Assembly: GCF_000378205.1 (NCBI RefSeq)
Contig: NZ_KB899419.1
Coordinates: 1 to 64,000 of the forward strand
Length of the DNA: 64,000 nucleotides
Source: Sediminispirochaeta bajacaliforniensis DSM 16054
Lineage (GTDB): Bacteria; Spirochaetota; Spirochaetia; DSM-16054; Sediminispirochaetaceae
Direction of reading: 5' to 3'
Below the pieces are notes generated by a model. That model saw only the letters and a list, made by a program, of their open reading frames with translations, did not search any database and was not told the DNA's origin. A program made the position numbers and the translations under genes. Below, in pieces: positions 1 to 64,000 of this stretch (within the stretch, counting starts at the first letter, position 1; every line of letters begins with the position of its first letter).

Positions 1-323
1 CGGATCATGTGAGGCAGACGGTACAGTTTGCCCGAAGTACGGTGAACATGCTGGAGCGGCTTGAGATCTACCGATATTATCACAACTTTATGAAGCCCTA
101 TCGGGTTGGAGGGAAGGATGAGAAGCGGGGGCTGACACATGGGGTAGTGGCTGGGATAGAAGGGAAGCGGATAGCATCCGAGTTGAGGAGTCTGTATACC
201 AGGCGGAGGTTTTTCTTACGGAACCAGCCCATGAATCGGAGTGGGAGGGAGCTGTGGGTCCGGTGCATTCCCACGGCCTTACGATGGATGATTGACTATC
301 TGCCTTCTTATGCATGGGCTTAA
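1..323 (+). CDS. Transposase, C-terminal fragment cut by window edge
   Basis: The frame is open to the left edge (codons fall at 3-5, 6-8 and so on), so the true start lies outside. The visible 107 residues include NMLERLEIYRYYHNFMKPYR followed by LTHGVVAGI, the pattern of the C-terminal end of DDE/integrase-core transposases (a YHNFxxPH-like segment, then a T-P/H-x-x-A-G-I segment). It probably belongs to an insertion sequence whose body is left of the window. No terminal inverted repeat could be identified between its stop and the next gene at 361. The exact IS family is not determined. Confidence 0.6.
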   Translation, partial: DHVRQTVQFARSTVNMLERLEIYRYYHNFMKPYRVGGKDEKRGLTHGVVAGIEGKRIASELRSLYTRRRFFLRNQPMNRSGRELWVRCIPTALRWMIDYLPSYAWA

Positions 324-360
324 AGGTAAAGGAATCACCACGATTCCGGACAGTATCCAT

Positions 361-1260
361 CTAAGCCCCTGCCGACCTTTGGATCAGAGGGTAGGTAATG
401 GCATAACTGCAACGCGTCCTAAAGCCAAGCGATCGGTAGAGCGCAACGGCGGCTTCATTATCACGACGGACATAAAGCGTTTCATACTGACCTCGAGATG
501 CAACCGCAGCCATCACCCTTTTCAAGGTTTGATATGCTATCCCCATTCCCCGATATTCCGGTCTGGTGTAAACCCCTCCAATTTGGCAATAACGGAAGGC
601 AATGGCGTTTGTACCAGCCTTCGCTACGGGAATATTTCCCACCATGGCACCGAAAATTAGCTGTCTGCGGCATTGGTTTCTAAAGTGAATAAGTCCGGCT
701 TCCTCGTTGTAGTGCTGGGGATCGGTGACCACTTCTTCTATCTGGTAGGCCCGCTCCACGGGGAAAAAGCGTTCCGCATCATCGGCGGAAAGGCGCCTAA
801 CCGAAAGACGGGGGATGGTAATTCGTTTTTCTTTTTCTCCCTTTTCCTCTTCCGCGAGTTTGCGGGTCATAAGGTAAAAAAGCTTCCTTTCCGAAACGCT
901 ACACCGAAGAGCTTCTTCGCTCAGTCTTACATCCTCTTCTCGTCCCAATAGACAGTAGATTGCTCTATATTCTTTTCTGAAACGCAGGAGGATATCCTGT
1001 AATTCATCATAACGGGGAGGATGCGTTTCATGGAAAAGGGGGAGATAGAGGCCATTCGAACAGAACAACACGAGGCCTCTGATCCCTTTGTTATCCTCCG
1101 CTTCCGGGAGATACCAGAGCGACCCATTCTTTTTAGGGGGCAGTTTCGGTATGCCGTATTCCTGGATTCGTGAGGCAAGGGTTGCGGCACGGTACTCTCT
1201 GGGGGCAAGAAACTCCATGATGCGCGGAAGATCTTGCTGACCCGCTTTTTTCCAGTTCAT
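361..1260 (-). CDS. GNAT-family N-acetyltransferase
   Basis: 299 aa. The C-terminal half (about residues 150-295) is a GNAT acetyl-CoA-binding domain: the strand QIGGVYTRPEYRG runs into the pyrophosphate-binding loop YRGMGIA, and the segment RRDNEAAVALYRSLGFR is the usual last helix and strand. The N-terminal half (1-140) is a second, less conserved domain of the kind seen in two-domain GNAT proteins. The substrate cannot be read from sequence. Its ATG overlaps the TGA of the upstream GH3 gene (ATGA), so it is probably translationally coupled and the last gene of a trxB-GH3-GNAT unit. Confidence 0.82.
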   Translation of the reverse strand: MNWKKAGQQDLPRIMEFLAPREYRAATLASRIQEYGIPKLPPKKNGSLWYLPEAEDNKGIRGLVLFCSNGLYLPLFHETHPPRYDELQDILLRFRKEYRAIYCLLGREEDVRLSEEALRCSVSERKLFYLMTRKLAEEEKGEKEKRITIPRLSVRRLSADDAERFFPVERAYQIEEVVTDPQHYNEEAGLIHFRNQCRRQLIFGAMVGNIPVAKAGTNAIAFRYCQIGGVYTRPEYRGMGIAYQTLKRVMAAVASRGQYETLYVRRDNEAAVALYRSLGFRTRCSYAITYPLIQRSAGA

Positions 1261-2933
1261 TGTGTGTTCAGAGAAACCGGTACGGTTCCTGTTGGCTGAA
1301 AGGCCCCGGTTAAGGCAGAAAACCCCGCTTCTATGGACTGCCTGCCTGTTCCATAGACCGCAAGGGCGTTTTCAACCCAGGGAATGTCTTTTAGGTAAAT
1401 AGGTGTAAGGACAGAGATGACATAAATTCGATCGGCAAAGCCTTTGAGTTCTTCGAGAACCTGGGCGCTGTTGGGATTTGCCAGACAAAAAACAACGGTA
1501 TCGTAATTTTCCATACGTTGTTTTAAGCGTTTTATAACCTGCGGATCGGCGCTGAAAAAGGGTGAATAATCGTAATCGAAGCTGTCGGCGCCGGGAAAAA
1601 AGGTAGCGCCTATAGAGAGAAAGGCATTCAACTGCCCGACAAGAAGCACCTTTCCTGCTTCCTGTGGCTGTAACGGGATCGTTTCACCGCGAATAAGAGA
1701 GACACTTCGATGTGCCTGGGAAAGAAAAAAAGCGGAGCCGTCGGCATCGGGAATCTGTTCGGCAATTTCACGGGGGTCGGGATGAAGAGGAACCGCATCT
1801 TTTCCTCTCAGATACCGAAGCTTGGTCTCGATGACCCTTCGTGCAGCTTCCCGTACCACTGCGGTCGTTTCGGGGGACTGGCTCATTGTCGAAAGTATGT
1901 GCTGACGGATTTTACGATAGGTATCGGTATCTCTACTCACCATGATCATGTCATTACCTGCAAGAATTGCCTGAAGCGATGCTGCGGGGACTCCACCGTA
2001 GACTGCAGCGCCGTTCATCTGCATATCGTCGGTAATAATAAGCCCCTGGAAGCCTATCTTCTCCCTCAGAAGCCCGGTAAGCAGGGTTTTACTCAAGGAA
2101 GCAGGTTCGTCCGTGCCCGTTATCTTCGGATAGGCGATATGCCCGCTCATGATCGCCGGCAGGCCCTCCTTAACGAGAAATCGATACGGTACAAGCTCCC
2201 TGTCCCATATCGTTTGAAAATCGGCATCGATGATCGGAAGGGTCCCGTGAGAGTCCTTATCCGTGGCGCCGTGACCGGGATAGTGTTTTGCCGTACAGAC
2301 AATGCCTGCTTCCTGCATGCCGTGAAAATAGGCAACAGAGAGCTGAGCGGTTTTTACGGGATCGGAAGAAAAGGCCCGGGGACCGATAACGTCGGCCTTG
2401 GGATTTGTATAGACATCTACGGTAGGGGCAAAATTCATGTTGATGCCGAGGACCCGGAGTTCTTTGCCGATGTAATACCCGGTTTTATATGCGTCCCAGG
2501 CAATCCCGGAAGCCCCGATGGCTAAATTCCCGGGAGTTACACTGGTATCCCCTTTTACATGACGAACCCATCCCCCCTCCTGGTCGGTTGCCACGAAAAG
2601 CGGGATGGAAAATCGATTTTCCTCACTCAAATGTTGAAGCGTAGAAACGGTGTTCCCCAGCTTCAGAAGATTACCGGCGTTCCAGCCGAAAATCTTGATA
2701 CCGCCGATCTCATAGCGGTCCACCCATTCGATGATTTCCTTGGAAGGATCCTCACCGAAATAACCGATAAGCATAAGCTGTCCGACAAGTTCCTCATCGC
2801 TCATCGCATCGGCGATCGACTTCGAAAGTTCTTTCGCCGGAGTATCGTCATAAAAGTCGAGCGCCCCAAGGCCGAAACAGGGAAGAAGCCAGAAACAGAG
2901 CAAAATGAGAAATACGGCCCGGGGATTCGACAT
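1257..2933 (-). CDS. Glycoside hydrolase family 3, beta-N-acetylhexosaminidase (NagZ-like), exported
   Basis: About 558 aa. A signal peptide is visible at the N-terminus (hydrophobic VFLILLCFWLLPCFG, cleavage near residue 25). The GH3 TIM barrel follows: ATDQEGGWVRH, then KHYPGHGATDKDSHGTLP with the Asp-Ser-His dyad typical of NagZ-type enzymes, then the nucleophile region ITDDMQMNGA. Residues from about 400 form a C-terminal GH3_C-like domain, so it is longer than Gram-negative NagZ (about 340 aa). Likely role: removing beta-linked N-acetylglucosamine from peptidoglycan or chitin-type oligosaccharides outside the inner membrane. The start is taken at the ATG at 2933; a GTG lies directly before it. 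It begins 6 nt after the trxB stop. Confidence 0.86.
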   Translation of the reverse strand: MSNPRAVFLILLCFWLLPCFGLGALDFYDDTPAKELSKSIADAMSDEELVGQLMLIGYFGEDPSKEIIEWVDRYEIGGIKIFGWNAGNLLKLGNTVSTLQHLSEENRFSIPLFVATDQEGGWVRHVKGDTSVTPGNLAIGASGIAWDAYKTGYYIGKELRVLGINMNFAPTVDVYTNPKADVIGPRAFSSDPVKTAQLSVAYFHGMQEAGIVCTAKHYPGHGATDKDSHGTLPIIDADFQTIWDRELVPYRFLVKEGLPAIMSGHIAYPKITGTDEPASLSKTLLTGLLREKIGFQGLIITDDMQMNGAAVYGGVPAASLQAILAGNDMIMVSRDTDTYRKIRQHILSTMSQSPETTAVVREAARRVIETKLRYLRGKDAVPLHPDPREIAEQIPDADGSAFFLSQAHRSVSLIRGETIPLQPQEAGKVLLVGQLNAFLSIGATFFPGADSFDYDYSPFFSADPQVIKRLKQRMENYDTVVFCLANPNSAQVLEELKGFADRIYVISVLTPIYLKDIPWVENALAVYGTGRQSIEAGFSALTGAFQPTGTVPVSLNTQ

Positions 2934-2938
2934 CACTG

Positions 2939-3874
2939 TTAGGTGTAACTCTGGCCCTTTAGGTCGTCAATATATTGTGATGCACAATGAGTGGCGATTG
3001 CGCCATCGCTTGCGGCCACAACGAGCTGCCTGAAGGGGGTATTTCTCACATCACCAACAGCATAGAGTCCGGAAATCTCCGTTTCCATACACTGGTTGGT
3101 AACGATGTATCCTGCCTCGTCCTTCTTTATTTCAGGAAGAATAGCGGTCTGTGGGTCAGATCCGATGAAAACAAAGACGGCATCGACTTCTTCTTCATAC
3201 TCCTCACCGTTTTTGTTGTTAAAAAAGACTCCTTTCTCAACCTTCATGGATCCCTTTATCTCTTTCAGTTCGGTGTTGAATCGTACTTCAATATTCTTAT
3301 TTGCCACGACCCTATCGGCAAGTGCCTTTTGGGCCCGAAATCGGTCTCGTCGATGGATGAGGATGACCTTATCGGTCAAATTCGCCAGGAACATCGATTC
3401 ATCACAGGCAGCATCACCGCCGCCGACTACGAGAATCTTCTTGTTACGGAAAAAGGGCCCGTCGCAGGTTGCACAGTAGCTCACCCCCCGGCCGGTAAAC
3501 TCTTTTTCTCCGGAAATACCAAGATGACGGTGCTTAGCTCCCGTTGCAACGATAATCGTAAGGGAGGTAATAGTGCCCTTGGATGTCTCGATGTTGAAGA
3601 TATTATCCTCTTTTTTAAGTGATCTCACCGTTGCCGTTAAGAACTCGGCACCGAAGTTTCGGGCTTGCTGTTCAAAACGTTGTGAGAATTCTATACCTGA
3701 AATCGGTTCGGGGAAGCCGGGATAATTTTCCAAGTCGGCTATTATCAGGCATTGGCCTCCTGGCGCCATTTCTTCGATGACGACCACTTTCAAATTGGCC
3801 CTGGCAGCATATTGTGCTGCGGTGAGTCCCGCTGCCCCTCCACCGATAATCGCTACATCGTAATCGGTATTCAT
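2939..3874 (-). CDS. trxB: Thioredoxin reductase (NADPH)
   Basis: 311 aa. FAD-binding GGGAAG motif near the N-terminus, the redox-active CATC disulfide motif within SYCATCDGPFF, a second nucleotide-binding VVGGGDAACDE motif for NADPH, and the C-terminal AVGDVR FAD motif. It reduces thioredoxin in the cytoplasm. The frame extends upstream to 3904, but the ATG at 3874 is preceded at good spacing by TAGGAGGA (3881-3888), which decides the start. First gene of a trxB-GH3-GNAT unit and divergent from the flagellar operon starting at 4057. Confidence 0.95.
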   Translation of the reverse strand: MNTDYDVAIIGGGAAGLTAAQYAARANLKVVVIEEMAPGGQCLIIADLENYPGFPEPISGIEFSQRFEQQARNFGAEFLTATVRSLKKEDNIFNIETSKGTITSLTIIVATGAKHRHLGISGEKEFTGRGVSYCATCDGPFFRNKKILVVGGGDAACDESMFLANLTDKVILIHRRDRFRAQKALADRVVANKNIEVRFNTELKEIKGSMKVEKGVFFNNKNGEEYEEEVDAVFVFIGSDPQTAILPEIKKDEAGYIVTNQCMETEISGLYAVGDVRNTPFRQLVVAASDGAIATHCASQYIDDLKGQSYT

Positions 3875-4008
3875 GCGCAATCCTCCTAAAAGCACCTTCA
3901 GCATAGCATAAGATGCAAAAAATGTGAACTACAGGTAAATATATTAAAAATACTATATAAAGACAACCTGTGACTTTTGTAGTGTTTCGAATCCTGGTGA
4001 AACTCTTC

Positions 4009-4035
4009 TTAACAGTCGCATAAAAATGCCGATGA
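4009..4035 (+). promoter_or_regulatory. Candidate sigma-28 (FliA-type) promoter of flgN operon
   Basis: TTAA at 4009-4012, a 15-nt spacer, then GCCGATGA at 4028-4035. The -10 box matches 7 of 8 bases of the FliA consensus GCCGATAA and the spacing matches TAAA-N15-GCCGATAA. It lies just upstream of a late flagellar operon, where sigma-28 control is expected. Confidence 0.5.
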
Positions 4036-4056
4036 TAAAGGATGAGGAGTGTTCGT

Positions 4057-4551
4057 ATGCAGTCATTGACGGAAAAACTGGAAAAGAGTATGGAGCAGGA
4101 GCGGGACCTGATTTTGCAGTTTTCTCTCTGGGAGCGGGACTTGAATCAACATGTTTGCAAGCGAGACTGGAAAAAACTTCAGAAGGTGATGGCGAGTGCC
4201 GAAGCGCTTTCCGATGAGCTTGATAAACAGGAGCAGATGAGATGTGAAGTTTTCGCTCAGCTACGGGATGCGGTTGGGGAGCTTCCTGATGCGGGGTTTT
4301 ATCAGGTGGCTGTTCATCTTCCGGCAGAAGAACGAGAGCGCCTTTCTGCTCTGTTTCGTGAACTGAAAATGGCGGTTGTGAATTTGCGCGGGATTGTTTG
4401 GGGAATCGATGCCTACGTGCGGGCCGTTCAGGGGACGCTAAAGGGTATCATCGGAGAGATGAGTCCAATGCGACGCGGAACAATCTATGCGAAGAACGGC
4501 GGAGCTCGCCAGAGTGAGGCCGGGCCCCTGATTCTGAATCGGCAGTTATAG
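4057..4551 (+). CDS. flgN: FlgN-type flagellar export chaperone
   Basis: 164 aa, largely helical and charged, matching the FlgN family by size and by its position immediately before flgK. FlgN proteins bind the C-termini of the junction proteins FlgK and FlgL in the cytoplasm and deliver them to the flagellar export gate. The start is taken at the ATG at 4057 because GAGGAG at 4044-4049 gives 7-nt spacing; an in-frame ATG at 4042 has a poorer site. First gene of flgN-flgK-flgL-fliW-csrA. FlgN proteins diverge strongly, so the call leans on context. Confidence 0.75.
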   Translation: MQSLTEKLEKSMEQERDLILQFSLWERDLNQHVCKRDWKKLQKVMASAEALSDELDKQEQMRCEVFAQLRDAVGELPDAGFYQVAVHLPAEERERLSALFRELKMAVVNLRGIVWGIDAYVRAVQGTLKGIIGEMSPMRRGTIYAKNGGARQSEAGPLILNRQL

Positions 4552-4560
4552 GAGCCTTGT

Positions 4561-6444
4561 ATGCAGTCAACCTTTACCGGAATTGAGATGGGAAAACGGA
4601 GTGTCGTAGCTCATGCCCAGGGCCTATCCACGGTCGGTCATAATATTACCAACGCCGCAACCGAGGGGTACAGCAGACAGCGGGTCGAGATGTCTCCCTA
4701 CGAACCGATCTATGTCCCCGGCCTCAATCGAGAGGAGACTGCAGGTCAGATGGGGCAAGGGGTTGTTGCAGAGAGGATCAGCCGTGCCCATGATTCCATT
4801 TTGGAAAAACGGATCGTCTCTCAATCCTCGGGAAAAGGATATTGGGATGTGAGAGATTCCTATATTTTGATGGCTGAACAGGTCTACAACGAGCCTTCAG
4901 AGCTCTCTGTGAGGGGCCTCATGGATAAATTCTGGGAGTCCTGGCAGGATCTTTCCCTGCATCCGGAGGATAATGCCTCCAGGCTTGCAATCATTGAACG
5001 CGGCGACTCCCTTATGGATGGGATTCACCGGCGCTATGAGGGACTCAAGGATATCAGAGAGATGCTCGAACAGGATATCCAGGTAACGGTGGATCGTGTT
5101 AATAACATCACCAGCGATATCGCCGACCTTAATCGTGAAATCATCAAGGTAAAGGCGATGGGCGACGAGCCAAATGATCTTTTGGATCGTCGTGATCTCC
5201 TTGTAAGAAAACTTGCGGATATCATCGACATCAGCGTGGATGACCGGGATCCCGATGAATTTACCGTTCATTCTGGGGGAATGCATCTGGTCCAGGGGGA
5301 TGTGGTAACGAAGATCGCCGCCGATCCTGATCCCCGAAACGAAGGCTACAGCAGGGTCGTATGGGAGGCTTCCGGAGAGGATTTTCGGCCGAAAAACGGA
5401 CGCCTTGCAGCGATGGTTGAGCTTCGGGATGGCGATATTCGCAAAGAGATCCAGGAACTCGACACCATGACCGTCAATTTTGTGGATATGGTGAATGAAG
5501 TCCACCGGGCTGGCTACGGTCTTAACGGGAAGACGGGTATAGATTTCTTTACCGAGTATCCCTTTGTGGCCAATGCCAATGGAAATTACGACCGAAACGG
5601 CGACGGAGCCTTTGATTCGACCTACATCTACCGGATCAACGGAAGCAACAGCCTGAATCCTCAGGAACAGGTGGGAATAAGCGGAACCCTTCGCTTGTCC
5701 GGTAGCGATGGTGCGGTGGAAATCGATTATGAGCCCACCGATACGGTGGATGATATTGTAAAACGCATTAACGCTTCAGGTTCCGAAGTTGTTGCCCGTT
5801 TCGATCGCCTTGGCAGTCTTTCTCTAAAAGGAACTCCGGCAGCCGGTACAGAAAACCCGGATTTTGTGATCCGCGGCATCGAGGATAGCGGACAGTTCCT
5901 TGTCGGATATGCCGGGATCTTAGAGGCAAGTGGACAAGAAGGTGCGTATAGCTGGGACGGAGCCGATGGTGTTCTCGCGCTTCGGGGCGGAGAGGATGGG
6001 GCAGGGTATGCGGTCGCTCCCTTAAGCCATCCTTCCGGCTGGATTGAGATCAATCGCCAGGTTAAGGCCGAGCCTGCAACCATAGCGGCAGGTCTCGGAG
6101 AAAACGGGCGTCCCGCTCAGCCTGGAGATGGCTCAGCCGCTCTGGCTATCGCCGCCCTTCGAGATCGAGACGTCATGGTCGGCAGTTACCGCAGTTTTGA
6201 TGAATACTTTTCCAGTGCCGTTGCAAGGGTCGGGTTAAAGGGTGAAACCGCCCAGCGGTCATTGGAAACCGAAGAGGCCATTATGAAGGATCTTTCGGAT
6301 AAACGGGAGTCGATTGCCGGAGTCAACCTTGATGAAGAGCTTGCAAACATGATCAAATTTCAGCACGGCTATGCTGCGGCAAGCCGTTTTATTACAGCGG
6401 TCGACGAGATGCTCGACGTCATTATCAACCGCATGGGTGCATAA
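4561..6444 (+). CDS. flgK: Flagellar hook-associated protein 1 (hook-filament junction)
   Basis: 627 aa. The N-terminus carries the flagellar rod/hook signature SVVAHAQGLSTVGHNITNAA followed by GYSRQRVEM. The C-terminus ends with the paired motif GVNLDEELANMIKFQHGYAA and a long amphipathic helix, as in FlgK. FlgK forms the first ring between hook and filament. The middle (about residues 330-500) is a large beta-rich insertion. Nine bases separate it from flgN and eleven from flgL. Confidence 0.96.
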   Translation: MQSTFTGIEMGKRSVVAHAQGLSTVGHNITNAATEGYSRQRVEMSPYEPIYVPGLNREETAGQMGQGVVAERISRAHDSILEKRIVSQSSGKGYWDVRDSYILMAEQVYNEPSELSVRGLMDKFWESWQDLSLHPEDNASRLAIIERGDSLMDGIHRRYEGLKDIREMLEQDIQVTVDRVNNITSDIADLNREIIKVKAMGDEPNDLLDRRDLLVRKLADIIDISVDDRDPDEFTVHSGGMHLVQGDVVTKIAADPDPRNEGYSRVVWEASGEDFRPKNGRLAAMVELRDGDIRKEIQELDTMTVNFVDMVNEVHRAGYGLNGKTGIDFFTEYPFVANANGNYDRNGDGAFDSTYIYRINGSNSLNPQEQVGISGTLRLSGSDGAVEIDYEPTDTVDDIVKRINASGSEVVARFDRLGSLSLKGTPAAGTENPDFVIRGIEDSGQFLVGYAGILEASGQEGAYSWDGADGVLALRGGEDGAGYAVAPLSHPSGWIEINRQVKAEPATIAAGLGENGRPAQPGDGSAALAIAALRDRDVMVGSYRSFDEYFSSAVARVGLKGETAQRSLETEEAIMKDLSDKRESIAGVNLDEELANMIKFQHGYAAASRFITAVDEMLDVIINRMGA

Positions 6445-6455
6445 AGGTGGAGTAG

Positions 6456-7700
6456 ATGAAACGCGTTAGTACCTATCAACCCAATTACGATATGCAGTAC
6501 TATCTCAGGCGGCGTAACAACGAGATGAGCAGGGTCCAGAACCAGATTGGTAGTCAGAGCAGGATTACCAATCTCCGGGACGATCCCATTGCCGCCGCAC
6601 ATTCGGTCCGTTACAAATCGGCGGTCGACAGGCTTTCTCAGTTCGATCAGAATGCTGCAATGGTTCTTGATGAGGGAAGAATTGCCGAGAGTTACCTCAA
6701 GAGTGCCAACGATATACTCCACCAGGTCCGTGAACTCGCCGTCAAGGGAGCAAACGATACCTTGAACAAGGACGATAAGCGGATGATAGGCGGCGAGATT
6801 GATCAGCTCCTCAAGGAATTAGTCGAAATCGCCAATGCCCGAGGCCCTGACGGGACCAGTTTTTTCGCCGGTGACCGGACCATGAGTCCCGCCTATCGAG
6901 TCATCCAGGGAAGTCTTGACGGGGGAAGGAGCTACGGGGTCACAGATGTTGAATATATAGGGACCATTACCCCTCCGAAGGCTGAAGTAGGTTCCGGTAA
7001 CTATATTCAGGCCGGGTTTTCCGGTAACAATCTGTTCTGGGCGGAACAGCAGCAGCTCTTTTCCGGACGGGATGCTTCGTCCTATACCTTGACGGAAGAT
7101 TCTCTCGTTCGTATCGATAATGAATATGTCAAGCTTTCTGCCGGGGATAATATTCATGCAATCATTGCAAAGATCAATGATTCGGCAGCCGCTGTAAAGG
7201 CTTCTCTCGATCCGGTGGAAAATAGTCTTGTGCTCTCTACTACTTCGCCACATCAGCTTTGGCTTGAGGATGTCGGAGACGGACGGGTTTTGAAGGATTT
7301 GGGGGTTATCGCAGAGATAGGGAAGGCTCCCTACAATCTTGCCCGGGGAGCAAGCCTTTCCGGCGGCTCACTTTTTGATATGGTCATGAATCTGCGGGAT
7401 TCTCTTTTGAAAGGTGATACCATTGAAATCGGGGGAAGTGCTTTAAAGGGTATCTCCATGGCTCAGGACAATTTGATTGAAACAATGTCGGGTCTTGGTT
7501 CCAGGGATGAGCGTCTTCAGCTGATCCGTCAGAGGATTGCTCAGGAAAAACCTGAAATAGTAAACAGGGACAGTCAGGAAAACGATGTTGATTTGGCCGA
7601 AGCTATTACCGATCTTACAGCTCTGGAACAGAGCCATAAAGCAGCGCTCCAGACTGCCGGAAAGATACTTCAGCCGACCTTGCTTGATTTCCTCAGATAG
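6456..7700 (+). CDS. flgL: Flagellar hook-associated protein 3
   Basis: 414 aa. The N-terminal helix (about 1-140) contains the flagellin-like segment SRITNLRDDPIAAAHSVRYK, and the C-terminal helix has DLAEAITDLTALEQSHKAAL, both characteristic of FlgL. The central 130-330 region is beta-rich and longer than in enteric FlgL (about 317 aa in total). It forms the second junction ring, on which FlaB polymerises. RBS GGTGGAG precedes the ATG. Third gene of the late flagellar operon. Confidence 0.95.
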   Translation: MKRVSTYQPNYDMQYYLRRRNNEMSRVQNQIGSQSRITNLRDDPIAAAHSVRYKSAVDRLSQFDQNAAMVLDEGRIAESYLKSANDILHQVRELAVKGANDTLNKDDKRMIGGEIDQLLKELVEIANARGPDGTSFFAGDRTMSPAYRVIQGSLDGGRSYGVTDVEYIGTITPPKAEVGSGNYIQAGFSGNNLFWAEQQQLFSGRDASSYTLTEDSLVRIDNEYVKLSAGDNIHAIIAKINDSAAAVKASLDPVENSLVLSTTSPHQLWLEDVGDGRVLKDLGVIAEIGKAPYNLARGASLSGGSLFDMVMNLRDSLLKGDTIEIGGSALKGISMAQDNLIETMSGLGSRDERLQLIRQRIAQEKPEIVNRDSQENDVDLAEAITDLTALEQSHKAALQTAGKILQPTLLDFLR

Positions 7701-7731
7701 CCTGAAGCGGTGAAAGAAAGGAGACGGTAAC

Positions 7732-8190
7732 ATGAAAGTACAAACCAAGCCTTACGGCCTTATCGATGTTGATGCACGGCAATTGATCAGTTTTCCCTCG
7801 GGTATATTCGGCTTTGAAACCCTCAATCGTTATGTGTTGCTCGATGCCATCCAGCAACCTTTTTATTGGCTTCAGTCGATCGATGTCCCGGAAATTGCCT
7901 TTGTCCTGATTAGTCCCTTCATTTTTCGTCCCGATTACGATCCTGTCCTTTCCAGCGATGAGTACCATGAGATTGGGCTTGAAGGAAGCGATGACGATGA
8001 TCTATTGCTTTTCACCATCGTTACCATACCACCGAACAATCACAGCGGTATGACGGCGAATCTTCAGGGGCCTGTCATTATCAACAGAAAGACTAGGGTC
8101 GCACGGCAGGCAATCGCGGGCGACACAAACTGGCGTACCAAGCATCTGATCATGGATGAGTTTGCCGGGCAAAGGAATGCGGCATGCTGA
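7732..8190 (+). CDS. fliW: Flagellar assembly factor FliW
   Basis: 152 aa. FliW hallmarks are visible: [20 protein letters not shown] near the N-terminus, [16 protein letters not shown], and near the C-terminus [19 protein letters not shown]. In the known circuit FliW is an allosteric antagonist of CsrA: free FliW binds either unexported flagellin or CsrA, releasing flagellin mRNA from CsrA repression. RBS AGGAG lies 8 nt before the ATG. It overlaps csrA by 7 nt, a fliW-csrA pairing kept in many flagellated bacteria. Confidence 0.95.
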
Positions 8191-8435
8191 TCCTCGCACG
8201 GAAGGTCAACGAGCGGATTATCATCGGAGACTCAATTGAGATATCGGTTGTCGATATTCGTGGTGATCAGGTTAAGCTCGGCATAGAGGCCCCTCGGAAC
8301 GTCAAGGTGTATCGCCATGAGGTCTTTGAAGCCATACAGGAAGAAAACCGGGCTGCCGCTACATCGAATGTTACGGACCTCCCTGAAATCGATCTTTTTG
8401 CCGGGAAAAAAAAGAATCCTTCCGATAAGTCCTAA
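8184..8435 (+). CDS. csrA: Carbon storage regulator, RNA-binding translational repressor
   Basis: 83 aa. The N-terminal [16 protein letters not shown] and the segment [21 protein letters not shown] are the conserved CsrA core. CsrA is a small beta-swapped dimer that binds GGA-containing hairpin loops in mRNA leaders. The C-terminal tail (about residues 60-83) is longer than the 61-aa enteric protein, as usual when FliW is present. It is coupled to fliW by a 7-nt overlap. Probable targets are the two flaB leaders in this window (see the hairpins at 16355 and 17456). Confidence 0.96.
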
Positions 8436-9583
8436 GAATCTTCAGAAAACTCATCATCAAAGCGGTCATGCACCTTGGCAAAGCGATCACGCAGTTTTTT
8501 AAAGTGTGCTATAATCGCAGGATCGAATTGAGTTCCTGCACCCTGCAAAATAATTGAACAAGATGTTTCGTGAGGAATGGGATCTTTGTAGCTCCTCTTC
8601 ATGCGCAGCGCATCGTAGACATCGCAGACTGTTACGATTCTCGCAGCAAGAGGTATCATATCCCCAGCAAGGCTATAGGGGTATCCATTGCCATCCCAGC
8701 GTTCGTGATGGTGAAGAGCAATCTGTTTTGCCATGATATTGGGATACGAGTTGAGAATATAGGCACCGTTGATGGTATGCTCTTTCATGATTATCCATTC
8801 CCGGGCATCCAGGGGGCCTTCCTTGTTTAAAATATCGTCGGGCGTACCGATTTTCCCTACATCATGCATAGGTGCAAGAAAGTAGATATCATCGATGAAT
8901 CCGGGAGTGACCTGCTCCGAAAAAGCAGAATCATCCCCCATGGACGTGGCAAGTAGTCTGGCATATTCACCGACACGCTGAATATGGTATCCCGTGTCGT
9001 TATCCTTCAGCTTCGACGCCTCCAGAAGGCTGAGAAAGGTACCCCTAAGCAGTGTTCGATGTTCATGGGTCACATCATCCACCATCATTATCCAGAATTC
9101 CGGCACTTCTTTTGACTCCTTTTTTCTGACAGGAGAGAAAAGGAGGTTTAACTCCACCGGGAGTTTCAGCTTGCTCGGAAGATAGAGCCCTTTTTTGGTG
9201 GAATAATGCAGTTCTTTGCTTCGCAGTTCGGAGAGAAGGAGTGTGGCGGCCTCGGCCGAAAGCGTCGGAGAAAGGAGCTTCCCCAATCCCACACCGGGGC
9301 TGCAGTCGGTAAAGAAGGAAAAAAAGGCGGAATTTGCCCACCTGACATGGAGGGTTTCGTCGATTACTGCACAGGGCAAAACAGTATGCGCCAGCATTGA
9401 CGAGGTATTCAGATCAGAAATGTCGAGGTGAGGGGAAGCGGAAGAGGAAGAGGCTATCTCATCTACCTCTTCGACTTCTGTAAGCTCTTCGAGATCTCCG
9501 ATACTCTCTGCCTGTCGGATATCACTGCCGTTCGTGACGAGCCCCCTCTTCTGTCTATTTTTTACGCGACAACTCCGCCTCAC
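8432..9583 (-). CDS. PAS-like plus HD-GYP domain protein (probable cyclic-di-GMP phosphodiesterase)
   Basis: Roughly 380 aa from a GTG at 9583. A PAS-like segment ([20 protein letters not shown]) is followed by an HD-GYP domain: [17 protein letters not shown], then [12 protein letters not shown], then [21 protein letters not shown] proteins hydrolyse cyclic-di-GMP. The frame stays open far upstream inside tsaB, but that part is low-complexity out-of-frame sequence. The start is uncertain: the GTG at 9583 overlaps the end of tsaB and has no strong RBS, and the next ATG is at 9397. Its stop overlaps the csrA stop convergently by 4 nt. Confidence 0.8.
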
Positions 9584-10232
9584 TTTGGCGGAGATAGAAG
9601 GGGCCTGTCCCTTCCTTGTCGGCTCCCCTCTGATTATAGTGGTTTTCACCACAGCGCGCCAGGGCAAGGCCGACGCCTTCTCTCCGATAAGGATCGAGCA
9701 TCCAAAGAGGAGAGGAGCTAATCTGTTCAAGGAACAGATCCGCCCCGGGGCCGGTGAGCAGAAGCTCGCTTTCTCTTTTCTCCATCCTTTCCCGAATGAT
9801 AGCCTGTATCTCTTCAGCATCAAGGTCCAGGTAGTCGGTAACCCGTTCTCCAGAGAGGTAGAGCGCACAATAAAAACGCCCCTTTCTGGCATCGATAAGC
9901 GGTAAGACTGCCGTGGCAATATCTTTTTTGCCCCAGGCCATGGCATCGAGGGTGGAAACCGAAACGAGGGGAACATGTGCTCCCACAGCTATCCCTTTTG
10001 CGGTCGCCATGCCGATACGTAGACCAGTAAAGGACCCGGGACCCCTGGAGGTGACAATGAGGTCGAGCTTGTCGGCGGAGAGTTCTTCCTTCTTAAGCAT
10101 CTCGTCGATTTCCGGCATGAGCCGTTCCGCGTGGTGAAGGGCACCGTCTATGACAAGGTTTCGTATGGTCCGGGAGGTTTCCAGTCTGACAGACAGGACC
10201 TCTCCACTTGTATCGAAGGCAAGGATGTTCAC
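9555..10232 (-). CDS. tsaB: tRNA threonylcarbamoyladenosine biosynthesis protein TsaB
   Basis: 225 aa. N-terminal MNILAFDTSGEVLSV and the signature TSRGPGSFTGLRIGMATAKG define the TsaB (YeaZ) ASKHA-fold family. TsaB is the dimerising scaffold that partners TsaD and TsaE to make t6A37 on ANN-decoding tRNAs. The start is a GTG whose bases overlap the tsaE stop (GTGA), suggesting coupled translation. In treponemes, as I remember, tsaE-tsaB also sit downstream of fliD. Confidence 0.93.
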   Translation of the reverse strand: MNILAFDTSGEVLSVRLETSRTIRNLVIDGALHHAERLMPEIDEMLKKEELSADKLDLIVTSRGPGSFTGLRIGMATAKGIAVGAHVPLVSVSTLDAMAWGKKDIATAVLPLIDARKGRFYCALYLSGERVTDYLDLDAEEIQAIIRERMEKRESELLLTGPGADLFLEQISSSPLWMLDPYRREGVGLALARCGENHYNQRGADKEGTGPFYLRQSEAELSRKK

Positions 10233-10657
10233 GGCTCCTCCTCAGGTTCGTCTATGACGATAGTACGTGTCCCATCGTCATTGATGCTGATAGTGATATG
10301 GATGAGCCTCGGGGGAAGGGCTTCTTCCACTTTTTCGCTCCATTCAATAAAGGTGACACCCTTGCCGTAGATATACTCTTCGAGCCCCAACAGTTCGAAC
10401 TCTTCTGTCGAATCAATACGATAGACGTCGATGTGATAAAGGGGCAGGGTTCCTTCGTACGCAGAGGCAATGGTGAATGTCGGGCTCGTCACCGCTTCTT
10501 GTATCCCCAGAAAGGAGGCAACGCCCTGTATGAAGGTTGTTTTTCCTGCGCCGAGAGGGCCGTGCATACAAACGACAGCCCCGGGGCTAAGGCCTGCCGC
10601 AAAGTCCGCCCCCAAGGCTTGCGTCTGTTCGCCACTTGATGTTTTATGCTCTTTCAT
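10229..10657 (-). CDS. tsaE: tRNA threonylcarbamoyladenosine biosynthesis ATPase TsaE
   Basis: 142 aa, normal for the family. The Walker A loop is GPLGAGKTTFIQG, followed by TSPTFTIASAYEG and HIDVYRI (TsaE switch region), and FIEWSEKVEEALP near the C-terminus. TsaE is the ATPase that recycles the TsaB-TsaD complex. It overlaps tsaB by 4 nt. Confidence 0.94.
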   Translation of the reverse strand: MKEHKTSSGEQTQALGADFAAGLSPGAVVCMHGPLGAGKTTFIQGVASFLGIQEAVTSPTFTIASAYEGTLPLYHIDVYRIDSTEEFELLGLEEYIYGKGVTFIEWSEKVEEALPPRLIHITISINDDGTRTIVIDEPEEEP

Positions 10658-10669
10658 CTGTTTTTCCGT

Positions 10670-10933
10670 TCAGGAGAGTCTTCCCTCACGTTCCTGTTCG
10701 GCAATATACGCCTTCATGCTTTTGATTGCCGGCAGAAGAGGGTAATCAATGTGATCGAGGAAGGAAACAGCTATATGAGTTCCGCCTGTGGGAAGGTGTT
10801 CTATACTAAAGCTGACACGTTTATCCTGCACCTCTGTCCCTATATGCTTAATTGAAGCTACTGCGGTAAATTCCCGTCGATAAAGGATGGCTAAATCCTT
10901 TTTGCGGATCTCTTTTAGTCCTAACACCTGCAT
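10670..10933 (-). CDS. Small conserved-looking protein of unknown function
   Basis: 87 aa, no signal peptide or membrane segment, mixed alpha/beta composition with alternating strands (KRVSFSIEHLPTGGTHIAVSF) and a C-terminal charged helix (PAIKSMKAYIAEQEREGRLS). I do not recognise a family. It lies 12 nt upstream of tsaE in the same direction and 45 nt after the PilZ gene, so it is probably co-transcribed with both. It resembles a small cytosolic adaptor in size only; no function is inferred. Confidence 0.6.
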   Translation of the reverse strand: MQVLGLKEIRKKDLAILYRREFTAVASIKHIGTEVQDKRVSFSIEHLPTGGTHIAVSFLDHIDYPLLPAIKSMKAYIAEQEREGRLS

Positions 10934-10978
10934 AGTGCTATACTGTAGGAGAAATCACCGGTCTTGGTCAATTATCGG

Positions 10979-12097
10979 TTAACGTTTTTTCGCGATGGAA
11001 TCTTCAAGTCCGTAGACGTAGGAGTTGATTCGATTGAGATGCTTTCTGCTCATCCGGGTGAATTGGATGTGCATAATGCCTCCGATGGGTCGAAGTCTTG
11101 AAAGGCTCCGCACCTTCCCATACACCACGACTTGGTTTGATCCCCGGCCTGTCTCAAATTCGAGTTTAATCAATTCTCCCGTTCCAAGGGGATAATTGCT
11201 CTTCATTGCGCAGCCTCCGGCGGAGATGTCGTTGATCGTGCCGAGGGTACCCCGCTTATGTTCGACAACCGCCTTCTTTTCCATAGTTTTTCCGCTTCCT
11301 GCTGCCAGGACCCTGATGGGATAAAAGTAGGCCGGTCGACTCATTTCTCGCCTGCGGTAGCGCCGTTGCTGCTCTTTCTTGATTTTTCCTGCATGCTGAA
11401 TGAAGAGGCTTGAAACTCCTCTCAACTGGTTATAGCCGAGGACCTTGCTCTCGAAGCTGTAGCCTTGTCCGTTCGAGCGCCAGAAAAAAACCTTTACCTT
11501 GGTCCATTTTTTCCAGCGTATCTGGTTACCACGATTATCAACAGGAACCGTCAGGCTGAGATTTTTTTGGAGATTGCCGTTTATCTTGGATTGAAATCGA
11601 TTTCCGACCTCGTCTTGAATTGTGAGAGCCTGGCCCAGTGGAATCTGCTTTGATGAGCCGTAATTGCCCGTCCCTCCGCCTCCGGAGCGTTCGAGTTTCT
11701 GCTTGATCCTGTAGAGCTCCAGCTTTCTTGCTTCCTTATCCACACCTGGATGCGGATCCGTTTCAATACTGGAAAATGTCCTTTTTAATGCAGAATCAAG
11801 GCTCTGACCGCTTTGTAATAAGCGTAAGGGAGGGATGTTTGCCCCCTGTGCTATCTGCATGAGAAGCGTGCTTTCTCTTTTACTGAGACCTCGAGCCTGT
11901 GCATGCCGCTTGAATGTACGTTTGCTTCCCCTGCTTGCGGTCCGTGATCTGGTTCCGCCGCCGCCTTTGCCGCCGACAAGAAGCAGAATTCCAAAAAAAA
12001 CTACAACAACGATGACCCCGATAATGGTCGTTCTGGGGTCGCTTTTTTTGATTGTGGGAACAAATTGCAAAAGTGGAAGTGCTGTTTCCCACATCAT
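10979..12097 (-). CDS. Membrane-anchored PilZ-domain protein, cyclic-di-GMP effector candidate
   Basis: 372 aa. One transmembrane helix near the N-terminus (IIGVIVVVVFFGILLLVGG, about residues 25-43), then a basic linker and a helical region. The C-terminal PilZ domain has the RxxxR motif (REMSR) followed by NDISAGGCAM, the D/NxSxxG motif. Both cyclic-di-GMP-binding motifs look intact. Its start overlaps the stop of the preceding gene (ATGA). Its place right after fliD and one unknown gene suggests a motility-linked effector; that is inference. Confidence 0.8.
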   Translation of the reverse strand: MMWETALPLLQFVPTIKKSDPRTTIIGVIVVVVFFGILLLVGGKGGGGTRSRTASRGSKRTFKRHAQARGLSKRESTLLMQIAQGANIPPLRLLQSGQSLDSALKRTFSSIETDPHPGVDKEARKLELYRIKQKLERSGGGGTGNYGSSKQIPLGQALTIQDEVGNRFQSKINGNLQKNLSLTVPVDNRGNQIRWKKWTKVKVFFWRSNGQGYSFESKVLGYNQLRGVSSLFIQHAGKIKKEQQRRYRRREMSRPAYFYPIRVLAAGSGKTMEKKAVVEHKRGTLGTINDISAGGCAMKSNYPLGTGELIKLEFETGRGSNQVVVYGKVRSLSRLRPIGGIMHIQFTRMSRKHLNRINSYVYGLEDSIAKKR

Positions 12098-13020
12098 CCC
12101 GCTTCGCTCTCCTTAAGAGCGGATTCTATCTCCGTACAGAGGGTGGAGATACGAGGAGCTATTTCATATTCGACCAGATCACCGATGAGCACGGCATCCG
12201 AAGAATCGAAGGCATCGGTAAGTTCTGCAAGAATGGGATTAAGTTCCTGATAAAGCGTACCGATTTGTGGAGAATCACCTTCTCCAAGCAGGTCGATATC
12301 GCAGCAAGCCTTTAGATAGGGGAAGAGGCGCGTCAACTTTCCGTACAATTCTGTAAAGGTGACAATCTGCTGCATGGCCTCGGAGTCCTTTCCCGTCTGA
12401 AGTAATATAGGAAGATCTTCCAGGACGGGAACGATTTCCCGAAGTGCAGCAACCGCATTGTCAAGTTCCTTTCTGGGATTCTGAACTTCGTCGAGACGGT
12501 CTCTGATGAGTATTTCCAGATTTCTGAAAAAATCGATCAAAGCAAGAGCCTGAGGTCCGGGTTTACCCAGAGCAAGACCCGATGCGGCGAGGAGTTGATC
12601 AAATCGAGCGGCAAGTGGTTCACCCGATTCTCCCGGATTGATAAGAGGATCGACAGAACCCCTAACGGGACCGTATTCGGCAAGCAATTGCCGGACCACC
12701 TCAAGGTTTGCCGAAGCAAGAGCCTGCTTAAACATGATAATGTAATCCAGGAGAATCGTTAGGTGTTCATTCCTCTGTTCCAGAAAGGATGAAGCCACGA
12801 GATTGATGGTCTTTGATGAGTGGATGGAGATATCCTTCCAGCTCTCTTTATCCAATAGGTCCGCACGTTTCCCGTCGATCTCAATTCCCGTTATTGAATA
12901 CTCATTATTCTTTAGCCACCCTGATATGCCGGCGACAACTTCCCCTATCGTCTGTTCGTCTTCAATCGTCACATCGAAAGGAACACTGTTAACCAGAATT
13001 TGCACCCCATTCTCCTTCAT
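12094..13020 (-). CDS. Unknown protein directly downstream of fliD, beta-grasp-like N-terminus
   Basis: 308 aa, soluble, acidic. Residues 1-80 alternate strands and a helix in a ubiquitin/beta-grasp-like order (VQILVNSVPFDVTIEDEQT, then a helix, then TGIEIDGKRADL, then SSKTINLVAS). Residues 80-308 are almost entirely helical. It starts 10 nt after the fliD stop and overlaps the PilZ gene. In other bacteria this slot holds fliS or fliT chaperones, but I see no FliS or FliT signature. A chaperone or assembly role is a guess from position only. Confidence 0.6.
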   Translation of the reverse strand: MKENGVQILVNSVPFDVTIEDEQTIGEVVAGISGWLKNNEYSITGIEIDGKRADLLDKESWKDISIHSSKTINLVASSFLEQRNEHLTILLDYIIMFKQALASANLEVVRQLLAEYGPVRGSVDPLINPGESGEPLAARFDQLLAASGLALGKPGPQALALIDFFRNLEILIRDRLDEVQNPRKELDNAVAALREIVPVLEDLPILLQTGKDSEAMQQIVTFTELYGKLTRLFPYLKACCDIDLLGEGDSPQIGTLYQELNPILAELTDAFDSSDAVLIGDLVEYEIAPRISTLCTEIESALKESEAG

Positions 13021-13030
13021 GTATAGTGCC

Positions 13031-14968
13031 TTACTGCCCGGAGTTGTTTAGATTATTCAGGGCGCGGCTGTTTTCCTGCATGGTACTCAGGGCACTCTCC
13101 ATCTGTCCGTATTTCACCTTGAGCTGCTGCTCTTTGCGTTCTAAATCGTCTTCCATTTCCTTAATATCATTATCGGTATCATCTATTCGTTCATTTAGCC
13201 CCGATACTCTGGTCGCAATTAAGCCTCCTGTCTGGGTATAGTAGGAGGTATATTGATCCATAGCATAACCGACACCGGAGTCCACGACAAGATCCCCGTC
13301 ACTGTCCCTTCCGAAAAGTTCCTTGATCGCGGGTAAGAGGTCGGATTTCAATACCTCATCAAGCTTCGCTTCGTTGATCTCAAGGTAACCGCGCAGCCTT
13401 TTTTGATCCACCCCGCCGCCGAAACCTGAACTGTTGGTCGATATCCCAATCTGATTGAGCATGGAAAGTCGATTGTCCGCACTGGTTTTGTAGGGGGTGA
13501 TGATCAACTGCTGCAGTCTGTTTTTCAACTGCATAAAGGTGGTGTCTCCCTGAAAGATTCCAAGCTGGTCCTGTGCCGCTTTCCGTTCGTCATCGGTGAA
13601 ATATTCGATTTCATCTATGATCGATTCATTTGTATCGGTCATGATATTGATGCGGGTTAGAAGCTGGTTGTAGCTGCCGACAAAGGCTATGATGTCGTTT
13701 TTAATCGTTTCACGGTCGGGTTCTATATGAATATCCACAGGCCCGTCGGAAGGGGCCTTTACATGAAGCGTGATACCGGGTATCACATCATCAATCTCGT
13801 TATCCGGCCGCCTGACCTCGATCCCTTCGATTTTGATGATCGAATCCGAAGCGGCAGATATTGCATGCGCCGGGGATGCATCCCCTCTAACCTCGGGATC
13901 GGTGATGGCCATCTTTTTTACAGTAATCCTCCGATTGGTGTTTCCCCCGTTGTTGATTTCCAGTTTTTTCGGAAAATCGGAAAGTTCGTTTCTCCCCAGG
14001 ACGATTGTTGCTTCGGTATCCTCACCGGAGATCGGTGATAAAGCGTTTCCGTCAATCGAAAAAATGTCCTTTGATTCGCTGTAGGGTGGGGGAGGCGGAG
14101 GCTGCCACGGGGGTACTTCAACCTGGCTTTCGCTGTTCTGGATGGTAATTCCTTCGTAGGTAACCCCCTCGGGAGGAGAGAGTGATGGTCCGCTGGGTGG
14201 CGATGGGGGTGAGTACGCCTCTTTCGGCAGATTTTCGACCGTATAGGTGACCGATAGCTGCTGCTTACCCGTTAGCGCATGGTTGATATCTACTGTCTGA
14301 CGCTCCCCCGGCTCTGCTGTTTTATTGGGTGTCAGCGAGAAGCTATCTTCTACTGCTTCTTCCAGCATTCCCATATCAAGGGCAAGGGCTTTTGTCGCAT
14401 CATCAAAGAACAGCTTGTTTTCTTCGCCGGTTTTCAAGCTGCTGATCACCATTACCTTTGTATCGAAGGTGTCCCGTACCACCGAAGCCGCAAGAAGACC
14501 TGTTCCACGGCGGTTTATCGCCTGGGCAAAAGAATCAAGGTCGCCACCTCGGAATTTTACTGATACCTCTTCGTCTCCTACCCGAAATCTATATGTACCC
14601 TCCGGAACATGATAGTCATTCGGTAGTGAAGCGCTAGCGAAACGATCGGCGGAAGCCACTTGTATGACCTCCACGGCGCTTGTCGCTTCTTCGGCCTGAC
14701 GACCCGCCGTTGCCGTGAGTGCATTTTCCTGAGAAGAATCGGCAACCAGATTTTGAAAGGGGTTTTGGAATCCGTAGAGTTTTTTCGCACTATCCCGAAA
14801 TCGATCAATGGTTCTATTGATCACCTGCCAGGCGTCTTTTTGCTGCTTATACTCTTCTTTTCGATCTTCAAGGCGATTGAGGGGGATACGCTCGGCATCC
14901 ATGATCGCCTTGATCATTTCATCTGTCTTGTATTTACTATTTACGCCCGGTATCGATAAATCAGACAT
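13031..14968 (-). CDS. fliD: Flagellar filament cap protein (hook-associated protein 2)
   Basis: 645 aa. The N-terminus (MSDLSIPGVNSKYKTDEMIK) and the long N- and C-terminal coiled-coil regions match FliD; the C-terminal helix GLNERIDDTDNDIKEMEDDL is typical of FliD_C. FliD caps the growing filament and folds incoming FlaB. Odd feature: residues about 252-297 form a proline-rich insert (SPPSPPSGPSLSPP, later QPPPPPPY), which is not part of ordinary FliD. Probably co-transcribed with flaG upstream and the unknown gene downstream. Confidence 0.93.
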   Translation of the reverse strand: MSDLSIPGVNSKYKTDEMIKAIMDAERIPLNRLEDRKEEYKQQKDAWQVINRTIDRFRDSAKKLYGFQNPFQNLVADSSQENALTATAGRQAEEATSAVEVIQVASADRFASASLPNDYHVPEGTYRFRVGDEEVSVKFRGGDLDSFAQAINRRGTGLLAASVVRDTFDTKVMVISSLKTGEENKLFFDDATKALALDMGMLEEAVEDSFSLTPNKTAEPGERQTVDINHALTGKQQLSVTYTVENLPKEAYSPPSPPSGPSLSPPEGVTYEGITIQNSESQVEVPPWQPPPPPPYSESKDIFSIDGNALSPISGEDTEATIVLGRNELSDFPKKLEINNGGNTNRRITVKKMAITDPEVRGDASPAHAISAASDSIIKIEGIEVRRPDNEIDDVIPGITLHVKAPSDGPVDIHIEPDRETIKNDIIAFVGSYNQLLTRINIMTDTNESIIDEIEYFTDDERKAAQDQLGIFQGDTTFMQLKNRLQQLIITPYKTSADNRLSMLNQIGISTNSSGFGGGVDQKRLRGYLEINEAKLDEVLKSDLLPAIKELFGRDSDGDLVVDSGVGYAMDQYTSYYTQTGGLIATRVSGLNERIDDTDNDIKEMEDDLERKEQQLKVKYGQMESALSTMQENSRALNNLNNSGQ

Positions 14969-15002
14969 GCCTTGTAAAAGCCCCCGAAATAACGGGGACC
15001 TT

Positions 15003-15380
15003 TCAGATCTCCTCGTCGATCAGAAGGCCTATGGCCTCCTTCATCCTGCGATGAAGCCGCTGAAGTTCCTCCGGGGGTATCTCCTTGATCACCTTATCGG
15101 TTTGCCGGTCCACCACCTTTACTACTATGGTACCGAGATCACGGTTGAGAATAAATTTAAGTTTACGATCGAATAAACTCGTCATCCGGAGAATATCTTT
15201 CAAATAACCTTCCGCATCTTTTTCAGAAATTGGCGCGGCAGCAGCTTCCTTTTTGCTTTGCTCTTCTGCAATACGCTGAGCTTTCGCCTTAGCCTTGATG
15301 GCCTGGGCTACTTCACTGTTTCTACGGACCGTTTCCATTCGAGCAGCGTTATTCGATAGATTCTGTATGTCGAGTTCCAT
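15003..15380 (-). CDS. flaG: FlaG-family flagellar protein
   Basis: About 125 aa. The C-terminal half (LKFILNRDLGTIVVKVVDRQ then TDKVIKEIPPEELQRLHRRM) is the FlaG domain; the N-terminal half is a charged Ala/Lys/Glu-rich helix. FlaG proteins affect filament length and usually sit beside fliD, as here. The start is placed at the ATG at 15380, with AGAGGTGG 5 nt upstream, rather than at the GTG at 15389. This RBS directly abuts the U-tract of the flaB terminator, leaving almost no room for a separate promoter. Confidence 0.85.
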   Translation of the reverse strand: MELDIQNLSNNAARMETVRRNSEVAQAIKAKAKAQRIAEEQSKKEAAAAPISEKDAEGYLKDILRMTSLFDRKLKFILNRDLGTIVVKVVDRQTDKVIKEIPPEELQRLHRRMKEAIGLLIDEEI

Positions 15381-15397
15381 AAGAACCACCTCTTTAG

Positions 15398-15433
15398 AAA
15401 AAAAGACAGGGAAGGGGCGCGGCCTCCCCTGTC
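15398..15433 (-). terminator. Intrinsic terminator between flaB and flaG
   Basis: On the minus strand GACAGGGGAGG pairs with CCTTCCCTGTC (11-bp stem with one G-U pair, GC-rich loop) and is followed by seven T residues (15398-15404). This is a textbook rho-independent terminator for flaB, ending about 18 nt before the flaG start codon. Confidence 0.88.
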
Positions 15434-15435
15434 CG

Positions 15436-15470
15436 AAAAATGGATGAGAAAACGTCCAGGAATCTCATCC
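15436..15470 (-). terminator. Second terminator-like hairpin after flaB
   Basis: On the minus strand GGATGAGA (15463-15470) pairs perfectly with TCTCATCC (15442-15449) and is followed by ATTTTTC. It lies upstream of the stronger terminator at 15398-15433, so flaB is followed by two tandem hairpins. Confidence 0.65.
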
Positions 15471-15487
15471 GGAAAAGAACGGTATAC

Positions 15488-16333
15488 TTAAAAAAGCTGA
15501 AGTACCGACTGGGTCTTTGTATTTGCCTGAGCAAGCATCGCGGTGCCGGCCTGCGTAAGGATCTGGTTTTTCATGTAGTCAACCATTTCCGAAGCCATGT
15601 CGACATCTCTGATTCGACTTTCGGCAGCCTGAAGATTTTCGGCCGCGATAGATACACCCTGGCTGGCTGTCTCAAAGCGGTTCTGATATGCGCCAAGATC
15701 GGCTCGCTGACGCGAGACCTGACGGAGGGCGGTATCAAGTTGGCCGATAGCCATATTTGCAGAGTCTACCGAGGTGATCGAAATCATCTCTTCGGTTCCC
15801 TGCGACCCCTGAAGTCCGAGCGCCTGTGCAGTCATGGTTCCGATAAAAATTCTTTCACTCTGGTCCATATTGGCCCCGACCTGGAACTGCATGACCTGTT
15901 CTCCATTCTGTGCAAAACGACCGGTAAGCATGTTCATACCATTGAACTGTGCATGGCTGGCGATTCTGTTGACTTCGTCGACCAACTGACTGACTTCGAC
16001 CTGAATCTGCATTCTGTCTTCGTCTGTATAGATGCCGTTTGCCGACTGTACCGAGAGTTCTCTCAGCCTATGAAGTATATCCTGAGTTTCCTGCAGGTAT
16101 CCTTCCGTTGCCTGGATGAAGGAGACACCATTTTCGATGTTCCGTGTAGCCTGATTAAGCCCCTTGATCTGGCCCCGCATTTTTTCGGATACCGCAAGAC
16201 CTGAAGCATCGTCGCCGGCCCTGTTGATACGCATGCCGGAGCTGAGCTTTTCGATGTTGCTTTGCACCTCATTGTTACGTACGCTAAGACTTCTGTTTGC
16301 GTACATGGCGCTCATGTTGTGGTTAATAATCAT
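15488..16333 (-). CDS. flaB: Flagellin FlaB, periplasmic flagellar core filament protein
   Basis: 281 aa. N-terminus [20 protein letters not shown] with [20 protein letters not shown], and C-terminus [20 protein letters not shown] ending in QSVLQLF, are the conserved D0/D1 helices of spirochaete FlaB. The variable centre is short, as expected for a filament enclosed in the periplasm. The frame extends upstream, but the ATG at 16333 is preceded by AAGGAGGG at good spacing, which sets the start. A CsrA-type hairpin lies about 28 nt before the start. Second of two tandem flaB genes. Confidence 0.97.
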
Positions 16334-16336
16334 AAA

Positions 16337-16373
16337 CCCTCCTTGATATCTAACGAAGGCATCCTTTGCCTTC
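16337..16373 (-). promoter_or_regulatory. Candidate CsrA-binding leader of downstream flaB (hairpin plus SD)
   Basis: On the minus strand GAAGGC-AAAGGAT-GCCTTC (16355-16373) forms a 6-bp stem with a 7-nt loop containing AAGGAT. The known high-affinity CsrA core is ARGGAU in a hairpin loop. The ribosome site AAGGAGGG follows at 16337-16344, giving a second GGA site that CsrA could bridge to. The arrangement matches that of the other flaB gene. Confidence 0.7.
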
Positions 16374-16468
16374 AACGATTCGGTGTCGTTTGAGAAGGAA
16401 AACAGAAGAATAAGTTCGCGCCTCTTCTGCCCCGTTCGCTTCCTTCATGCAGAAAAACGAGGAGTAAT

Positions 16469-16493
16469 CCCGACCTCCTAAAAGGAGATCGGG
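16469..16493 (-). terminator. Hairpin downstream of first flaB gene
   Basis: On the minus strand CCCGATCTCCT pairs with AGGAGGTCGGG (11 bp with one U-G pair, loop TTT). There is no immediate T-run (TTTTT appears about 14 nt later), so it may be a weak terminator, a processing site or an mRNA-stabilising 3-prime stem between the two flaB genes rather than a full stop. Confidence 0.5.
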
Positions 16494-16571
16494 TAACTCT
16501 ACGCTCCGACACCCGGAGGGATTGTTTTCAAAGATCCTACGGGATAGGATTACTGCTTATAGTGTAGTCCT

Positions 16572-17432
16572 CTATCCGAAAAGTTGCAAGACTGACTGTG
16601 TTTTCATGTTTGCCTGGGACAGCATAGCCGTTCCTGCCTGAACAAGGATCTGGTTCTTGGTGTATTTCACCATCTCATCGGCCATGTCGGTGTCTCTAAT
16701 CCTGCTTTCCGCCGCCTGGAGGTTTTCGGACGCGACATCGATGCCTTTCACCGCATGTTCGAGCCTGTTCTGATAAGCCCCGAGATCGGCCCGCTGCTTG
16801 TTTACGCTCTTGAGAGCGGAATCCAGGGTACCGATGGCCCGGTTTGCATCTTCGGGGGTCTCGATGGTTAAAATTTCGTTAGTCCCGATATTTCTCACAC
16901 CGAGTGCGGCACTGGTCATGGTACCGATAAAGACCCGTTCCCTCTGATCCATATTGGCCCCGATGTGGAACCACATACTGGCTGTAACGGTGTTTTCTCC
17001 CGATTCCCGGGCAAAACGGCCGGTAAGCATGTTCATCCCGTTAAACTGTGCATGGCTGGCAATTCGGTCGACCTCATCAACCAACTGACTAATTTCAACC
17101 TGGATCTGCATTCTGTCCTCGTCGGAGTAGATACCGTTGGCGGACTGTACCGAAAGCTCCCTCATGCGGTGCAGAATATCCTGAGTCTCCTGAAGATATC
17201 CTTCGGTCGACTGGATAAAGCTGATGCCGTTGGAGGCGTTTCTGCTTGCCTGATTCAAGCCTCTAATCTGAGACCTCATCTTTTCTGATACTGCCAGACC
17301 CGATGCATCATCGCCTGCACGGTTGATGCGAAGACCTGAAGAGAGCTTTTCCATGTTTTTGCTTACTGCGTTGTTACTAATCTTGAGGCGATTTTGTGAA
17401 AAGACAGCACTCATGTTGTGATTAATGATCAT
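16572..17432 (-). CDS. flaB: Flagellin FlaB, periplasmic flagellar core filament protein
   Basis: 286 aa. N-terminus [20 protein letters not shown] and C-terminal [20 protein letters not shown] ending in QSVLQLFG place it in the FlaB family. It is close to the downstream FlaB but differs most in the centre (about 125-195), with a 5-residue longer variable part, so the pair are paralogues rather than a very recent copy. Spirochaetes usually build the core filament from several FlaB types. AAGGAGGA precedes the ATG at 17432, and a sigma-28-like promoter and a CsrA-type hairpin lie upstream. Confidence 0.97.
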
Positions 17433-17438
17433 ATGACA

Positions 17439-17473
17439 TCCTCCTTGAATGTTACGGAAGCATCCTTGCTTCC
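17439..17473 (-). promoter_or_regulatory. Candidate CsrA-binding leader of upstream flaB (hairpin plus SD)
   Basis: On the minus strand GGAAGC-AAGGAT-GCTTCC (17456-17473) gives a 6-bp stem with a hexaloop AAGGAT, an exact match to the ARGGAU loop of the known CsrA SELEX consensus. The SD AAGGAGGA (17439-17446) supplies a second GGA. The distance from loop to start codon is about 30 nt. The stem sequence differs from that of the other flaB leader while the loop core is identical. Confidence 0.75.
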
Positions 17474-17570
17474 TTTTCGGCGAATTTGAAAAAGATTTTC
17501 TTAAGCCCCTTTCAGTATCCGCCGATGCTTTACATGAAGAGGGAAGGTGGGTACTGGCCAGTTTACCGCG

Positions 17571-17621
17571 GTTTGACCTTTCCTCAGTCTAAAGCTTCGG
17601 CATGGAGAAGGTCAAACTTTA
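17571..17621 (-). promoter_or_regulatory. Sigma-28-like promoter of flaB with flanking inverted repeat
   Basis: On the minus strand TAAAGTTTGAC (17611-17621) is followed by GCCGAAGC (17594-17601), 16 nt after TAAA; FliA consensus is TAAA-N15-GCCGATAA. A perfect 10-bp inverted repeat, GTTTGACCTT at 17571-17580 and AAGGTCAAAC at 17608-17617, brackets the -10 and expected start and overlaps the -35, like an operator. The predicted leader is about 150 nt long. Apart from this promoter, the leader and its hairpin, the stretch 17474-17722 shows no gene. Confidence 0.6.
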
Positions 17622-17722
17622 GCTTTTTTGAAAAAAAGATGAAGAAAATTCCGTAGTGTTAGGAATATTGGTGGTAATCGCTTCTGTGCATGATCATCCA
17701 TCGCCGCAAAGGCGCGTGAAAT

Positions 17723-18832
17723 CTATTCGATATCTTTCGCATAGTAAAGGGCAAGAGGATCTTGCGGATCAATTTTCAGGATCTCACGGAAACAGCGCTG
17801 GGCCTCTTCATAGTTGTCTTTTTTTAACTCGAGGATTGCAATATTCGATATGATTTTGACATTCTTCGGTTCTATGGCCCTGGCCTTTTCCAACACGACC
17901 CTGCATTGGTCATATTCTCCGAGCTCCATGAGGCAGATGGCAAGTTCGTTATAGATGTCTACTTCCTTTTCTTCCAATTCCAAGGCCCTATAAAGCGCTT
18001 TTTTGCCTGCTGTATAGTCGCCACTCCGTCTGAGCGCCCAGCCCAGCAAGAACCAGCCACTCCAAACTTCGGGACGCACAGAGAGAAAGCTCTTGATTTT
18101 CTCTATGCCTTCCTTCTCGTGTTTTTCTTTTATGGCTTCGAATGCCTCATGAAAAAGCCGGTCGAGTTGTTCATTGCTTTCAAGCTCATCAAGCGCCTTT
18201 TCCACCTTGGGTATACGGGGATCATTATCCTCAGCAAGGGAGAGAAAGTCGCTCAAAAGCATTTTTGCCCTTCCAAGCTTGCGCAGTTTGAGGAAAAAAT
18301 AGCCGGCATTGAAATGTACTCCCGGACTTTGCGGAAAGGAGACGATGGCCTTTTCATAGGTATTGATCGCCCTGATTGCGGCGTCTTCTGCCAGGGAAAT
18401 ACGTCCCTGATCGACATAGAGATCAAGCTGCTGTTCATATAGAAGGGCAAGGTTAAGGGGTGTTTTCTCTTCCTGTGGATCGAGACGGGAGAGCGCAAGA
18501 AAAAGTTCCTCGGCAAGGTCGAAATCGAGCCTCTTTGCTTTTACAATGGCCGCCTCCGTCATTGTGGAAACAATGTCGGGCTGAAGGGCAAGGATGAAAC
18601 TTCGGAAGTAGTCGGCATGGCTATGCTCGGGATTCCATGCCAATATCTTCAACATGGCCGAAATGATCATCTCCCAGGAGAGATCGGCAAAGTCCACGAC
18701 TTTCCCCATGCCGGGAGGCACTTCGACGGGAAGCATGATGGACGGATCTATGGAAAAGTCTCCAATGGAACGATGAAAGTCCTCAGGTAAAGAGATATAC
18801 AATAAGCGATCTATTTCTTCTTTTCCGCCCAT
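17723..18832 (-). CDS. Tetratricopeptide-repeat protein
   Basis: 369 aa, no signal peptide. The C-terminal half carries clear TPR units (WFLLGWALRRSGDYTAGKKA, then IYNELAICLMELGEYDQCRV, then IISNIAILELKKDNYEEAQR, then LALYYAKDIE at the end); an earlier partial array covers about 115-205. TPR arrays mediate protein-protein contacts. It follows the PilZ gene at 18833 with no gap, so the two are very likely co-translated and may act together. The N-terminal 110 residues are not recognised. Confidence 0.8.
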   Translation of the reverse strand: MGGKEEIDRLLYISLPEDFHRSIGDFSIDPSIMLPVEVPPGMGKVVDFADLSWEMIISAMLKILAWNPEHSHADYFRSFILALQPDIVSTMTEAAIVKAKRLDFDLAEELFLALSRLDPQEEKTPLNLALLYEQQLDLYVDQGRISLAEDAAIRAINTYEKAIVSFPQSPGVHFNAGYFFLKLRKLGRAKMLLSDFLSLAEDNDPRIPKVEKALDELESNEQLDRLFHEAFEAIKEKHEKEGIEKIKSFLSVRPEVWSGWFLLGWALRRSGDYTAGKKALYRALELEEKEVDIYNELAICLMELGEYDQCRVVLEKARAIEPKNVKIISNIAILELKKDNYEEAQRCFREILKIDPQDPLALYYAKDIE

Positions 18833-19666
18833 CTATGCCTCTTTCGGATTCTTGGCGACAGCCGATGAGAGTGGACGGGCTTTCATATAATCATTCAGCA
18901 TGACTTTATATTCAATGGGAGTCTGGTCCTCTATAAATTGGATGGCAACCGCTGTAAGATCCTTTCTGCCTTCGACCTCCTCGCTTCTAACGATGGTTGC
19001 CGGAAGATTGAAGGCCCGTTGTTCGACGGTTTCAAGATGAAGATGGCATTCCTTGCCCAAAAGGAATTTTGCAACACCGGAAACGACGACCTTTGCTCCG
19101 GAAAATGAGAGATCTCTGATAATGCAGGGGCGGGGGATGCTTTCCACCCGAAGCTGGCCAGCCTTTGAGGTCAGGCCCAATTTCCGGATGCTGTTGGCAT
19201 CGATCTGAATACGTTCTTCTTTGCGTTTCTTTGAATTAACGCTGGCTTCCAACAAGGTTCCCAGAATTCCTATTAAATCGTCCGGCGGCCGTTGGGTAAA
19301 TTCGAGATTGACAAAATTAAGTGTGGGATGTTCTTTGTTATAAGGGTTAAACCCGCTTATTTTTGATGCGACGAAAAAGGCAAGGGGGTCGTTTTTATCG
19401 TTTTCCTGAAAGGAAAGACGTAACGACACAAGATTGTTTGCCTGTCGAAGCCGTTCAAATGTCTCACTTGAGACGTTTGCAATGACCTTGGCACCGGTCA
19501 TGGATGCGGAAAAGACAATACAGGGAATTTGCGATCCCAGAAATTTCAGGAAAATGTGTTTTGCCAGCAGTCCTGTAGCTCTGATAACATCCTTATTAAA
19601 GGTTACATCGATCTCCCTGTAATGCTGATAAAATCGATTTATCTGTTGGCTTGTCATCAATGCCAT
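18833..19666 (-). CDS. PilZ-domain protein
   Basis: 277 aa, soluble. The C-terminal part (about 145-265) has RKEER (RxxxR) followed by IIRDLSFSGAKV (DxSxxG), the two cyclic-di-GMP contact motifs of PilZ. The N-terminal part (about 20-130, with ITGAKV-like SMTGAKVIANVS) looks like a second, degenerate PilZ-like barrel of the PilZN type seen in spirochaetes. It lies upstream of the TPR gene in the same unit. An in-frame ATG 9 nt downstream is an alternative start. Confidence 0.75.
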   Translation of the reverse strand: MALMTSQQINRFYQHYREIDVTFNKDVIRATGLLAKHIFLKFLGSQIPCIVFSASMTGAKVIANVSSETFERLRQANNLVSLRLSFQENDKNDPLAFFVASKISGFNPYNKEHPTLNFVNLEFTQRPPDDLIGILGTLLEASVNSKKRKEERIQIDANSIRKLGLTSKAGQLRVESIPRPCIIRDLSFSGAKVVVSGVAKFLLGKECHLHLETVEQRAFNLPATIVRSEEVEGRKDLTAVAIQFIEDQTPIEYKVMLNDYMKARPLSSAVAKNPKEA

Positions 19667-19692
19667 AATAGTTCCAATCCCCTATAGTAAAA

Positions 19693-19862
19693 CCCGCGAT
19701 GCCGCTTGGGGAAAAAATCTCTTGAACCCAATGGTTCAAGTGGGTTTCCGCAACGTGGAATCCTGTCCATCCTGAAGACGGGCAATTCAACCACGAAATG
19801 AAGGAATCCCGTTTTGTATTTTTGTCCCAAGAGATTGACGATCCCCTCCCGTACATCGCAGG
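19693..19862 (-). ncRNA. ssrS: 6S RNA
   Basis: About 170 nt. The 5-prime end CCTGCGATG pairs with CATCGCGGG at the 3-prime end (9 bp, one G-U); inside it GGGGA pairs with TCCCC and AATCTCTTG pairs with CAAGAGATT, leaving a large central bubble. The 3-prime half contains CTTGAACC-N3-GGTTCAAG and GCGGCATC, segments shared with E. coli 6S RNA as I recall it. 6S RNA binds sigma-70 RNA polymerase as a promoter mimic in stationary phase. It follows zapA directly, the same neighbourhood as in enterobacteria. The ends are set by the closing stem. Confidence 0.92.
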
Positions 19863-19876
19863 AAAAGTATTCTCTT

Positions 19877-20149
19877 TTAGGGGAGCTCTTCGTTCAGAAA
19901 TTGGATCAAACGATCGGTTGCCTCTTCGGCCCGTTCCGATTTCATTCGTTCCTGAAAGAGCTCATCTGCTATTAGTATACTGGAAAGAATGGCGCTACGT
20001 AAAGGTTCTCTGCTTCCCATGTTTTCTTCTATGCGCTGTATCCTCTCTTCGACGAAAGAGACGAGTTGACGCAAATAACGAGGGTCTTCATCCGTCCTGA
20101 CGGCGAACGAAGACCCCAACATGGAAATGTGAAACGGTTCCTTGTTCAT
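19877..20149 (-). CDS. zapA: Cell division protein ZapA
   Basis: 90 aa. ISMLGSSFAVRTDEDPRYLR followed by LVSFVEERIQ is the ZapA N-terminal domain, and the C-terminal helix is charged and amphipathic. ZapA bundles FtsZ protofilaments at the division site. The frame is open well upstream through the previous gene, but the ATG at 20149 starts the recognisable domain. It begins 7 nt after the stop of the coiled-coil gene and ends 14 nt before the 6S RNA. Confidence 0.9.
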   Translation of the reverse strand: MNKEPFHISMLGSSFAVRTDEDPRYLRQLVSFVEERIQRIEENMGSREPLRSAILSSILIADELFQERMKSERAEEATDRLIQFLNEELP

Positions 20150-20156
20150 TCGATGA

Positions 20157-20555
20157 TTAAAAGATATCAAGCTCCCCGTTGCGGTCGGGAGCGGGTTCTT
20201 CAGCATCTTCGCTTTCTGCGATGTCCGGTTCTGCGATATCCGGCTGAAGGGATTCTCCTTCAGTTTCCTCGATGGGGGCTTCTGCCGTCGAAGTAGCCTC
20301 GCCGTCATGCTGCTGCACTTCGACGGCACTGCTTTCCAGCGCATCCAGCTGCTGCAAAGCACTGATGATGCCTTCTTCGATTTTTCCCTGATCGCGTTTG
20401 AATGAATCGATGAGAACCTCGAGCTCTTCGATACGCTTTTCATAGCTGGAGAGGGTCTTCCTCAGCGCACCATTTTCTTCCCGCAGAGAAGCAATGAGAT
20501 CAACAGCCTGCCGCACTTTGCTTTCGAGAAGCTGAATCTGCTCGAAGGTAACCAT
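20157..20555 (-). CDS. Coiled-coil protein, ZapB-like
   Basis: 132 aa. Residues 3-75 form a continuous coiled coil (QIQLLESKVRQAVDLIASLR, then EENGALRKTLSSYEKRIEEL), resembling ZapB, a FtsZ-ring factor that works with ZapA. Residues 80-132 are an acidic, low-complexity tail rich in Glu, Ala, Pro and Asp with a short repeat (PDIAEPDIAE). The position directly before zapA supports a division role. Enteric ZapB lacks this tail. Confidence 0.7.
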   Translation of the reverse strand: MVTFEQIQLLESKVRQAVDLIASLREENGALRKTLSSYEKRIEELEVLIDSFKRDQGKIEEGIISALQQLDALESSAVEVQQHDGEATSTAEAPIEETEGESLQPDIAEPDIAESEDAEEPAPDRNGELDIF

Positions 20556-20558
20556 TTC

Positions 20559-20918
20559 TTATGCCTCCAGCTCCGCTTTCGCTTTCTTTACAAGCTCGGA
20601 GAACGCCGTCTTGTCTTCAATAGCCATATTGGAAAGGGCTTTCCTGTTGATTCTGACTTCAGCTTTAATGAGACCGTTTATAAAGCGAGAGTAGGTGATC
20701 CCTTCGTTCCTGCAAGCGGCGGAAATCCTGGCAATCCAAAGCTTGCGAAAATCCCGTTTCTTTCTTCTGCGGTCACGATATGCATATTGACCCGCTTTCT
20801 CAACCGCATCCTTGGCGGTCCGAAAGTTGGTGCTTCGGCGACCCCAGTAACCCTTTGCCTGACGCGTTATCTTTTTGCGTCGGTCATGTCTTCGTGTTCC
20901 ATCAACTGCTCTGGGCAT
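20559..20918 (-). CDS. rplT: Ribosomal protein bL20
   Basis: 119 aa, the usual length. It starts [20 protein letters not shown] and continues with [20 protein letters not shown] and [10 protein letters not shown]-type sequence ([20 protein letters not shown]). L20 binds 23S rRNA early in 50S assembly. Third gene of infC-rpmI-rplT; the L20 operon is often autoregulated through the leader. Confidence 0.98.
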
Positions 20919-20932
20919 GGCGAAAAACTCCT

Positions 20933-21133
20933 TTAGAAGTTATATGGAAGAAGGCCCTTCGCCTTTTCGGTTTCTGCCTTGCTGAGAACGCCGGCATGAC
21001 GAAGGTTTCTTTTCCGTTTTGTGGATTTTTTTGTTAGAATATGGCGAAGTCCCTGTTTTTTATACTTGACTTTGCCAGACCCGGTAACCGAGTACCGTTT
21101 TGCCGCGGACTTGCGGGTTTTCATTTTCGGCAT
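20933..21133 (-). CDS. rpmI: Ribosomal protein bL35
   Basis: 66 aa. [20 protein letters not shown] and [20 protein letters not shown] are diagnostic of L35. It is a small basic 50S protein, in the standard infC-rpmI-rplT order with 14 nt to rplT. Confidence 0.98.
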
Positions 21134-21156
21134 ATCAATTCCTCACCTGTGCTCGT

Positions 21157-21687
21157 TTATTTCTTTCCCGTTTTCGGGCTCAAGATCATAGACATGAACC
21201 GACCTTCCATGATGGGCTTCCTATCCATGGAAAAATCGGTTTCCAGCTCTTCCAAAATTTCATTTACCTTCATGAGGACATCTCTCCCCAATTCGGTATG
21301 TGCAAGCTCACGACCTCGGAAACGAATGGTTACCTTTACCTTATTTCCCTCTTCAAGAAAAGTCTTGATATGTTTGGTCTTGAACTCCAAATCGTGAGTT
21401 TCGATCTTTGGCTGCATGCGAATCTCTTTCAGCTTGATCTGCTTTTGTTTCTTTTTTGATTCTTTGCGCCGTTTTTCCTGATCAAACTTATACTTCCCGT
21501 AATCAAGGATCTTACATACCGGCGGATCCGCATTCGGTGATACTTCGACAAGGTCTGCATTTGCATGGTGTGCAAGCTCCAGGGCCTCAATCGTCGGAAT
21601 GATTCCCCGCTGTTCTCCTTTTTCATCGATCAGGCGGACTTCGCGGACCCGAATCTCCTTGTTCACTCGTAAATCTTTCGCAGCCAA
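21157..21687 (-). CDS. infC: Translation initiation factor IF-3
   Basis: 176 aa. The N-terminal domain has [20 protein letters not shown] and [16 protein letters not shown], then a Lys-rich linker ([20 protein letters not shown]), and the C-terminal domain has [22 protein letters not shown]-3 prevents premature 50S joining and rejects wrong start codons. The start appears to be TTG at 21687, with AGGAGG a few bases upstream; a GTG at 21666 is the alternative. A non-AUG start is characteristic of infC autoregulation, because IF-3 discriminates against such codons. Confidence 0.95.
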
Positions 21688-21767
21688 TCTTCCTCCTCAT
21701 GACTAATCCGGCCCTTCCACATATCCGTTTGGAATACATGAAAACCGGTCAACTCAAAGTGGAAACT

Positions 21768-21796
21768 ACTATAACATTCACATCAAAAAGAGTCAA
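21768..21796 (-). promoter_or_regulatory. Sigma-70 promoter of infC-rpmI-rplT
   Basis: On the minus strand TTGACT (21791-21796), 17-nt spacer, TATAGT (21768-21773). The roughly 75-nt leader that follows can fold: TTTCCAC pairs with GTGGAA and an inner CCGGTTT pairs with AAACGG, ending shortly before the SD. This could be a leader for IF-3 or L20 control. Confidence 0.72.
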
Positions 21797-21851
21797 AGGG
21801 TGATAGCGAACCGTTGCAGCCGATGCTGGTTTATGATAGCCTCGAGAAGTT

Positions 21852-22559
21852 ATGGTAATATTTTTGATTTTTGCTGTTCCGATTATCGGCTGTATGCTAT
21901 TGTTCTGGCTTTTCCCCGGCTGGTATCGGGACAAACTCTTTTTCCCTGCCGGGATTCGGGCCTTCCTGTGGTTCTGGATAGGTACGGCCATCACTCTTTT
22001 TTGGGGTATCGGGGGGATTAAGACGTATGCATTTGCTCCTTATCTCCTGCACCGGTGGCTGTTTTTCGATCTCCCTCCGATGGCGGCGGCTTTTATCGGT
22101 TTTTCTTTGTGGAGATCAGCCAGGGAACGAATTCTGTCCGGTGAAAGGCTCTTGTTTGGCTCTTTGCTTTATGCCGTCGTTGTTTCGATGTTTTCGGGAT
22201 GTGTTGAAGCGATTTTTTGGTTTAAGCAGTATAACGCTTTCGCACTCTTTTTCCTTCCTCTTGCACTTGTTGCCCGTATGATGTTTCTTTGGGCCTTTTC
22301 GCTTCTCTTCGTCCAGCCTGAGGGCGGAAATCGATGGGTCCTTTCCTCTATAGGCGTTCTCGGCGTTTCTTTTTTCATCGCCTTGGGCCCCGCTTTCGTT
22401 TTGATCAATCAGCATCTTTTTGCATCGATACTTGCCCTCCTTGTTCTGGCGGCTTCGCTCCTTATGCTAAAATTTGCGATCGGGGCAGCCTTGCCCTCTT
22501 TTCGGCTTCGGCCTCTTCCTGTGGAGGACGATGAATCATCGGTTGATACGGTGCTTTAA
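21852..22559 (+). CDS. Integral membrane protein of unknown function
   Basis: 235 aa with about seven hydrophobic helices (for example VIFLIFAVPIIGCMLLFWLF at the start, FWIGTAITLFWGIGG, LLYAVVVSMFSGCVEAIFWF, and two near the C-terminus) and a short acidic cytoplasmic tail (PVEDDESSVDTVL). I do not recognise the family. It is monocistronic, divergent from infC and convergent with fba, with a shared terminator at 22626. No clear RBS precedes the ATG. Confidence 0.65.
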   Translation: MVIFLIFAVPIIGCMLLFWLFPGWYRDKLFFPAGIRAFLWFWIGTAITLFWGIGGIKTYAFAPYLLHRWLFFDLPPMAAAFIGFSLWRSARERILSGERLLFGSLLYAVVVSMFSGCVEAIFWFKQYNAFALFFLPLALVARMMFLWAFSLLFVQPEGGNRWVLSSIGVLGVSFFIALGPAFVLINQHLFASILALLVLAASLLMLKFAIGAALPSFRLRPLPVEDDESSVDTVL

Positions 22560-22618
22560 TACTGTGTTGATATAAACGCTTTCCAACATCGGCACTATGA
22601 CAATATAAACGGTGCTGT

Positions 22619-22653
22619 AAAAAAAGGGACTGCCTTAGAGCAGTCCCTTTTTA
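22619..22653. terminator. Bidirectional intrinsic terminator
   Basis: GGGACTGC (22626-22633) pairs perfectly with GCAGTCCC (22640-22647), loop CTTAGA. It is flanked by seven A residues on the left and TTTTT on the right, so it can terminate both the membrane-protein gene (+) and fba (-). Confidence 0.9.
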
Positions 22654-22671
22654 TTCGTCAGTGAAAATCGA

Positions 22672-23670
22672 TCAGGCGTGGCCTGCCGAGCCAAGAACCT
22701 CGATGTTCTTTCGTTTGTACATTGTCTTCAATTCGTCACGGCCAGGTCCAAGATACTTTCTCGGATCAAATTCCGCAGGTTTTTCCGCTAAAACCTTTCG
22801 CACCGCCGCCGTCATGGCGAGACGCCCGTCGGAATCGATATTGATTTTACATACGGCGGATTTTGCAGCCTTACGCAACTGTTCTTCCGGAATTCCCACC
22901 GCATCTTTCAGTGCACCACCGTACTGGTTGATCTGTTTTACGTATTCGACAGGAACAGAAGAAGAGCCGTGAAGCACAATGGGGAAACCGGGAAGTTTCT
23001 TTTCAATCTCTTCAAGGATATCGAAGCGAAGGGGAGGGGGGACAAGGACCCCATCCGCATTCCTGGTACACTGCTCCGGTGTGAACTTATTTGCTCCGTG
23101 GCTGGTACCGATACTGATTGCAAGGCTGTCAACTCCGGTTTTTTTGACAAAGTCGATCACCTCTTCGGGACGGGTGTAGGTTGATTTTTCCGCTACAACC
23201 GCATCTTCGATGCCTGCAAGGACGCCAAGCTCGCCTTCTACGGTAACATAGTCGGCCTGCTTATGAGCATATTCAACAACCTTACGGGTAAGAGCGACGT
23301 TTTCATCATAGGGAAGGTGGCTGCCGTCGATCATGACGGAAGAGAATCCACTATCGATACAATCTTTGCAGAGTTCAAAACTATCGCCATGGTCGAGATG
23401 TAGTGCTACTGGTACCTCATAACCGAGTTCCTTGGAATACTCGACGGCACCCTGTGCCATAAATCTCAGCAAGGTGGAGTTTGCATATTTTCTGGCACCG
23501 GAAGAAACCTGCAGGATTACCGGCGATTTCGTTTCGACGCAAGCAGCTATAATAGCTTGCAGCTGCTCCATGTTGTTGAAATTGTAGGCGGGAATGGCAT
23601 AACCGCCGTCGATGGCTCCGGCAAACATCGCTTTCGTGTTCGACAGACCCAATGTTTTGTAGGAAATCAT
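22672..23670 (-). CDS. fba: Fructose-bisphosphate aldolase, class II
   Basis: 332 aa. AIPAYNFNNMEQLQAI, the zinc-ligand segment LHLDHGDSFELCKDCIDSGF with SVMIDGSH, and IVLHGSSSVP identify a class II (zinc) aldolase, which splits fructose 1,6-bisphosphate into DHAP and glyceraldehyde 3-phosphate. The start is set at the ATG at 23670 by GAGGAG 6 nt upstream; an upstream in-frame ATG at 23694 lacks this. Divergent from the flaA operon. In treponemes, as I recall, fba is also next to flaA genes. Confidence 0.95.
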   Translation of the reverse strand: MISYKTLGLSNTKAMFAGAIDGGYAIPAYNFNNMEQLQAIIAACVETKSPVILQVSSGARKYANSTLLRFMAQGAVEYSKELGYEVPVALHLDHGDSFELCKDCIDSGFSSVMIDGSHLPYDENVALTRKVVEYAHKQADYVTVEGELGVLAGIEDAVVAEKSTYTRPEEVIDFVKKTGVDSLAISIGTSHGANKFTPEQCTRNADGVLVPPPLRFDILEEIEKKLPGFPIVLHGSSSVPVEYVKQINQYGGALKDAVGIPEEQLRKAAKSAVCKINIDSDGRLAMTAAVRKVLAEKPAEFDPRKYLGPGRDELKTMYKRKNIEVLGSAGHA

Positions 23671-23798
23671 GATACGCTCCTCATATAAATTCAATTAGAC
23701 TTATGATATTACTCTAATCAAGGAGATGCATTGGGGTCAAGAAGTAGGGACCCCATAACTGGCCTTACTCCGTTGATTTTTCCTTTCGGGAAAATGGT

Positions 23799-23827
23799 TT
23801 GACAAAGAATATGTGAAGAAATATAAT
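23799..23827 (+). promoter_or_regulatory. Consensus sigma-70 promoter of flaA operon
   Basis: TTGACA at 23799-23804, 17-nt spacer, TATAAT at 23822-23827: perfect in both boxes and spacing. A small inverted repeat (TTTTCC and GGAAAA, 23778-23794) lies just upstream of the -35. No sigma-28 motif is seen here. Confidence 0.9.
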
Positions 23828-23877
23828 TCTGCTTACTGATATGCGATGATTTTTTGCTAGATAAAAAGGAGTTAGGA

Positions 23878-24609
23878 ATGAAACGAGGCGTCCTGCTGTT
23901 TCTGTGCCTTTCGGCGTTAATTTTTCTTGCGCCCTCCCTGCTTTGTGCTGATGAGCAGACAGAAAACCTGGTTTCTCACGTTCTGGAATCTTTTGATCCG
24001 GAAACGAGGACCACGGATTGGTTAGTTCAGGGAAGTAAGTTCGTCACCGAAGGGTTCCCGAAGCAGACCTATGTGAAAGCGTGGCCTGAAGCGCTTTACG
24101 GAGCGAATCGGGAGGGTTTGGATCTGCAGGCCCTTGGCGCTTATTTTAAGTTTGATAGGAAGGGATATAACTACATAGAGTTTATTCCTGTTACCCAAGA
24201 TGAGAATGGGGATACGGTTCCTAATCCGATTCCCATCCCCGGCCGTGTGAAGAATATCGATTTGTGGGCATGGGGCTCTGATTTCGATTACTACCTCGAG
24301 GTTCATATCATGGATCCGCGGGGAGTGGTTCATGTTTTGAATCTCGGTAGTCTTAATTATACCGGATGGAAGAACTTAACTGTGAATATTCCTTCTTACA
24401 TCCCTCAGTCGCGAAATTATGCTCCCTATCTTGAGGGGTTACAGCTTGTTAAGGTTGTTCTTTGGACAAAGCCGCTTGAATCCGTGAATGATTGTTACTT
24501 CTATCTTGATCAGATAAAAGTGCTTACCGATGTTTTTGTTTCGCGCTTTGACGGTGATGAGTTGACCGATCCCGAAAAAGTCGATGAAGTTTGGGGAGGG
24601 GTAGAGTAA
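23878..24609 (+). CDS. flaA: Flagellar filament outer layer protein FlaA (first copy)
   Basis: 243 aa from the ATG at 23878, with AAGGAG 6 nt upstream. Signal peptide VLLFLCLSALIFLAPSLLCA is cleaved after Cys-Ala, exporting it to the periplasm. FlaA-type features: VKNIDLWAWGSDFDYYLEVH, LNYTGWKNLTVNIPSYIPQS, and FYLDQIKVLTDVFV near the C-terminus. FlaA coats the FlaB core of periplasmic flagella and affects filament stiffness. It is separated from the second flaA by 2 nt and both share the upstream sigma-70 promoter. Confidence 0.88.
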   Translation: MKRGVLLFLCLSALIFLAPSLLCADEQTENLVSHVLESFDPETRTTDWLVQGSKFVTEGFPKQTYVKAWPEALYGANREGLDLQALGAYFKFDRKGYNYIEFIPVTQDENGDTVPNPIPIPGRVKNIDLWAWGSDFDYYLEVHIMDPRGVVHVLNLGSLNYTGWKNLTVNIPSYIPQSRNYAPYLEGLQLVKVVLWTKPLESVNDCYFYLDQIKVLTDVFVSRFDGDELTDPEKVDEVWGGVE

Positions 24610-24611
24610 TA

Positions 24612-25355
24612 ATGAGGACCAGAAAAACGAGATTAGCAGGAAAATTGCTTTTCATGCTGATAGCGGTAGCCGTCGTTCCGATGGTTGTCGTTGCACAGTC
24701 GGCAACTCCAGCAGCTGTCGGAGAACCGAATCCTACCGAGATCGGGGTTGATACGGCGCAGCAGAAGTTGAAAGAAGTTTCTATTTCCAAATTCGAGGAT
24801 GCCGGTTTCTGGTCTGCTTCGATGTCAAAGGATGAGGGACTTGTAACCTTGAGAAGACTCGCCGGATCTCCTATCGATAAAGAGCCGCTTGAGGCGGAAG
24901 CTCAGGCCGGAATTACCGAAGACGACAGTAATGTCCTTGGTATCAAGGTTGAGTATTTTAAGCGTGGTAACAGCCAGTTTACGCTTACCCCTGTTCGTCC
25001 GATGCCTGTAGAAGGAATCTGTAAGACCGTAAGTGTCTGGGTTGTGGGACGAAACAGCCCTCACGTTTTAAAGATGCTCCTCTCTGATCATTTCGGGAAT
25101 AGAGCTGAAGTGACCATGGGTAAATTGAACTTTACCGGTTGGAAGAAGCTTACTGTTGCAATTCCGACTTCTATTGTTCAGCGGGATTATCACTACAATA
25201 ATAAGATGGGGATAAAGATCGAAGGTTTTACCATTGACTGTGATCCAAAGGAAGCCTACGGTTCTTACTACATCTATTTCGATGACCTTCGTGCAACCAC
25301 TGATCTTTTTGCCGAAGAACATCGGGATATCGATGATATGCAGGATAACTGGTAA
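24612..25355 (+). CDS. flaA: Flagellar filament outer layer protein FlaA (second copy)
   Basis: 247 aa from the ATG at 24612. Signal peptide LLFMLIAVAVVPMVVVAQ. It shares the FlaA core with its neighbour (SVWVVGRNSPHVLKMLLSDH, LNFTGWKKLTVAIPTSI, YIYFDDLRATTDLFAEE) but is clearly diverged, so the two probably form different sheath subunits. The start lies 2 nt after the upstream stop, which implies coupled translation. Confidence 0.9.
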   Translation: MRTRKTRLAGKLLFMLIAVAVVPMVVVAQSATPAAVGEPNPTEIGVDTAQQKLKEVSISKFEDAGFWSASMSKDEGLVTLRRLAGSPIDKEPLEAEAQAGITEDDSNVLGIKVEYFKRGNSQFTLTPVRPMPVEGICKTVSVWVVGRNSPHVLKMLLSDHFGNRAEVTMGKLNFTGWKKLTVAIPTSIVQRDYHYNNKMGIKIEGFTIDCDPKEAYGSYYIYFDDLRATTDLFAEEHRDIDDMQDNW

Positions 25356-25395
25356 GTTCTGAAAGCCGGTTCGTATGTCTCGATACGAAGGTACC

Positions 25396-26643
25396 ATGTT
25401 GAGAGGGTTTTTCTCTTGGAAAGGCCCTCTTTTTTTACTCTTTATCTTTTTGTGGCCGCACTCTTTGCTCTGCCTATATGGACAATCCATGCAGACGGGA
25501 GGATTCCAGCGTTCAAACCGCTATACCGTCACCATTCGAGAGGATTATTCGGTACGTACGGATGGGGCATATAAGGGATTTCTCAGCAGGGAGATTCACG
25601 GAAGTTTTTTTAGATCGGAGGCTTCTTACCCGCCTCAGTATGAGGGCGTCTATTTTGGGACAGGAGCTCTGAGACGTGAGCAAACCTATCAGGCCGTACC
25701 TCTTGAGATCAACTATCGAACGGCTTTTACTATTGATGATTCGGGGGAAATGCGGATTCTAAGCGGCGCACTCCCCCCCGTTAGAATGAATATCCCCTGT
25801 TTTCCAAAAGATAATGAAGATCAGGTTTCTACATGGTCGGCCCCTGCCCAGGATTCTCTTTTCTGGGAAGGAAAACAGATTTCTGTGCCCACTATGGTTA
25901 CATATCGCATAACGGGAAACCGATCGTACGAAGAGAGGCCTGTCATGGCTATTAGTTATGAATATTCTCTCAGGCTGAAGCCCTACCAGATTTCTGGAAT
26001 GCAGGATGTCACTTCCCTCCATGAGCTCTTTGGAACAGTAAAGGGCGAGATGCTCCTGTATCTTGATCAGGAGGGGGGGCTTTTCTCGAAAGAACGAATT
26101 ATACGGCGTACGGTTGCGGATGATGGAACGACAAGTGATGAAGAAGGCTTTCGGCTTATTTGGTATACGGGAGTTGATGGGGCATCCATCAATCGAATGA
26201 TCGCGGACCTGAGTGATGGGAACACTGCCGTCCATGAAGCAGCTTCCGATGGTAGTGGCCGAGATGATGATACCTCCATCCTTGTTGAGGAGCGTTCGGA
26301 GGGGGTTGTGTTTACGCTTCCCAACATCCATTTTAAGCCTGATGAGGCGGAAATCCTTCCTCAAGAGATTTCTCGTCTCGATGAACTCGCTCGGGTTTTA
26401 TCACAAATTCGTGACACATCTTTTCTTGTCGTCGGACACACAGCCGATGTTGGAACGAAAGAGAGTCAGAAAGAACTTTCTGTAGATCGGGCCAGACGTA
26501 TTATCTCTGAATTGTCCCAGCGAGGCCTCGATGAAAGCCGATTTCTTTATGACGGGGTTGGGGGAAGTCAGCCTGTTGCTTCTAATGATAGCGAGGAAGG
26601 TCGGAGGCAAAACAGGCGCGTTGAAATTTTTCTGTTGGAATAG
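25396..26643 (+). CDS. OmpA-family outer-membrane/peptidoglycan-associated protein
   Basis: About 415 aa. An N-terminal signal peptide (LFLLFIFLWPHSLLCLYGQ) is followed by a beta-rich region (60-295) that I do not recognise. The C-terminal OmpA domain (about 310-415) has IHFKPDEAEILPQEISRLDE, VVGHTADVG, LSVDRARRI and RQNRRVEIFLLE, so it probably binds peptidoglycan through that domain. The ATG at 25396, with GAAGG 5 nt upstream, is preferred over an ATG at 25375. It follows flaA by 40 nt and may be co-transcribed. Confidence 0.82.
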   Translation: MLRGFFSWKGPLFLLFIFLWPHSLLCLYGQSMQTGGFQRSNRYTVTIREDYSVRTDGAYKGFLSREIHGSFFRSEASYPPQYEGVYFGTGALRREQTYQAVPLEINYRTAFTIDDSGEMRILSGALPPVRMNIPCFPKDNEDQVSTWSAPAQDSLFWEGKQISVPTMVTYRITGNRSYEERPVMAISYEYSLRLKPYQISGMQDVTSLHELFGTVKGEMLLYLDQEGGLFSKERIIRRTVADDGTTSDEEGFRLIWYTGVDGASINRMIADLSDGNTAVHEAASDGSGRDDDTSILVEERSEGVVFTLPNIHFKPDEAEILPQEISRLDELARVLSQIRDTSFLVVGHTADVGTKESQKELSVDRARRIISELSQRGLDESRFLYDGVGGSQPVASNDSEEGRRQNRRVEIFLLE

Positions 26644-26710
26644 CTACTGTTTGTAAAGCCGGTGGTGAATGGATATCCTTTTATTTTCTGTTTTACCCTT
26701 GTCGATCACA

Positions 26711-27571
26711 TTAGGCGTCTATCATGAGCTCACCGGGATTCGGAACAGTAGGGAAGCGCAGTGTGAAATTCATTCCGTTACGAGGTGTTGAACAAATAGC
26801 AAACGTTCCATTGAGTTGTCGACTCAAAGCCGTGATCAGCTGCAGACCTATACCTGCTTCCTTCTGAGAAAATTGGGGGTCGAATGAAAACCCCTGCCCA
26901 TTATCGCTAAACCGCAGTAATAGCGTCGAAATCGTTTCCCGCGTTACTGCTATTGTGATGCTGGGCGAAGGTGTCGATGCCTGAAAAGCGTGTGTAACCG
27001 AGTTGGAGAAGAGTTCATATATAAGTAAGCCTAAGGGAAGAGGAGTGGGACAGACTTCTTCAACCGGTATCTGTTTTGTTATACAAATATCTTTCCTGCA
27101 AACACTCATGGTGCAAAAGCTAATAACGGTATCTATTAATTGGACTATTGATACCTGGCTCAAGGATTCTTTCTGATACATTGATTCCTGAATATGCGAT
27201 ATCATGAGTATACGCGATTCTATTTTGGAAGTTTGTTCTTTTCCCTGCCGACCCCCGGGGTAGCAAGAGGAGAGATGAATGATACTTGATATTAGTTGTA
27301 AATTGTTTTTTACACGATGATGCAGTTCTCTCAAGAGAAGTTCTTTTTCGTTATTGGAAGCTTGGAGGGTGATGTTTGCTTCTTTTAAGCGTTGTGCCCA
27401 AAGTAAGATCAATGTTCCGGTGAAACCGCCGAATAATGTCGGAACAATAAAGCCTTGAAGGGAGATGGGGGCATGAATAAGGATTTTTTGAAAAACAGAG
27501 AGGAATGAGAGGAAAAAGGCACCGCAGAGTGCCCCCATTAGTCCAATAAAGGCTTTGGTTTTGAAAAGCAA
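26711..27571 (-). CDS. Membrane histidine kinase, HisKA_2 type
   Basis: 286 aa. Two transmembrane helices (about 8-30 and 38-58) lead to a short helix and the phosphoacceptor region LLLRELHHRVKNNLQLISSI, typical of HisKA_2/HWE-like kinases (His in ELHHRVKNN). The ATPase domain has ELFSNSVTHAF (N box) and RFSDNGQGFSF (G box). There is no separate sensor domain, so it would sense through the membrane helices or a partner. No response regulator is encoded nearby; it is an orphan here. Confidence 0.86.
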   Translation of the reverse strand: MLFKTKAFIGLMGALCGAFFLSFLSVFQKILIHAPISLQGFIVPTLFGGFTGTLILLWAQRLKEANITLQASNNEKELLLRELHHRVKNNLQLISSIIHLSSCYPGGRQGKEQTSKIESRILMISHIQESMYQKESLSQVSIVQLIDTVISFCTMSVCRKDICITKQIPVEEVCPTPLPLGLLIYELFSNSVTHAFQASTPSPSITIAVTRETISTLLLRFSDNGQGFSFDPQFSQKEAGIGLQLITALSRQLNGTFAICSTPRNGMNFTLRFPTVPNPGELMIDA

Positions 27572-27635
27572 TTATGTACCTCTTCATATATATGATAGCG
27601 ACTTTTCGCTTTTGCAGCAAATTGTTACTGATTTT

Positions 27636-28034
27636 TTATGAATTGTGCCAAAACAAGAGAACACAGAGCAATTCCGAACCAACAATAAGGTGATACTTTT
27701 CAACCATGATAAAGACCGCAAACACCACGAATATCTGACGGCGAGCTCCATTAAAAAAATTGAGAAGGTAAAAAAGCCAATAACGTTTTCGGAATAGAAG
27801 GTGCTTTTTTTGTGGATAAAGAATTGTCTCTACCGGCTTCTGTGTTAATGCAAACAAACTTACGAGGATTAATAATCCTCCGATGATATAAAAAAGATCA
27901 TGCAGCGGCAGAAATGGCGGCAAAACGATGTTCACTGCAGAATATCAGCAGATAGATCACGAAAAAGGTGAGGAAACCCGGAATCTCCCGGACTGATTGA
28001 ATCACGCCCATCTGAAAGGCAGTAATGCCAATAA
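27636..28034 (-). pseudogene. Remnant of an MFS transporter gene
   Basis: Read on the minus strand, one frame encodes VIGITAFQMGVIQSVREIPG and LTFFVIYLLIFCSEHRFAAI, then hits a stop at 27898. A second frame continues the same protein with HDLFYIIGGLLILVSLF and LLNFFNGARRQIFVVFAVFI then VEKYH, which fits MFS permeases. The frame change lies near 27905. The beginning of the transporter is missing (the remnant abuts the EamA stop) and the end is garbled after VEKYH. A decayed gene with deletions at both ends. Confidence 0.65.
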
Positions 28035-28036
28035 CC

Positions 28037-28972
28037 CTACCGAGATCTTTTTAGATTTCCTGTTTGAAGAAAATAAATGGCGGCGAGGACGATGGCGATA
28101 CCGGTATAGACCCAAATATTCGCCCGTTCCCCCAACAGAAAAACCGAAAGGATGACTCCGAATACGGGAACCATGAATTTGAAGCCTGTAGCTCTGATGA
28201 CGCCTATTGCATGGAGTGACTGATTGAAGACAATATTCGCAAACCCCGTTGCTATAACACCAACGAAAAGAATCAACATCCAGTTGGTACATCCCAACCG
28301 CATTACTTCATGGAAGTCGCTCTTTCCTGCAATGGCAACGACGAGAAGTACCACAGTTCCCGATGCGGTAGAGATAAAGGTTGGAATAATACTGCCGAAT
28401 GTGCGTATATAGTTCTTAAGAGCTACATAGTATACACTTATACAAAGAGAACCGAGGATGCACAGTATGTTCCCCATAATATAGTCGTTTCCAATTCCAA
28501 TTGAGGAAAACGTTCCCCTGGTCGCAACGAAGAGGATGCCTATCGATCCTAGAATGATCCCAAATAGGTGCCGCAAGGTGAATCTTTCTTTAAGGAATAT
28601 GACGGAAAGGATGGCAGCATAGATTGGCTGGGAGTTTATAAGGATGGAACTGCTTGTGGCGTTTGTTAATTCCAACCCAAAAGAAAGAAGGAGAGAGAAG
28701 AATCCTACCCCGAAGATACCGATTCCCGAGAGTATTAAGGTATCTTTTAAGGATGGTCGCGGACGCTTTCCCGAATCGGCTATGAAGAATGGAAGAGTAG
28801 TCAACAAAGCGACAAGAAATCTGAGGAAGGCTACAAGAAATGGGTTGACTCTATTGATAAGGAGGCTTTTTGTTGCAGGGTGAATTCCTCCCCATGCGAT
28901 GGTGCAAGCGATTAAGGCGATCGACCAGAGATAGATATTTTCCTTTCGTGTCTTGATTTGTTTTTTATTCAT
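28037..28972 (-). CDS. EamA/DMT-family transporter
   Basis: 311 aa with ten predicted membrane helices in two EamA repeats (for example AWGGIHPATKSLLINRVNPF in repeat one and GVIATGFANIVFNQSLHAIG in repeat two). DMT proteins export or import small metabolites; the substrate is not readable. The C-terminus is basic (TGNLKRSR). It lies 1 nt after the LacI gene, so regulator and transporter are co-transcribed, and it may serve the sugar-acid or polyol cluster next door. Confidence 0.86.
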   Translation of the reverse strand: MNKKQIKTRKENIYLWSIALIACTIAWGGIHPATKSLLINRVNPFLVAFLRFLVALLTTLPFFIADSGKRPRPSLKDTLILSGIGIFGVGFFSLLLSFGLELTNATSSSILINSQPIYAAILSVIFLKERFTLRHLFGIILGSIGILFVATRGTFSSIGIGNDYIMGNILCILGSLCISVYYVALKNYIRTFGSIIPTFISTASGTVVLLVVAIAGKSDFHEVMRLGCTNWMLILFVGVIATGFANIVFNQSLHAIGVIRATGFKFMVPVFGVILSVFLLGERANIWVYTGIAIVLAAIYFLQTGNLKRSR

Positions 28973-28973
28973 G

Positions 28974-29987
28974 TTATGACTTTCGCTTTTGCGTTGTAGA
29001 TTCCCTTACGATAAGTTTTGGTTGCAAAAAGACCTGCATGAGGCTCGTCTCCTGTGATGAAATAAGATGGGTGATGCGATTAACTCCTGCCTTTGCAAGT
29101 TCCCGAACAGACTGACGTACAGTTGAGAGGGTAGGTCGACAAAACCTTCCGGCATCGATATCATCATATCCGATAACGGAAAGATCTTGGGGAATACGTA
29201 TCCCCTCGTCGCACAGGGCCCTAATACATCCGATGGCGGCTAAATCATTTTGTATGAATAATGCGCTGTATTCTCTAAGCTTTTCTTTATAATTGAGGCC
29301 GAAACGATAGCCTGCATCAAAATTATGATCTACATACATAACATCATTTTTTGAGACTGTTATACCGGCATCATTCATGGCCTTTGCAAAACCAGAACTG
29401 CGCTCTTCGAACTCCCGGCCGTATGAAGTTGCTGTAAGGATATTTGTATGACCTAATTCCAGTAGATACTTCGCTGCTATATATCCTCCCAGAAAATGGT
29501 TCATATCAATAATATTAATTTCTGCGGACGATGTCCTGTCAAAGTAATGCATATAGATATGTGGAACATGCTCTTTTTTTAGATACTCGTCGATCTCGGT
29601 GCAATACTCGCGATTTATGATGATGACTCCTGCTATATTACCAATCGACAAGAGCTTCTCAACTTTTTTTATCCCTTTGCTTTTATATTGATCGTAAACA
29701 ATTATTGGAAGATAATTTGCGTTATCAATTTCCTCAAAGACAGCAATAAAAAGCGATTCAAGAAAGTGGTCGTTGTAGTTCGTAAAAAAATTGTCGGCCA
29801 GCAGAACGGCAATAACATTTTTCTCTTTTGTTTGTTTTATCGGTGAGTCCTGATCTGTGTAGTATCCATGTTCCTTGGCCAGTTCAATTATTCGATTTCT
29901 GGTTTCCGAAGAGACACCGGGATGATTGTTGAGACTTCTTGAAATAGTCGATTGATTTACTCCGGCCAGTTTCGCCAATTCTCTCAT
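28974..29987 (-). CDS. LacI-family transcriptional regulator
   Basis: 337 aa. The N-terminal helix-turn-helix MRELAKLAGVNQSTISRSLN with the hinge region NRIIELAKEHGYY is the LacI signature. The effector domain is the periplasmic-binding type (GVIIINREY, SVIGYDDIDAGRF, TVRQSVRELAK). No good RBS precedes the ATG at 29987 and no usable start lies upstream in frame. It is divergent from the isomerase/dehydrogenase operon at 30272, with repeated TGATGC elements between, so it probably controls that operon and itself. Confidence 0.92.
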   Translation of the reverse strand: MRELAKLAGVNQSTISRSLNNHPGVSSETRNRIIELAKEHGYYTDQDSPIKQTKEKNVIAVLLADNFFTNYNDHFLESLFIAVFEEIDNANYLPIIVYDQYKSKGIKKVEKLLSIGNIAGVIIINREYCTEIDEYLKKEHVPHIYMHYFDRTSSAEINIIDMNHFLGGYIAAKYLLELGHTNILTATSYGREFEERSSGFAKAMNDAGITVSKNDVMYVDHNFDAGYRFGLNYKEKLREYSALFIQNDLAAIGCIRALCDEGIRIPQDLSVIGYDDIDAGRFCRPTLSTVRQSVRELAKAGVNRITHLISSQETSLMQVFLQPKLIVRESTTQKRKS

Positions 29988-30058
29988 TGAAATCAGAATA
30001 CAGCTCCAAGCAGTTAGTGATTCTTCATTGTAAACGCGCTATTGTCATATGTCAATGA

Positions 30059-30120
30059 ATACGCATCACATGTCACAATACTAGATGTTTACTTAGCAAT
30101 GATGCGTAATGATGCGTAAT
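30059..30120. promoter_or_regulatory. Repeated TGATGCGTAA elements, candidate LacI operators
   Basis: A perfect tandem repeat GATGCGTAAT GATGCGTAAT at 30101-30120 and an inverted copy ATACGCATCA at 30059-30068. The core TGATGC recurs at 30196-30201 and 30226-30231. These flank the promoter at 30128-30156 in the LacI-divergent region. Confidence 0.5.
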
Positions 30121-30127
30121 AAAATTA

Positions 30128-30156
30128 TTGACAAGTACAAAAAATCCTTATAGTAT
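30128..30156 (+). promoter_or_regulatory. Sigma-70 promoter of isomerase/dehydrogenase operon
   Basis: TTGACA at 30128-30133, 17-nt spacer, TAGTAT at 30151-30156. It begins 7 nt after the tandem GATGCGTAAT repeats. The leader to the ATG at 30272 is about 105 nt. Confidence 0.75.
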
Positions 30157-30198
30157 CAATAATTATATAGGAAATCTATTGTGTGGATTTATTTTTGA

Positions 30199-30212
30199 TG
30201 CATTATAATGCA
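30199..30212. promoter_or_regulatory. Perfect 14-bp palindrome in the leader
   Basis: TGCATTATAATGCA is a perfect 14-bp palindrome lying about 36 nt downstream of the expected transcription start. It overlaps one TGATGC core, so it may be a second, roadblock-type operator for the LacI regulator. Confidence 0.45.
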
Positions 30213-30271
30213 GTATATTATGTATTGATGCTCTATTTTATGCACGTTGAGTCATACATAGGAGGATAAGA

Positions 30272-31069
30272 ATGCAAAAATCAGCCAATATTGAAGTGTT
30301 GTATACGGAGCTTCCATGGGAAAAACGTTTTGTTGCAGCAAAGCAGGATGGCTTCAATTATATTGAGTTCTGGGGCTGGGAGGATAAGGACTTACCTCGC
30401 GTGAAAGCTCTCTTACAAGAGAGTGACTTGTCACTTTCAACAATGAGTGGTGATGGTCCCTTTTCGATGTGTGATCCTATGAAAAAAAAGGAATATATTG
30501 ATTATATCAAAAAATCAATTGACGCAGCAAAATTTCTTGGTTCTCCGAGACTGGTGATCCATTCGAATGAACTGGCGGACGAACCTCAATGGGCTGCTGA
30601 TTTCTTTGAAGAGTATTCCGATACGGTAAAGCTATTGACGATGTTTGATAACTTGAAAGTAATATCGCTTCTTGCTGAAAAGGCGGGGATTACCTTTCTC
30701 CTTGAGGCTCTCAATGTAGTTGTCGATCACATCGGAAACTTTTTAACGAAAACGCAGACGGCAGCCGAATTGGTCAAAGCCACCGGATCTTCTCACATGA
30801 AGATCCTTTACGATGCGTACCACATGTACCTTAACGAGGGGAAAATCTGCGAAACCCTTTCAAAATATATTGATACGGTGGGTTACATTCATGTTGCCGA
30901 TGCTCCGGGAAGAGGCGAGCCCGGGACAGGAGCCATCAACTATCATAATGTCTTCAAGCATTTGGCTAAGGTCGGCTATAGCGGTGTAATTGGTTTTGAA
31001 TTATATCCTCAGAATGGGACAAAGAATGCGGTGACGGCAATTCTGAAAGCGTGTGAAGGAGTTTTTTAA
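30272..31069 (+). CDS. Hydroxypyruvate isomerase-like TIM-barrel protein
   Basis: 265 aa, AP endonuclease 2/xylose isomerase-like TIM barrel. Visible features: FNYIEFWGWEDKDLPRVKAL, FLLEALN with the metal-binding Glu, KILYDAYHMYLNEG, YIHVADAPGRGEPGTGAINY, and GVIGFELYPQNGTKNAV. Size and motifs match the hydroxypyruvate isomerase (Hyi) group. RBS AGGAGG lies upstream of the ATG. First gene of an operon with the oxidoreductase at 31071; the pair probably converts a keto-sugar or sugar acid. Confidence 0.82.
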   Translation: MQKSANIEVLYTELPWEKRFVAAKQDGFNYIEFWGWEDKDLPRVKALLQESDLSLSTMSGDGPFSMCDPMKKKEYIDYIKKSIDAAKFLGSPRLVIHSNELADEPQWAADFFEEYSDTVKLLTMFDNLKVISLLAEKAGITFLLEALNVVVDHIGNFLTKTQTAAELVKATGSSHMKILYDAYHMYLNEGKICETLSKYIDTVGYIHVADAPGRGEPGTGAINYHNVFKHLAKVGYSGVIGFELYPQNGTKNAVTAILKACEGVF

Positions 31070-31070
31070 G

Positions 31071-32081
31071 ATGAGTGATTTACGTATCGGAATTATTGGC
31101 TGTGGGGCAATTGGCCAGGATCATTTGAAGCGTATTAATGAAAAGGTCCAGGGCGCGACGGTAACCGGAATTTTTGAGATTAATGAAAAAGTTTCCAGAT
31201 CCTTGGGCGAAAGTTTTGGCGTAAACGTTTTTTCCAGTGGGGAGCAGCTCATCGAATCGAGTGAAGTAGATGCCGTTGTTGTCTCCTCTTCGGATGAAAC
31301 CCATGCGCGCTACGTGCTTAAGGCCATCGAAGAGAAAAAATTTGTGTTCTGCGAAAAGCCTCTGACCCCAAAATCAACCGATGGTCGACATATCCTCGAT
31401 GCGGAGATTGCAGGAGGAAAACAGCTTGTCCAGGTCGGATTTATGCGGAGATATGATCCGGGATATCGGGCCGTACAGACTCTTTTGCAATCGGGTACCT
31501 ATGGAGCTCCATTGGTCCTCCACTGCTCACACCGAAATGCCGCCATCCCCGGTTTCACTACTCCCATGGCAATCCAAAGCAGTGCCTCGCACGAAATTGA
31601 TATTTGCCGCTGGCTGCTTGGAGAGGAATATGTATCATGTGAAGTTCTTATGGCAAAAAACAGCAGACATAGCGGAAGTGATCTCCATGATCCGCAATTT
31701 CTTATTCTTCGTACCGAGACAGGAATCCTGATAACTGTCGAAATCTTTATAAATTGTCAATATGGATATGATATCAATTGCGAGGTTGTATGTGAAGACG
31801 GAATTGTATCTCTCCCTTCTCCTCCTGAGGTTCTGGTAAAAAACAACGGTAAAAAGGCGAGCGCCATTTCTTCCGACTGGAAGGCACGTTTCAAAGAGGC
31901 CTACGAAGTTGAATTTCAAGAGTGGGTCTCTGCGGTAAAGCAGGGCCGGGTCGGAGGACCGTCGGCCTGGGATGGTTATATCACTGCAGTTGTAACCGAA
32001 GCCCTATCGCAGGCTCGTGACACGGGGGAGAGAGTTCCTATTTCCCATATGGAATGTCCAGATTTTTATCGAAAAAAATGA
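31071..32081 (+). CDS. Gfo/Idh/MocA-family oxidoreductase, inositol dehydrogenase-like
   Basis: 336 aa from the ATG at 31071. The N-terminal Rossmann motif is RIGIIGCGAIGQDHLKRI, the family EKP motif occurs as FCEKPLTP, and VQVGFMRRYDPGYRAVQTLL with SSASHEIDICRWLLGEEY is close to the myo-inositol 2-dehydrogenase group, including the conserved Asp and His of the active site. It uses NAD(P) to oxidise a ring sugar or polyol. It begins 1 nt after the isomerase stop. Confidence 0.86.
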   Translation: MSDLRIGIIGCGAIGQDHLKRINEKVQGATVTGIFEINEKVSRSLGESFGVNVFSSGEQLIESSEVDAVVVSSSDETHARYVLKAIEEKKFVFCEKPLTPKSTDGRHILDAEIAGGKQLVQVGFMRRYDPGYRAVQTLLQSGTYGAPLVLHCSHRNAAIPGFTTPMAIQSSASHEIDICRWLLGEEYVSCEVLMAKNSRHSGSDLHDPQFLILRTETGILITVEIFINCQYGYDINCEVVCEDGIVSLPSPPEVLVKNNGKKASAISSDWKARFKEAYEVEFQEWVSAVKQGRVGGPSAWDGYITAVVTEALSQARDTGERVPISHMECPDFYRKK

Positions 32082-32100
32082 GAAAGGCGTGCACGAATTT

Positions 32101-32138
32101 AGGTGATCTCTCTCCCCGAAAGGGAGCAGAGATCACCT
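32101..32138. terminator. Strong intergenic hairpin between convergent genes
   Basis: AGGTGATCTC pairs perfectly with GAGATCACCT, and inside it CTCCC pairs with GGGAG around the loop CGAAA, a 15-bp interrupted stem. No T-tract follows on either strand, so it may be a transcript 3-prime stabiliser or a rho-assisted stop rather than a classical intrinsic terminator. Confidence 0.55.
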
Positions 32139-32219
32139 GGCTAAAATACTGCCTGTACAAAACTATCATATTTCCCAGAGCATCATCATTATCAAAAAAA
32201 TCGTCGTTTTCATACGCTC

Positions 32220-33041
32220 TTACCACAATAGTGGTTCCAGTAATTTTTTTGCTGAGATAATATCTTTGATCTGTTGTTCTCCCGAGATTTCACGTTCGAT
32301 CGTGATGGCTCCGTCATAGCCGATTTCTTTCAGCTTTGCGATGAAACGGGGATAGTCAACCTTTCCTTCTCCCAGGGGTACCTCCTTGCCCAGCTGATGT
32401 CCGTCAGTAGGATACATGCCGTCCTTGCCGTGCACGTCCATGACATACTCCCCGAAAACTTCGAGCGCATCTACGGGGTTGGCCTTACCGTACATGATAA
32501 GATTTGCCGGATCCAGATTGATTCCGATATGGTCCTCCCCCAGATCCTGAATGGTTCGTTTCAACGTAACTGGTGTTTCCTGTCCTGTTTCGAACAGAAA
32601 ATTTATATCTTTGGCTTTACAGGCATCGACTACTATCTGTAAGGCAGCACACACCTCGGCATATTCGCTTGCTGCGGGATTTTCCGGTAGAAATCCTGCA
32701 TGGGTGATGAGATTTTTTACACCAATTTCACAGGCAAATGAACAGCCGGCAAGAAGTGTTTGTATGCGTTGAAAACGATAAGCGGCAGGGACCAGCCCCA
32801 AAGTGATGGGGCCCTGCTGAAAATCCCAAACCCTAGGGCCATTCCAGCCACACCAAAATCCGCTAATGGCCATACCGGTTACCCTTCGTGCATTTTGAAT
32901 CTCTTCGGCCTTTTCAGAAGTCATTGCCTCTTCGTCCCAGCATACTATCTGGCAGGAACGAATGCCAAGTTCTTGTGCCTGGGAAAATAATACTTCAATA
33001 TTGGAAGAGTGTTCTATTGGGATGGTTACACCAATGTACAT
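32220..33041 (-). CDS. Sugar phosphate isomerase/epimerase-like TIM-barrel protein
   Basis: 273 aa, AP2Ec-type TIM barrel. Key segments: NFLFETGQETP (metal Glu), GINLDPANLIMYG, DVHGKDGMYPTDGHQLGKEV (metal His) and GAITIEREI at the end (Glu). It is a distinct family member from the isomerase at 30272. Last gene of the minus-strand operon Gfo/Idh - binding protein - two permeases - isomerase, so it probably processes the imported compound. Confidence 0.82.
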   Translation of the reverse strand: MYIGVTIPIEHSSNIEVLFSQAQELGIRSCQIVCWDEEAMTSEKAEEIQNARRVTGMAISGFWCGWNGPRVWDFQQGPITLGLVPAAYRFQRIQTLLAGCSFACEIGVKNLITHAGFLPENPAASEYAEVCAALQIVVDACKAKDINFLFETGQETPVTLKRTIQDLGEDHIGINLDPANLIMYGKANPVDALEVFGEYVMDVHGKDGMYPTDGHQLGKEVPLGEGKVDYPRFIAKLKEIGYDGAITIEREISGEQQIKDIISAKKLLEPLLW

Positions 33042-33059
33042 ATGTTTCTCCTTGTTTCT

Positions 33060-33887
33060 TTATCCTTTTACTGCTCCGGCCGTAACGCCGTTAATGATCT
33101 TGCCTTGCATGAAGGCAAAGAAAATCAAACTGGGTATCATAGAGATGACGATTCCGGGAAGAGCATGTTCCCAATCGGCTGTTTGTGCCGAGAATCTCAT
33201 ATACAAAGCATTCTGAATATTCATTGCGACACTCTTTCCTCCCACGATCAATTGGTTGATAATGATGTCATTCCAGGTTGCCAAGGTATCTAAAACAATG
33301 ACGGTCACTATAATCGGTTGAAGGAGCGGTAACACGATTTGCAGGTAGGTTCTTATTCTCCCTGCCCCGTCGATACGTGCCGATTCTTCCAATTCCAGGG
33401 GAACGCCTTTTACGAATCCATGAATCATAAAAACTGCCAGGGGCACACACAAACCTGCGGAAACCAAGATATAACCAATACGCGTACCTGATAGATGCAG
33501 GCCTGCGATAAACCTGGTAAGGGAAATCATATACGATTGAAACGGTACCATCATGGGAAGGATGATAAGAACAAAACATACGCGACTTGTCGTACTTTTT
33601 GTTCTGGAAAGTTTATATGCCGCCATGGGCGCCATAATTAAAACGAGAGAAACCGTACAGAAGGTATAGAATAAGGTGTTTCCCATTAAGCGGGACAAAT
33701 GAAAGATTTGCCACGTTTCGATATATTTATCTAACGACCACTGCTTTGGTAAGGACAAAAAGTGTTGCAGCATATCATTATAAGGCTTGAATGAGTTGAT
33801 AAAGATCATTACCAGCGGGAAAAGCCAAAAGATGGAAATAGCCAATGCCACAAATTTTCCTATTGTACCATATTTTTTTCGGGCCAC
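33060..33887 (-). CDS. ABC sugar transporter permease, MalG/CUT1 type
   Basis: 275 aa, six membrane helices. The EAA loop reads LEESARIDGAGRIRTYLQIV, as in MalG-type inner-membrane permeases of the carbohydrate uptake family. Together with the MalF-type protein it forms the channel. It overlaps the preceding permease by 1 nt. The C-terminus (MQGKIINGVTAGAVKG) is the normal family ending. Confidence 0.93.
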   Translation of the reverse strand: MARKKYGTIGKFVALAISIFWLFPLVMIFINSFKPYNDMLQHFLSLPKQWSLDKYIETWQIFHLSRLMGNTLFYTFCTVSLVLIMAPMAAYKLSRTKSTTSRVCFVLIILPMMVPFQSYMISLTRFIAGLHLSGTRIGYILVSAGLCVPLAVFMIHGFVKGVPLELEESARIDGAGRIRTYLQIVLPLLQPIIVTVIVLDTLATWNDIIINQLIVGGKSVAMNIQNALYMRFSAQTADWEHALPGIVISMIPSLIFFAFMQGKIINGVTAGAVKG

Positions 33888-34765
33888 TATATTTCGACCT
33901 CCTGCTTCTTGGTGAGTTTCGTTTGGAACAGGGTTACGATTAATACAAAAGCAACAAAGATTAATGATTTTGCCGTGGCCAGCCCATAGTTGCTATTGAT
34001 AAATGCCTCTTTATAGATGTCGTAGGTAACCGTTACTGTTGAGTTTGCTGGTCCTCCCTTGGTAAACACCAGAATGATGTCAAAGAGCTTAAATGCGAAG
34101 GTGAGGGAGGTAAGGAGACAGATAGAGATGGCTGGCATAATCATCGGTAATGTAACATGAAAAAAACGTTGTATTGCATTGGCCCCATCTATGGTTGCTG
34201 CTTCTAAGAGATCGGTTGGCACCGCAATTAAACCTGTTATGTAGTTGATCATATAAAATCCGAGGGTTTGCCAGACGGACATGACCACAACGATGATGAA
34301 AGCGTATTTGGGCTCTCCTAACCAACTGATACCGAAAAATTCGTTTCCTGATAGTTGATAAAGGGCATCAAAGCCCGGTCCCAAAAGGAATTTCCAGATG
34401 AGACCGATTGCCGTAAGGCTGATGATGTAGGGGATATAGAAAAATGCCCTTCCCAGTATGGAAACAGTGGAACCTTTCTGCAGCGCTAAGGCGGCCATCA
34501 AAGATGTTATATTCACCAATACGACATAAAAGAGGGTAAAACGTAGGGTGAAAGATACCGATTGCCAGAAGAGGGCATCATCGGTAAAGGTTTTAACGAA
34601 GTTTCCCATGCCGATAAAGCTCATCGATTTGCTGATGCCGTTCCAATCGAAGACCGAGTAATAAAGATTCAAGAGAAAGGGAATGTCTGTTGCAAACAAA
34701 ACGAATGCAAGGGAAGGAAGCACAAAGATACCGAAAATGAGTTTTTCCGAAGCGTTGTTATTCAT
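33887..34765 (-). CDS. ABC sugar transporter permease, MalF/CUT1 type
   Basis: 292 aa, six membrane helices. The EAA loop LLEAATIDGANAIQRFFHVT identifies a MalF-type permease. It forms a heterodimer with the next gene. No ATPase subunit is encoded in the cluster; CUT1 systems in many bacteria share a MsiK/UgpC-type ATPase encoded elsewhere. Confidence 0.93.
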   Translation of the reverse strand: MNNNASEKLIFGIFVLPSLAFVLFATDIPFLLNLYYSVFDWNGISKSMSFIGMGNFVKTFTDDALFWQSVSFTLRFTLFYVVLVNITSLMAALALQKGSTVSILGRAFFYIPYIISLTAIGLIWKFLLGPGFDALYQLSGNEFFGISWLGEPKYAFIIVVVMSVWQTLGFYMINYITGLIAVPTDLLEAATIDGANAIQRFFHVTLPMIMPAISICLLTSLTFAFKLFDIILVFTKGGPANSTVTVTYDIYKEAFINSNYGLATAKSLIFVAFVLIVTLFQTKLTKKQEVEI

Positions 34766-34789
34766 ATTCTCTCATTAATAATAGTTGAA

Positions 34790-34819
34790 GCCGTCCCAAA
34801 AAAACTTTTTTGAAACGGC
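34790..34819 (-). repeat. Intercistronic hairpin between binding-protein and permease genes
   Basis: On the minus strand GCCGTTTCAAAAAA pairs with TTTTTTTGGGACGGC (about 14 bp with G-U pairs). It sits right after the binding-protein stop. Such stems commonly protect the binding-protein mRNA and lower permease expression; it could also partly terminate. Confidence 0.6.
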
Positions 34820-34838
34820 CCGTTTGGGTTGGCATTGA

Positions 34839-36092
34839 TCAGTTTTTTGCCTTGTCCCAGAAATCCTGTGCCGCAGCAATTACCTGCTCTGCACTCATTT
34901 GTCCGATCATATATGCTTGAAGGTATCCACCCAGCGCATTGTTGAAGCCCAGGGGAGCCCTCGTATGAATCCAACCGTTGGTCTTAGCTTCGGCAATATA
35001 TGTCTTTGCATCGTTTGCAAGGTAACCCCTAATGTTTTTCTGGGTCTTACATCCTGGAACGGCACCGACCCCTTCACACATCCAGTACTGACCCATATCC
35101 GATGACAAAATATACTCGGCATATTCTTTTGCGAGCTCCAGATGGTCAGAATCCTTATTAACAATATAGGTCCAGTTACAGGAAGACAGAAGCGTCGTTT
35201 CCTTGGGATCATTGCCGACCGGAAAGGGGAGAAACGCAAGGTGCGCGTCAGGATTGAAAGAATCCAAGGTTGATTGACACCAGTCACCCATATGAATAAT
35301 GGCGGCTTGGTTATTCGCAATCTTGTTTTCTGAGGTTTCCCAATCAACCTCGAGAGGTTTTTTGACGCCATACTTCATAACCAAATCGAGGAAGCGGAAC
35401 AGATTTCGAAAATTCTTCATCTCTTTGAATTTCAATTGCCCGTTGTTCAGCTGTTCAGTGACCCCTTCAGCATCAAGTCCCTTGTCCATCATAAAATGAG
35501 TTGCCGTCTGGGCAAGTACCCATGTTTCTTTTCCTGCTAGGGCAAATGCCGGAATACCTTTTGCGTCCAGCTTTTTACATGCAGCCTCCAATTCATCCAT
35601 GGTTGACGGCAATTTCGTGATGCCTGCTCTTGCAAACAGGTCTTTGTTATAGATAAGGCCCATATTCTCATAGGTCCATGGTAGCGACATAACATTTCCA
35701 TCGCTGTCTTTTCCCGTATCAATCGCCGATTGTTTGAATTTTGCTAATACTGAGGCGTCGTCCGACCAGTTGTATGCATATTCATAGTAGCTCAACGCCA
35801 GCGTACCCGATTCGACATCAAAGACATCGGGAATATCATTGGAATTGATTCGGGAGCGTAGTAATGACTGGGAATCATTTGCTGCATGCTGGACCTCAAT
35901 CTTTACCCCGGGATGCTCCGCTTCGAATTTATCGACCATCTCGGCATATTGCTCTAAGCCGTATGCATGGGCATCGAAAACATACAGGACTATCTCATCT
36001 GACCGGGATGATCCTTTTTCCTGTTGTCCGTTTGCCCATGCCCCGGTCAAGGTGACCACCAATGCGAGACTCGTTGCAATAAATCGTTTCAT
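34839..36092 (-). CDS. ABC sugar-binding protein (extracellular solute-binding family 1)
   Basis: 417 aa. Signal peptide FIATSLALVVTLTGAWA is cleaved before NGQQEKG; there is no lipobox Cys, so it would be a soluble periplasmic protein. Family-1 binding protein features include YAEMVDKFEAEHPGVKIEVQ, GLIYNKDLFARAGI and AAIIHMGDW. It captures an oligosaccharide or sugar for the MalF/MalG pair. First or second gene of the operon, 14 nt after the oxidoreductase gene. Confidence 0.92.
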   Translation of the reverse strand: MKRFIATSLALVVTLTGAWANGQQEKGSSRSDEIVLYVFDAHAYGLEQYAEMVDKFEAEHPGVKIEVQHAANDSQSLLRSRINSNDIPDVFDVESGTLALSYYEYAYNWSDDASVLAKFKQSAIDTGKDSDGNVMSLPWTYENMGLIYNKDLFARAGITKLPSTMDELEAACKKLDAKGIPAFALAGKETWVLAQTATHFMMDKGLDAEGVTEQLNNGQLKFKEMKNFRNLFRFLDLVMKYGVKKPLEVDWETSENKIANNQAAIIHMGDWCQSTLDSFNPDAHLAFLPFPVGNDPKETTLLSSCNWTYIVNKDSDHLELAKEYAEYILSSDMGQYWMCEGVGAVPGCKTQKNIRGYLANDAKTYIAEAKTNGWIHTRAPLGFNNALGGYLQAYMIGQMSAEQVIAAAQDFWDKAKN

Positions 36093-36106
36093 AATTCCTC
36101 CTTATA

Positions 36107-37120
36107 TTACGATTTTCTATAGTTCTGTTCCTTCAGGACTAAGCGCACGGCATCTACGCCGTCCTGGAGTGTTGCTTGTTCAATAGGCTTCCCCTCTATC
36201 AGGCATTCCGTGAAGTAGTTAATCTCTTTGCAGTAAGGATCCAGACCTGTCATAGTGACATCTGTGATGTCACTATGGAGGGGGGCAAACCGCATAAGCG
36301 GTTGTGGATTGTCGTTTTCGACCGGTAGGGTGAGGGTTAGGCTAGGGTTTTTCGAGCTGCAAAAAGAGAGTTTTCCCTTTTCGAATACCGCTGTAAATGA
36401 GGCTTCAAAAGGACGATTCGGTGACGGATCCCACAATCCTTCCGCAGAGGCCCTCACCGAAGCGAAGCGATAGTGTGCAACGACATGGTTGATCAACCCC
36501 GAGGGAAATGCTTCTGTTTCGATTTCCATAACATCTGGATTTCCCAAGAGATAATGGAGAAAGTCCACATCGTGAATATGTAGATCAAGCATAACCGATC
36601 CACTTTTTTTCTCGTCGTGGAACCAATCTTCAAATCCCCATAGCACGTCGCCTCCCAGCCTCTTCATATCAATTGACAACAATTCTCCGTAGAGCTGCTT
36701 ATCAAAGGCCTTCTTAAGGAATGCATATTCATCGAAGAAACGGAGTACATGACCGACCATTACGGGAGTTCCAATTTTTGCTTGGGTTTCAAGTAAACGC
36801 TTACACTCATCTTCCGTGATACAGACGGGTTTTTCTATGAGGACCGCTATGCCTTTCTCCATTGCACGTACCGCATGATCGGTATGCATATGGCTTGGCA
36901 GGCAGATGTTCACGGCATCGACATGTGCTTTATTGATCAAGTCGATGCCATTCGTGTAGGTTTCTGCCTGCGGCCAGGTGAGTTGCGCTTGGTCCAGAAA
37001 CTCCTGTCTGCAGTCGGCAAGGGCGACGACAGCGACGTCATGTTTCTGTGCTGCCGATTTATATGCTTTGTTGTGGGTGCTTCCCATTCCTCCGCACCCG
37101 ATTATTCCGATGTGCAACAT
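36107..37120 (-). CDS. Gfo/Idh/MocA-family oxidoreductase
   Basis: 337 aa. N-terminal Rossmann motif LHIGIIGCGGMGSTHNKAY, the EKP motif in VLIEKPVCITEDE, and the C-terminal domain with DLHIHDVDFLHYLLGNPD containing the catalytic His/Asp pair. NAD(P)-dependent dehydrogenation of a sugar or polyol is expected. First gene of the transporter operon, with a consensus promoter and a palindromic operator directly upstream. Confidence 0.88.
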   Translation of the reverse strand: MLHIGIIGCGGMGSTHNKAYKSAAQKHDVAVVALADCRQEFLDQAQLTWPQAETYTNGIDLINKAHVDAVNICLPSHMHTDHAVRAMEKGIAVLIEKPVCITEDECKRLLETQAKIGTPVMVGHVLRFFDEYAFLKKAFDKQLYGELLSIDMKRLGGDVLWGFEDWFHDEKKSGSVMLDLHIHDVDFLHYLLGNPDVMEIETEAFPSGLINHVVAHYRFASVRASAEGLWDPSPNRPFEASFTAVFEKGKLSFCSSKNPSLTLTLPVENDNPQPLMRFAPLHSDITDVTMTGLDPYCKEINYFTECLIEGKPIEQATLQDGVDAVRLVLKEQNYRKS

Positions 37121-37141
37121 GATGTTCTCCTTTTATAAGTA

Positions 37142-37158
37142 AGTTAAGTTACTTAACT
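37142..37158. promoter_or_regulatory. Palindromic operator AGTTAAG-TTA-CTTAACT (candidate ROK site)
   Basis: Perfect 7-bp arms around a 3-bp centre, lying 11 bp downstream of the -10 box of the promoter at 37169-37197, so it covers about +4 to +21. A repressor bound here would block initiation. The ROK regulator gene next door is the obvious candidate. Confidence 0.65.
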
Positions 37159-37168
37159 AACACAAAAA

Positions 37169-37197
37169 ATTATAAGTCTCTTTCGTATGGCTGTCAA
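37169..37197 (-). promoter_or_regulatory. Perfect-consensus sigma-70 promoter of ABC operon
   Basis: On the minus strand TTGACA (37192-37197), 17-nt spacer, TATAAT (37169-37174). Such a strong promoter needs repression, consistent with the palindrome at 37142-37158. Confidence 0.9.
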
Positions 37198-37296
37198 TAA
37201 AATATTCTACTACTGTTGCGAATAATGGTGATCAGCGCACACCGCCATGAGACGGCGGAAGATCTGGCTTGAAGAAAAAATAGGCGTCTTTTAGGC

Positions 37297-38517
37297 TTAT
37301 CCAATATAGATCGGATTACCAAGGGCGTCGGAAAATTCGTAATACATGTCGAAGAAATATCGTACGGCGCCTTTCAGATAGGAATCCGAATCGAGACTAG
37401 TGTATTGGATTGTTGTATGCGAGGTCATTTGGCCAAAGCCCTGAGCGTCGATGGAGCTTTGGACCGAAGCGAGAAATGATGCTCCTAGGTTTTGGCACCT
37501 CCCACCAAGAATAATGAGGGAAGGGTTGACGATACTTATCAGATTCCGCAGGGCCTGAGCAAAATCACTGGCAAGGCTATTCAGAACCTGTTGGGCAATA
37601 GTGTCACCATCGCGTACCGCAGTTCCAAGGGCCTTGTAACTGCCAAACTGTTCAATACGATTTCCCTTGCAGCCGGGCACCTTCGGGACACGGTGCTCCA
37701 AGCTACCCTCGCCAATCTCATTTTCGAGGCAGCCCCTGTTACCGCAGGTGCACAAATCGCCTTCCGGATTTATGGAGTAATGGCCAAACTGGGTAAAGGC
37801 ACCGTTTGCTTTTCCCAACATCCTTCCTTCGATGAACAAAGAGGCTCCAATCCCTTGATTGAAATTAATGAAGGCAAAATTTTCTTCCGTAATATTGGCA
37901 AACACCTTTTCCGCATACGCATAGCAAGCAGTATCCTGCAGGACTGCCAGGGGATAATCGCTGCAGCACTCATGGATTTTTTCATAGGTACTCATGGCAT
38001 TCGTATCGTGGATTCCCAATGGATGCGAATAAAAGGTGTTGTGGGCGGAATCGATCATGCCCGGCAGTATAAGGCAGCAGCCAAGGATGGTGCCGTTTAC
38101 GGTCTTACGATTACAGACCAATGTGAAAAGCTTTTTTGTTGCCGCTGTATACTCCTCTTTTCCCGTGACCATAAGTTCTTGCGAGTCTATAGCGGTACCG
38201 AAGATATCGAGGAGTGTTGCGATTACTTTGTCCTTGGTCCAGGTAACAACTGGTATGAAATGTTGCTTCTCCAGTGCAAAAAGTGTATTGGGTCTTCGGC
38301 CAACTGAATTTGATACTTGTTGTTTTCCCGAATCAACAATAAAGTTTTTTTGTATGAGCTCTTCGACCAAAGAGGAGATGGTGGGTTTGCTTAAGGCTGT
38401 TCTTTTAGCAATTTCGGCCCGGGAAATGCCGCCCTCATCGAGGATGATGGAAAATACGGTCTTTAGGTTTTTTGCTTTTATCAGTTGTTGGTTTAGCAGT
38501 GGCAATTGCATACTCAT
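37297..38517 (-). CDS. ROK-family transcriptional repressor (NagC/XylR type)
   Basis: 406 aa. N-terminal winged helix (about 10-75: SRAEIAKRTALSKPTISSLV). The ROK sugar-kinase-like domain follows, with INFNQGIGASLFIEGR, the zinc motif CTCGNRGCLENEIG and IVNPSLIILGGRCQNLG. ROK repressors release DNA on binding the inducing sugar or its phosphate. It is transcribed in the same direction as the ABC operon, 176 nt upstream of it. Region 38518-38788 upstream contains no gene that I can see. Confidence 0.92.
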   Translation of the reverse strand: MSMQLPLLNQQLIKAKNLKTVFSIILDEGGISRAEIAKRTALSKPTISSLVEELIQKNFIVDSGKQQVSNSVGRRPNTLFALEKQHFIPVVTWTKDKVIATLLDIFGTAIDSQELMVTGKEEYTAATKKLFTLVCNRKTVNGTILGCCLILPGMIDSAHNTFYSHPLGIHDTNAMSTYEKIHECCSDYPLAVLQDTACYAYAEKVFANITEENFAFINFNQGIGASLFIEGRMLGKANGAFTQFGHYSINPEGDLCTCGNRGCLENEIGEGSLEHRVPKVPGCKGNRIEQFGSYKALGTAVRDGDTIAQQVLNSLASDFAQALRNLISIVNPSLIILGGRCQNLGASFLASVQSSIDAQGFGQMTSHTTIQYTSLDSDSYLKGAVRYFFDMYYEFSDALGNPIYIG

Positions 38518-38788
38518 CCAGATGGAATCCTTATATGGAAACTATAGTAGTGATAATTACCTTAATACAACCTTTTTTGTCGGTAATAAAACCACATGTA
38601 TCGAAAGATTATAGCATATTCTCGCCTGCAATGGCTCCAGGCAATTGAGTTCCCTATGGTCTTCTGCCTGCACGGTGAGGAAAGCGCAACGATGCTTAAA
38701 ATAATTTCCCAATTCTGCTTTTATAGCTTATAGCCATGAAAGAGAGATGCTTATAAAATGGTACAAATCAGGTAAAAAGAAAAGAAAA

Positions 38789-38827
38789 TAAAAAAACACT
38801 ATCCCCTCGCTTTCAAGGAATAGTGTT
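38789..38827 (-). terminator. Terminator of tRNA-Asn/tRNA-Val transcript
   Basis: On the minus strand AACACTATTCC pairs with GGGGATAGTGTT (AACACTAT/ATAGTGTT plus inner pairs), followed by TTTTTTT. It lies about 30 nt after the tRNA-Val 3-prime end. Confidence 0.88.
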
Positions 38828-38855
38828 ATTTCTTTGCATTGAAACGATTTACTCA

Positions 38856-38927
38856 TGGGCGATACTGGATTTGAACCAGTGACTTCTACCGTGTGAAGGT
38901 AGCACTCTCCCACTGAGTTAATCGCCC
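38856..38927 (-). tRNA. tRNA-Val (CAC)
   Basis: A 72-nt cloverleaf: acceptor GGGCGAT/ATCGCCC, anticodon stem CTACC/GGTAG with loop TTCACAC (anticodon CAC, reading GTG), T-arm ACTGG-TTCAAAT-CCAGT. Discriminator A; the CCA end is not encoded. Processed from the same transcript as tRNA-Asn. Confidence 0.95.
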
Positions 38928-38939
38928 GAAGGAAAATGA

Positions 38940-39012
38940 CTCCCCCGGACAGACTCGAACTGCCGACCTAGTGGTTAACAGCCACCCGCTCTACCAACTG
39001 AGCTACAGGGGA
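38940..39012 (-). tRNA. tRNA-Asn (GTT)
   Basis: A 73-nt cloverleaf: acceptor TCCCCTG/CGGGGGA, D-arm GCTCAGTTGGTAGAGC, anticodon loop CTGTTAA (GTT), T-arm GGCAG-TTCGAGT-CTGTC. Discriminator G, CCA not encoded. It lies 12 nt upstream of tRNA-Val. Confidence 0.96.
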
Positions 39013-39032
39013 ATGTTCTCTCGAACGAGTGT

Positions 39033-39062
39033 AATCTACACAAAAGTAGCGTAGTGTGTCAA
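39033..39062 (-). promoter_or_regulatory. Sigma-70 promoter of the tRNA pair
   Basis: On the minus strand TTGACA (39057-39062), 18-nt spacer, TAGATT (39033-39038), about 20 nt before the tRNA-Asn 5-prime end. Confidence 0.75.
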
Positions 39063-39070
39063 CGGCTTTC

Positions 39071-40090
39071 TCAAAAAATCTTTGCAATCCTTCTTCCGCA
39101 AGAAGGGCAATTTCCAGCATCATCCAATAGCACCGTCGTTGTATATCCTTGTCGCCGAATGACCGTTGAGCCACATTCCGGACAGCGAGTATTTCCGTCG
39201 GCCCGTGTATTACCCGGATAGACGAAATGCAGGTATTCCCTGCCGACGGCCACAGCCTTGTCTATGCTTAGGGTAGGGGTGGCCGGAGTTTTATAAAGAA
39301 AAGAGGGATAATATGCAGAAAGATGCCAGGGGATATCGGGATCGAGGGTCGAGAGGAACCGGGCCGAGCTTCTAATACCTTCAATATCATCGTTCTTGCC
39401 TGGAATGATTAAGGTGGTAACCTCGGTATGGACCCCCTTTTCGACGGAACGCGTGATAAACGTACGTACGGGTTCTATCGCACCCCCAAGTTCCCGCCGG
39501 TACAATTCATCGTCATGGGCCTTCAGATCTACATTGACCGCATCTATGAGTTCCAATATTTCATTACTGGGGTCGGCTTGGAGATAGCCGTTTGTCACCA
39601 GTATTGTTTTGAGGCCCTGCTTCCTGGCAATCGTTGCCGCTTCAAGCAGATATTCGATATGAATTGTCGGTTCCGAGTAGGTAAAGGCCAGGGATTTCAT
39701 GCCAGCCGCGATCGCCTTGTCTACGAGTTCGTCGGCAAGGATCACGGGGCTTGCTTCTACGTCTCTCTCGCCGTAACTTGTACTGATGCGGTGGTTTTGG
39801 CAAAAGGGACAGCTAAGGGAACAACCGAAAAAGCCGATGGAGAATGTTTCCGTTCCCGGCATAAAGTGGTAAAGGGGTTTTTTTTCGACCGGATCGATTC
39901 CAAAAGATGAGATACGTCCATACAGTGGTATTTCGAGGTGGGCCCCTTTGCGGATGCGCGCCTTGCATCGCCCTGTCCTGCCATCGATTATGCGACAATT
40001 ATTGGGGCATAACCGACAGGTTAGGATTGAATCGCCTCCGGAAACGGAAGGCGACAGTTCGTAGAACCGTGCCTTACCGGTCATATCCAT
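39071..40090 (-). CDS. amrS: AmmeMemoRadiSam-system radical SAM enzyme AmrS
   Basis: 339 aa. N-terminal Cys cluster TCRLCPNNCRIIDGRTGRCK, the radical SAM motif CSLSCPFCQNHRIS (CxxxCxxC), and AFTYSEPTIHIEYLLEAA are typical of AmrS (PFL-activase-like). The C-terminal CPECG and CPSCG pairs form a zinc ribbon. AmrS normally works with an AMMECR1 protein and a Memo protein; neither is visible here, so it is an orphan in this window. The start overlaps the previous gene by 17 nt; an ATG 6 nt further in is an alternative. Confidence 0.9.
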   Translation of the reverse strand: MDMTGKARFYELSPSVSGGDSILTCRLCPNNCRIIDGRTGRCKARIRKGAHLEIPLYGRISSFGIDPVEKKPLYHFMPGTETFSIGFFGCSLSCPFCQNHRISTSYGERDVEASPVILADELVDKAIAAGMKSLAFTYSEPTIHIEYLLEAATIARKQGLKTILVTNGYLQADPSNEILELIDAVNVDLKAHDDELYRRELGGAIEPVRTFITRSVEKGVHTEVTTLIIPGKNDDIEGIRSSARFLSTLDPDIPWHLSAYYPSFLYKTPATPTLSIDKAVAVGREYLHFVYPGNTRADGNTRCPECGSTVIRRQGYTTTVLLDDAGNCPSCGRRIAKIF

Positions 40091-40454
40091 TGACTATTTC
40101 GTTCAGGCGGTCGATGGAAGAGAAATGTTTGGGCGGATCGGCTACTTCGAAAGGGGTGTATTCGATACCGAGACGTCCTTTAGGGATCCAGATGCGTGCC
40201 ATGGGTATCGCTTTCCCGTCACCGGTAACGATGTTGGGCAGAGCCTCAAAAAAGGCGATATCGGCGATGAGGAATTCAAGAAAATGAGTTGTCTCTCCCG
40301 ACGGATCAACGATCAGGAGCATCTTTTCCTGATCATAGGGATGGCGTCTGGGTGAACCGCTGAAGATGACCGAGTCTCTTGTTCGCTCTTCCCGAAAATC
40401 ATAGGAAGCCATCTGAAAAATCGGCTGTGCTTCAAGATATTTACGGATACTCAT
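40074..40454 (-). CDS. Conserved-looking protein of unknown function
   Basis: 126 aa, soluble, mixed alpha/beta. Notable segments: YDFREERTRDSVIFSGSPRR, EKMLLIVDPSGETTHFLEFL and IPMARIWIPKGRLGIEYTPF. No family is recognised. It overlaps amrS by 17 nt at its 3-prime end and so is probably co-expressed with it. The AmrS neighbourhood suggests a small partner protein, but nothing in the sequence shows this. Confidence 0.65.
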   Translation of the reverse strand: MSIRKYLEAQPIFQMASYDFREERTRDSVIFSGSPRRHPYDQEKMLLIVDPSGETTHFLEFLIADIAFFEALPNIVTGDGKAIPMARIWIPKGRLGIEYTPFEVADPPKHFSSIDRLNEIVNGYDR

Positions 40455-40480
40455 GTTAATAGTATAGCCGATTTTTCCTC

Positions 40481-40509
40481 AAAAAAAAAGAAGGGACGAG
40501 GAGCCCCTT
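40481..40509 (-). terminator. Weak intrinsic terminator after PilZ gene
   Basis: On the minus strand AAGGG pairs with CCCTT around a 9-nt loop and is followed by CTTTTTTTTT. The short stem and strong U-tract would separate the PilZ unit (40517-42191) from the amrS pair. Confidence 0.5.
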
Positions 40510-40516
40510 GGAACCT

Positions 40517-41248
40517 TTAACTCAGGTGCCTTTTCAGAGCCTCCTGCCGTTCCGCTTCAAATAGCTCATTAAGAGCAATACGGCAGTCATCAGGCAGATC
40601 GATGAATTTGAATGATATGGGGCCGCTGTTGTGAATGATCTTTGCGCTGATTTCGAAATAAGCTCCCGAGACATTGAGGGTACACAGATCGATGGTCGTC
40701 CCGATCTGAAGATCGAGAAGCGATATGCCGGGTTCCGGCAGGAAAAGAAGCCCTCCGGCCGAAAAGTCCTCGACTCTGCCGGTGATGATACGTAGGCTCT
40801 GAGGATGGGTAAACATAAATTCGAGATCGTGTTTCGAAGAGGGAACGTAGCGTCTGTCGTAACGCTTATCATCCCAGACGGCATAGCGGGCCAGAATATC
40901 TTCCAGAAGGGCCAAATCCTCAGGATTTGCGAAATCTTCCTTTACGATGGCGTTTACACCGAGGATACCTGCCTTCGTTCCTTCTTCCTCATCGAAATGT
41001 TCCCCCCGAAGAAGGATGAAGGGCTTTTCCTCTGCATCGCTTCCCTGTCTGAAAAGCTGAAGGAACGGCTTCCAGTGCCGCGGGTAATCGGCGGCACTGA
41101 ACAGAACAATCTCGGGTGCTACTTCATCGATGTTGTCCATCGCCTTTAGTGGGTTCGTATAGTGGATAAAGACGAATCCCTGCGGTGCAAGGTGTTCAAC
41201 TACTTTATGCTTAATTGAATCTTTTTCGATAACGAGCATTGCTTTCAT
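40517..41248 (-). CDS. PilZ-domain protein with receiver-like N-terminus
   Basis: 243 aa. Residues 1-125 follow the order of a response-regulator receiver (MLVIEKDSIKHKVVEHLA, then IVLFSAADYPRHWKPFLQLF, then GILGVNAIVKEDF), but an obvious phospho-Asp with acidic pocket is missing, so it may be a degenerate receiver. Residues 130-230 are a PilZ domain with RYDRR (RxxxR) and EDFSAGGLLF (DxSxxG), both intact. It starts 1 nt after the stop of the exported protein upstream, so they form one unit. Confidence 0.78.
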   Translation of the reverse strand: MKAMLVIEKDSIKHKVVEHLAPQGFVFIHYTNPLKAMDNIDEVAPEIVLFSAADYPRHWKPFLQLFRQGSDAEEKPFILLRGEHFDEEEGTKAGILGVNAIVKEDFANPEDLALLEDILARYAVWDDKRYDRRYVPSSKHDLEFMFTHPQSLRIITGRVEDFSAGGLLFLPEPGISLLDLQIGTTIDLCTLNVSGAYFEISAKIIHNSGPISFKFIDLPDDCRIALNELFEAERQEALKRHLS

Positions 41249-41249
41249 A

Positions 41250-42191
41250 TTATTCTGTTCCCAGGTTCCTTACATAGTAGTCGTGAATCATCCAGAAGCC
41301 TTTATCCCGATGCAGGAGATAGGTGTATTTTCGTTTCTCTGAAAAATCGCTGTACTCAAAGGTTTGGACCACCTCGACCGTTGCATCTGTGGGCGTATAG
41401 GAGGTGTTGACGATAGAAAAGCTGCTGGGAACGACCAAAATATCGGTATCGACCTGCCGCTGCTGGAGTGCTTCTCTGTATTGATTCACCATCTGAAAAC
41501 GTTCTTCGTCCGATTTATTACGATATTCCACCCTCAACCGTGGATCCTGAAGCATCAGCTGTTCCACATCAAGGTAGAGGAAAAACTTTGGCCATTCACC
41601 CTTTTGCCGGGCTTTGAGCATATAGGTAACCACTTCGTCCGGCGGCAACTTCTCCTTCGTAAGGATTCGTCCTGTTTCGGCATCAAGCTTTTCCTGGTAG
41701 GCGGGGACATTTGATAGGTCGGGATGTATTTGAATCGTCAAGGTGTTTGAGGTGATTTTCTGTGCTGCCTCCGAGGTCTGAAGATCGGGATAGAAACTTG
41801 CCTGGACCGTATAGACCCCCGGTACATCTATGGTGACGAAATCGGTCAAATCGGCAAGAAAAGAGTATTCTTCTCCGGGAAGAAGGACCATCTCTCGATA
41901 GAAAACCCGTTGACTGGAATTCCGCTCTATTTTAAAGTGTTCAGAATGTTCAATGGGAAGGTTTCGCAGATTACGAACATCAAAGTCGATGTTGAATAAT
42001 CTTTTTTCGGCGGCATGGAAACGAAATGGTTCCGATTCGTTGTTTTTTACGGTAATGTGTACGGTGATTGTGCTTTTAGGTGTATAGACTGTGCGGTCGT
42101 ATAGCTGTACCATTAATTCCATCCCCCAGCTGTGGCTGAGCGGAATTGCAAGAAGCTGTATGCAGAAAAGGATCTTAAGTTTCGTTGCCAT
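41250..42191 (-). CDS. Exported protein of unknown function, beta-sandwich plus NTF2-like regions
   Basis: About 313 aa from the ATG at 42191 (an in-frame ATG lies at 42212). Signal peptide LKILFCIQLLAIPLSHSWG. Residues 25-160 form an Ig-like beta-sandwich reminiscent of BsuPI-type domains (VYTPKSTITVHITVKNNESE, VLLPGEEYSFLADLTDF, GVYTVQASFYP). The C-terminal 210-313 looks NTF2-like (strand-rich, WMIHDYYVRNLG). Function unknown. It is divergent from mfd, with only about 40 nt between starts, and coupled to the PilZ gene. Confidence 0.68.
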   Translation of the reverse strand: MATKLKILFCIQLLAIPLSHSWGMELMVQLYDRTVYTPKSTITVHITVKNNESEPFRFHAAEKRLFNIDFDVRNLRNLPIEHSEHFKIERNSSQRVFYREMVLLPGEEYSFLADLTDFVTIDVPGVYTVQASFYPDLQTSEAAQKITSNTLTIQIHPDLSNVPAYQEKLDAETGRILTKEKLPPDEVVTYMLKARQKGEWPKFFLYLDVEQLMLQDPRLRVEYRNKSDEERFQMVNQYREALQQRQVDTDILVVPSSFSIVNTSYTPTDATVEVVQTFEYSDFSEKRKYTYLLHRDKGFWMIHDYYVRNLGTE

Positions 42192-42232
42192 GAATTTCCC
42201 CCGTCGCATCATTCCTATTTTCGGTTAAAACG

Positions 42233-45200
42233 ATGATAACATTATTCCTAAATCAATTAAACGATCTTCTAAAAGCCTATCGTGCGAAAAACGAACTCTT
42301 CGAGCAGATCCGTTCCGACCGTTTTCCTGTGGTTCTTGAAGGACCGGAGGGGTTTTTTCTTGCATATCTGATCGAATCGTTTTTCCGTGAGCGAAAGAGC
42401 ACGATTTTGGTGGTGACTCCCACGGAACAAGAGGCTTCACAGCTTGTAGGGGACCTTTCTCTCATTACAGATAAGGCGTACGCCTTTCCCTGGTGGGAAA
42501 AGGTTGCCTACAGCGGTAACCACATTCATACGCATGTGGCAGCAGAGCGCCTCCACTACCTTGTGCAGATGCTGAAAGGGGATCATGTCATCCTTGTAGC
42601 AAGTTTGCGCGCCTTTCTCACTCCGGTCCCGCCTCCCGAATCGATTAAGCAGACCCTTGTTCCCATTACCATCGGCGGGGCTTTCGATCCCATTTCCCTG
42701 CGGGACCGTCTGGTATCCTACGGCTATACGAAGGTTCCCAAGGTTACGGTTAGAGGGGAGTTTGCCCTCCGTGGTGAGGTGCTTGATATCTTTCTCGGCG
42801 GAGAAGATGAGCCCGTCCGCATCGTTTTTGAATGGGAGGAGGTAGAGAAGATTACCCGTTTTGATGCGGATACCCAAAAGTCTACGGAAGAGCTGAAGCG
42901 TATAACCTTGTATCCTTTTCATGAATTGATCTGGAGCGATGAGCGTATACGCATGCTTGATGCCAATTTGCCCCCAAGCCAACAGAAAAAAGCCTTTCTT
43001 GAGGAGTTGACAGCAAAAGGAGGATGCAGGGATGAGGAGAATTTTTTTGCCGCCAGCTTCAATCCACCGGGGACCCTCCTTAATTACCTTGACGATGACG
43101 CCATGTTACTGCTTTTCCAGGAGGAGCGGCTGATTTCAGGGGCCCAGACATTGGGCAAGGAGTATCGGGAGCTTTACAGAAAGGCCCGTTCGGAAGGGGT
43201 TCCTGCGCCGAAGCCCGAGACTATCCTTCTCGATTATGAAAGCCTCAGCTCCGGCCATGCAAAGAAGCTTGTTATTCCTGCCATCAAGGATGCCCAGGCC
43301 GATGGCCGGATGCGTTTTCCTGTCACAGGCCCCCGCAGTTTTTTTGGAAACATGCAATACCTTCGAAGCGAGCTTGAGAATCTTAAGGATTCCGGCTATC
43401 GGATCACCATCTTTGCAGAATCGGACAGTCAGGCCGCAAGGGTCCGCCAGCTTGTCGGAGATGAGGAGATATCCATCGTTGCGGCGCCCATTTCATCGGG
43501 TTTTTCCCTTCCCGAGCTTAAATTCATGGCAATTCAGGAGAACGAGATCTTCGGAAGAAGAAAGCGTATCCCTGCATCGGTCAAGCGGTCGAAGACTGCG
43601 ATTATCGATACCTTTGTCGAGCTCAATCCCGGCGATCTCGTGGTCCATGTGAATTATGGAATCGGACGATTCCTCGGTATCGACAGGATCACCGCCGCCG
43701 GTACGGAGAGGGATTATATCAAGCTCGAATATGCCGACCAGGAGATGATTTTTATCCCTATCGAGCAGGTAAACCTCGTTCAGCGCTATATCGGTCAGGA
43801 AGGGCAGAGCCCCAGACTCGATAAGCTCGGCGGCAAGGGGTGGGAGAGTCGCAAGGCCCGGGTTAGAAAATCCGTGGAGGACCTTGCCGATCGCCTTATC
43901 AAACTTTATGCAAAGCGAAAAGAGGCCCGGGGATTTTCTTTCCCCGAGGATACCGATTGGCAGGTGGAGTTTGAGGCTGAGTTTCCCTATCAAGAGACTG
44001 TAGATCAGCTTCGCTGCATCGAAGAGGTTAAGGCCGATATGGAGAGCGCCCGTCCCATGGATCGGCTTATCTGCGGAGATGTAGGTTACGGAAAAACCGA
44101 GGTTGCCATGAGGGCCGCCTTCAAGGCCGTTGTCGCAGGAAAGCAGGTTGCATTTCTTGCACCGACGACAATCCTTGCTGAGCAGCATTATGAGAACTTT
44201 TGCGAACGGTTTAAGCGATATCCTGTCAAGATTGATATGGTAAGCCGTTTTGTTCCCAAGAAAAAGCAACATCAGGTCCTCTCGGCCCTGACCGAGGGCT
44301 CCGTGGACCTTCTTATCGGAACACACAGGATCCTTCAGAAGGATGTTCTGTTTAAAAACCTCGGCCTCATCGTCATAGACGAAGAGCAGCGCTTCGGGGT
44401 TAAAGATAAGGAGCGGCTTAAGGAGCTGCGAACATCGGTGGACAGTCTTTCTCTTTCCGCCACTCCTATTCCCAGGACCTTGCACATGTCTTTGTTGAAA
44501 ATTCGTGATATCTCTCTGCTCACCACCGCCCCGAACAACAGGCGTCCCATTGAGACAACTATTCAGGAATTTGACGAAGAGCTTGTAGCAAAGGCCATTA
44601 GAAGGGAGATGGAACGTGGCGGTCAGGTCTTTTTCCTTCATAATCGAGTGGAAACCCTCCCTCAGGTGCGAAGATTTCTTGAACGCCTTATCCCTGAGGT
44701 CTTTGTCGAGATCGCCCATGGACAGATGTCCAGCAGCCAGCTGGAGGATATCATGCATCGTTTTATCCATGGCTCCTTTCAGGTGTTGCTTGCCACAACA
44801 ATTATCGAAAACGGGATCGATATTCCCAACGTCAATACCATCATCATAGACAGAGCCGACATGTATGGGATCAGTCAGCTATACCAGCTGAGGGGAAGGG
44901 TCGGGCGTTCGGACCGCAGTTCCTACGCCTATCTTTTCTACCCGGAACAGCGCGCCCTCTCCGAGATTGCCATGAAGCGTCTGCAGATCATCAGCGATTA
45001 TACCGAGCTGGGATCGGGCTTCAAGATTGCCATGAAGGATATGGAAGTCCGTGGCGCCGGTAATCTTCTCGGCCGCCAGCAGCATGGCGAGATTCTTTCG
45101 GTCGGCTTCGATATGTATCTTCGTATCCTTGATGAGGCCGTGGCCGAAATGAGCAGAGGCGACGGCGAAGAAATTTCTGTCGAGGTCTATCTTGAGCTCG

Positions 45201-45619
45201 ATTATTCCGGTTATATTCCCGACTCCTACATCACCGATCCCACCGAAAAGATGGAGGTCTACAAAAAGATCGCCGCCATCCAGGTTGATGAAGATCTGCA
45301 GATGGTAGTTGCGGAGTTGCATGACCGCTTTGGGCCCATACCTGATGAGGTACTGAGCCTTCTTGCCATCAGTGAGATCAGAATTTTCTGCAAACGTATG
45401 TCCATTGTTTCTCTCAAAGAACGGCGCGGACATGTTGAGATAGAGTTCGGAAGGGTTTCGAAGATATCGGCCCAAAAGGTTGTCAGGATGATAGCCGAGA
45501 GCAAGGGTGCCGTACGGATCGACCCGAAGCGGCCCAATATCTTACATATGGATACAACAGCAATCGGCCTGAAAGAGAAATCGGAATTTATTAGAGAAAA
45601 GCTCCAGGCTTTAGTATAA
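42233..45619 (+). CDS. mfd: Transcription-repair coupling factor Mfd
   Basis: 1128 aa, normal length. The N-terminal UvrB-homology module begins with VVLEGPEGFFLAYLIESFF. The RNA-polymerase-interaction domain has DLVVHVNYGIGRFLGIDRI. The SF2 translocase has GDVGYGKTEVAMRAAF (Walker A), IVIDEEQRFGV (DEEQ box), LSATPIPRTLHMS and QLYQLRGRVGRSDR (motif VI). The C-terminal domain resembles D7. Mfd pushes stalled RNA polymerase off lesions and recruits UvrA. No strong RBS precedes the ATG. First gene of mfd-ptsP-trmB. Confidence 0.97.
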   Translation: MITLFLNQLNDLLKAYRAKNELFEQIRSDRFPVVLEGPEGFFLAYLIESFFRERKSTILVVTPTEQEASQLVGDLSLITDKAYAFPWWEKVAYSGNHIHTHVAAERLHYLVQMLKGDHVILVASLRAFLTPVPPPESIKQTLVPITIGGAFDPISLRDRLVSYGYTKVPKVTVRGEFALRGEVLDIFLGGEDEPVRIVFEWEEVEKITRFDADTQKSTEELKRITLYPFHELIWSDERIRMLDANLPPSQQKKAFLEELTAKGGCRDEENFFAASFNPPGTLLNYLDDDAMLLLFQEERLISGAQTLGKEYRELYRKARSEGVPAPKPETILLDYESLSSGHAKKLVIPAIKDAQADGRMRFPVTGPRSFFGNMQYLRSELENLKDSGYRITIFAESDSQAARVRQLVGDEEISIVAAPISSGFSLPELKFMAIQENEIFGRRKRIPASVKRSKTAIIDTFVELNPGDLVVHVNYGIGRFLGIDRITAAGTERDYIKLEYADQEMIFIPIEQVNLVQRYIGQEGQSPRLDKLGGKGWESRKARVRKSVEDLADRLIKLYAKRKEARGFSFPEDTDWQVEFEAEFPYQETVDQLRCIEEVKADMESARPMDRLICGDVGYGKTEVAMRAAFKAVVAGKQVAFLAPTTILAEQHYENFCERFKRYPVKIDMVSRFVPKKKQHQVLSALTEGSVDLLIGTHRILQKDVLFKNLGLIVIDEEQRFGVKDKERLKELRTSVDSLSLSATPIPRTLHMSLLKIRDISLLTTAPNNRRPIETTIQEFDEELVAKAIRREMERGGQVFFLHNRVETLPQVRRFLERLIPEVFVEIAHGQMSSSQLEDIMHRFIHGSFQVLLATTIIENGIDIPNVNTIIIDRADMYGISQLYQLRGRVGRSDRSSYAYLFYPEQRALSEIAMKRLQIISDYTELGSGFKIAMKDMEVRGAGNLLGRQQHGEILSVGFDMYLRILDEAVAEMSRGDGEEISVEVYLELDYSGYIPDSYITDPTEKMEVYKKIAAIQVDEDLQMVVAELHDRFGPIPDEVLSLLAISEIRIFCKRMSIVSLKERRGHVEIEFGRVSKISAQKVVRMIAESKGAVRIDPKRPNILHMDTTAIGLKEKSEFIREKLQALV

Positions 45620-45635
45620 TAATGCCGGGGGAAAC

Positions 45636-47840
45636 ATGAAAAAGAAGACCTTTGATCTTATTTGCAGCGTCGGAGAGCTGACCGGCATTTTCCATAAAAA
45701 GACGAACATAAATGGTTTACTGCATATTGTGGTAAAGTTGGTTGCCAAACATATGGAGACCGAAGCGTGTTCAATTTTTCTCCTTGACAATACATCGGGG
45801 AATCTGGTCCTCCGTGCTTCGGTAGGTCTCAATCCCGATATGATCGGTATCCTTTCCCTTGCTCCGGGAGAAGGTATTACCGGCACGAGCCTCAAGGAAT
45901 CCCGTGCCATTAATGTTCCCAGGGGCTCAAAGGACCCCCATTTTAAATATATCGAAGGTATTTTTGAAGAGAGCTACGAGAGCTTTCTCGCCGTTCCGAT
46001 TCTCCATTCCAAGCATCGTCTCGGCGTTATTGTCCTTGAAGATAGTAGACCCGACTATTATACGGAAAGAGATCAGCGAGCCCTTGGAACGATTGCAAGT
46101 CAGCTTGCCGCGTTTTTGGAAAACGCAAAACTTCTGCTTGAGCTTCGGAATCAGAAAAACAGAGGCCCGGAAGAGGCAGAGGATGAAAAAAACGATGGCC
46201 GGCTTCCCCTGAAGGATTTTTATCGGGGCGAGGCCGCTTCCGGCGGGATTGCCCTGGGGCGGGCCGTGCTGGTCAGCGGCAGCGGGGGAGACCTCCTTTT
46301 GAGCGCCGGCCATGAAGAATACCGACAGGGAGAGTCAGCCTTTGAAGAGGCTCTGGAAAAAACAAAACGCCAGCTGGAGCTCTTGCAGCAGCATATGGAA
46401 GATGCGCTGTCGGAGGTCGGTTCCCTCATTTTTGGAAGCCATCTTCTCATGCTCAGCGATGAGGATTTTTCCGGTTCAATGCGTAAGAGTATACGGGAGG
46501 GAATGGCGCCGCAGCAGGCCGTTGTTAAGGTTGTCAACGAGTATGTACTGCTCTTCATCAACAGTAGAAATCAGAACATCCAGGAAAAGGTTCATGATGT
46601 AAAAGACCTCGGCCACCGGCTTCTGAAAAATCTTCTGGTTAATGAGACCGAAGATGGTGATTATTCGGGGCAGATTGTGATTGCTCAGAACCTCCTGCCT
46701 TCCGAGCTGGTGAAATTGGGGGTTCAGAATACCGAAGGATTTGTGCTCTTTGGGGCGGGAATGACGAGCCACATCTCGATTCTCTCCCGTTCTCTTGAGG
46801 TTCCTGTTATTCTTTTAGGCGATAAAAATTTCTTCCAGTATGTGGAAAATCGACTCCTTATCCTCGATGCCTATCAGGGAACGATCATGGTCGACCCCGC
46901 CGAAGAGGTTATTGATCGCTATCTTGAAACCGATCGCCGTGAAACCGACAGACGAAGTGAGGATTATGCGGAACCCTTTGAGCCCATTGCCTTGCCGAAC
47001 GGTAGGAATGTGGAACTTCTTGCGAATATCAACATTCTCAGTGATGTCCATTCCGCCAAAAGGTCGGGGGCCAGGGGGGTCGGGCTCTATCGAAGTGAGT
47101 TTCTCTATCTGATCCGTAACAGTTTCCCTACGGAAGAAGAACAGGTCGTTATTTATGAGAAATTATTGAACCAGATCGATAATGTGGTGTTTCGTACCTT
47201 TGATCTGGGAGGCGATAAGATTCTGCGGTCGGCCTCCTCCTCAAATGAGAAAAATCCTTTTATGGGGTTGCGGTCGCTTCGCTACGCAATGAAGAATCGG
47301 GACTTGTTCAAGATACAACTGCGGTCGATTCTCCGTGCGGGAAAGGGGAAAACGATTAAGATTCTTTTCCCGCTGGTGGCCGGCCCCGATGATTTTCTTG
47401 AGGCCCGGGAGGTGGTATACGAGGCGGCCGGAGCGCTGGAGGCCGAGGGGATCGAGCATAATGCCAATCCCCAGATCGGTGCGATGATCGAGTTGCCTTC
47501 CGCAGCTTTGCTTGTTGAAGAGATAGCCGAACATGCCGATTTTCTCTCTGTGGGAACCAACGATCTGGTTCAGTATGTCCTTGGGGTGGATCGAACGAAC
47601 CAGCAGATCGCCCACCTCTATGATCAGCAACATCCCGCCGTTCTTAGATTGCTGAGGATGGTTGCCGAAGGGGCGGAGCGAAAGAGGTGTCCTATTAGTG
47701 TCTGCGGTAACAGTGCTACCGATCCCCAGATGTTGCATTTTTTCATTAAGTCAGGTATCTATTCCTTTAGTGTTGATCCTCGGTCCTTTTCCGACGTGCG
47801 CGCCGTGCTTCAGAAAATTGCCGATGAAATGATCGAATAA
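45636..47840 (+). CDS. ptsP: GAF-domain phosphoenolpyruvate-protein phosphotransferase (PtsP-type EI)
   Basis: 734 aa. N-terminal GAF domain (about 5-165: ACSIFLLDNTSGNLVLRASV). The EI N-terminal domain follows, and the phospho-His domain has GAGMTSHISILSRSLEVPVI containing the active-site His. The C-terminal PEP-utilising barrel has GVGLYRSEFLYL, GGDKIL, SVGTNDLVQYVLGVDR and CGNSATDPQML. This is the nitrogen-type EI (PtsP), which passes PEP phosphate to an HPr/NPr-like protein. No HPr gene is near. 16 nt after mfd. Confidence 0.92.
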   Translation: MKKKTFDLICSVGELTGIFHKKTNINGLLHIVVKLVAKHMETEACSIFLLDNTSGNLVLRASVGLNPDMIGILSLAPGEGITGTSLKESRAINVPRGSKDPHFKYIEGIFEESYESFLAVPILHSKHRLGVIVLEDSRPDYYTERDQRALGTIASQLAAFLENAKLLLELRNQKNRGPEEAEDEKNDGRLPLKDFYRGEAASGGIALGRAVLVSGSGGDLLLSAGHEEYRQGESAFEEALEKTKRQLELLQQHMEDALSEVGSLIFGSHLLMLSDEDFSGSMRKSIREGMAPQQAVVKVVNEYVLLFINSRNQNIQEKVHDVKDLGHRLLKNLLVNETEDGDYSGQIVIAQNLLPSELVKLGVQNTEGFVLFGAGMTSHISILSRSLEVPVILLGDKNFFQYVENRLLILDAYQGTIMVDPAEEVIDRYLETDRRETDRRSEDYAEPFEPIALPNGRNVELLANINILSDVHSAKRSGARGVGLYRSEFLYLIRNSFPTEEEQVVIYEKLLNQIDNVVFRTFDLGGDKILRSASSSNEKNPFMGLRSLRYAMKNRDLFKIQLRSILRAGKGKTIKILFPLVAGPDDFLEAREVVYEAAGALEAEGIEHNANPQIGAMIELPSAALLVEEIAEHADFLSVGTNDLVQYVLGVDRTNQQIAHLYDQQHPAVLRLLRMVAEGAERKRCPISVCGNSATDPQMLHFFIKSGIYSFSVDPRSFSDVRAVLQKIADEMIE

Positions 47841-47853
47841 GAAGCGTGGTATT

Positions 47854-48531
47854 GTGGAAGAACCGGAAAGAAGAATCAGAAGCTACAGCAGAAGAAGCGG
47901 CAGACTCAGCTCTTCGCAGGAGCGGGCTCTTGCCGAGCTATTGCCTCGTTATGGGGGCACCCTTTCAGTAGAAAGGCCGCTGCCCTTGTCGCAATGGTTT
48001 CCCGAAGATGGCCGAATCGTTTTGGAGATCGGCTTTGGTATGGGGGAAGCCACCGTCGAGATCGCCGAGAAGTTTCCCAATCATTTCTTCCTTGGTGTGG
48101 AGGTCCACAAGCCTGGAATCGGACGCCTTCTGAATGAGATTGATCGGCGAGGGATAAAGAACATCAGGGTCGTTCAAGGAGATGCGGATATTCTGATCCG
48201 TACAATGCTCCCAAAGCTTTTCCTTTCGGGGGTCCATATCTTTTTTTCTGATCCATGGCCGAAAAAACGGCACCATAAGCGTCGCTTGATTCAAGCCCCC
48301 TTCCTGCGATCGCTGCTGCCCGTACTGAAGCCTGAGGGGTATATCTATATGGTAACGGATTGGGAAGATTATGCGCAGTGGATCCTCGCCGAGTCGGAAA
48401 AGGTGCCGGAATTGGAAAATCCATACAAAGGCTATGCGTCTTCTATCCCCTGGAGACCGGAAACTCGTTTCGAAAAAAAGGGTCGCGATAAGATGCACTT
48501 GATCCGGGAAATCTGGCTTCAAAAGCGATAG
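47854..48531 (+). CDS. trmB: tRNA (guanine-N7-)-methyltransferase TrmB
   Basis: 225 aa. The SAM-binding motif is LEIGFGMGEATVEIA, then FLGVEVHKPGIGRLL, and the catalytic signature IFFSDPWPKKRHHKRRLIQA, followed by MVTDWEDYA and the C-terminal TRFEKKGRDKMHLI. It makes m7G46 in tRNA. The start is a GTG at 47854. Third gene of the mfd-ptsP-trmB run, 13 nt after ptsP. Confidence 0.95.
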   Translation: MEEPERRIRSYSRRSGRLSSSQERALAELLPRYGGTLSVERPLPLSQWFPEDGRIVLEIGFGMGEATVEIAEKFPNHFFLGVEVHKPGIGRLLNEIDRRGIKNIRVVQGDADILIRTMLPKLFLSGVHIFFSDPWPKKRHHKRRLIQAPFLRSLLPVLKPEGYIYMVTDWEDYAQWILAESEKVPELENPYKGYASSIPWRPETRFEKKGRDKMHLIREIWLQKR

Positions 48532-48615
48532 TTTATCTTCTCTTGCATAAAAATCGATTTTATAGCACTATTGTTGCAATAATATTCATTTCTCACCTGG
48601 AGGGGTACCACATCT

Positions 48616-49968
48616 ATGGCACATAGCATCGATATGCAAAAACTTTCTGCTATCATATTAAAAAATAATCAGATTGATCCCTCTTTTTTCAGCCGTTACG
48701 ATGTAAAGCGGGGCCTTCGGAATAACGATGGTACCGGTGTTCTTGTCGGCCTTACTCAGATTGGTGATGTTCATGGATATATAGTCGATGAGAAAGAGAA
48801 GGTTCCGGTGGAAGGACGGCTTCGTTACCGCGGGATCGATGTGGCCGACCTTGTGAACGGTTTTCAGAAAGAGCGGCGTTTCGGCTATGAGGAGACTGTC
48901 TACCTGCTGCTCTTCGGGCAGCTTCCGAATGAGGCCGAGCTGGAGGAGTTCAAGACGGTTCTCGGCAGCAGACGTTTGTTGCCGGACGGCTTTACCGAGG
49001 ATATGATTCTCACGGCTCCGAGTTCCAATATCATGAACAAGCTGGCCAGGAGTGTTCTTGCTTCCTATTCCTATGATGATAACGCCGAGGATTCCAGCAT
49101 TGAAAACGTGCTGCGGCAGGCGGTGGGTCTGATCGCTCGCTTCCCGGTCTTTGTCTCTTATGGATTTCAGGCAAAACAGCACTACCATGCAAATAAGACC
49201 CTTTTCATTCACTCTCCCGACCCAAAGCTTGGAACCGCGGAGAATCTTCTCCGGCTGATTCGGTCAGATGCAAAATACACGAAACTTGAGGCGGAACTCC
49301 TCGATCTTGCCTTGGTCCTTCATGCCGAGCATGGAGGAGGAAACAACTCCGCCTTTACCATCCATGTCGTTTCTTCAAGCGATACTGACACCTATTCGGC
49401 CGTTGCCGCCGCAGTCGGTTCTCTGAAGGGAGCAAAGCATGGCGGGGCAAACATCAAGGTTAGGGAGATGATCGAGGATTTTAAGGCCAATGTCGGCGAC
49501 TGGAAGGATGAAGAGGAGATAAGCGCCTATATCGAAAAGATCGTTCGAAAAGAGGCATACGATAAGAGCGGTTTGGTCTATGGAATGGGCCATGCGGTGT
49601 ATACCTACAGCGATCCCCGGGCTGTTCTGCTTAAGGAAAAAGCCCGGATTCTGGCAAAAGAGAAGGGGCTGCTTGAGGAATTCGAATTGTATCAAATGAT
49701 TGAACGCCTTTCTCCTGCGGTGATTGGCAGGCTGAAGGGAGTGGACAAGGTGATCTGTGCCAATGTCGATTTCTACTCGGGATTTGTCTATGCGATGTTG
49801 GGTATTCCGAAAGACCTGTATACCCCTATTTTTGCTGTTGCAAGGATCGCCGGATGGTGTGCACATCGGATCGAGGAGATCATCAACGGCGGAAGAATCA
49901 TGCGCCCCGCTTATAAGCATATCAGGACCGTACAACGGGAGTATCTTCCCCTACATGAGCGGGCGTAA
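48616..49968 (+). CDS. gltA: Citrate synthase
   Basis: 450 aa. Catalytic segments are visible: LHAEHGGGNNSAFTIHVVSS (His), GMGHAVYTYSDPRAVLLKEK (His), and NVDFYSGFVYAMLGIPKDLY with the catalytic Asp (VDFYSG), then GWCAHRIEE. It condenses oxaloacetate and acetyl-CoA. The length and N-terminal GLTQIGDVHGY-type sequence fit a bacterial/anaerobe type of about 450 aa. GGAGG precedes the ATG with rather long spacing. Monocistronic, ending at a bidirectional hairpin. Confidence 0.92.
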   Translation: MAHSIDMQKLSAIILKNNQIDPSFFSRYDVKRGLRNNDGTGVLVGLTQIGDVHGYIVDEKEKVPVEGRLRYRGIDVADLVNGFQKERRFGYEETVYLLLFGQLPNEAELEEFKTVLGSRRLLPDGFTEDMILTAPSSNIMNKLARSVLASYSYDDNAEDSSIENVLRQAVGLIARFPVFVSYGFQAKQHYHANKTLFIHSPDPKLGTAENLLRLIRSDAKYTKLEAELLDLALVLHAEHGGGNNSAFTIHVVSSSDTDTYSAVAAAVGSLKGAKHGGANIKVREMIEDFKANVGDWKDEEEISAYIEKIVRKEAYDKSGLVYGMGHAVYTYSDPRAVLLKEKARILAKEKGLLEEFELYQMIERLSPAVIGRLKGVDKVICANVDFYSGFVYAMLGIPKDLYTPIFAVARIAGWCAHRIEEIINGGRIMRPAYKHIRTVQREYLPLHERA

Positions 49969-49996
49969 AAAAACGGCCGGAGGAATCCGACCGTTT
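49965..49996. terminator. Terminator between gltA and EF-G-like gene
   Basis: AAACGG (49971-49976) pairs with CCGTTT (49991-49996), and CGGA with TCCG inside, with one mismatch. On the minus strand it is followed by a long T-run (seven T residues), so it is strongest for the EF-G-like gene; on the plus strand only TTTCTAT follows. Confidence 0.75.
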
Positions 49997-50015
49997 CTAT
50001 ATCATTCTTTTTAGG

Positions 50016-52097
50016 CTATTCTTCTTCGGTGACCATCGCCTTTGATTCGGCTATGACCTGTTCGGCGTTCTTGCCCGTCAGGGTGGCATAGTGGTCGAAG
50101 TCGAGTTCGAAACTGCCTGTTCCGCTCGTGATCGAACGAAGATCGATGGCATAGCGCAGCATTTCTGCCTGAGGCACCTCGGCATCGATTTCCACAATCC
50201 CTCCTCCAAGATTTTCCTGGCCAAGTACTCGGCCGCGTTTTCCCGAAAGGTCGGAAAGAATATCACCGAGGTATTGCTCATCGGCAAAGACCCGCAGCTT
50301 CATGATCGGCTCAAGCAGCATAACCCCCGCTTTTTCAAGGCAGGCCCGAAGGGCTCCCTTGGCCGCCATTTTAAAGGCCATTTCTGAACTATCCACGGGG
50401 TGTTCCTTACCGTCGATAATGACCGCGCCGAGATCGACGATGGGGTAGTGGGCCAGGTAGCCTTCTTCCATTCCTTCAATGAGCCCTTTTTCGATTCCGG
50501 GCATGTACCCCTTGCTGATCGATCCGCCCTTGATGGCATTTTCGAAGGTAAACTTTTCTCCCCGGGTAAGGGGTTTTATCTCCATTGCCACTTTACCGTA
50601 CTGACCATGACCACCGGTTTGCTTTTTATGTGTGTATTCTGCGCTTGCCGGCTTGGTAATAGTTTCCCGGTAAGCAACTTTAGGAGTTTTTGTTTCGACC
50701 TCTATCTTTTGTTTGTTGCGGATTTTATCCAGGATGATCGTGATATGCAGCTCTCCCATCCCGCTGATAACACTTTCTTTTGTCTCTTTATTGAAGGAAA
50801 CATCAAAGGTGGGATCTTCTTCACTTGCCCTGTGTAAAAACTCGTTGAGCTTGTCTTCTGCCTTTTTGCTGGCAGCATTTACGGTGAGCGCGAACACCGG
50901 CTGGGGAAGGGCAAGTTTATGGTAGGTTAGAATCTCATTACTGCTGCAGAGGGTATCGTTGGTCCTGACACCGTCGAGTTTCGTTATGATGCCGATATCT
51001 CCGGCGGTAAGTTCCGGAACCTCGATGAGCTTTTTCCCTATCGCCCGGTAGACCTTTGATCCTTTTTCCTTACGCTTTTCCCTCGGATTATATAGCTCAC
51101 TATCGGAATTAAGCTCCCCCGTGACAACTTTGACGTAGCTGAGCTTACCGCTGAACTGGTCGATCGTCGTTTTGAAGACCATGCAACTCATCGGCTTTTC
51201 TTTATTGATTTCTACCTCGACCTCTTTCCCGTCGGCATCGTCGGCCTTTTCGTTGACATGCTCGGGGCTGGGTGCGTTATTTGCAATAAAATTAAGGAGG
51301 CTTGCTATACCATTGTTATGTACGGCACTGCCGCATAAGACCGGTACAATTTTATTGTCGCGAAGTCCTTCGCGAAGTCCCAGACGAATCTCATCTTCGG
51401 TCAGGGTACCTTCGGCAAAGTATTTTTCCATCAGATCATCGTCGCCTTCGGCTGCCGATTCGATCATCTGAAGCCGATATTCCTCGACCATAGCGTTCAT
51501 ATCGGCGGGAATATCGATTGGCTCATCCTTTTCTGCCGCTTCATGGATGAGATAGGCCTTATTTTCGATAAGGTTCACAATTCCCTTGAAATCCGTTCCG
51601 TCACCAATAGGGATGGTCACGGGAACGAAGGTTTTCTCAAACTTTTCTTTTAAATCGTCGAAGCTCTTTTGAAAACTGGAATGTTCCTTATCAAGTTCGT
51701 TGATGAAGACTATCCTCGGCATATTTCTACCGTTTAGCCTCCGCCACAGCTTTATTGTTTCAATTTGTACCCCGGATCTACCCGATACCACCATAACTGC
51801 CGATTCGGTCGCTCGAAACGCACAAACCACCTCTCCTATAAAATCGGCAGTTCCGGGAGTATCCAGCAAGTTGATCTGATGGCCTTTCCACTCGAGCGAT
51901 GCAAGGGACGTATGGATGGACATTCCCCGCTCCTGTTCTTCATCGGTAAAATCACTTACCGATTTTCCCGAATCGACACCTTCGGCTTTCGGAATGACAC
52001 CACCGTTATAGAGAATCTGTTCTAATAAGGTGGTTTTTCCGGTGCCGTTGTGACCCACGATCGCTAAATTCCTGATGTCGGCAGAGGTAAAACTCAT
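50016..52097 (-). CDS. EF-G-like translation GTPase (paralogue 1)
   Basis: 693 aa from the ATG at 52097, where AAGGAG lies 6 nt upstream; in-frame sequence further up to 52169 is not conserved. P-loop GHNGTGKTTLLEQ (EF-G normally [10 protein letters not shown]), DTPGTADFIGEV (G3) and NELDKEHS (G4, NKMD-like with L at M). Domains II-V follow through the family-typical GGHGQYGKVAMEIKP and SDLSGKRGRV. The altered G1 and G4 motifs match the divergent EF-G-like group that often lacks canonical translocation activity. Role not shown here. Confidence 0.88.
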   Translation of the reverse strand: MSFTSADIRNLAIVGHNGTGKTTLLEQILYNGGVIPKAEGVDSGKSVSDFTDEEQERGMSIHTSLASLEWKGHQINLLDTPGTADFIGEVVCAFRATESAVMVVSGRSGVQIETIKLWRRLNGRNMPRIVFINELDKEHSSFQKSFDDLKEKFEKTFVPVTIPIGDGTDFKGIVNLIENKAYLIHEAAEKDEPIDIPADMNAMVEEYRLQMIESAAEGDDDLMEKYFAEGTLTEDEIRLGLREGLRDNKIVPVLCGSAVHNNGIASLLNFIANNAPSPEHVNEKADDADGKEVEVEINKEKPMSCMVFKTTIDQFSGKLSYVKVVTGELNSDSELYNPREKRKEKGSKVYRAIGKKLIEVPELTAGDIGIITKLDGVRTNDTLCSSNEILTYHKLALPQPVFALTVNAASKKAEDKLNEFLHRASEEDPTFDVSFNKETKESVISGMGELHITIILDKIRNKQKIEVETKTPKVAYRETITKPASAEYTHKKQTGGHGQYGKVAMEIKPLTRGEKFTFENAIKGGSISKGYMPGIEKGLIEGMEEGYLAHYPIVDLGAVIIDGKEHPVDSSEMAFKMAAKGALRACLEKAGVMLLEPIMKLRVFADEQYLGDILSDLSGKRGRVLGQENLGGGIVEIDAEVPQAEMLRYAIDLRSITSGTGSFELDFDHYATLTGKNAEQVIAESKAMVTEEE

Positions 52098-52192
52098 AAC
52101 AGTCTCCTTTTTGCTTTCTGTTTGATTTACTATACGAGGTGAATTTTCTGTTGTCAACAAAAAGCTCATAGAGCTCTAATGATTGAAAAGGG

Positions 52193-53155
52193 TTATGGGA
52201 GGAGAAAATAAAAGGAAATTACCAAAATGATGGGCATGGTAAGCACCGAGGCAGGGTAGGTAATGATCTCTCCTCCGGCAATGTAGGCAACCTGCTGCTC
52301 TGTTCCGTACTTTTTCGTGGCGATCATCAGATTTGTTGAAGGAGGAACCGCCGTCTGCAAGATGAGGGCCAGCTTCATGGGAGCCAAAAGGGGTTTCGGA
52401 ATCCAGGCCGGATGCAGATGGAAGAGGATGATTAACATGAGGAACGGATAGAGTAAGAGTTTTACAATAACAAAAAAAAGGTAATCCTTGCGGAATTTAA
52501 AAGAGCCCTTTGGAATAAGAGCGAGGATCCCCCCCAGGGCGACAAGAATGAGATCCATACTAAGCTTTGCTGGAAGCGTGAGCACGTTATGGGCAAAATC
52601 GTACAGAGGTTTATCGAGTCCGAAGACAGAAAGAGAAAAGCCGATGAGAATTCCGACCAGCGGTCCGCTTACTTTGAAGGTGAAGGCCGCTCTGTCGGAA
52701 TTGAGGAGGGAAATGGTGAGCGTCCAGAAAAGGGTGTTGAATCCGAAGATCCAGAAAAACATGAAAATCATCAGTTCAGGAGGTGCAAAGGATTCCATAA
52801 TAGGAAGTGCCACATAGCCTGCATTTTGAAATGCAAAGAGAAGGACAAAATCTCGACGATGCGCTCTTTCGGAAACGGCCAAAGGGGAGAGCAGGCGGCC
52901 CAGCCACATCTGGAAAAGCAGCAAAAGAATGCTGCAAACAAAGAAGCCGACCATAAAGGGGTAACCCGACCCCTCGGCGCTGGACCATCCGACGATGAAG
53001 TTACGAACGAAATAGATGGGAAGTAAAACATTCATGGTAAGCCAAAGTACGGACTGCAAATGCTTGTCCTTCAGGGGGGTGAATCTGAAGAGTAAAAAAC
53101 CGCCGACTACGAACAGCACAAGACGTGCAAGAGCGGCGAAGAGAATAGTGTACAT
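52193..53155 (-). CDS. AEC-family (auxin efflux carrier-like) transporter
   Basis: 320 aa with about ten membrane helices in two halves. Features: VLLPIYFVRNFIVGWSSAEG, LFAFQNAGYVALPIME (N of the crossover region), and the C-terminal ALILQTAVPPSTNLMIATKK, a typical AEC segment. Substrates of bacterial AEC proteins include organic acids. It lies 12 nt after the fusA stop, with AGGAG before its ATG, so it is probably co-transcribed with fusA. Confidence 0.88.
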   Translation of the reverse strand: MYTILFAALARLVLFVVGGFLLFRFTPLKDKHLQSVLWLTMNVLLPIYFVRNFIVGWSSAEGSGYPFMVGFFVCSILLLLFQMWLGRLLSPLAVSERAHRRDFVLLFAFQNAGYVALPIMESFAPPELMIFMFFWIFGFNTLFWTLTISLLNSDRAAFTFKVSGPLVGILIGFSLSVFGLDKPLYDFAHNVLTLPAKLSMDLILVALGGILALIPKGSFKFRKDYLFFVIVKLLLYPFLMLIILFHLHPAWIPKPLLAPMKLALILQTAVPPSTNLMIATKKYGTEQQVAYIAGGEIITYPASVLTMPIILVISFYFLLP

Positions 53156-53167
53156 GTGTGGAATCTC

Positions 53168-55204
53168 CTAGATCCCGCCTTCCTTTGGCTGAAAATGACT
53201 GAATTCCATTGCGAAGGTTCCGCGTCCCTGGGTGACGGAGCGAAGATTGGTGGAGTAGCCAAACATCTTTATCATGGGAACCTCGGCGCGGATATGTTCG
53301 ATTGACTGCTTACTTTCAAGACTCTCAATCATACCACCTCTGCTGGTTATCTGACTCATGACCTCTCCAACGAACTCCTTGGGGCACATGACATCAACCT
53401 TCATAACCGGTTCAAGGAGGATCGGGTCGGCGTCACGGCATGCAGCATCGAAGCCGAGAGAGCCTACAGCCTCGTATGCGGCGGCCGTTGCAGTCATTTC
53501 ATCAAACTCGACAGACAAGAGCGTGACTTTAACATCGAAAACGGGATAGCCGTACATGATACCGCCACCGAAGGCGTTCATTACTCCCCGCTGGACAGCA
53601 TCACGAAATTCACGTGGGAATTCCTTTTCGTCAACAAGACATTCAAAGACGTTTCCCGCCCCCTGCTTAACAGGTTGGACCTTAAGTGTGATGACTGCAT
53701 TTGTTTCCTTGCCCGAAACAACCTTATGGAAATGTTCCGTATGAATATGCTCTTTGGAAATTGACTCACGATAGGTAACCTGCGGATTTCCAATGCGCGC
53801 ATCAACATTAAAGTCCTTTATGACCCGAGTCACCAACACATCAAGGTGAAGTTCACCCATCCCGGATATGAGAAGCTGTCCCGTATCCACATTCTCCCGC
53901 ACCGTAAAGGTCGGATCTTCTCGATGCAGCTGATCGAGCACCTTATGAAGCTTTTCCTGGTCACTCGCCGTTTTCGGTTCGATGGCGACCGAGATGACCG
54001 GCTCGGGGAACTGCATCGGCTCAAGAGAAACCTGGTATCCTTCAGAACCAATGGTATCTCCCGTTTGGGCAAGTTTGAACCCTACGATGACCGCAATATC
54101 CCCTGCACTTATCGAATCCATCGCTTCACTTCGATTCGAGTGCATTCTCAAGATACGATTAATTCGTTCCCGTTTTCGTTTTGTGATGTTATACACGGTC
54201 TGCCCCTTTTTCAGGGTTCCGCTGTACATTCTGACAAAGCTGAGAGCTCCCATTTCGCGATCGAATTGAATCTTAAAGACCAAACCCAGGGGCTGCTGTT
54301 GCTCGTCGATCGCAACGGTCACCATTTTATCGTGTTTCAGATGGAGCCCTTCGATAGGAGGCGCTTCCCAGGGAGAGGGCAGATAATCAACGACGCCGTC
54401 GAGAAGGGGCTGAACACCCACATTCTTTAGTGACGCACCGACGAAAATGGGAATGATCTCTCTGGAGATAGTTCCCTTCCTAATGGCCGCTTTGATCATT
54501 TCTTTGGGAACATCTTCACCCTCGAGATAGCGCTCTGTTATTTCATCGGAAAAAGCGGAGAGCTGATCAATCAGGTGTTCCCTCCACTGTGCACAGAGTT
54601 CCTTGTGCTCCTCCGAGAGTGGACTATGGTGCATTTCACTTCCGTAGTTCGTCGGCTCGAAGCTTATTTCCTGCTCTTCAATGAGATCGATGATACCGGT
54701 GAAATCGGATTCCTTACCGATAGGAAGATAGAGAGGGACAGGGTTTGCCTTTAATTTTTCTTTAATCTCTTCAATGACACCGAAAAAGTCGGCTCCGAGG
54801 CGATCCATTTTATTGATATAAGCGATTCTTGGGATTTTATAATGATCGGCCTGGTGCCAGACCGTTTCGGACTGAGGTTCCACCCCCCCTACTGCACAGA
54901 AGATGGCAATGGCAGAATCGAGAACACGTAAAGAGCGTTCGACTTCGGCTGTGAAGTCGACATGTCCCGGTGTATCAATGATGTTGATCTGGGTTTCTTT
55001 CCAGAAACACGTGGTTGCCGCGGACGTGATGGTGATTCCGCGGTCCTGCTCCTGTTCCATCCAGTCCATGATGGCTTCGCCGTCGTCGACCTCGCCGATC
55101 TTGTGGCTTTTCCCGGTATAAAACAAGATCCTTTCGGTGGTTGTTGTCTTTCCCGCATCGATATGTGCCATGATGCCGATATTGCGCATTTGCCTTGTTT
55201 CCAT
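53168..55204 (-). CDS. fusA: Elongation factor G (paralogue 2)
   Basis: 678 aa. All GTPase motifs are canonical: [50 protein letters not shown], then domain IV with the family's [17 protein letters not shown] and domain [18 protein letters not shown] translocates tRNA and mRNA or, with RRF, recycles ribosomes. Spirochaetes have two functionally split EF-Gs (the spdEFG types); whether this is the translocase or the recycling form cannot be told by eye. Confidence 0.92.
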
Positions 55205-55265
55205 ACGTCTCCATCCTATTCGATGGACAATAATACCATAAAACGGGAATCGGATTCAATGAGAC

Positions 55266-55607
55266 TTATTCTTCTAAAAGGGCCTGATAACGCTCTATCT
55301 TTTCTTCAAGTTGCTCGACGCTGAAATAGCGGGCCTCTCTGATCGTTTCTTTACCCTGGGCATAAAAAAGGACGGCGGGGATGGAAAAGACGGAAAGCTG
55401 GGCCGAAATTTTCTGTTGAGTCGAGATATCTATGATACAGGATTCGATTGAGGGATGTGCTGCCAGTAATCCTTCGATTTTAGGTCGTATGGAGGTGCAA
55501 ACGCCACAACCGGGGGCGGTAAAATAGGCGAGGAAAAGGGGGGAGGTTTCGACTCGCTTCGAATACTCCGTGAGTGTCGTAACTGATTCAAGCATCTGCA
55601 TCTCCAT
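55266..55607 (-). CDS. Thioredoxin-like protein
   Basis: 113 aa with a single thioredoxin fold. The active-site motif is APGCGVCTSIRPKIEGLL (CGVC instead of CGPC), and the cis-Pro segment is FSIPAVLFYAQGKE. CGVC sites are seen in thioredoxin-like proteins with altered redox potential. It lacks a signal peptide, so it is cytoplasmic. A short AT-rich stretch separates it from the divergent EAL gene. Confidence 0.85.
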   Translation of the reverse strand: MEMQMLESVTTLTEYSKRVETSPLFLAYFTAPGCGVCTSIRPKIEGLLAAHPSIESCIIDISTQQKISAQLSVFSIPAVLFYAQGKETIREARYFSVEQLEEKIERYQALLEE

Positions 55608-55729
55608 CTTTGAATGTACTGTAATATATAAAAATATATATACTATGGCAAATTTACTTTTTTATTTGATCTGGTGGGAAAGCTTGCGATGGCCTCCGGA
55701 ACCATTATACTAGATTCTTGTGGTATGTA

Positions 55730-57379
55730 ATGGATATGAAATGCCTGTTTGAATGGATTGAAAAACGGCAGCATGCAATAAAGATTTGGATGGTTCCGAT
55801 CTTGGCAATGCTTGTTGCATCGGTGTATTTACTCGTCTATGTTACCGGTGGAATAAAATTCGTGTATTCACACTCTATGTACCTACCTATACTGATTGCC
55901 GGTTTCGTTTTCGGAATCAAAGGGGGGATTGTAACGGCTCTTGTCGGAGGGCTTGCTCTCGGTCCCTTTATGCCGATTGAGGTGGCGACAGGGGAACAGC
56001 AGCTGGCGATAAACTGGCTTTATCGAAGTGGATTCTTCCTCTTGTTTGGGATTCTTAGCGGCTTGGCCGCTGATAGTGCAACGTCCTATATCAAGCATCT
56101 CCGATGGCTTTCTCTGCATGATTGTTCAACGAAATTACCTAATCGCAAGGCATTGCTCGATCGACTGGAACCCAATGCTCTGCTTATCGTTATCTCATTG
56201 GAAAATGTCATGGAACTGAAATCTACCCTGGGTTTTTCGGTTATCGATGAGGCGGTACGGCAGTTGGCGTCTCGTTTTTCGAAAATGGACATGGGGAAAG
56301 AACTCTTTCGAATTGAGACGAGGCAGCTTGCAATTCTTCTGTTTCCAGGGGACATGGAGGATAAAGATGCGGCACTGCGAACCCTGATCTCTGCCTCACG
56401 GGAACCTATACTATATAATGGGATTTCCATTCATGTTGATTCCCGGATGGGGATTACCGAAATAGGTGAAAATGTGTTTGAACCACCGGAGCGCTACCTC
56501 CAGGAGGCTGAGGCCGCTTTGACCATTGCGGAAGAGAAGTTGCAAGATAGCGTCCCATACAGCCCGGAGATTATGGCAGCCACGACGGAAAATCTTGTCA
56601 CCCTTGGAGAACTGAAGAAGGCAATTGAGCATTGTGAGCTTTCTTTACATTATCAACCGAAGGTTCGTATTGCCGACGGAATGGTCTGTGGTGCCGAGGC
56701 CTTGATGCGATGGACGCATCCCACACGCGGGAATATTCCTCCTGGCATGTTTATCCCCCGTGCAGAGCAAAGCACATTAATTCAAATGATTACGGAATTT
56801 GCTCTGAAGCAGACGATGGAACAGATCGTCGTATGGGAGCGCTGTGGCATTCAGATTCCGATAGCGGTAAACATATCGACCAGGAACCTCCTTCAGCCCG
56901 ATTTTAGCGACTTTATTGCGAAGCTTATCGATCAATACGGTATACGTGCCGAATTGCTGGAACTGGAGGTAACGGAAGGATCATTAATGGTGGATATGGA
57001 GCAGACGGTTGCCGAGATGATGAAACTTGCCGGTTTGAAGATCATCATGTCTGTTGATGACTTCGGAACCGGCTATTCATCGTTACAATACTTGCATAAA
57101 CTTCCCATCTCTTTCATAAAAATCGATCAATCTTTTGTTATGCGTTCCCCGGCTGACAAGGGAGCCGCTGTTATCCTTGAAGTGGCGGTTGATCTGGCCC
57201 ATAAAATGGGGATAAAAGCAATTGCAGAAGGAGTGGAGGATGAAAAGGTTTATGCATTTCTTCATTCAATAGGCTGCGATATGGCTCAGGGATATGCCAT
57301 TACGCAGCCCTTGGCGCCTGATGCGTTCAGAAGCTGGTATGAGAGATGTAACGGAGTCTATATGTGCTCGGAATCCTAA
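55730..57379 (+). CDS. Membrane EAL-domain cyclic-di-GMP phosphodiesterase with degenerate GGDEF
   Basis: About 549 aa from the ATG at 55730. Four to five membrane helices (20-125) form a sensor module (YLPILIAGFVFGIKGGIVTA). A diverged GGDEF-like domain (130-280) lacks the GGDEF loop, so it is not a cyclase. The EAL domain (about 285-545) has GAEALMRWTHP, VNISTRNL, LELEVTEGSL, SVDDFGTGYSSLQYL and KIDQSFV, i.e. all metal-binding residues. It should degrade cyclic-di-GMP to pGpG. The stop overlaps the next convergent gene by 4 nt. Confidence 0.9.
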   Translation: MDMKCLFEWIEKRQHAIKIWMVPILAMLVASVYLLVYVTGGIKFVYSHSMYLPILIAGFVFGIKGGIVTALVGGLALGPFMPIEVATGEQQLAINWLYRSGFFLLFGILSGLAADSATSYIKHLRWLSLHDCSTKLPNRKALLDRLEPNALLIVISLENVMELKSTLGFSVIDEAVRQLASRFSKMDMGKELFRIETRQLAILLFPGDMEDKDAALRTLISASREPILYNGISIHVDSRMGITEIGENVFEPPERYLQEAEAALTIAEEKLQDSVPYSPEIMAATTENLVTLGELKKAIEHCELSLHYQPKVRIADGMVCGAEALMRWTHPTRGNIPPGMFIPRAEQSTLIQMITEFALKQTMEQIVVWERCGIQIPIAVNISTRNLLQPDFSDFIAKLIDQYGIRAELLELEVTEGSLMVDMEQTVAEMMKLAGLKIIMSVDDFGTGYSSLQYLHKLPISFIKIDQSFVMRSPADKGAAVILEVAVDLAHKMGIKAIAEGVEDEKVYAFLHSIGCDMAQGYAITQPLAPDAFRSWYERCNGVYMCSES

Positions 57380-58269
57380 GCCTGAGTAGACTCCGTTTCC
57401 GTAATCGTAAGAGCGTATGTTCCTGTATAGGCGTTGAGCAGAAAGAGGGGATGAATGATAAAATAGATACTATTTCCTATTGCAACAACGAATTGCGGTC
57501 GCTTTTTTCTGCTGTCGACCGATGTAAAATAGGCATGTTCTTTGTCAGCTTTATAAGCGGATATCTCTATGGCTCCATTAAAACAGGCATCCGAACTTGA
57601 CTGCCAGCTGTCTTCCCAGAAAATCCTATATGAAGATCCCTTTCTTACACATACGGAGAATAACTGAGGTTCAATGGTCGTAAATTCTCCGTTGTATCTT
57701 CCTAATGAAAGCTGATGGGGGGCCTTGTCGAAGATATATCCACCTGGTTCATGACCAAGCCGGTATAAATACTTCCTGCTGTCTCCGCTTTCAAGTTCTA
57801 TGGTAAAGGAATCGATAAACGCCACCGTATAGAGTGTGTCATGCAGCAGCAGCCCCTTATCGCCAAAGGTCCAGCGACCTGTTGCATATTGCTTTTTAAT
57901 TAGATAATCATTGTATAGATTGAAGATTCCACAACTTTGAAATTCCATAACGATACTTTCTGGAACTGCATAATAATCTGAAGTCCAGTATCCTAATAAA
58001 GAACTTTTTTCCCCGTCGAAGCTGTGGTTCAGAATCCTCTTCATAGTGCCATCCTTATCGCTACAATGTATCAAAGTGTTGGTATTTTGTGAACAATAAA
58101 AGTATACATAATAAATATAGCGGTGATATGAGAACGCGGCACCGCTAACCCGAACAGGAGCCTTGCCTGTTGACGAAAGCCCGACACGAAAATTTCTCAT
58201 GCTGATTTCCGGTGTCGGGTTTTGACCATGCCTTGGTAATCTGTTTTTTTGCTCAGAAGTCATTTTCAT
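57376..58269 (-). CDS. Unknown protein with lipocalin-like and PPC-like beta regions
   Basis: 297 aa, no clear signal peptide. Residues 85-180 resemble a lipocalin-like fold (LLGYW, then TGRWTFGDKGLLLHDTLYTV, then DSFTIELESGDSRKYLYRL). Residues 205-295 resemble a bacterial pre-peptidase C-terminal (PPC) beta domain (SSYRIFWEDSWQSSSDACFN, then IEISAYK, then AYTGTYALTITE). The function is not known. Its start is only 27 nt from the divergent 1375-aa gene, so their promoters must overlap coding sequence. Probably part of the cluster to its right. A second ATG lies at 58263. Confidence 0.6.
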   Translation of the reverse strand: MKMTSEQKNRLPRHGQNPTPEISMRNFRVGLSSTGKAPVRVSGAAFSYHRYIYYVYFYCSQNTNTLIHCSDKDGTMKRILNHSFDGEKSSLLGYWTSDYYAVPESIVMEFQSCGIFNLYNDYLIKKQYATGRWTFGDKGLLLHDTLYTVAFIDSFTIELESGDSRKYLYRLGHEPGGYIFDKAPHQLSLGRYNGEFTTIEPQLFSVCVRKGSSYRIFWEDSWQSSSDACFNGAIEISAYKADKEHAYFTSVDSRKKRPQFVVAIGNSIYFIIHPLFLLNAYTGTYALTITETESTQA

Positions 58270-58296
58270 GGTAGGATAGAGAAAGAGTAAATAAAA

Positions 58297-61200
58297 ATGG
58301 AATTAAAAAGCATCTATGAACGAATTGATAAAAACATAAAAAACAGCACTTTTTTATTAAGCGATACAACAACGACAGCGACAAACGATATTTCAACGCT
58401 TTTGAAAGAGGCTTTTCAGCTAACGTCTCTAACAATGGAGAATGTAGTTTCGAGCTTTACTGATAAAATACAGCTGAAAGGCAATACTGTAATAGACAGC
58501 CAAAGCCTGGTAACCTTTGTAGTTATTTTTGAAAACGACAAAGATCAGAGTATACTATGTTCTTTTACAGCCATCATGCCGAGAACCTGGAACATGCCTT
58601 TGGATGAGGAAGGTATGTTCTCTTTGCTGAATGTTGAAAAATCTTTTCAAAAGCACACGGGAAAAGCCGATATCAGCGGCAATGCCTCCGGATGCCTTCA
58701 GCTTCCTGGAATACAGTTCCAGGCAACCGGTAGGTACGATTATGAAACACACAAATGGCTCTATTCATTTACAGGAGCAGCATACACATTACGTTCACTA
58801 ATACAGGGCCTTGATCATTATGCTCATCTCGGCATCCCTGCGGAAATACTTCCTGATACGGCGCTAAAAAATCTTGCTTTTACCTATGAGGAAAGAGGAA
58901 AGGACTTATGGGATAATCTTACACTGGAGGTGACTACCGGATACAAGTTTTCCATCACCGAAAACCTGGCTATCGAATCCTTTGGCATTGCCATGCATAA
59001 GCGAAATATGAGCTATTCCTATGCAATTAAGGGTGAGCTTGTCATTGGAACGACAAGAGTACCTTTGTATATGCAGGCAATGGAGGATCAGTTCAATTTC
59101 GGAGTTGATGTCGGCGATGAAGGCTGTCCCTTACCATCGCTATCTGATGTTGCAAGCATATTCGGAATGAGTCGCCACATGTCGGTTTTCCCGAAAGAAA
59201 TTGCCAATGGCAAGAATCTGATTCTACGCTTATTGACTATTGGCACATCGTGTAACCTGAAACAGATCCGTCAATTTTTTGTGACTGTCTCTGTAGATAC
59301 TGATTGGGATTTTTTTGGCCTTCGGAACCTATGCTTGAAAGAAATCGAATTAGGATTCTACAGGCAGACCATATCAGAAAAGGCTGTGAATGGATTTACC
59401 ATTATCGGAACAATCTGTATTTCGGATATATCTGTGCAGCTGGGAGGGAATTATACTTTTGAAAAAGGATGGACGTTTACCGGAATACTGTTGCCACATG
59501 AAGAAATCCATCTGGATGAAATATGGATTAGTTTTACCGACATGCTTGACTTTTCGGGCGTCTCCTCATTGCCGATCCCCAAAATTTCTCTTTATGATAT
59601 TCAAATAGAATTTAATGTGCCGGATAAAGCGTTCTCAGCAAAGGCAAAGAGTAGAATAACTTCCAAAGATTCTGCTTCCATTTTAGAAAAACTTTTTGAA
59701 ATTAATGCGGAAATCCGGATGCAATCCACACTCAAGGAGCAGAAAAGGACGTGCTCAGGGCAGTTTAGCGGGGAACTGTATATTGGAGATAGCAAATTTA
59801 CGGTCGCGTATGATTTTGATACTGTAAGTCCGGGAAATACCGTGGCGGTCAAGTGGAAGCCGGTTTCGGAAAAAGAAACGCTATCCCTTGTTAAAATTGT
59901 AAAGCATTTTGGCGTGCAGGATATACCGCAGGTGGTTTCAGATCTTGATTTTGCCATTTCAGGCGTCGAAATGAGGTATGATCTTGATGCAAAGGAACTT
60001 GCGATTCAAGTTACATCCGATAAATTTGACAAAATCCGGCTTACTGTTAGCGATGAAGATTATGAAATAGACATACAGTTGAAAAATGCACTAAGTCTAT
60101 CAAGGCTTCCCCTTGTCGGAACATATCTGCATGTGCTTGACAAGGTCGCCATTGAGAATTTGGAGCTCTTTGCATCATCAAAGGATAATCAGGCAAAGGA
60201 AACCCTGTCAGGAGCCGCCTTTCTGGGCAGCCTGTGCGAAAAGGCCTTTGTTCTTCAGATATACCACAACAAAGCCAAACAGGAACAGATGCTGCAAGAG
60301 CCATCCGGAGCAAGTTTAACCAAATGGTTTGCGATGGATAAATCCTTTGGAATCTTTGAACTGTATCGTCTTGGCATCGGATATATTGACGGGAGTATCA
60401 CCTTTCTTTTAGACGCATCCCTGACGTCGAAGCCTATTGGATTGTCACTGCTTGGAATAGGATTAGGTATTAACCTCTCTTCCCCCGGAGATGTCTCTTT
60501 TCATCTGTCAGGAATCAAGATTAGCTATGACAGCGGTACCTTGGCAATCAGCGGATCTTTCCTGAAATCTACATTACATGATGCGGAAAGTTATGACGGC
60601 ACTCTTCTCGTTAAAACAGGAGATTTTGCATTATTTGCGGTAGGAACCTATAGCAAAAACGCGTTTATTGTATCCGCTTTGATAAACAAAAATTTCGGAG
60701 GTCCGCCTGTTTTCTTTGTAACTGGTATAGCCGCAAGTTTTGCTTACAATATGGATGTAAACATTCCGGTAATTGACAGCATATCCAAATTTCCGCTGGT
60801 CAGCGCCGCCATGGGGAACCTGAAGAAAGAAGAGATGCTGGAAAAGCTGAAGGATTATTTGCGGATTGAAAACGGGCAGACGTTTCTTGCGGCGGGAATT
60901 ACATTTACCTCTTTTGAGATGATTGAATCCTTCGCTCTGCTTACCTTTACGTTCGGAAATCACACACAAGTCAACCTGCTTGGGCTGTCACAGATGAGCA
61001 TACCACCTCATATGAAGCGTGATAATGACCCGCTTGCTTACGCGCAGTTGGTACTGAAGGCCTCATTCGATCCCAAAGCCGGACTGTTCTCCGTAATGGC
61101 GAAACTGACTTCTGAATCATACATCCTGTCGAAAAAATGTAAACTGACAGGAGGTTTTGCCTTTTATACCTGGTTCTTGAGAGAACATGCCGGGGATTTT

Positions 61201-62424
61201 GTTGTTACTTTGGGCGGCTATCATCCGCTTTATAAAAGGCCAGCACATTATCCTGATGTTCCAAGGGTCGGGTTTACATGGGATGTGACATCACATGTAA
61301 ACCTGAGCGGCGATATGTATTTTGCCCTGACGCCCTCTGTTTTAATGGCAGGAGGACGTTTCTGTGCTCTTTATAAAAAAGGATGCGTCAGGGCATGGTT
61401 TACCGTGGAAGCAGATTTTTATATAGCATGGAAGCCCTTTTTTTATGAAGCAAAAATATTTGCCTGCTTCGGGGTTGCGGTAAAAGTTCATATTCTCTTT
61501 GTTCATAAAACAATAAAAGTGGAACTCTCGGCAGGGCTTCAGATTTGGGGACCGGAGTTTAGCGGTAAGGCACATATATCTCTTTATATCATTTCATTTA
61601 CAATAGGATTCGGAGCAGGCGCATCGAAGGAGCCCCCGCCTCTTGCCTGGACAGAATTCCGCCACTCCTTTCTTCCCCAAAAGAAGTCTGGCCGTGTGGC
61701 TGAGCAGCAGCCGGAAGTGGCTTTCTCTGAAGACGACCGGGCGCTGCCCTTGTCCCTTTCGCTAAGCAATGGCCAGCGCGGTGAGGAGCAGAGCGGATCG
61801 GAAATGGTTCCGATAGTCTCGTCAACAGGAATGGAACTTTTGATTAAGTCGGCAGTTCCTGTTACGGCAATTGAGCTTGATGATACGGCTGTTCCTTTGA
61901 ACAAGGAAATGCCGGAAGCAGGCGTTTTGCCGATGGGTGAAGGAAAAAGGCTTCTGTCAACATTATCCGTAACATGTAAACATGCCGCGGGTCAGTCCCG
62001 AGAATGGGTGGTCGAGCCTGTTTATGATAATCTTCCGAATGCTGTCTGGGGCATGACAAAGAAAGGGGATGCACTCCTTAAAAATGTAGCTGTGGGGCTT
62101 CGTCTTTATCCGAAGGAACATCAGACAAGCATATTCCCCAAAACGGGCTTTATCGATCTAAACCGGTTATCCGTATATTCGTGCATTGAAAGGACATTTA
62201 CCTTCAACCCCACATGGCAACTGCCACCTTACAGCCAGGAAGATGCCATTGAAGAATTTTCCGGGACAGTCATGAAGGATGAGATAAAACATAAAAGGCA
62301 TGGATGGATTGAAGGCCTCAATGCGGCCGGTTTTGATTTCGATTTTACGGTTGATCTGTCAAAAATGGCGGAAGAAGCGGATAACATATTTTCCGAGGAA
62401 ATGATACTGGGGGTATTGCTGTGA
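58297..62424 (+). CDS. Very large DUF6603-like beta-rich protein
   Basis: 1375 aa, no signal peptide. It is dominated by repeating beta segments (for example SLLGIGLGINLSSPGDVSFH, GIKISYDSGTLAISGSF). About residues 985-1115 match, from memory, the conserved end of DUF6603 proteins: YFALTPSVLMAGGRFCALYK, RAWFTVEADFYIAWKPFFYE, KVELSAGLQIWGPEFSGKAH then YIISFTIGFGAGA. The remaining C-terminal part is a Pro/Glu-containing linker and another beta domain. Function unknown. Base composition is visibly more AT-rich than the upstream housekeeping genes. Stop and next start overlap (GTGA). Confidence 0.75.
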   Translation: MELKSIYERIDKNIKNSTFLLSDTTTTATNDISTLLKEAFQLTSLTMENVVSSFTDKIQLKGNTVIDSQSLVTFVVIFENDKDQSILCSFTAIMPRTWNMPLDEEGMFSLLNVEKSFQKHTGKADISGNASGCLQLPGIQFQATGRYDYETHKWLYSFTGAAYTLRSLIQGLDHYAHLGIPAEILPDTALKNLAFTYEERGKDLWDNLTLEVTTGYKFSITENLAIESFGIAMHKRNMSYSYAIKGELVIGTTRVPLYMQAMEDQFNFGVDVGDEGCPLPSLSDVASIFGMSRHMSVFPKEIANGKNLILRLLTIGTSCNLKQIRQFFVTVSVDTDWDFFGLRNLCLKEIELGFYRQTISEKAVNGFTIIGTICISDISVQLGGNYTFEKGWTFTGILLPHEEIHLDEIWISFTDMLDFSGVSSLPIPKISLYDIQIEFNVPDKAFSAKAKSRITSKDSASILEKLFEINAEIRMQSTLKEQKRTCSGQFSGELYIGDSKFTVAYDFDTVSPGNTVAVKWKPVSEKETLSLVKIVKHFGVQDIPQVVSDLDFAISGVEMRYDLDAKELAIQVTSDKFDKIRLTVSDEDYEIDIQLKNALSLSRLPLVGTYLHVLDKVAIENLELFASSKDNQAKETLSGAAFLGSLCEKAFVLQIYHNKAKQEQMLQEPSGASLTKWFAMDKSFGIFELYRLGIGYIDGSITFLLDASLTSKPIGLSLLGIGLGINLSSPGDVSFHLSGIKISYDSGTLAISGSFLKSTLHDAESYDGTLLVKTGDFALFAVGTYSKNAFIVSALINKNFGGPPVFFVTGIAASFAYNMDVNIPVIDSISKFPLVSAAMGNLKKEEMLEKLKDYLRIENGQTFLAAGITFTSFEMIESFALLTFTFGNHTQVNLLGLSQMSIPPHMKRDNDPLAYAQLVLKASFDPKAGLFSVMAKLTSESYILSKKCKLTGGFAFYTWFLREHAGDFVVTLGGYHPLYKRPAHYPDVPRVGFTWDVTSHVNLSGDMYFALTPSVLMAGGRFCALYKKGCVRAWFTVEADFYIAWKPFFYEAKIFACFGVAVKVHILFVHKTIKVELSAGLQIWGPEFSGKAHISLYIISFTIGFGAGASKEPPPLAWTEFRHSFLPQKKSGRVAEQQPEVAFSEDDRALPLSLSLSNGQRGEEQSGSEMVPIVSSTGMELLIKSAVPVTAIELDDTAVPLNKEMPEAGVLPMGEGKRLLSTLSVTCKHAAGQSREWVVEPVYDNLPNAVWGMTKKGDALLKNVAVGLRLYPKEHQTSIFPKTGFIDLNRLSVYSCIERTFTFNPTWQLPPYSQEDAIEEFSGTVMKDEIKHKRHGWIEGLNAAGFDFDFTVDLSKMAEEADNIFSEEMILGVLL

Positions 62425-63707
62425 GTGACAAAAACGAATGCTTTAAAATGATGAAGGCATATCTTCCACCCCTGAAAAACGGAGAGTATACCGTTGAGGC
62501 TATACAGAATGTGACAGCTCCAGAATCTGACTCCTATCATGCGCAAATGGATTTTTGTGTAAAAGGAGCCCATTTTTCCGTTCCCGAGGAAGAAATACAT
62601 TCCCTTTATCCTCATGTAAACGCATGCGGAAACTATGGAACTTCAATGGCGCATATAACATTCAAAAATAAAAGCTATCCCTGGGAGATGTCGGAACGGC
62701 CATGGTTCGCGCTCATCTGCCTTTCAGATGACGAGTTCGAATCAGAGCAGGAAATTGCCATCAAGGATTTGTTCAACTGTCCCAACGATACATTTTATCC
62801 GCTTAAAAGCATGCCGGCTTGTACGGAAAAACCGGAAGACGGCTGCACGATTCTGGATTTGCCCGCTGATCTCTATGAGGCTGTTATGCCCAGAGAAAGT
62901 GAAGCAGAACTTCTTGCCCATGTAAAAATAGTTGATCTCTATGATACGTCAGATGACCTTGTATCTCATGACGGATATTTTTCAGTGATTGTTTCCAATC
63001 GTTTCATTCCGTCAGGAAAAGAGGATTTCAAAAAAAACACCATGCATCTTGTTTCACTGGAAGGCTATGACGGATATCTTCCGGAAGGGGCAAGGTATTC
63101 AGCGCTAAAGCCCTATGCAAAGATACGCCTTGTGTCATTGTACAGCTGGAGTGTTTTTTCCACGGAAAAGGGGGATGCGGATTTTTGCAATATCATTACC
63201 AGTATCCAGAGTGGACCGCTTGCCCTGTCTGCGACCGAACTCCTGAAGCGTGGAAAGATTCCTCTTTATCATGTAACAAGAACAGGTGAGAAGACGGTTT
63301 CCTTATATCGCGGGCCGCTGATCCCGTATCCGGCAAAAAAGACGGAACAAATAACAAAACAAACAGCGGACGGCTGGATTATCTATGATCCGGAACACGG
63401 TATTATGGATTTGTCGTATGCCGCAGCCTGGCAATTAGGCCGTCTTTTGATTCTGAAAAACAAGGCTATGGCGGCCGCGCTTCTTGCATGGAAAAAGCAG
63501 GGTATGCGGCAATTCCATATAGAGGCAAACAAGATAGTCTTTCAAAATAAAATGCGTCTCGGTTTGAAGGCGGAACAGGGTGATATTGTTGATTATTGCG
63601 CGCACAAGCTTTTCAAACAGTTGCTGGAAGATGAACTGGTTGCGCCGTTGTCAACAGCCAGCGGATCGCCCAAAACTGATGTAAGAGAGAGTAAAGAAGG
63701 AAAGTAA
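62421..63707 (+). CDS. Unknown protein coupled to the DUF6603-like gene
   Basis: 428 aa, starting at a GTG that overlaps the previous TGA, so it is translationally coupled. Soluble and beta-rich in the first 240 residues, with SYPWEMSERPWFALICLSDD (a segment I associate with uncharacterised proteins reading RPWLALL) and HDGYFSVIVSNRFIPSGKED. The C-terminal half has LSYAAAWQLGRLLILKNKAM, a helix-rich region. No enzyme motif is recognised. Tight coupling implies it acts in fixed ratio with the 1375-aa protein. Confidence 0.7.
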   Translation: MSDKNECFKMMKAYLPPLKNGEYTVEAIQNVTAPESDSYHAQMDFCVKGAHFSVPEEEIHSLYPHVNACGNYGTSMAHITFKNKSYPWEMSERPWFALICLSDDEFESEQEIAIKDLFNCPNDTFYPLKSMPACTEKPEDGCTILDLPADLYEAVMPRESEAELLAHVKIVDLYDTSDDLVSHDGYFSVIVSNRFIPSGKEDFKKNTMHLVSLEGYDGYLPEGARYSALKPYAKIRLVSLYSWSVFSTEKGDADFCNIITSIQSGPLALSATELLKRGKIPLYHVTRTGEKTVSLYRGPLIPYPAKKTEQITKQTADGWIIYDPEHGIMDLSYAAAWQLGRLLILKNKAMAAALLAWKKQGMRQFHIEANKIVFQNKMRLGLKAEQGDIVDYCAHKLFKQLLEDELVAPLSTASGSPKTDVRESKEGK

Positions 63708-63709
63708 AC

Positions 63710-64000
63710 ATGAAAAGCTGGAGATCTGAAAAATCAGCGTTCAAAATTTCTGAAGTCACTGATACTACCTCTCTGCCAATTCCTGAGCAGCTTAGTAACT
63801 GGCTGGGAGAGCTTATTTTACTTGGAGAAGTCCCGCTGGCCTATCTGGTCTCAGACGAGAGAGAGCTGCCGATGGAATCTATACGTTTTTTTGTTGTTGA
63901 TCCACTGTGGACACAGGCGCTGGTTGAGGGAGCGACCAGTATCGGCATCTCGACAAAGGATGAGGCCCTTTACTCCGCTAAAAATCTGCCACGTCAGTAT
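63710..64000 (+). CDS. Unknown protein, N-terminal part (continues past window)
   Basis: 97 codons from the ATG at 63710 to the window edge; the frame stays open. The start lies 2 nt after the previous stop, with AGAAGGA upstream. Visible sequence includes LSNWLGELILLGEVPLAYLV, then ERELPMESIRFFVVDPLWTQ and ALVEGATSIG. I recall similar PESIRFFxxDxxWxxALVxGAxSIG segments in uncharacterised proteins from other bacteria but cannot name the family. Third gene of the coupled set with the DUF6603-like protein. Confidence 0.7.
   Translation, partial: MKSWRSEKSAFKISEVTDTTSLPIPEQLSNWLGELILLGEVPLAYLVSDERELPMESIRFFVVDPLWTQALVEGATSIGISTKDEALYSAKNLPRQY

Follow-up and report, generated by a model that had tools for sequence, protein, structure and literature searches.

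Spirochaete flagella contain several flagellins, and a locus with two flaB genes in tandem raises the question of how their expression is controlled and how the output of one is set relative to that of the other. The locus lies in a 64,000-nucleotide stretch of the Sediminispirochaeta bajacaliforniensis DSM 16054 genome, hereafter the window, whose minus strand harbors a first flaB encoding 286 amino acids (positions 16572 to 17432, ATG at 17432) and a second flaB (15488 to 16333, ATG at 16333). Each leader contains a CsrA-type hairpin with the sequence and position that the original prediction had given. In the first leader, GGAAGC-AAGGAT-GCTTCC (17456 to 17473, minus strand) forms 6 bp and exposes GGA in a hexaloop, a structure backed by covariation in its family. 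It is followed by the Shine-Dalgarno (SD) sequence AAGGAGG (17440 to 17446, minus strand), whose GGA is the second of the pair and lies 21 nt past the loop GGA. In the second leader, GAAGGC-AAAGGAT-GCCTTC (16355 to 16373, minus strand) closes a heptaloop with 6 bp, and the SD AAGGAGGG (16337 to 16344, minus strand) supplies both the second GGA of the predicted CsrA pair and the 3' strand of a helix, P0, described below. The distance of 28 to 30 nt to the ATG that had been assigned to these hairpins holds for the loop GGA (about 30 nt in both genes) and not for the end of the stem.

CsrA-type hairpins and their conservation

The flagellin N-terminal domain was found in four proteins of the genome: the two FlaB proteins of the window, a protein encoded at 6456 to 7700 after flgN and flgK, which we read as FlgL, and a third FlaB encoded on another contig. 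The third flaB carries GGAC-AAGGAT-GTCC in the equivalent place, followed by AAGGAGG and the ATG, and a sigma28-like TAAACTTC-N11-ACCGATAT ends about 10 nt before its stem. The genome therefore has three flaB genes with the hairpin where two flagellin targets had been proposed, and all three elements are also present in a relative of the same genus assembled as one contig of 4,653,970 bases. In these leaders, 21, 22, and 23 nt, respectively, separate the loop GGA from the SD GGA. When a covariance model of the hairpin was searched against the 4.57-Mb genome, these leaders ranked 1 to 3 (38.9, 37.5, and 26.7 bits; next match, 21.8 bits), two of the three having been training sequences. Beyond the three flaB genes, matches throughout the genome were weak, the best having an E value of 0.07. 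This best match, a weak candidate for a CsrA target, consists of a GCGGA-GGATA-TCCGC hairpin and AAGGAGGA and precedes a gene for a citrate-lyase acyl carrier (L210, 1501 to 1534; G000:C20:72517-72550, plus strand).

The fliW and csrA genes expected in the window are indeed present there, each as a single copy and adjacent to the other, downstream of flgN-flgK-flgL. fliW spans 7732 to 8190 (plus strand; Pfam FliW, 7.1e-39; 5dmb_A, 2.9e-24), and csrA, the sole copy in the genome, spans 8184 to 8435 (plus strand; 2.3e-24; 5dmb_D, 2.9e-17) with L4 and R44 in its reading frame, as for a CsrA of the RNA-binding type. The closest solved relatives of the two proteins are two chains of a single CsrA-FliW complex entry, 5dmb. 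Among 148 related genomes, csrA and flagellin occurred together in 109, csrA alone in none, flagellin alone in 7, most of them incomplete assemblies, and neither in 32. The presence of csrA in 109 of the 116 flagellin genomes and in none of the 32 without flagellin indicates that CsrA travels with flagellin in this group. Two genomes with neither csrA nor fliW were considered as natural knockouts and rejected. Their flaB leaders still carry the hairpin, and since the adjacent genes are missing too and both are draft assemblies, gaps in the assembly may explain the absence. Autoregulation of csrA was also considered, as its ribosome site lies in a GGA-loop hairpin (8163 to 8205, plus strand), but this arrangement is not kept in csrA leaders outside the genus.

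Conservation was evaluated in 243 flaB starts from 197 loci, which gave 229 distinct leaders of sufficient length. The original prediction had staked itself on the loop GGA and the stem pairing being retained in relatives, and both clearly are: covariation is strong, and 79% of the 229 leaders have, apart from the SD, a GGA looped out by a stem of 5 or more Watson-Crick pairs, compared with 5.6% of dinucleotide shuffles. First-gene leaders chosen blind to pairing, only by a GGA 18 to 32 nt upstream of the SD GGA, had their seven stem positions paired in 94, 93, 97, 93, 90, 84, and 67% of cases. At least 5 consecutive pairs were formed in 85% of first-gene leaders, compared with 14% when the 3' arms were swapped between leaders. 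Across 44 diverse leaders, every pair showed changes on both sides, and 90.3% of the cells were paired, compared with 33 to 46% for slid partners (0 of 500 shuffles). When 104 leaders were mapped on a FlaB tree, their five inner pairs showed 46 same-branch compensatory changes, compared with 3 to 10 for slid partners; this is the only test corrected for relatedness, the other pairwise tests ignoring kinship. Moreover, in the hexaloop set, the first loop base was A in 95 of 96 leaders and the last was T in 72 of 96, and neither base, unlike GGA, had been used in the selection. The loop GGA and SD GGA are 21 to 27 nt apart in most leaders, a spacing that suits one CsrA dimer.

Several variants of the leader were observed. 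In seven leaders and others similar to them, 40 to 60 nt separate the GGA hairpin from the SD downstream of it, and this interval holds a second hairpin. Seven second-flaB leaders of Treponema have the hairpin in place with the loop GGA gone (AAGAAG, ATGAAG, AAGAGG, or ATGATG), which is a natural loss of the predicted CsrA site in one paralogue. Five first-flaB leaders of Treponema have in common two hairpins that lie after the sigma28 promoter and ahead of the CsrA hairpin, one long with a loop near GATGTAGCCTTGTAA and the other small and of the CTTCGTAGAAG type; these may represent further structured RNA. The CsrA-type hairpin was absent from two flaB leaders of one family with genomes of about 2 to 3.4 Mb, possibly Brachyspira, although the genomes of this family have csrA and fliW.

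Promoter and loop asymmetry of the tandem genes

The first flaB is preceded by a sigma28-like promoter, TAAAGTTT-N12-GCCGAAGC (17594 to 17621, minus strand), with a predicted leader of approximately 155 nt. Among first genes, 93% had a sigma28-like score of at least 9, a level reached by 14% of shuffles and by 6% of second genes. The occurrence of this pattern on first genes and not on second ones suggests one transcript, in which both tandem genes would be transcribed from the single sigma28 promoter ahead of the first. A GCCGAAAA motif directly before the first hairpin was rejected as a promoter because the RNA start would fall inside the hairpin; the conserved site is the sigma28 one at 17621 to 17594.

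The hairpin loops also differ between the two genes, the first being almost always a hexaloop and the second mostly a heptaloop. Of the 52 measurable pairs, 37 had the longer loop on the second gene, 15 had loops of equal length, and none had the shorter loop on the second gene, relatedness being ignored in this count. The side of GGA on which the extra base sits, 5' or 3', varies with the species (GGA at loop offset 2 in 20 cases and at offset 3 in 16), suggesting that loop length is kept and not a fixed sequence. It is possible, although we do not consider it probable, that the difference is a functionless legacy of two ancestral paralogues, as the loop data all derive from a single tandem locus with shared ancestry and the sign test takes no account of kinship; yet the length stays at 7 while the stems are fully turned over and the extra base moves from one side of GGA to the other.

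The RNA module between the tandem genes

The intergenic gap of the tandem flaB genes measures 218 to 477 nt in all but one species. In the window, it contains a three-way-junction RNA of about 120 to 135 nt (16380 to 16515, minus strand) whose minimum free energy (MFE) has a z score of -5.8; the median z score of the junction region in 68 species is -3.9. On the minus strand, helix P1 is formed by GGTGTCG and CGACACC (16513-16507 with 16388-16382), P2 is a long hairpin (approximately 16506-16454), and P3 has an internal loop, GAACGG (16437-16432), and an apical loop, GGCGCGAA (16422-16415). An alignment of the gap across species exhibited the same P1, long P2, and P3, with GAACGG as the internal and GGCGCRA as the apical loop.

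A covariance model from 5 sequences (R2) recovered this structure in other lineages but did not pick up the element in the genome of the window, whereas the broader R3, built from 22 matches that did not include the window, did so at 16515 to 16380 (minus strand; 50.2 bits; E value of 9.4e-9 for the window and 6.7e-7 for the genome; next match in the genome, 22.9 bits). With an E value of at most 0.1, R3 matched 42 of the 148 relatives, once each, some of these having been in the training set. Each of the 30 best junction loci ends 42 to 88 nt ahead of the start of a flagellin gene; 29 of these loci come after a flagellin-like C terminus. The weakest R3 match, in a 1.14-Mb T. pallidum-like genome, lies elsewhere and is probably due to chance. 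In the junction alignment, which was fitted to the model and has 1 of its 22 rows off target, all 37 pairs change on both sides, and 89.5% of the cells are paired, compared with 41 to 49% for slid partners. Nothing between 15400 and 17800 reached the gathering score in Rfam 15, and the three-way junction was not described in the literature searched. It covaries strongly, has matches in many Spirochaetia, and seems to be an RNA family that has not been described before. Elsewhere in the window, a 6S RNA was recognized at 19687 to 19867 (minus strand; Rfam RF00013, 63.8 bits).

The MFE fold of 16520 to 16330 included a helix that had not been sought, in which CCCUCC, just before P1, pairs with the GGAGGG of the second-flaB SD. 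This helix, P0, joins an anti-SD strand (AATCCCTCC, 16515 to 16523, minus strand) to 16342-16337, so that its two strands flank both the junction and the CsrA hairpin. In 70% of species, the place of P0 was taken by a strand with complementarity to the SD at a score of at least 18, compared with 3% of shuffles. The anti-SD changes together with the SD, as in GUGCAUUCAUGU with ACAUGGAGGCAC, UGUUUUCCAUGA with UCAUGGAGGACA, and ACCCUUCGUG with CACGGAGGGU, and for 40 of 54 anti-SDs the SD of the same species paired better than those of other species (p 9e-6). First genes did not show an anti-SD (11%, compared with 8% of shuffles), the same search giving 76% and 21%, respectively, for second genes. 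P0 and CsrA would compete for one SD, that of the second flaB. With the anti-SD paired to its own SD across the junction, RNA structure would close the second ribosome site in addition to CsrA.

A boxA-like motif, GATCTTTGAAAA (16525 to 16536, minus strand), follows the first flaB, and GWTCTTTGAMAA stands directly upstream of the anti-SD. The core TCTTTGA occurred in 56 of 69 intergenic regions and in 2.4% of shuffles; of 70 first-gene leaders, not one had it. The boxA of rRNA and suhB reads GYTCTTTAANA (PMC5725501); the spirochaete GWTCTTTGAMA likewise precedes a structured untranslated stretch but departs from boxA at one or two positions. A T. pallidum-like 16S leader lacked the motif over the 400 nt upstream, the remaining spirochaete rRNA stretch being masked. 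UCUUUGA was also considered as a second anti-SD, being complementary to UCAAGGA; yet it is invariant while SDs vary, so recognition by a protein fits better.

The original prediction had treated the second leader as a counterpart of the first, and this is correct for the hairpin; the second leader otherwise differs in lacking a promoter, in its longer loop, and in the large conserved RNA, including an anti-SD, that lies upstream. The second flaB would be under a longer cis-regulatory RNA consisting of the boxA-like motif, the anti-SD strand, the three-way junction, the CsrA hairpin, and the SD, in which P0 probably adds a second lock to the ribosome site and through which the output of the second flagellin would most likely be set relative to the first. 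Candidates for opening P0 are a small molecule or other ligand, a protein, Nus factors at boxA, a cut between the genes, or none of these; FliW has been reported as a weak binder of the hag leader (PMC6529632). We moderately favor the view that the module represents a cis-regulatory RNA of a new class, confined to spirochaete tandem flagellins, which gates the second flagellin through the anti-SD helix and thereby sets the flagellin ratio in the periplasmic flagella.

Two other functions seem rather unlikely, neither more so than the other. The module could be a riboswitch whose junction binds a small molecule and whose P0 is the expression platform hiding the SD: a covarying junction with conserved unpaired GAACGG and GGCGCRA loops, linked to a covarying anti-SD/SD helix, has an aptamer-plus-platform layout, and the module was found once per genome in the genomes tested. 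However, a second, mutually exclusive fold was not identified, and the module is bound to one gene pair, whereas riboswitches usually precede several metabolic genes. The module could instead serve processing or stability, with a nuclease cutting between the genes and the structure protecting the second mRNA and setting FlaB ratios. Its very stable fold and its place between two apparently cotranscribed genes, the second without its own promoter, are consistent with this, but a mere stability stem needs neither conserved unpaired loops nor an anti-SD.

Probable CsrA control and comparison with known systems

CsrA-FliW control of flagellin is the best reading of the flaB hairpins, which we regard as predicted CsrA sites because the GGA hairpins covary, their spacing suits a dimer, and csrA never occurs without flagellin in the 148 related genomes. 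The CsrA consensus, RUACARGGAUGU, has as its core ARGGAU in a short hairpin loop (PMC7492729). On the flaB mRNA, a CsrA dimer would bridge the GGA of the hairpin loop and that of the SD, blocking ribosome entry, and flagellin export would free FliW, the product of the neighboring gene, which would in turn remove CsrA. Of the partner-switch circuit that had been proposed, the sites, their covariation and spacing, and csrA and fliW were all found, and from these we infer CsrA binding, repression, and relief by FliW. It is very improbable that the hairpin is just a standby site or general stabilizer of an mRNA with high expression and is not bound by CsrA, despite its normal distance from the SD and a folding of 78- to 82-nt leader windows no better than that of shuffles for two of the three genes, since such an element would need neither the ARGGAT loop of the CsrA consensus nor a fixed GGA-GGA spacing, and CsrA binds the flaB leaders of Leptospira (PMC8668096) and represses Borrelia FlaB, as cited in PMC8668096 and PMC9481697 (Sze 2011). 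CsrA-FliW control by itself is a known mechanism, and a CsrA-type flaB hairpin is well supported by the comparisons above. The explanation as a whole, with a CsrA operator for each flaB, relief by FliW, one promoter, and a second gene under a longer cis-regulatory RNA with P0, appears to us highly probable; the Treponema second-flaB leaders whose loop has lost GGA, the two leaders without the hairpin, and the csrA overexpression result from Leptospira interrogans given below speak against it.

What is new beyond the CsrA hairpin is the tandem asymmetry and, above all, the module of junction plus anti-SD, which may prove to be a new RNA class. The leaders offer a testable answer to how the flagellin ratio is set, namely, a common CsrA operator, a different second loop, and an extra RNA lock on the second gene alone. 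Neither the phylum-wide covarying hairpin, nor the tandem asymmetry, nor the junction was found in the literature searched.

FliW-CsrA-flagellin control is known in Bacillus, Campylobacter, and Clostridioides (PMC6529632, PMC4894983, PMC8523840). The closest systems in phylum and target gene are those of Borrelia and Leptospira, which also share a site at the SD and the order flgN-flgK-flgL-fliW-csrA (Sze 2011 as cited in PMC9481697; PMC8668096); as represented in these two sources, that work differs in naming sites near single genes. Sites near the SD are mentioned for Treponema denticola flaB1 and flaB2 (PMC9481697; PMC8668096). In Leptospira interrogans, flaB transcripts go up when csrA is overexpressed (PMC8668096), suggesting that the sign of the regulation may vary. 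Bacillus subtilis hag and Clostridioides difficile fliC likewise have two CsrA sites, of which the second lies at the SD, and a fliW-csrA pair, and the upstream site of C. difficile was predicted as TGACAAGGATGT, nearly the spirochaete loop described here; they differ in having one flagellin gene and external flagella, with no intergenic module reported (PMC6529632, PMC8523840). Campylobacter jejuni flaA resembles the spirochaete leaders in its upstream loop GGA and ribosome-site GGA, 21 nt apart (the optimum is quoted as 18 nt), its compensatory stem changes, its antagonist fliW, and the absence of a known csrB-type RNA (PMC4894983). Unlike them, it has two hexaloops, a 45-nt leader, and a single gene (PMC4894983), whereas the spirochaete system described here has an apparent two-flagellin operon plus a third locus, a longer second loop, and a three-way junction with an anti-SD.
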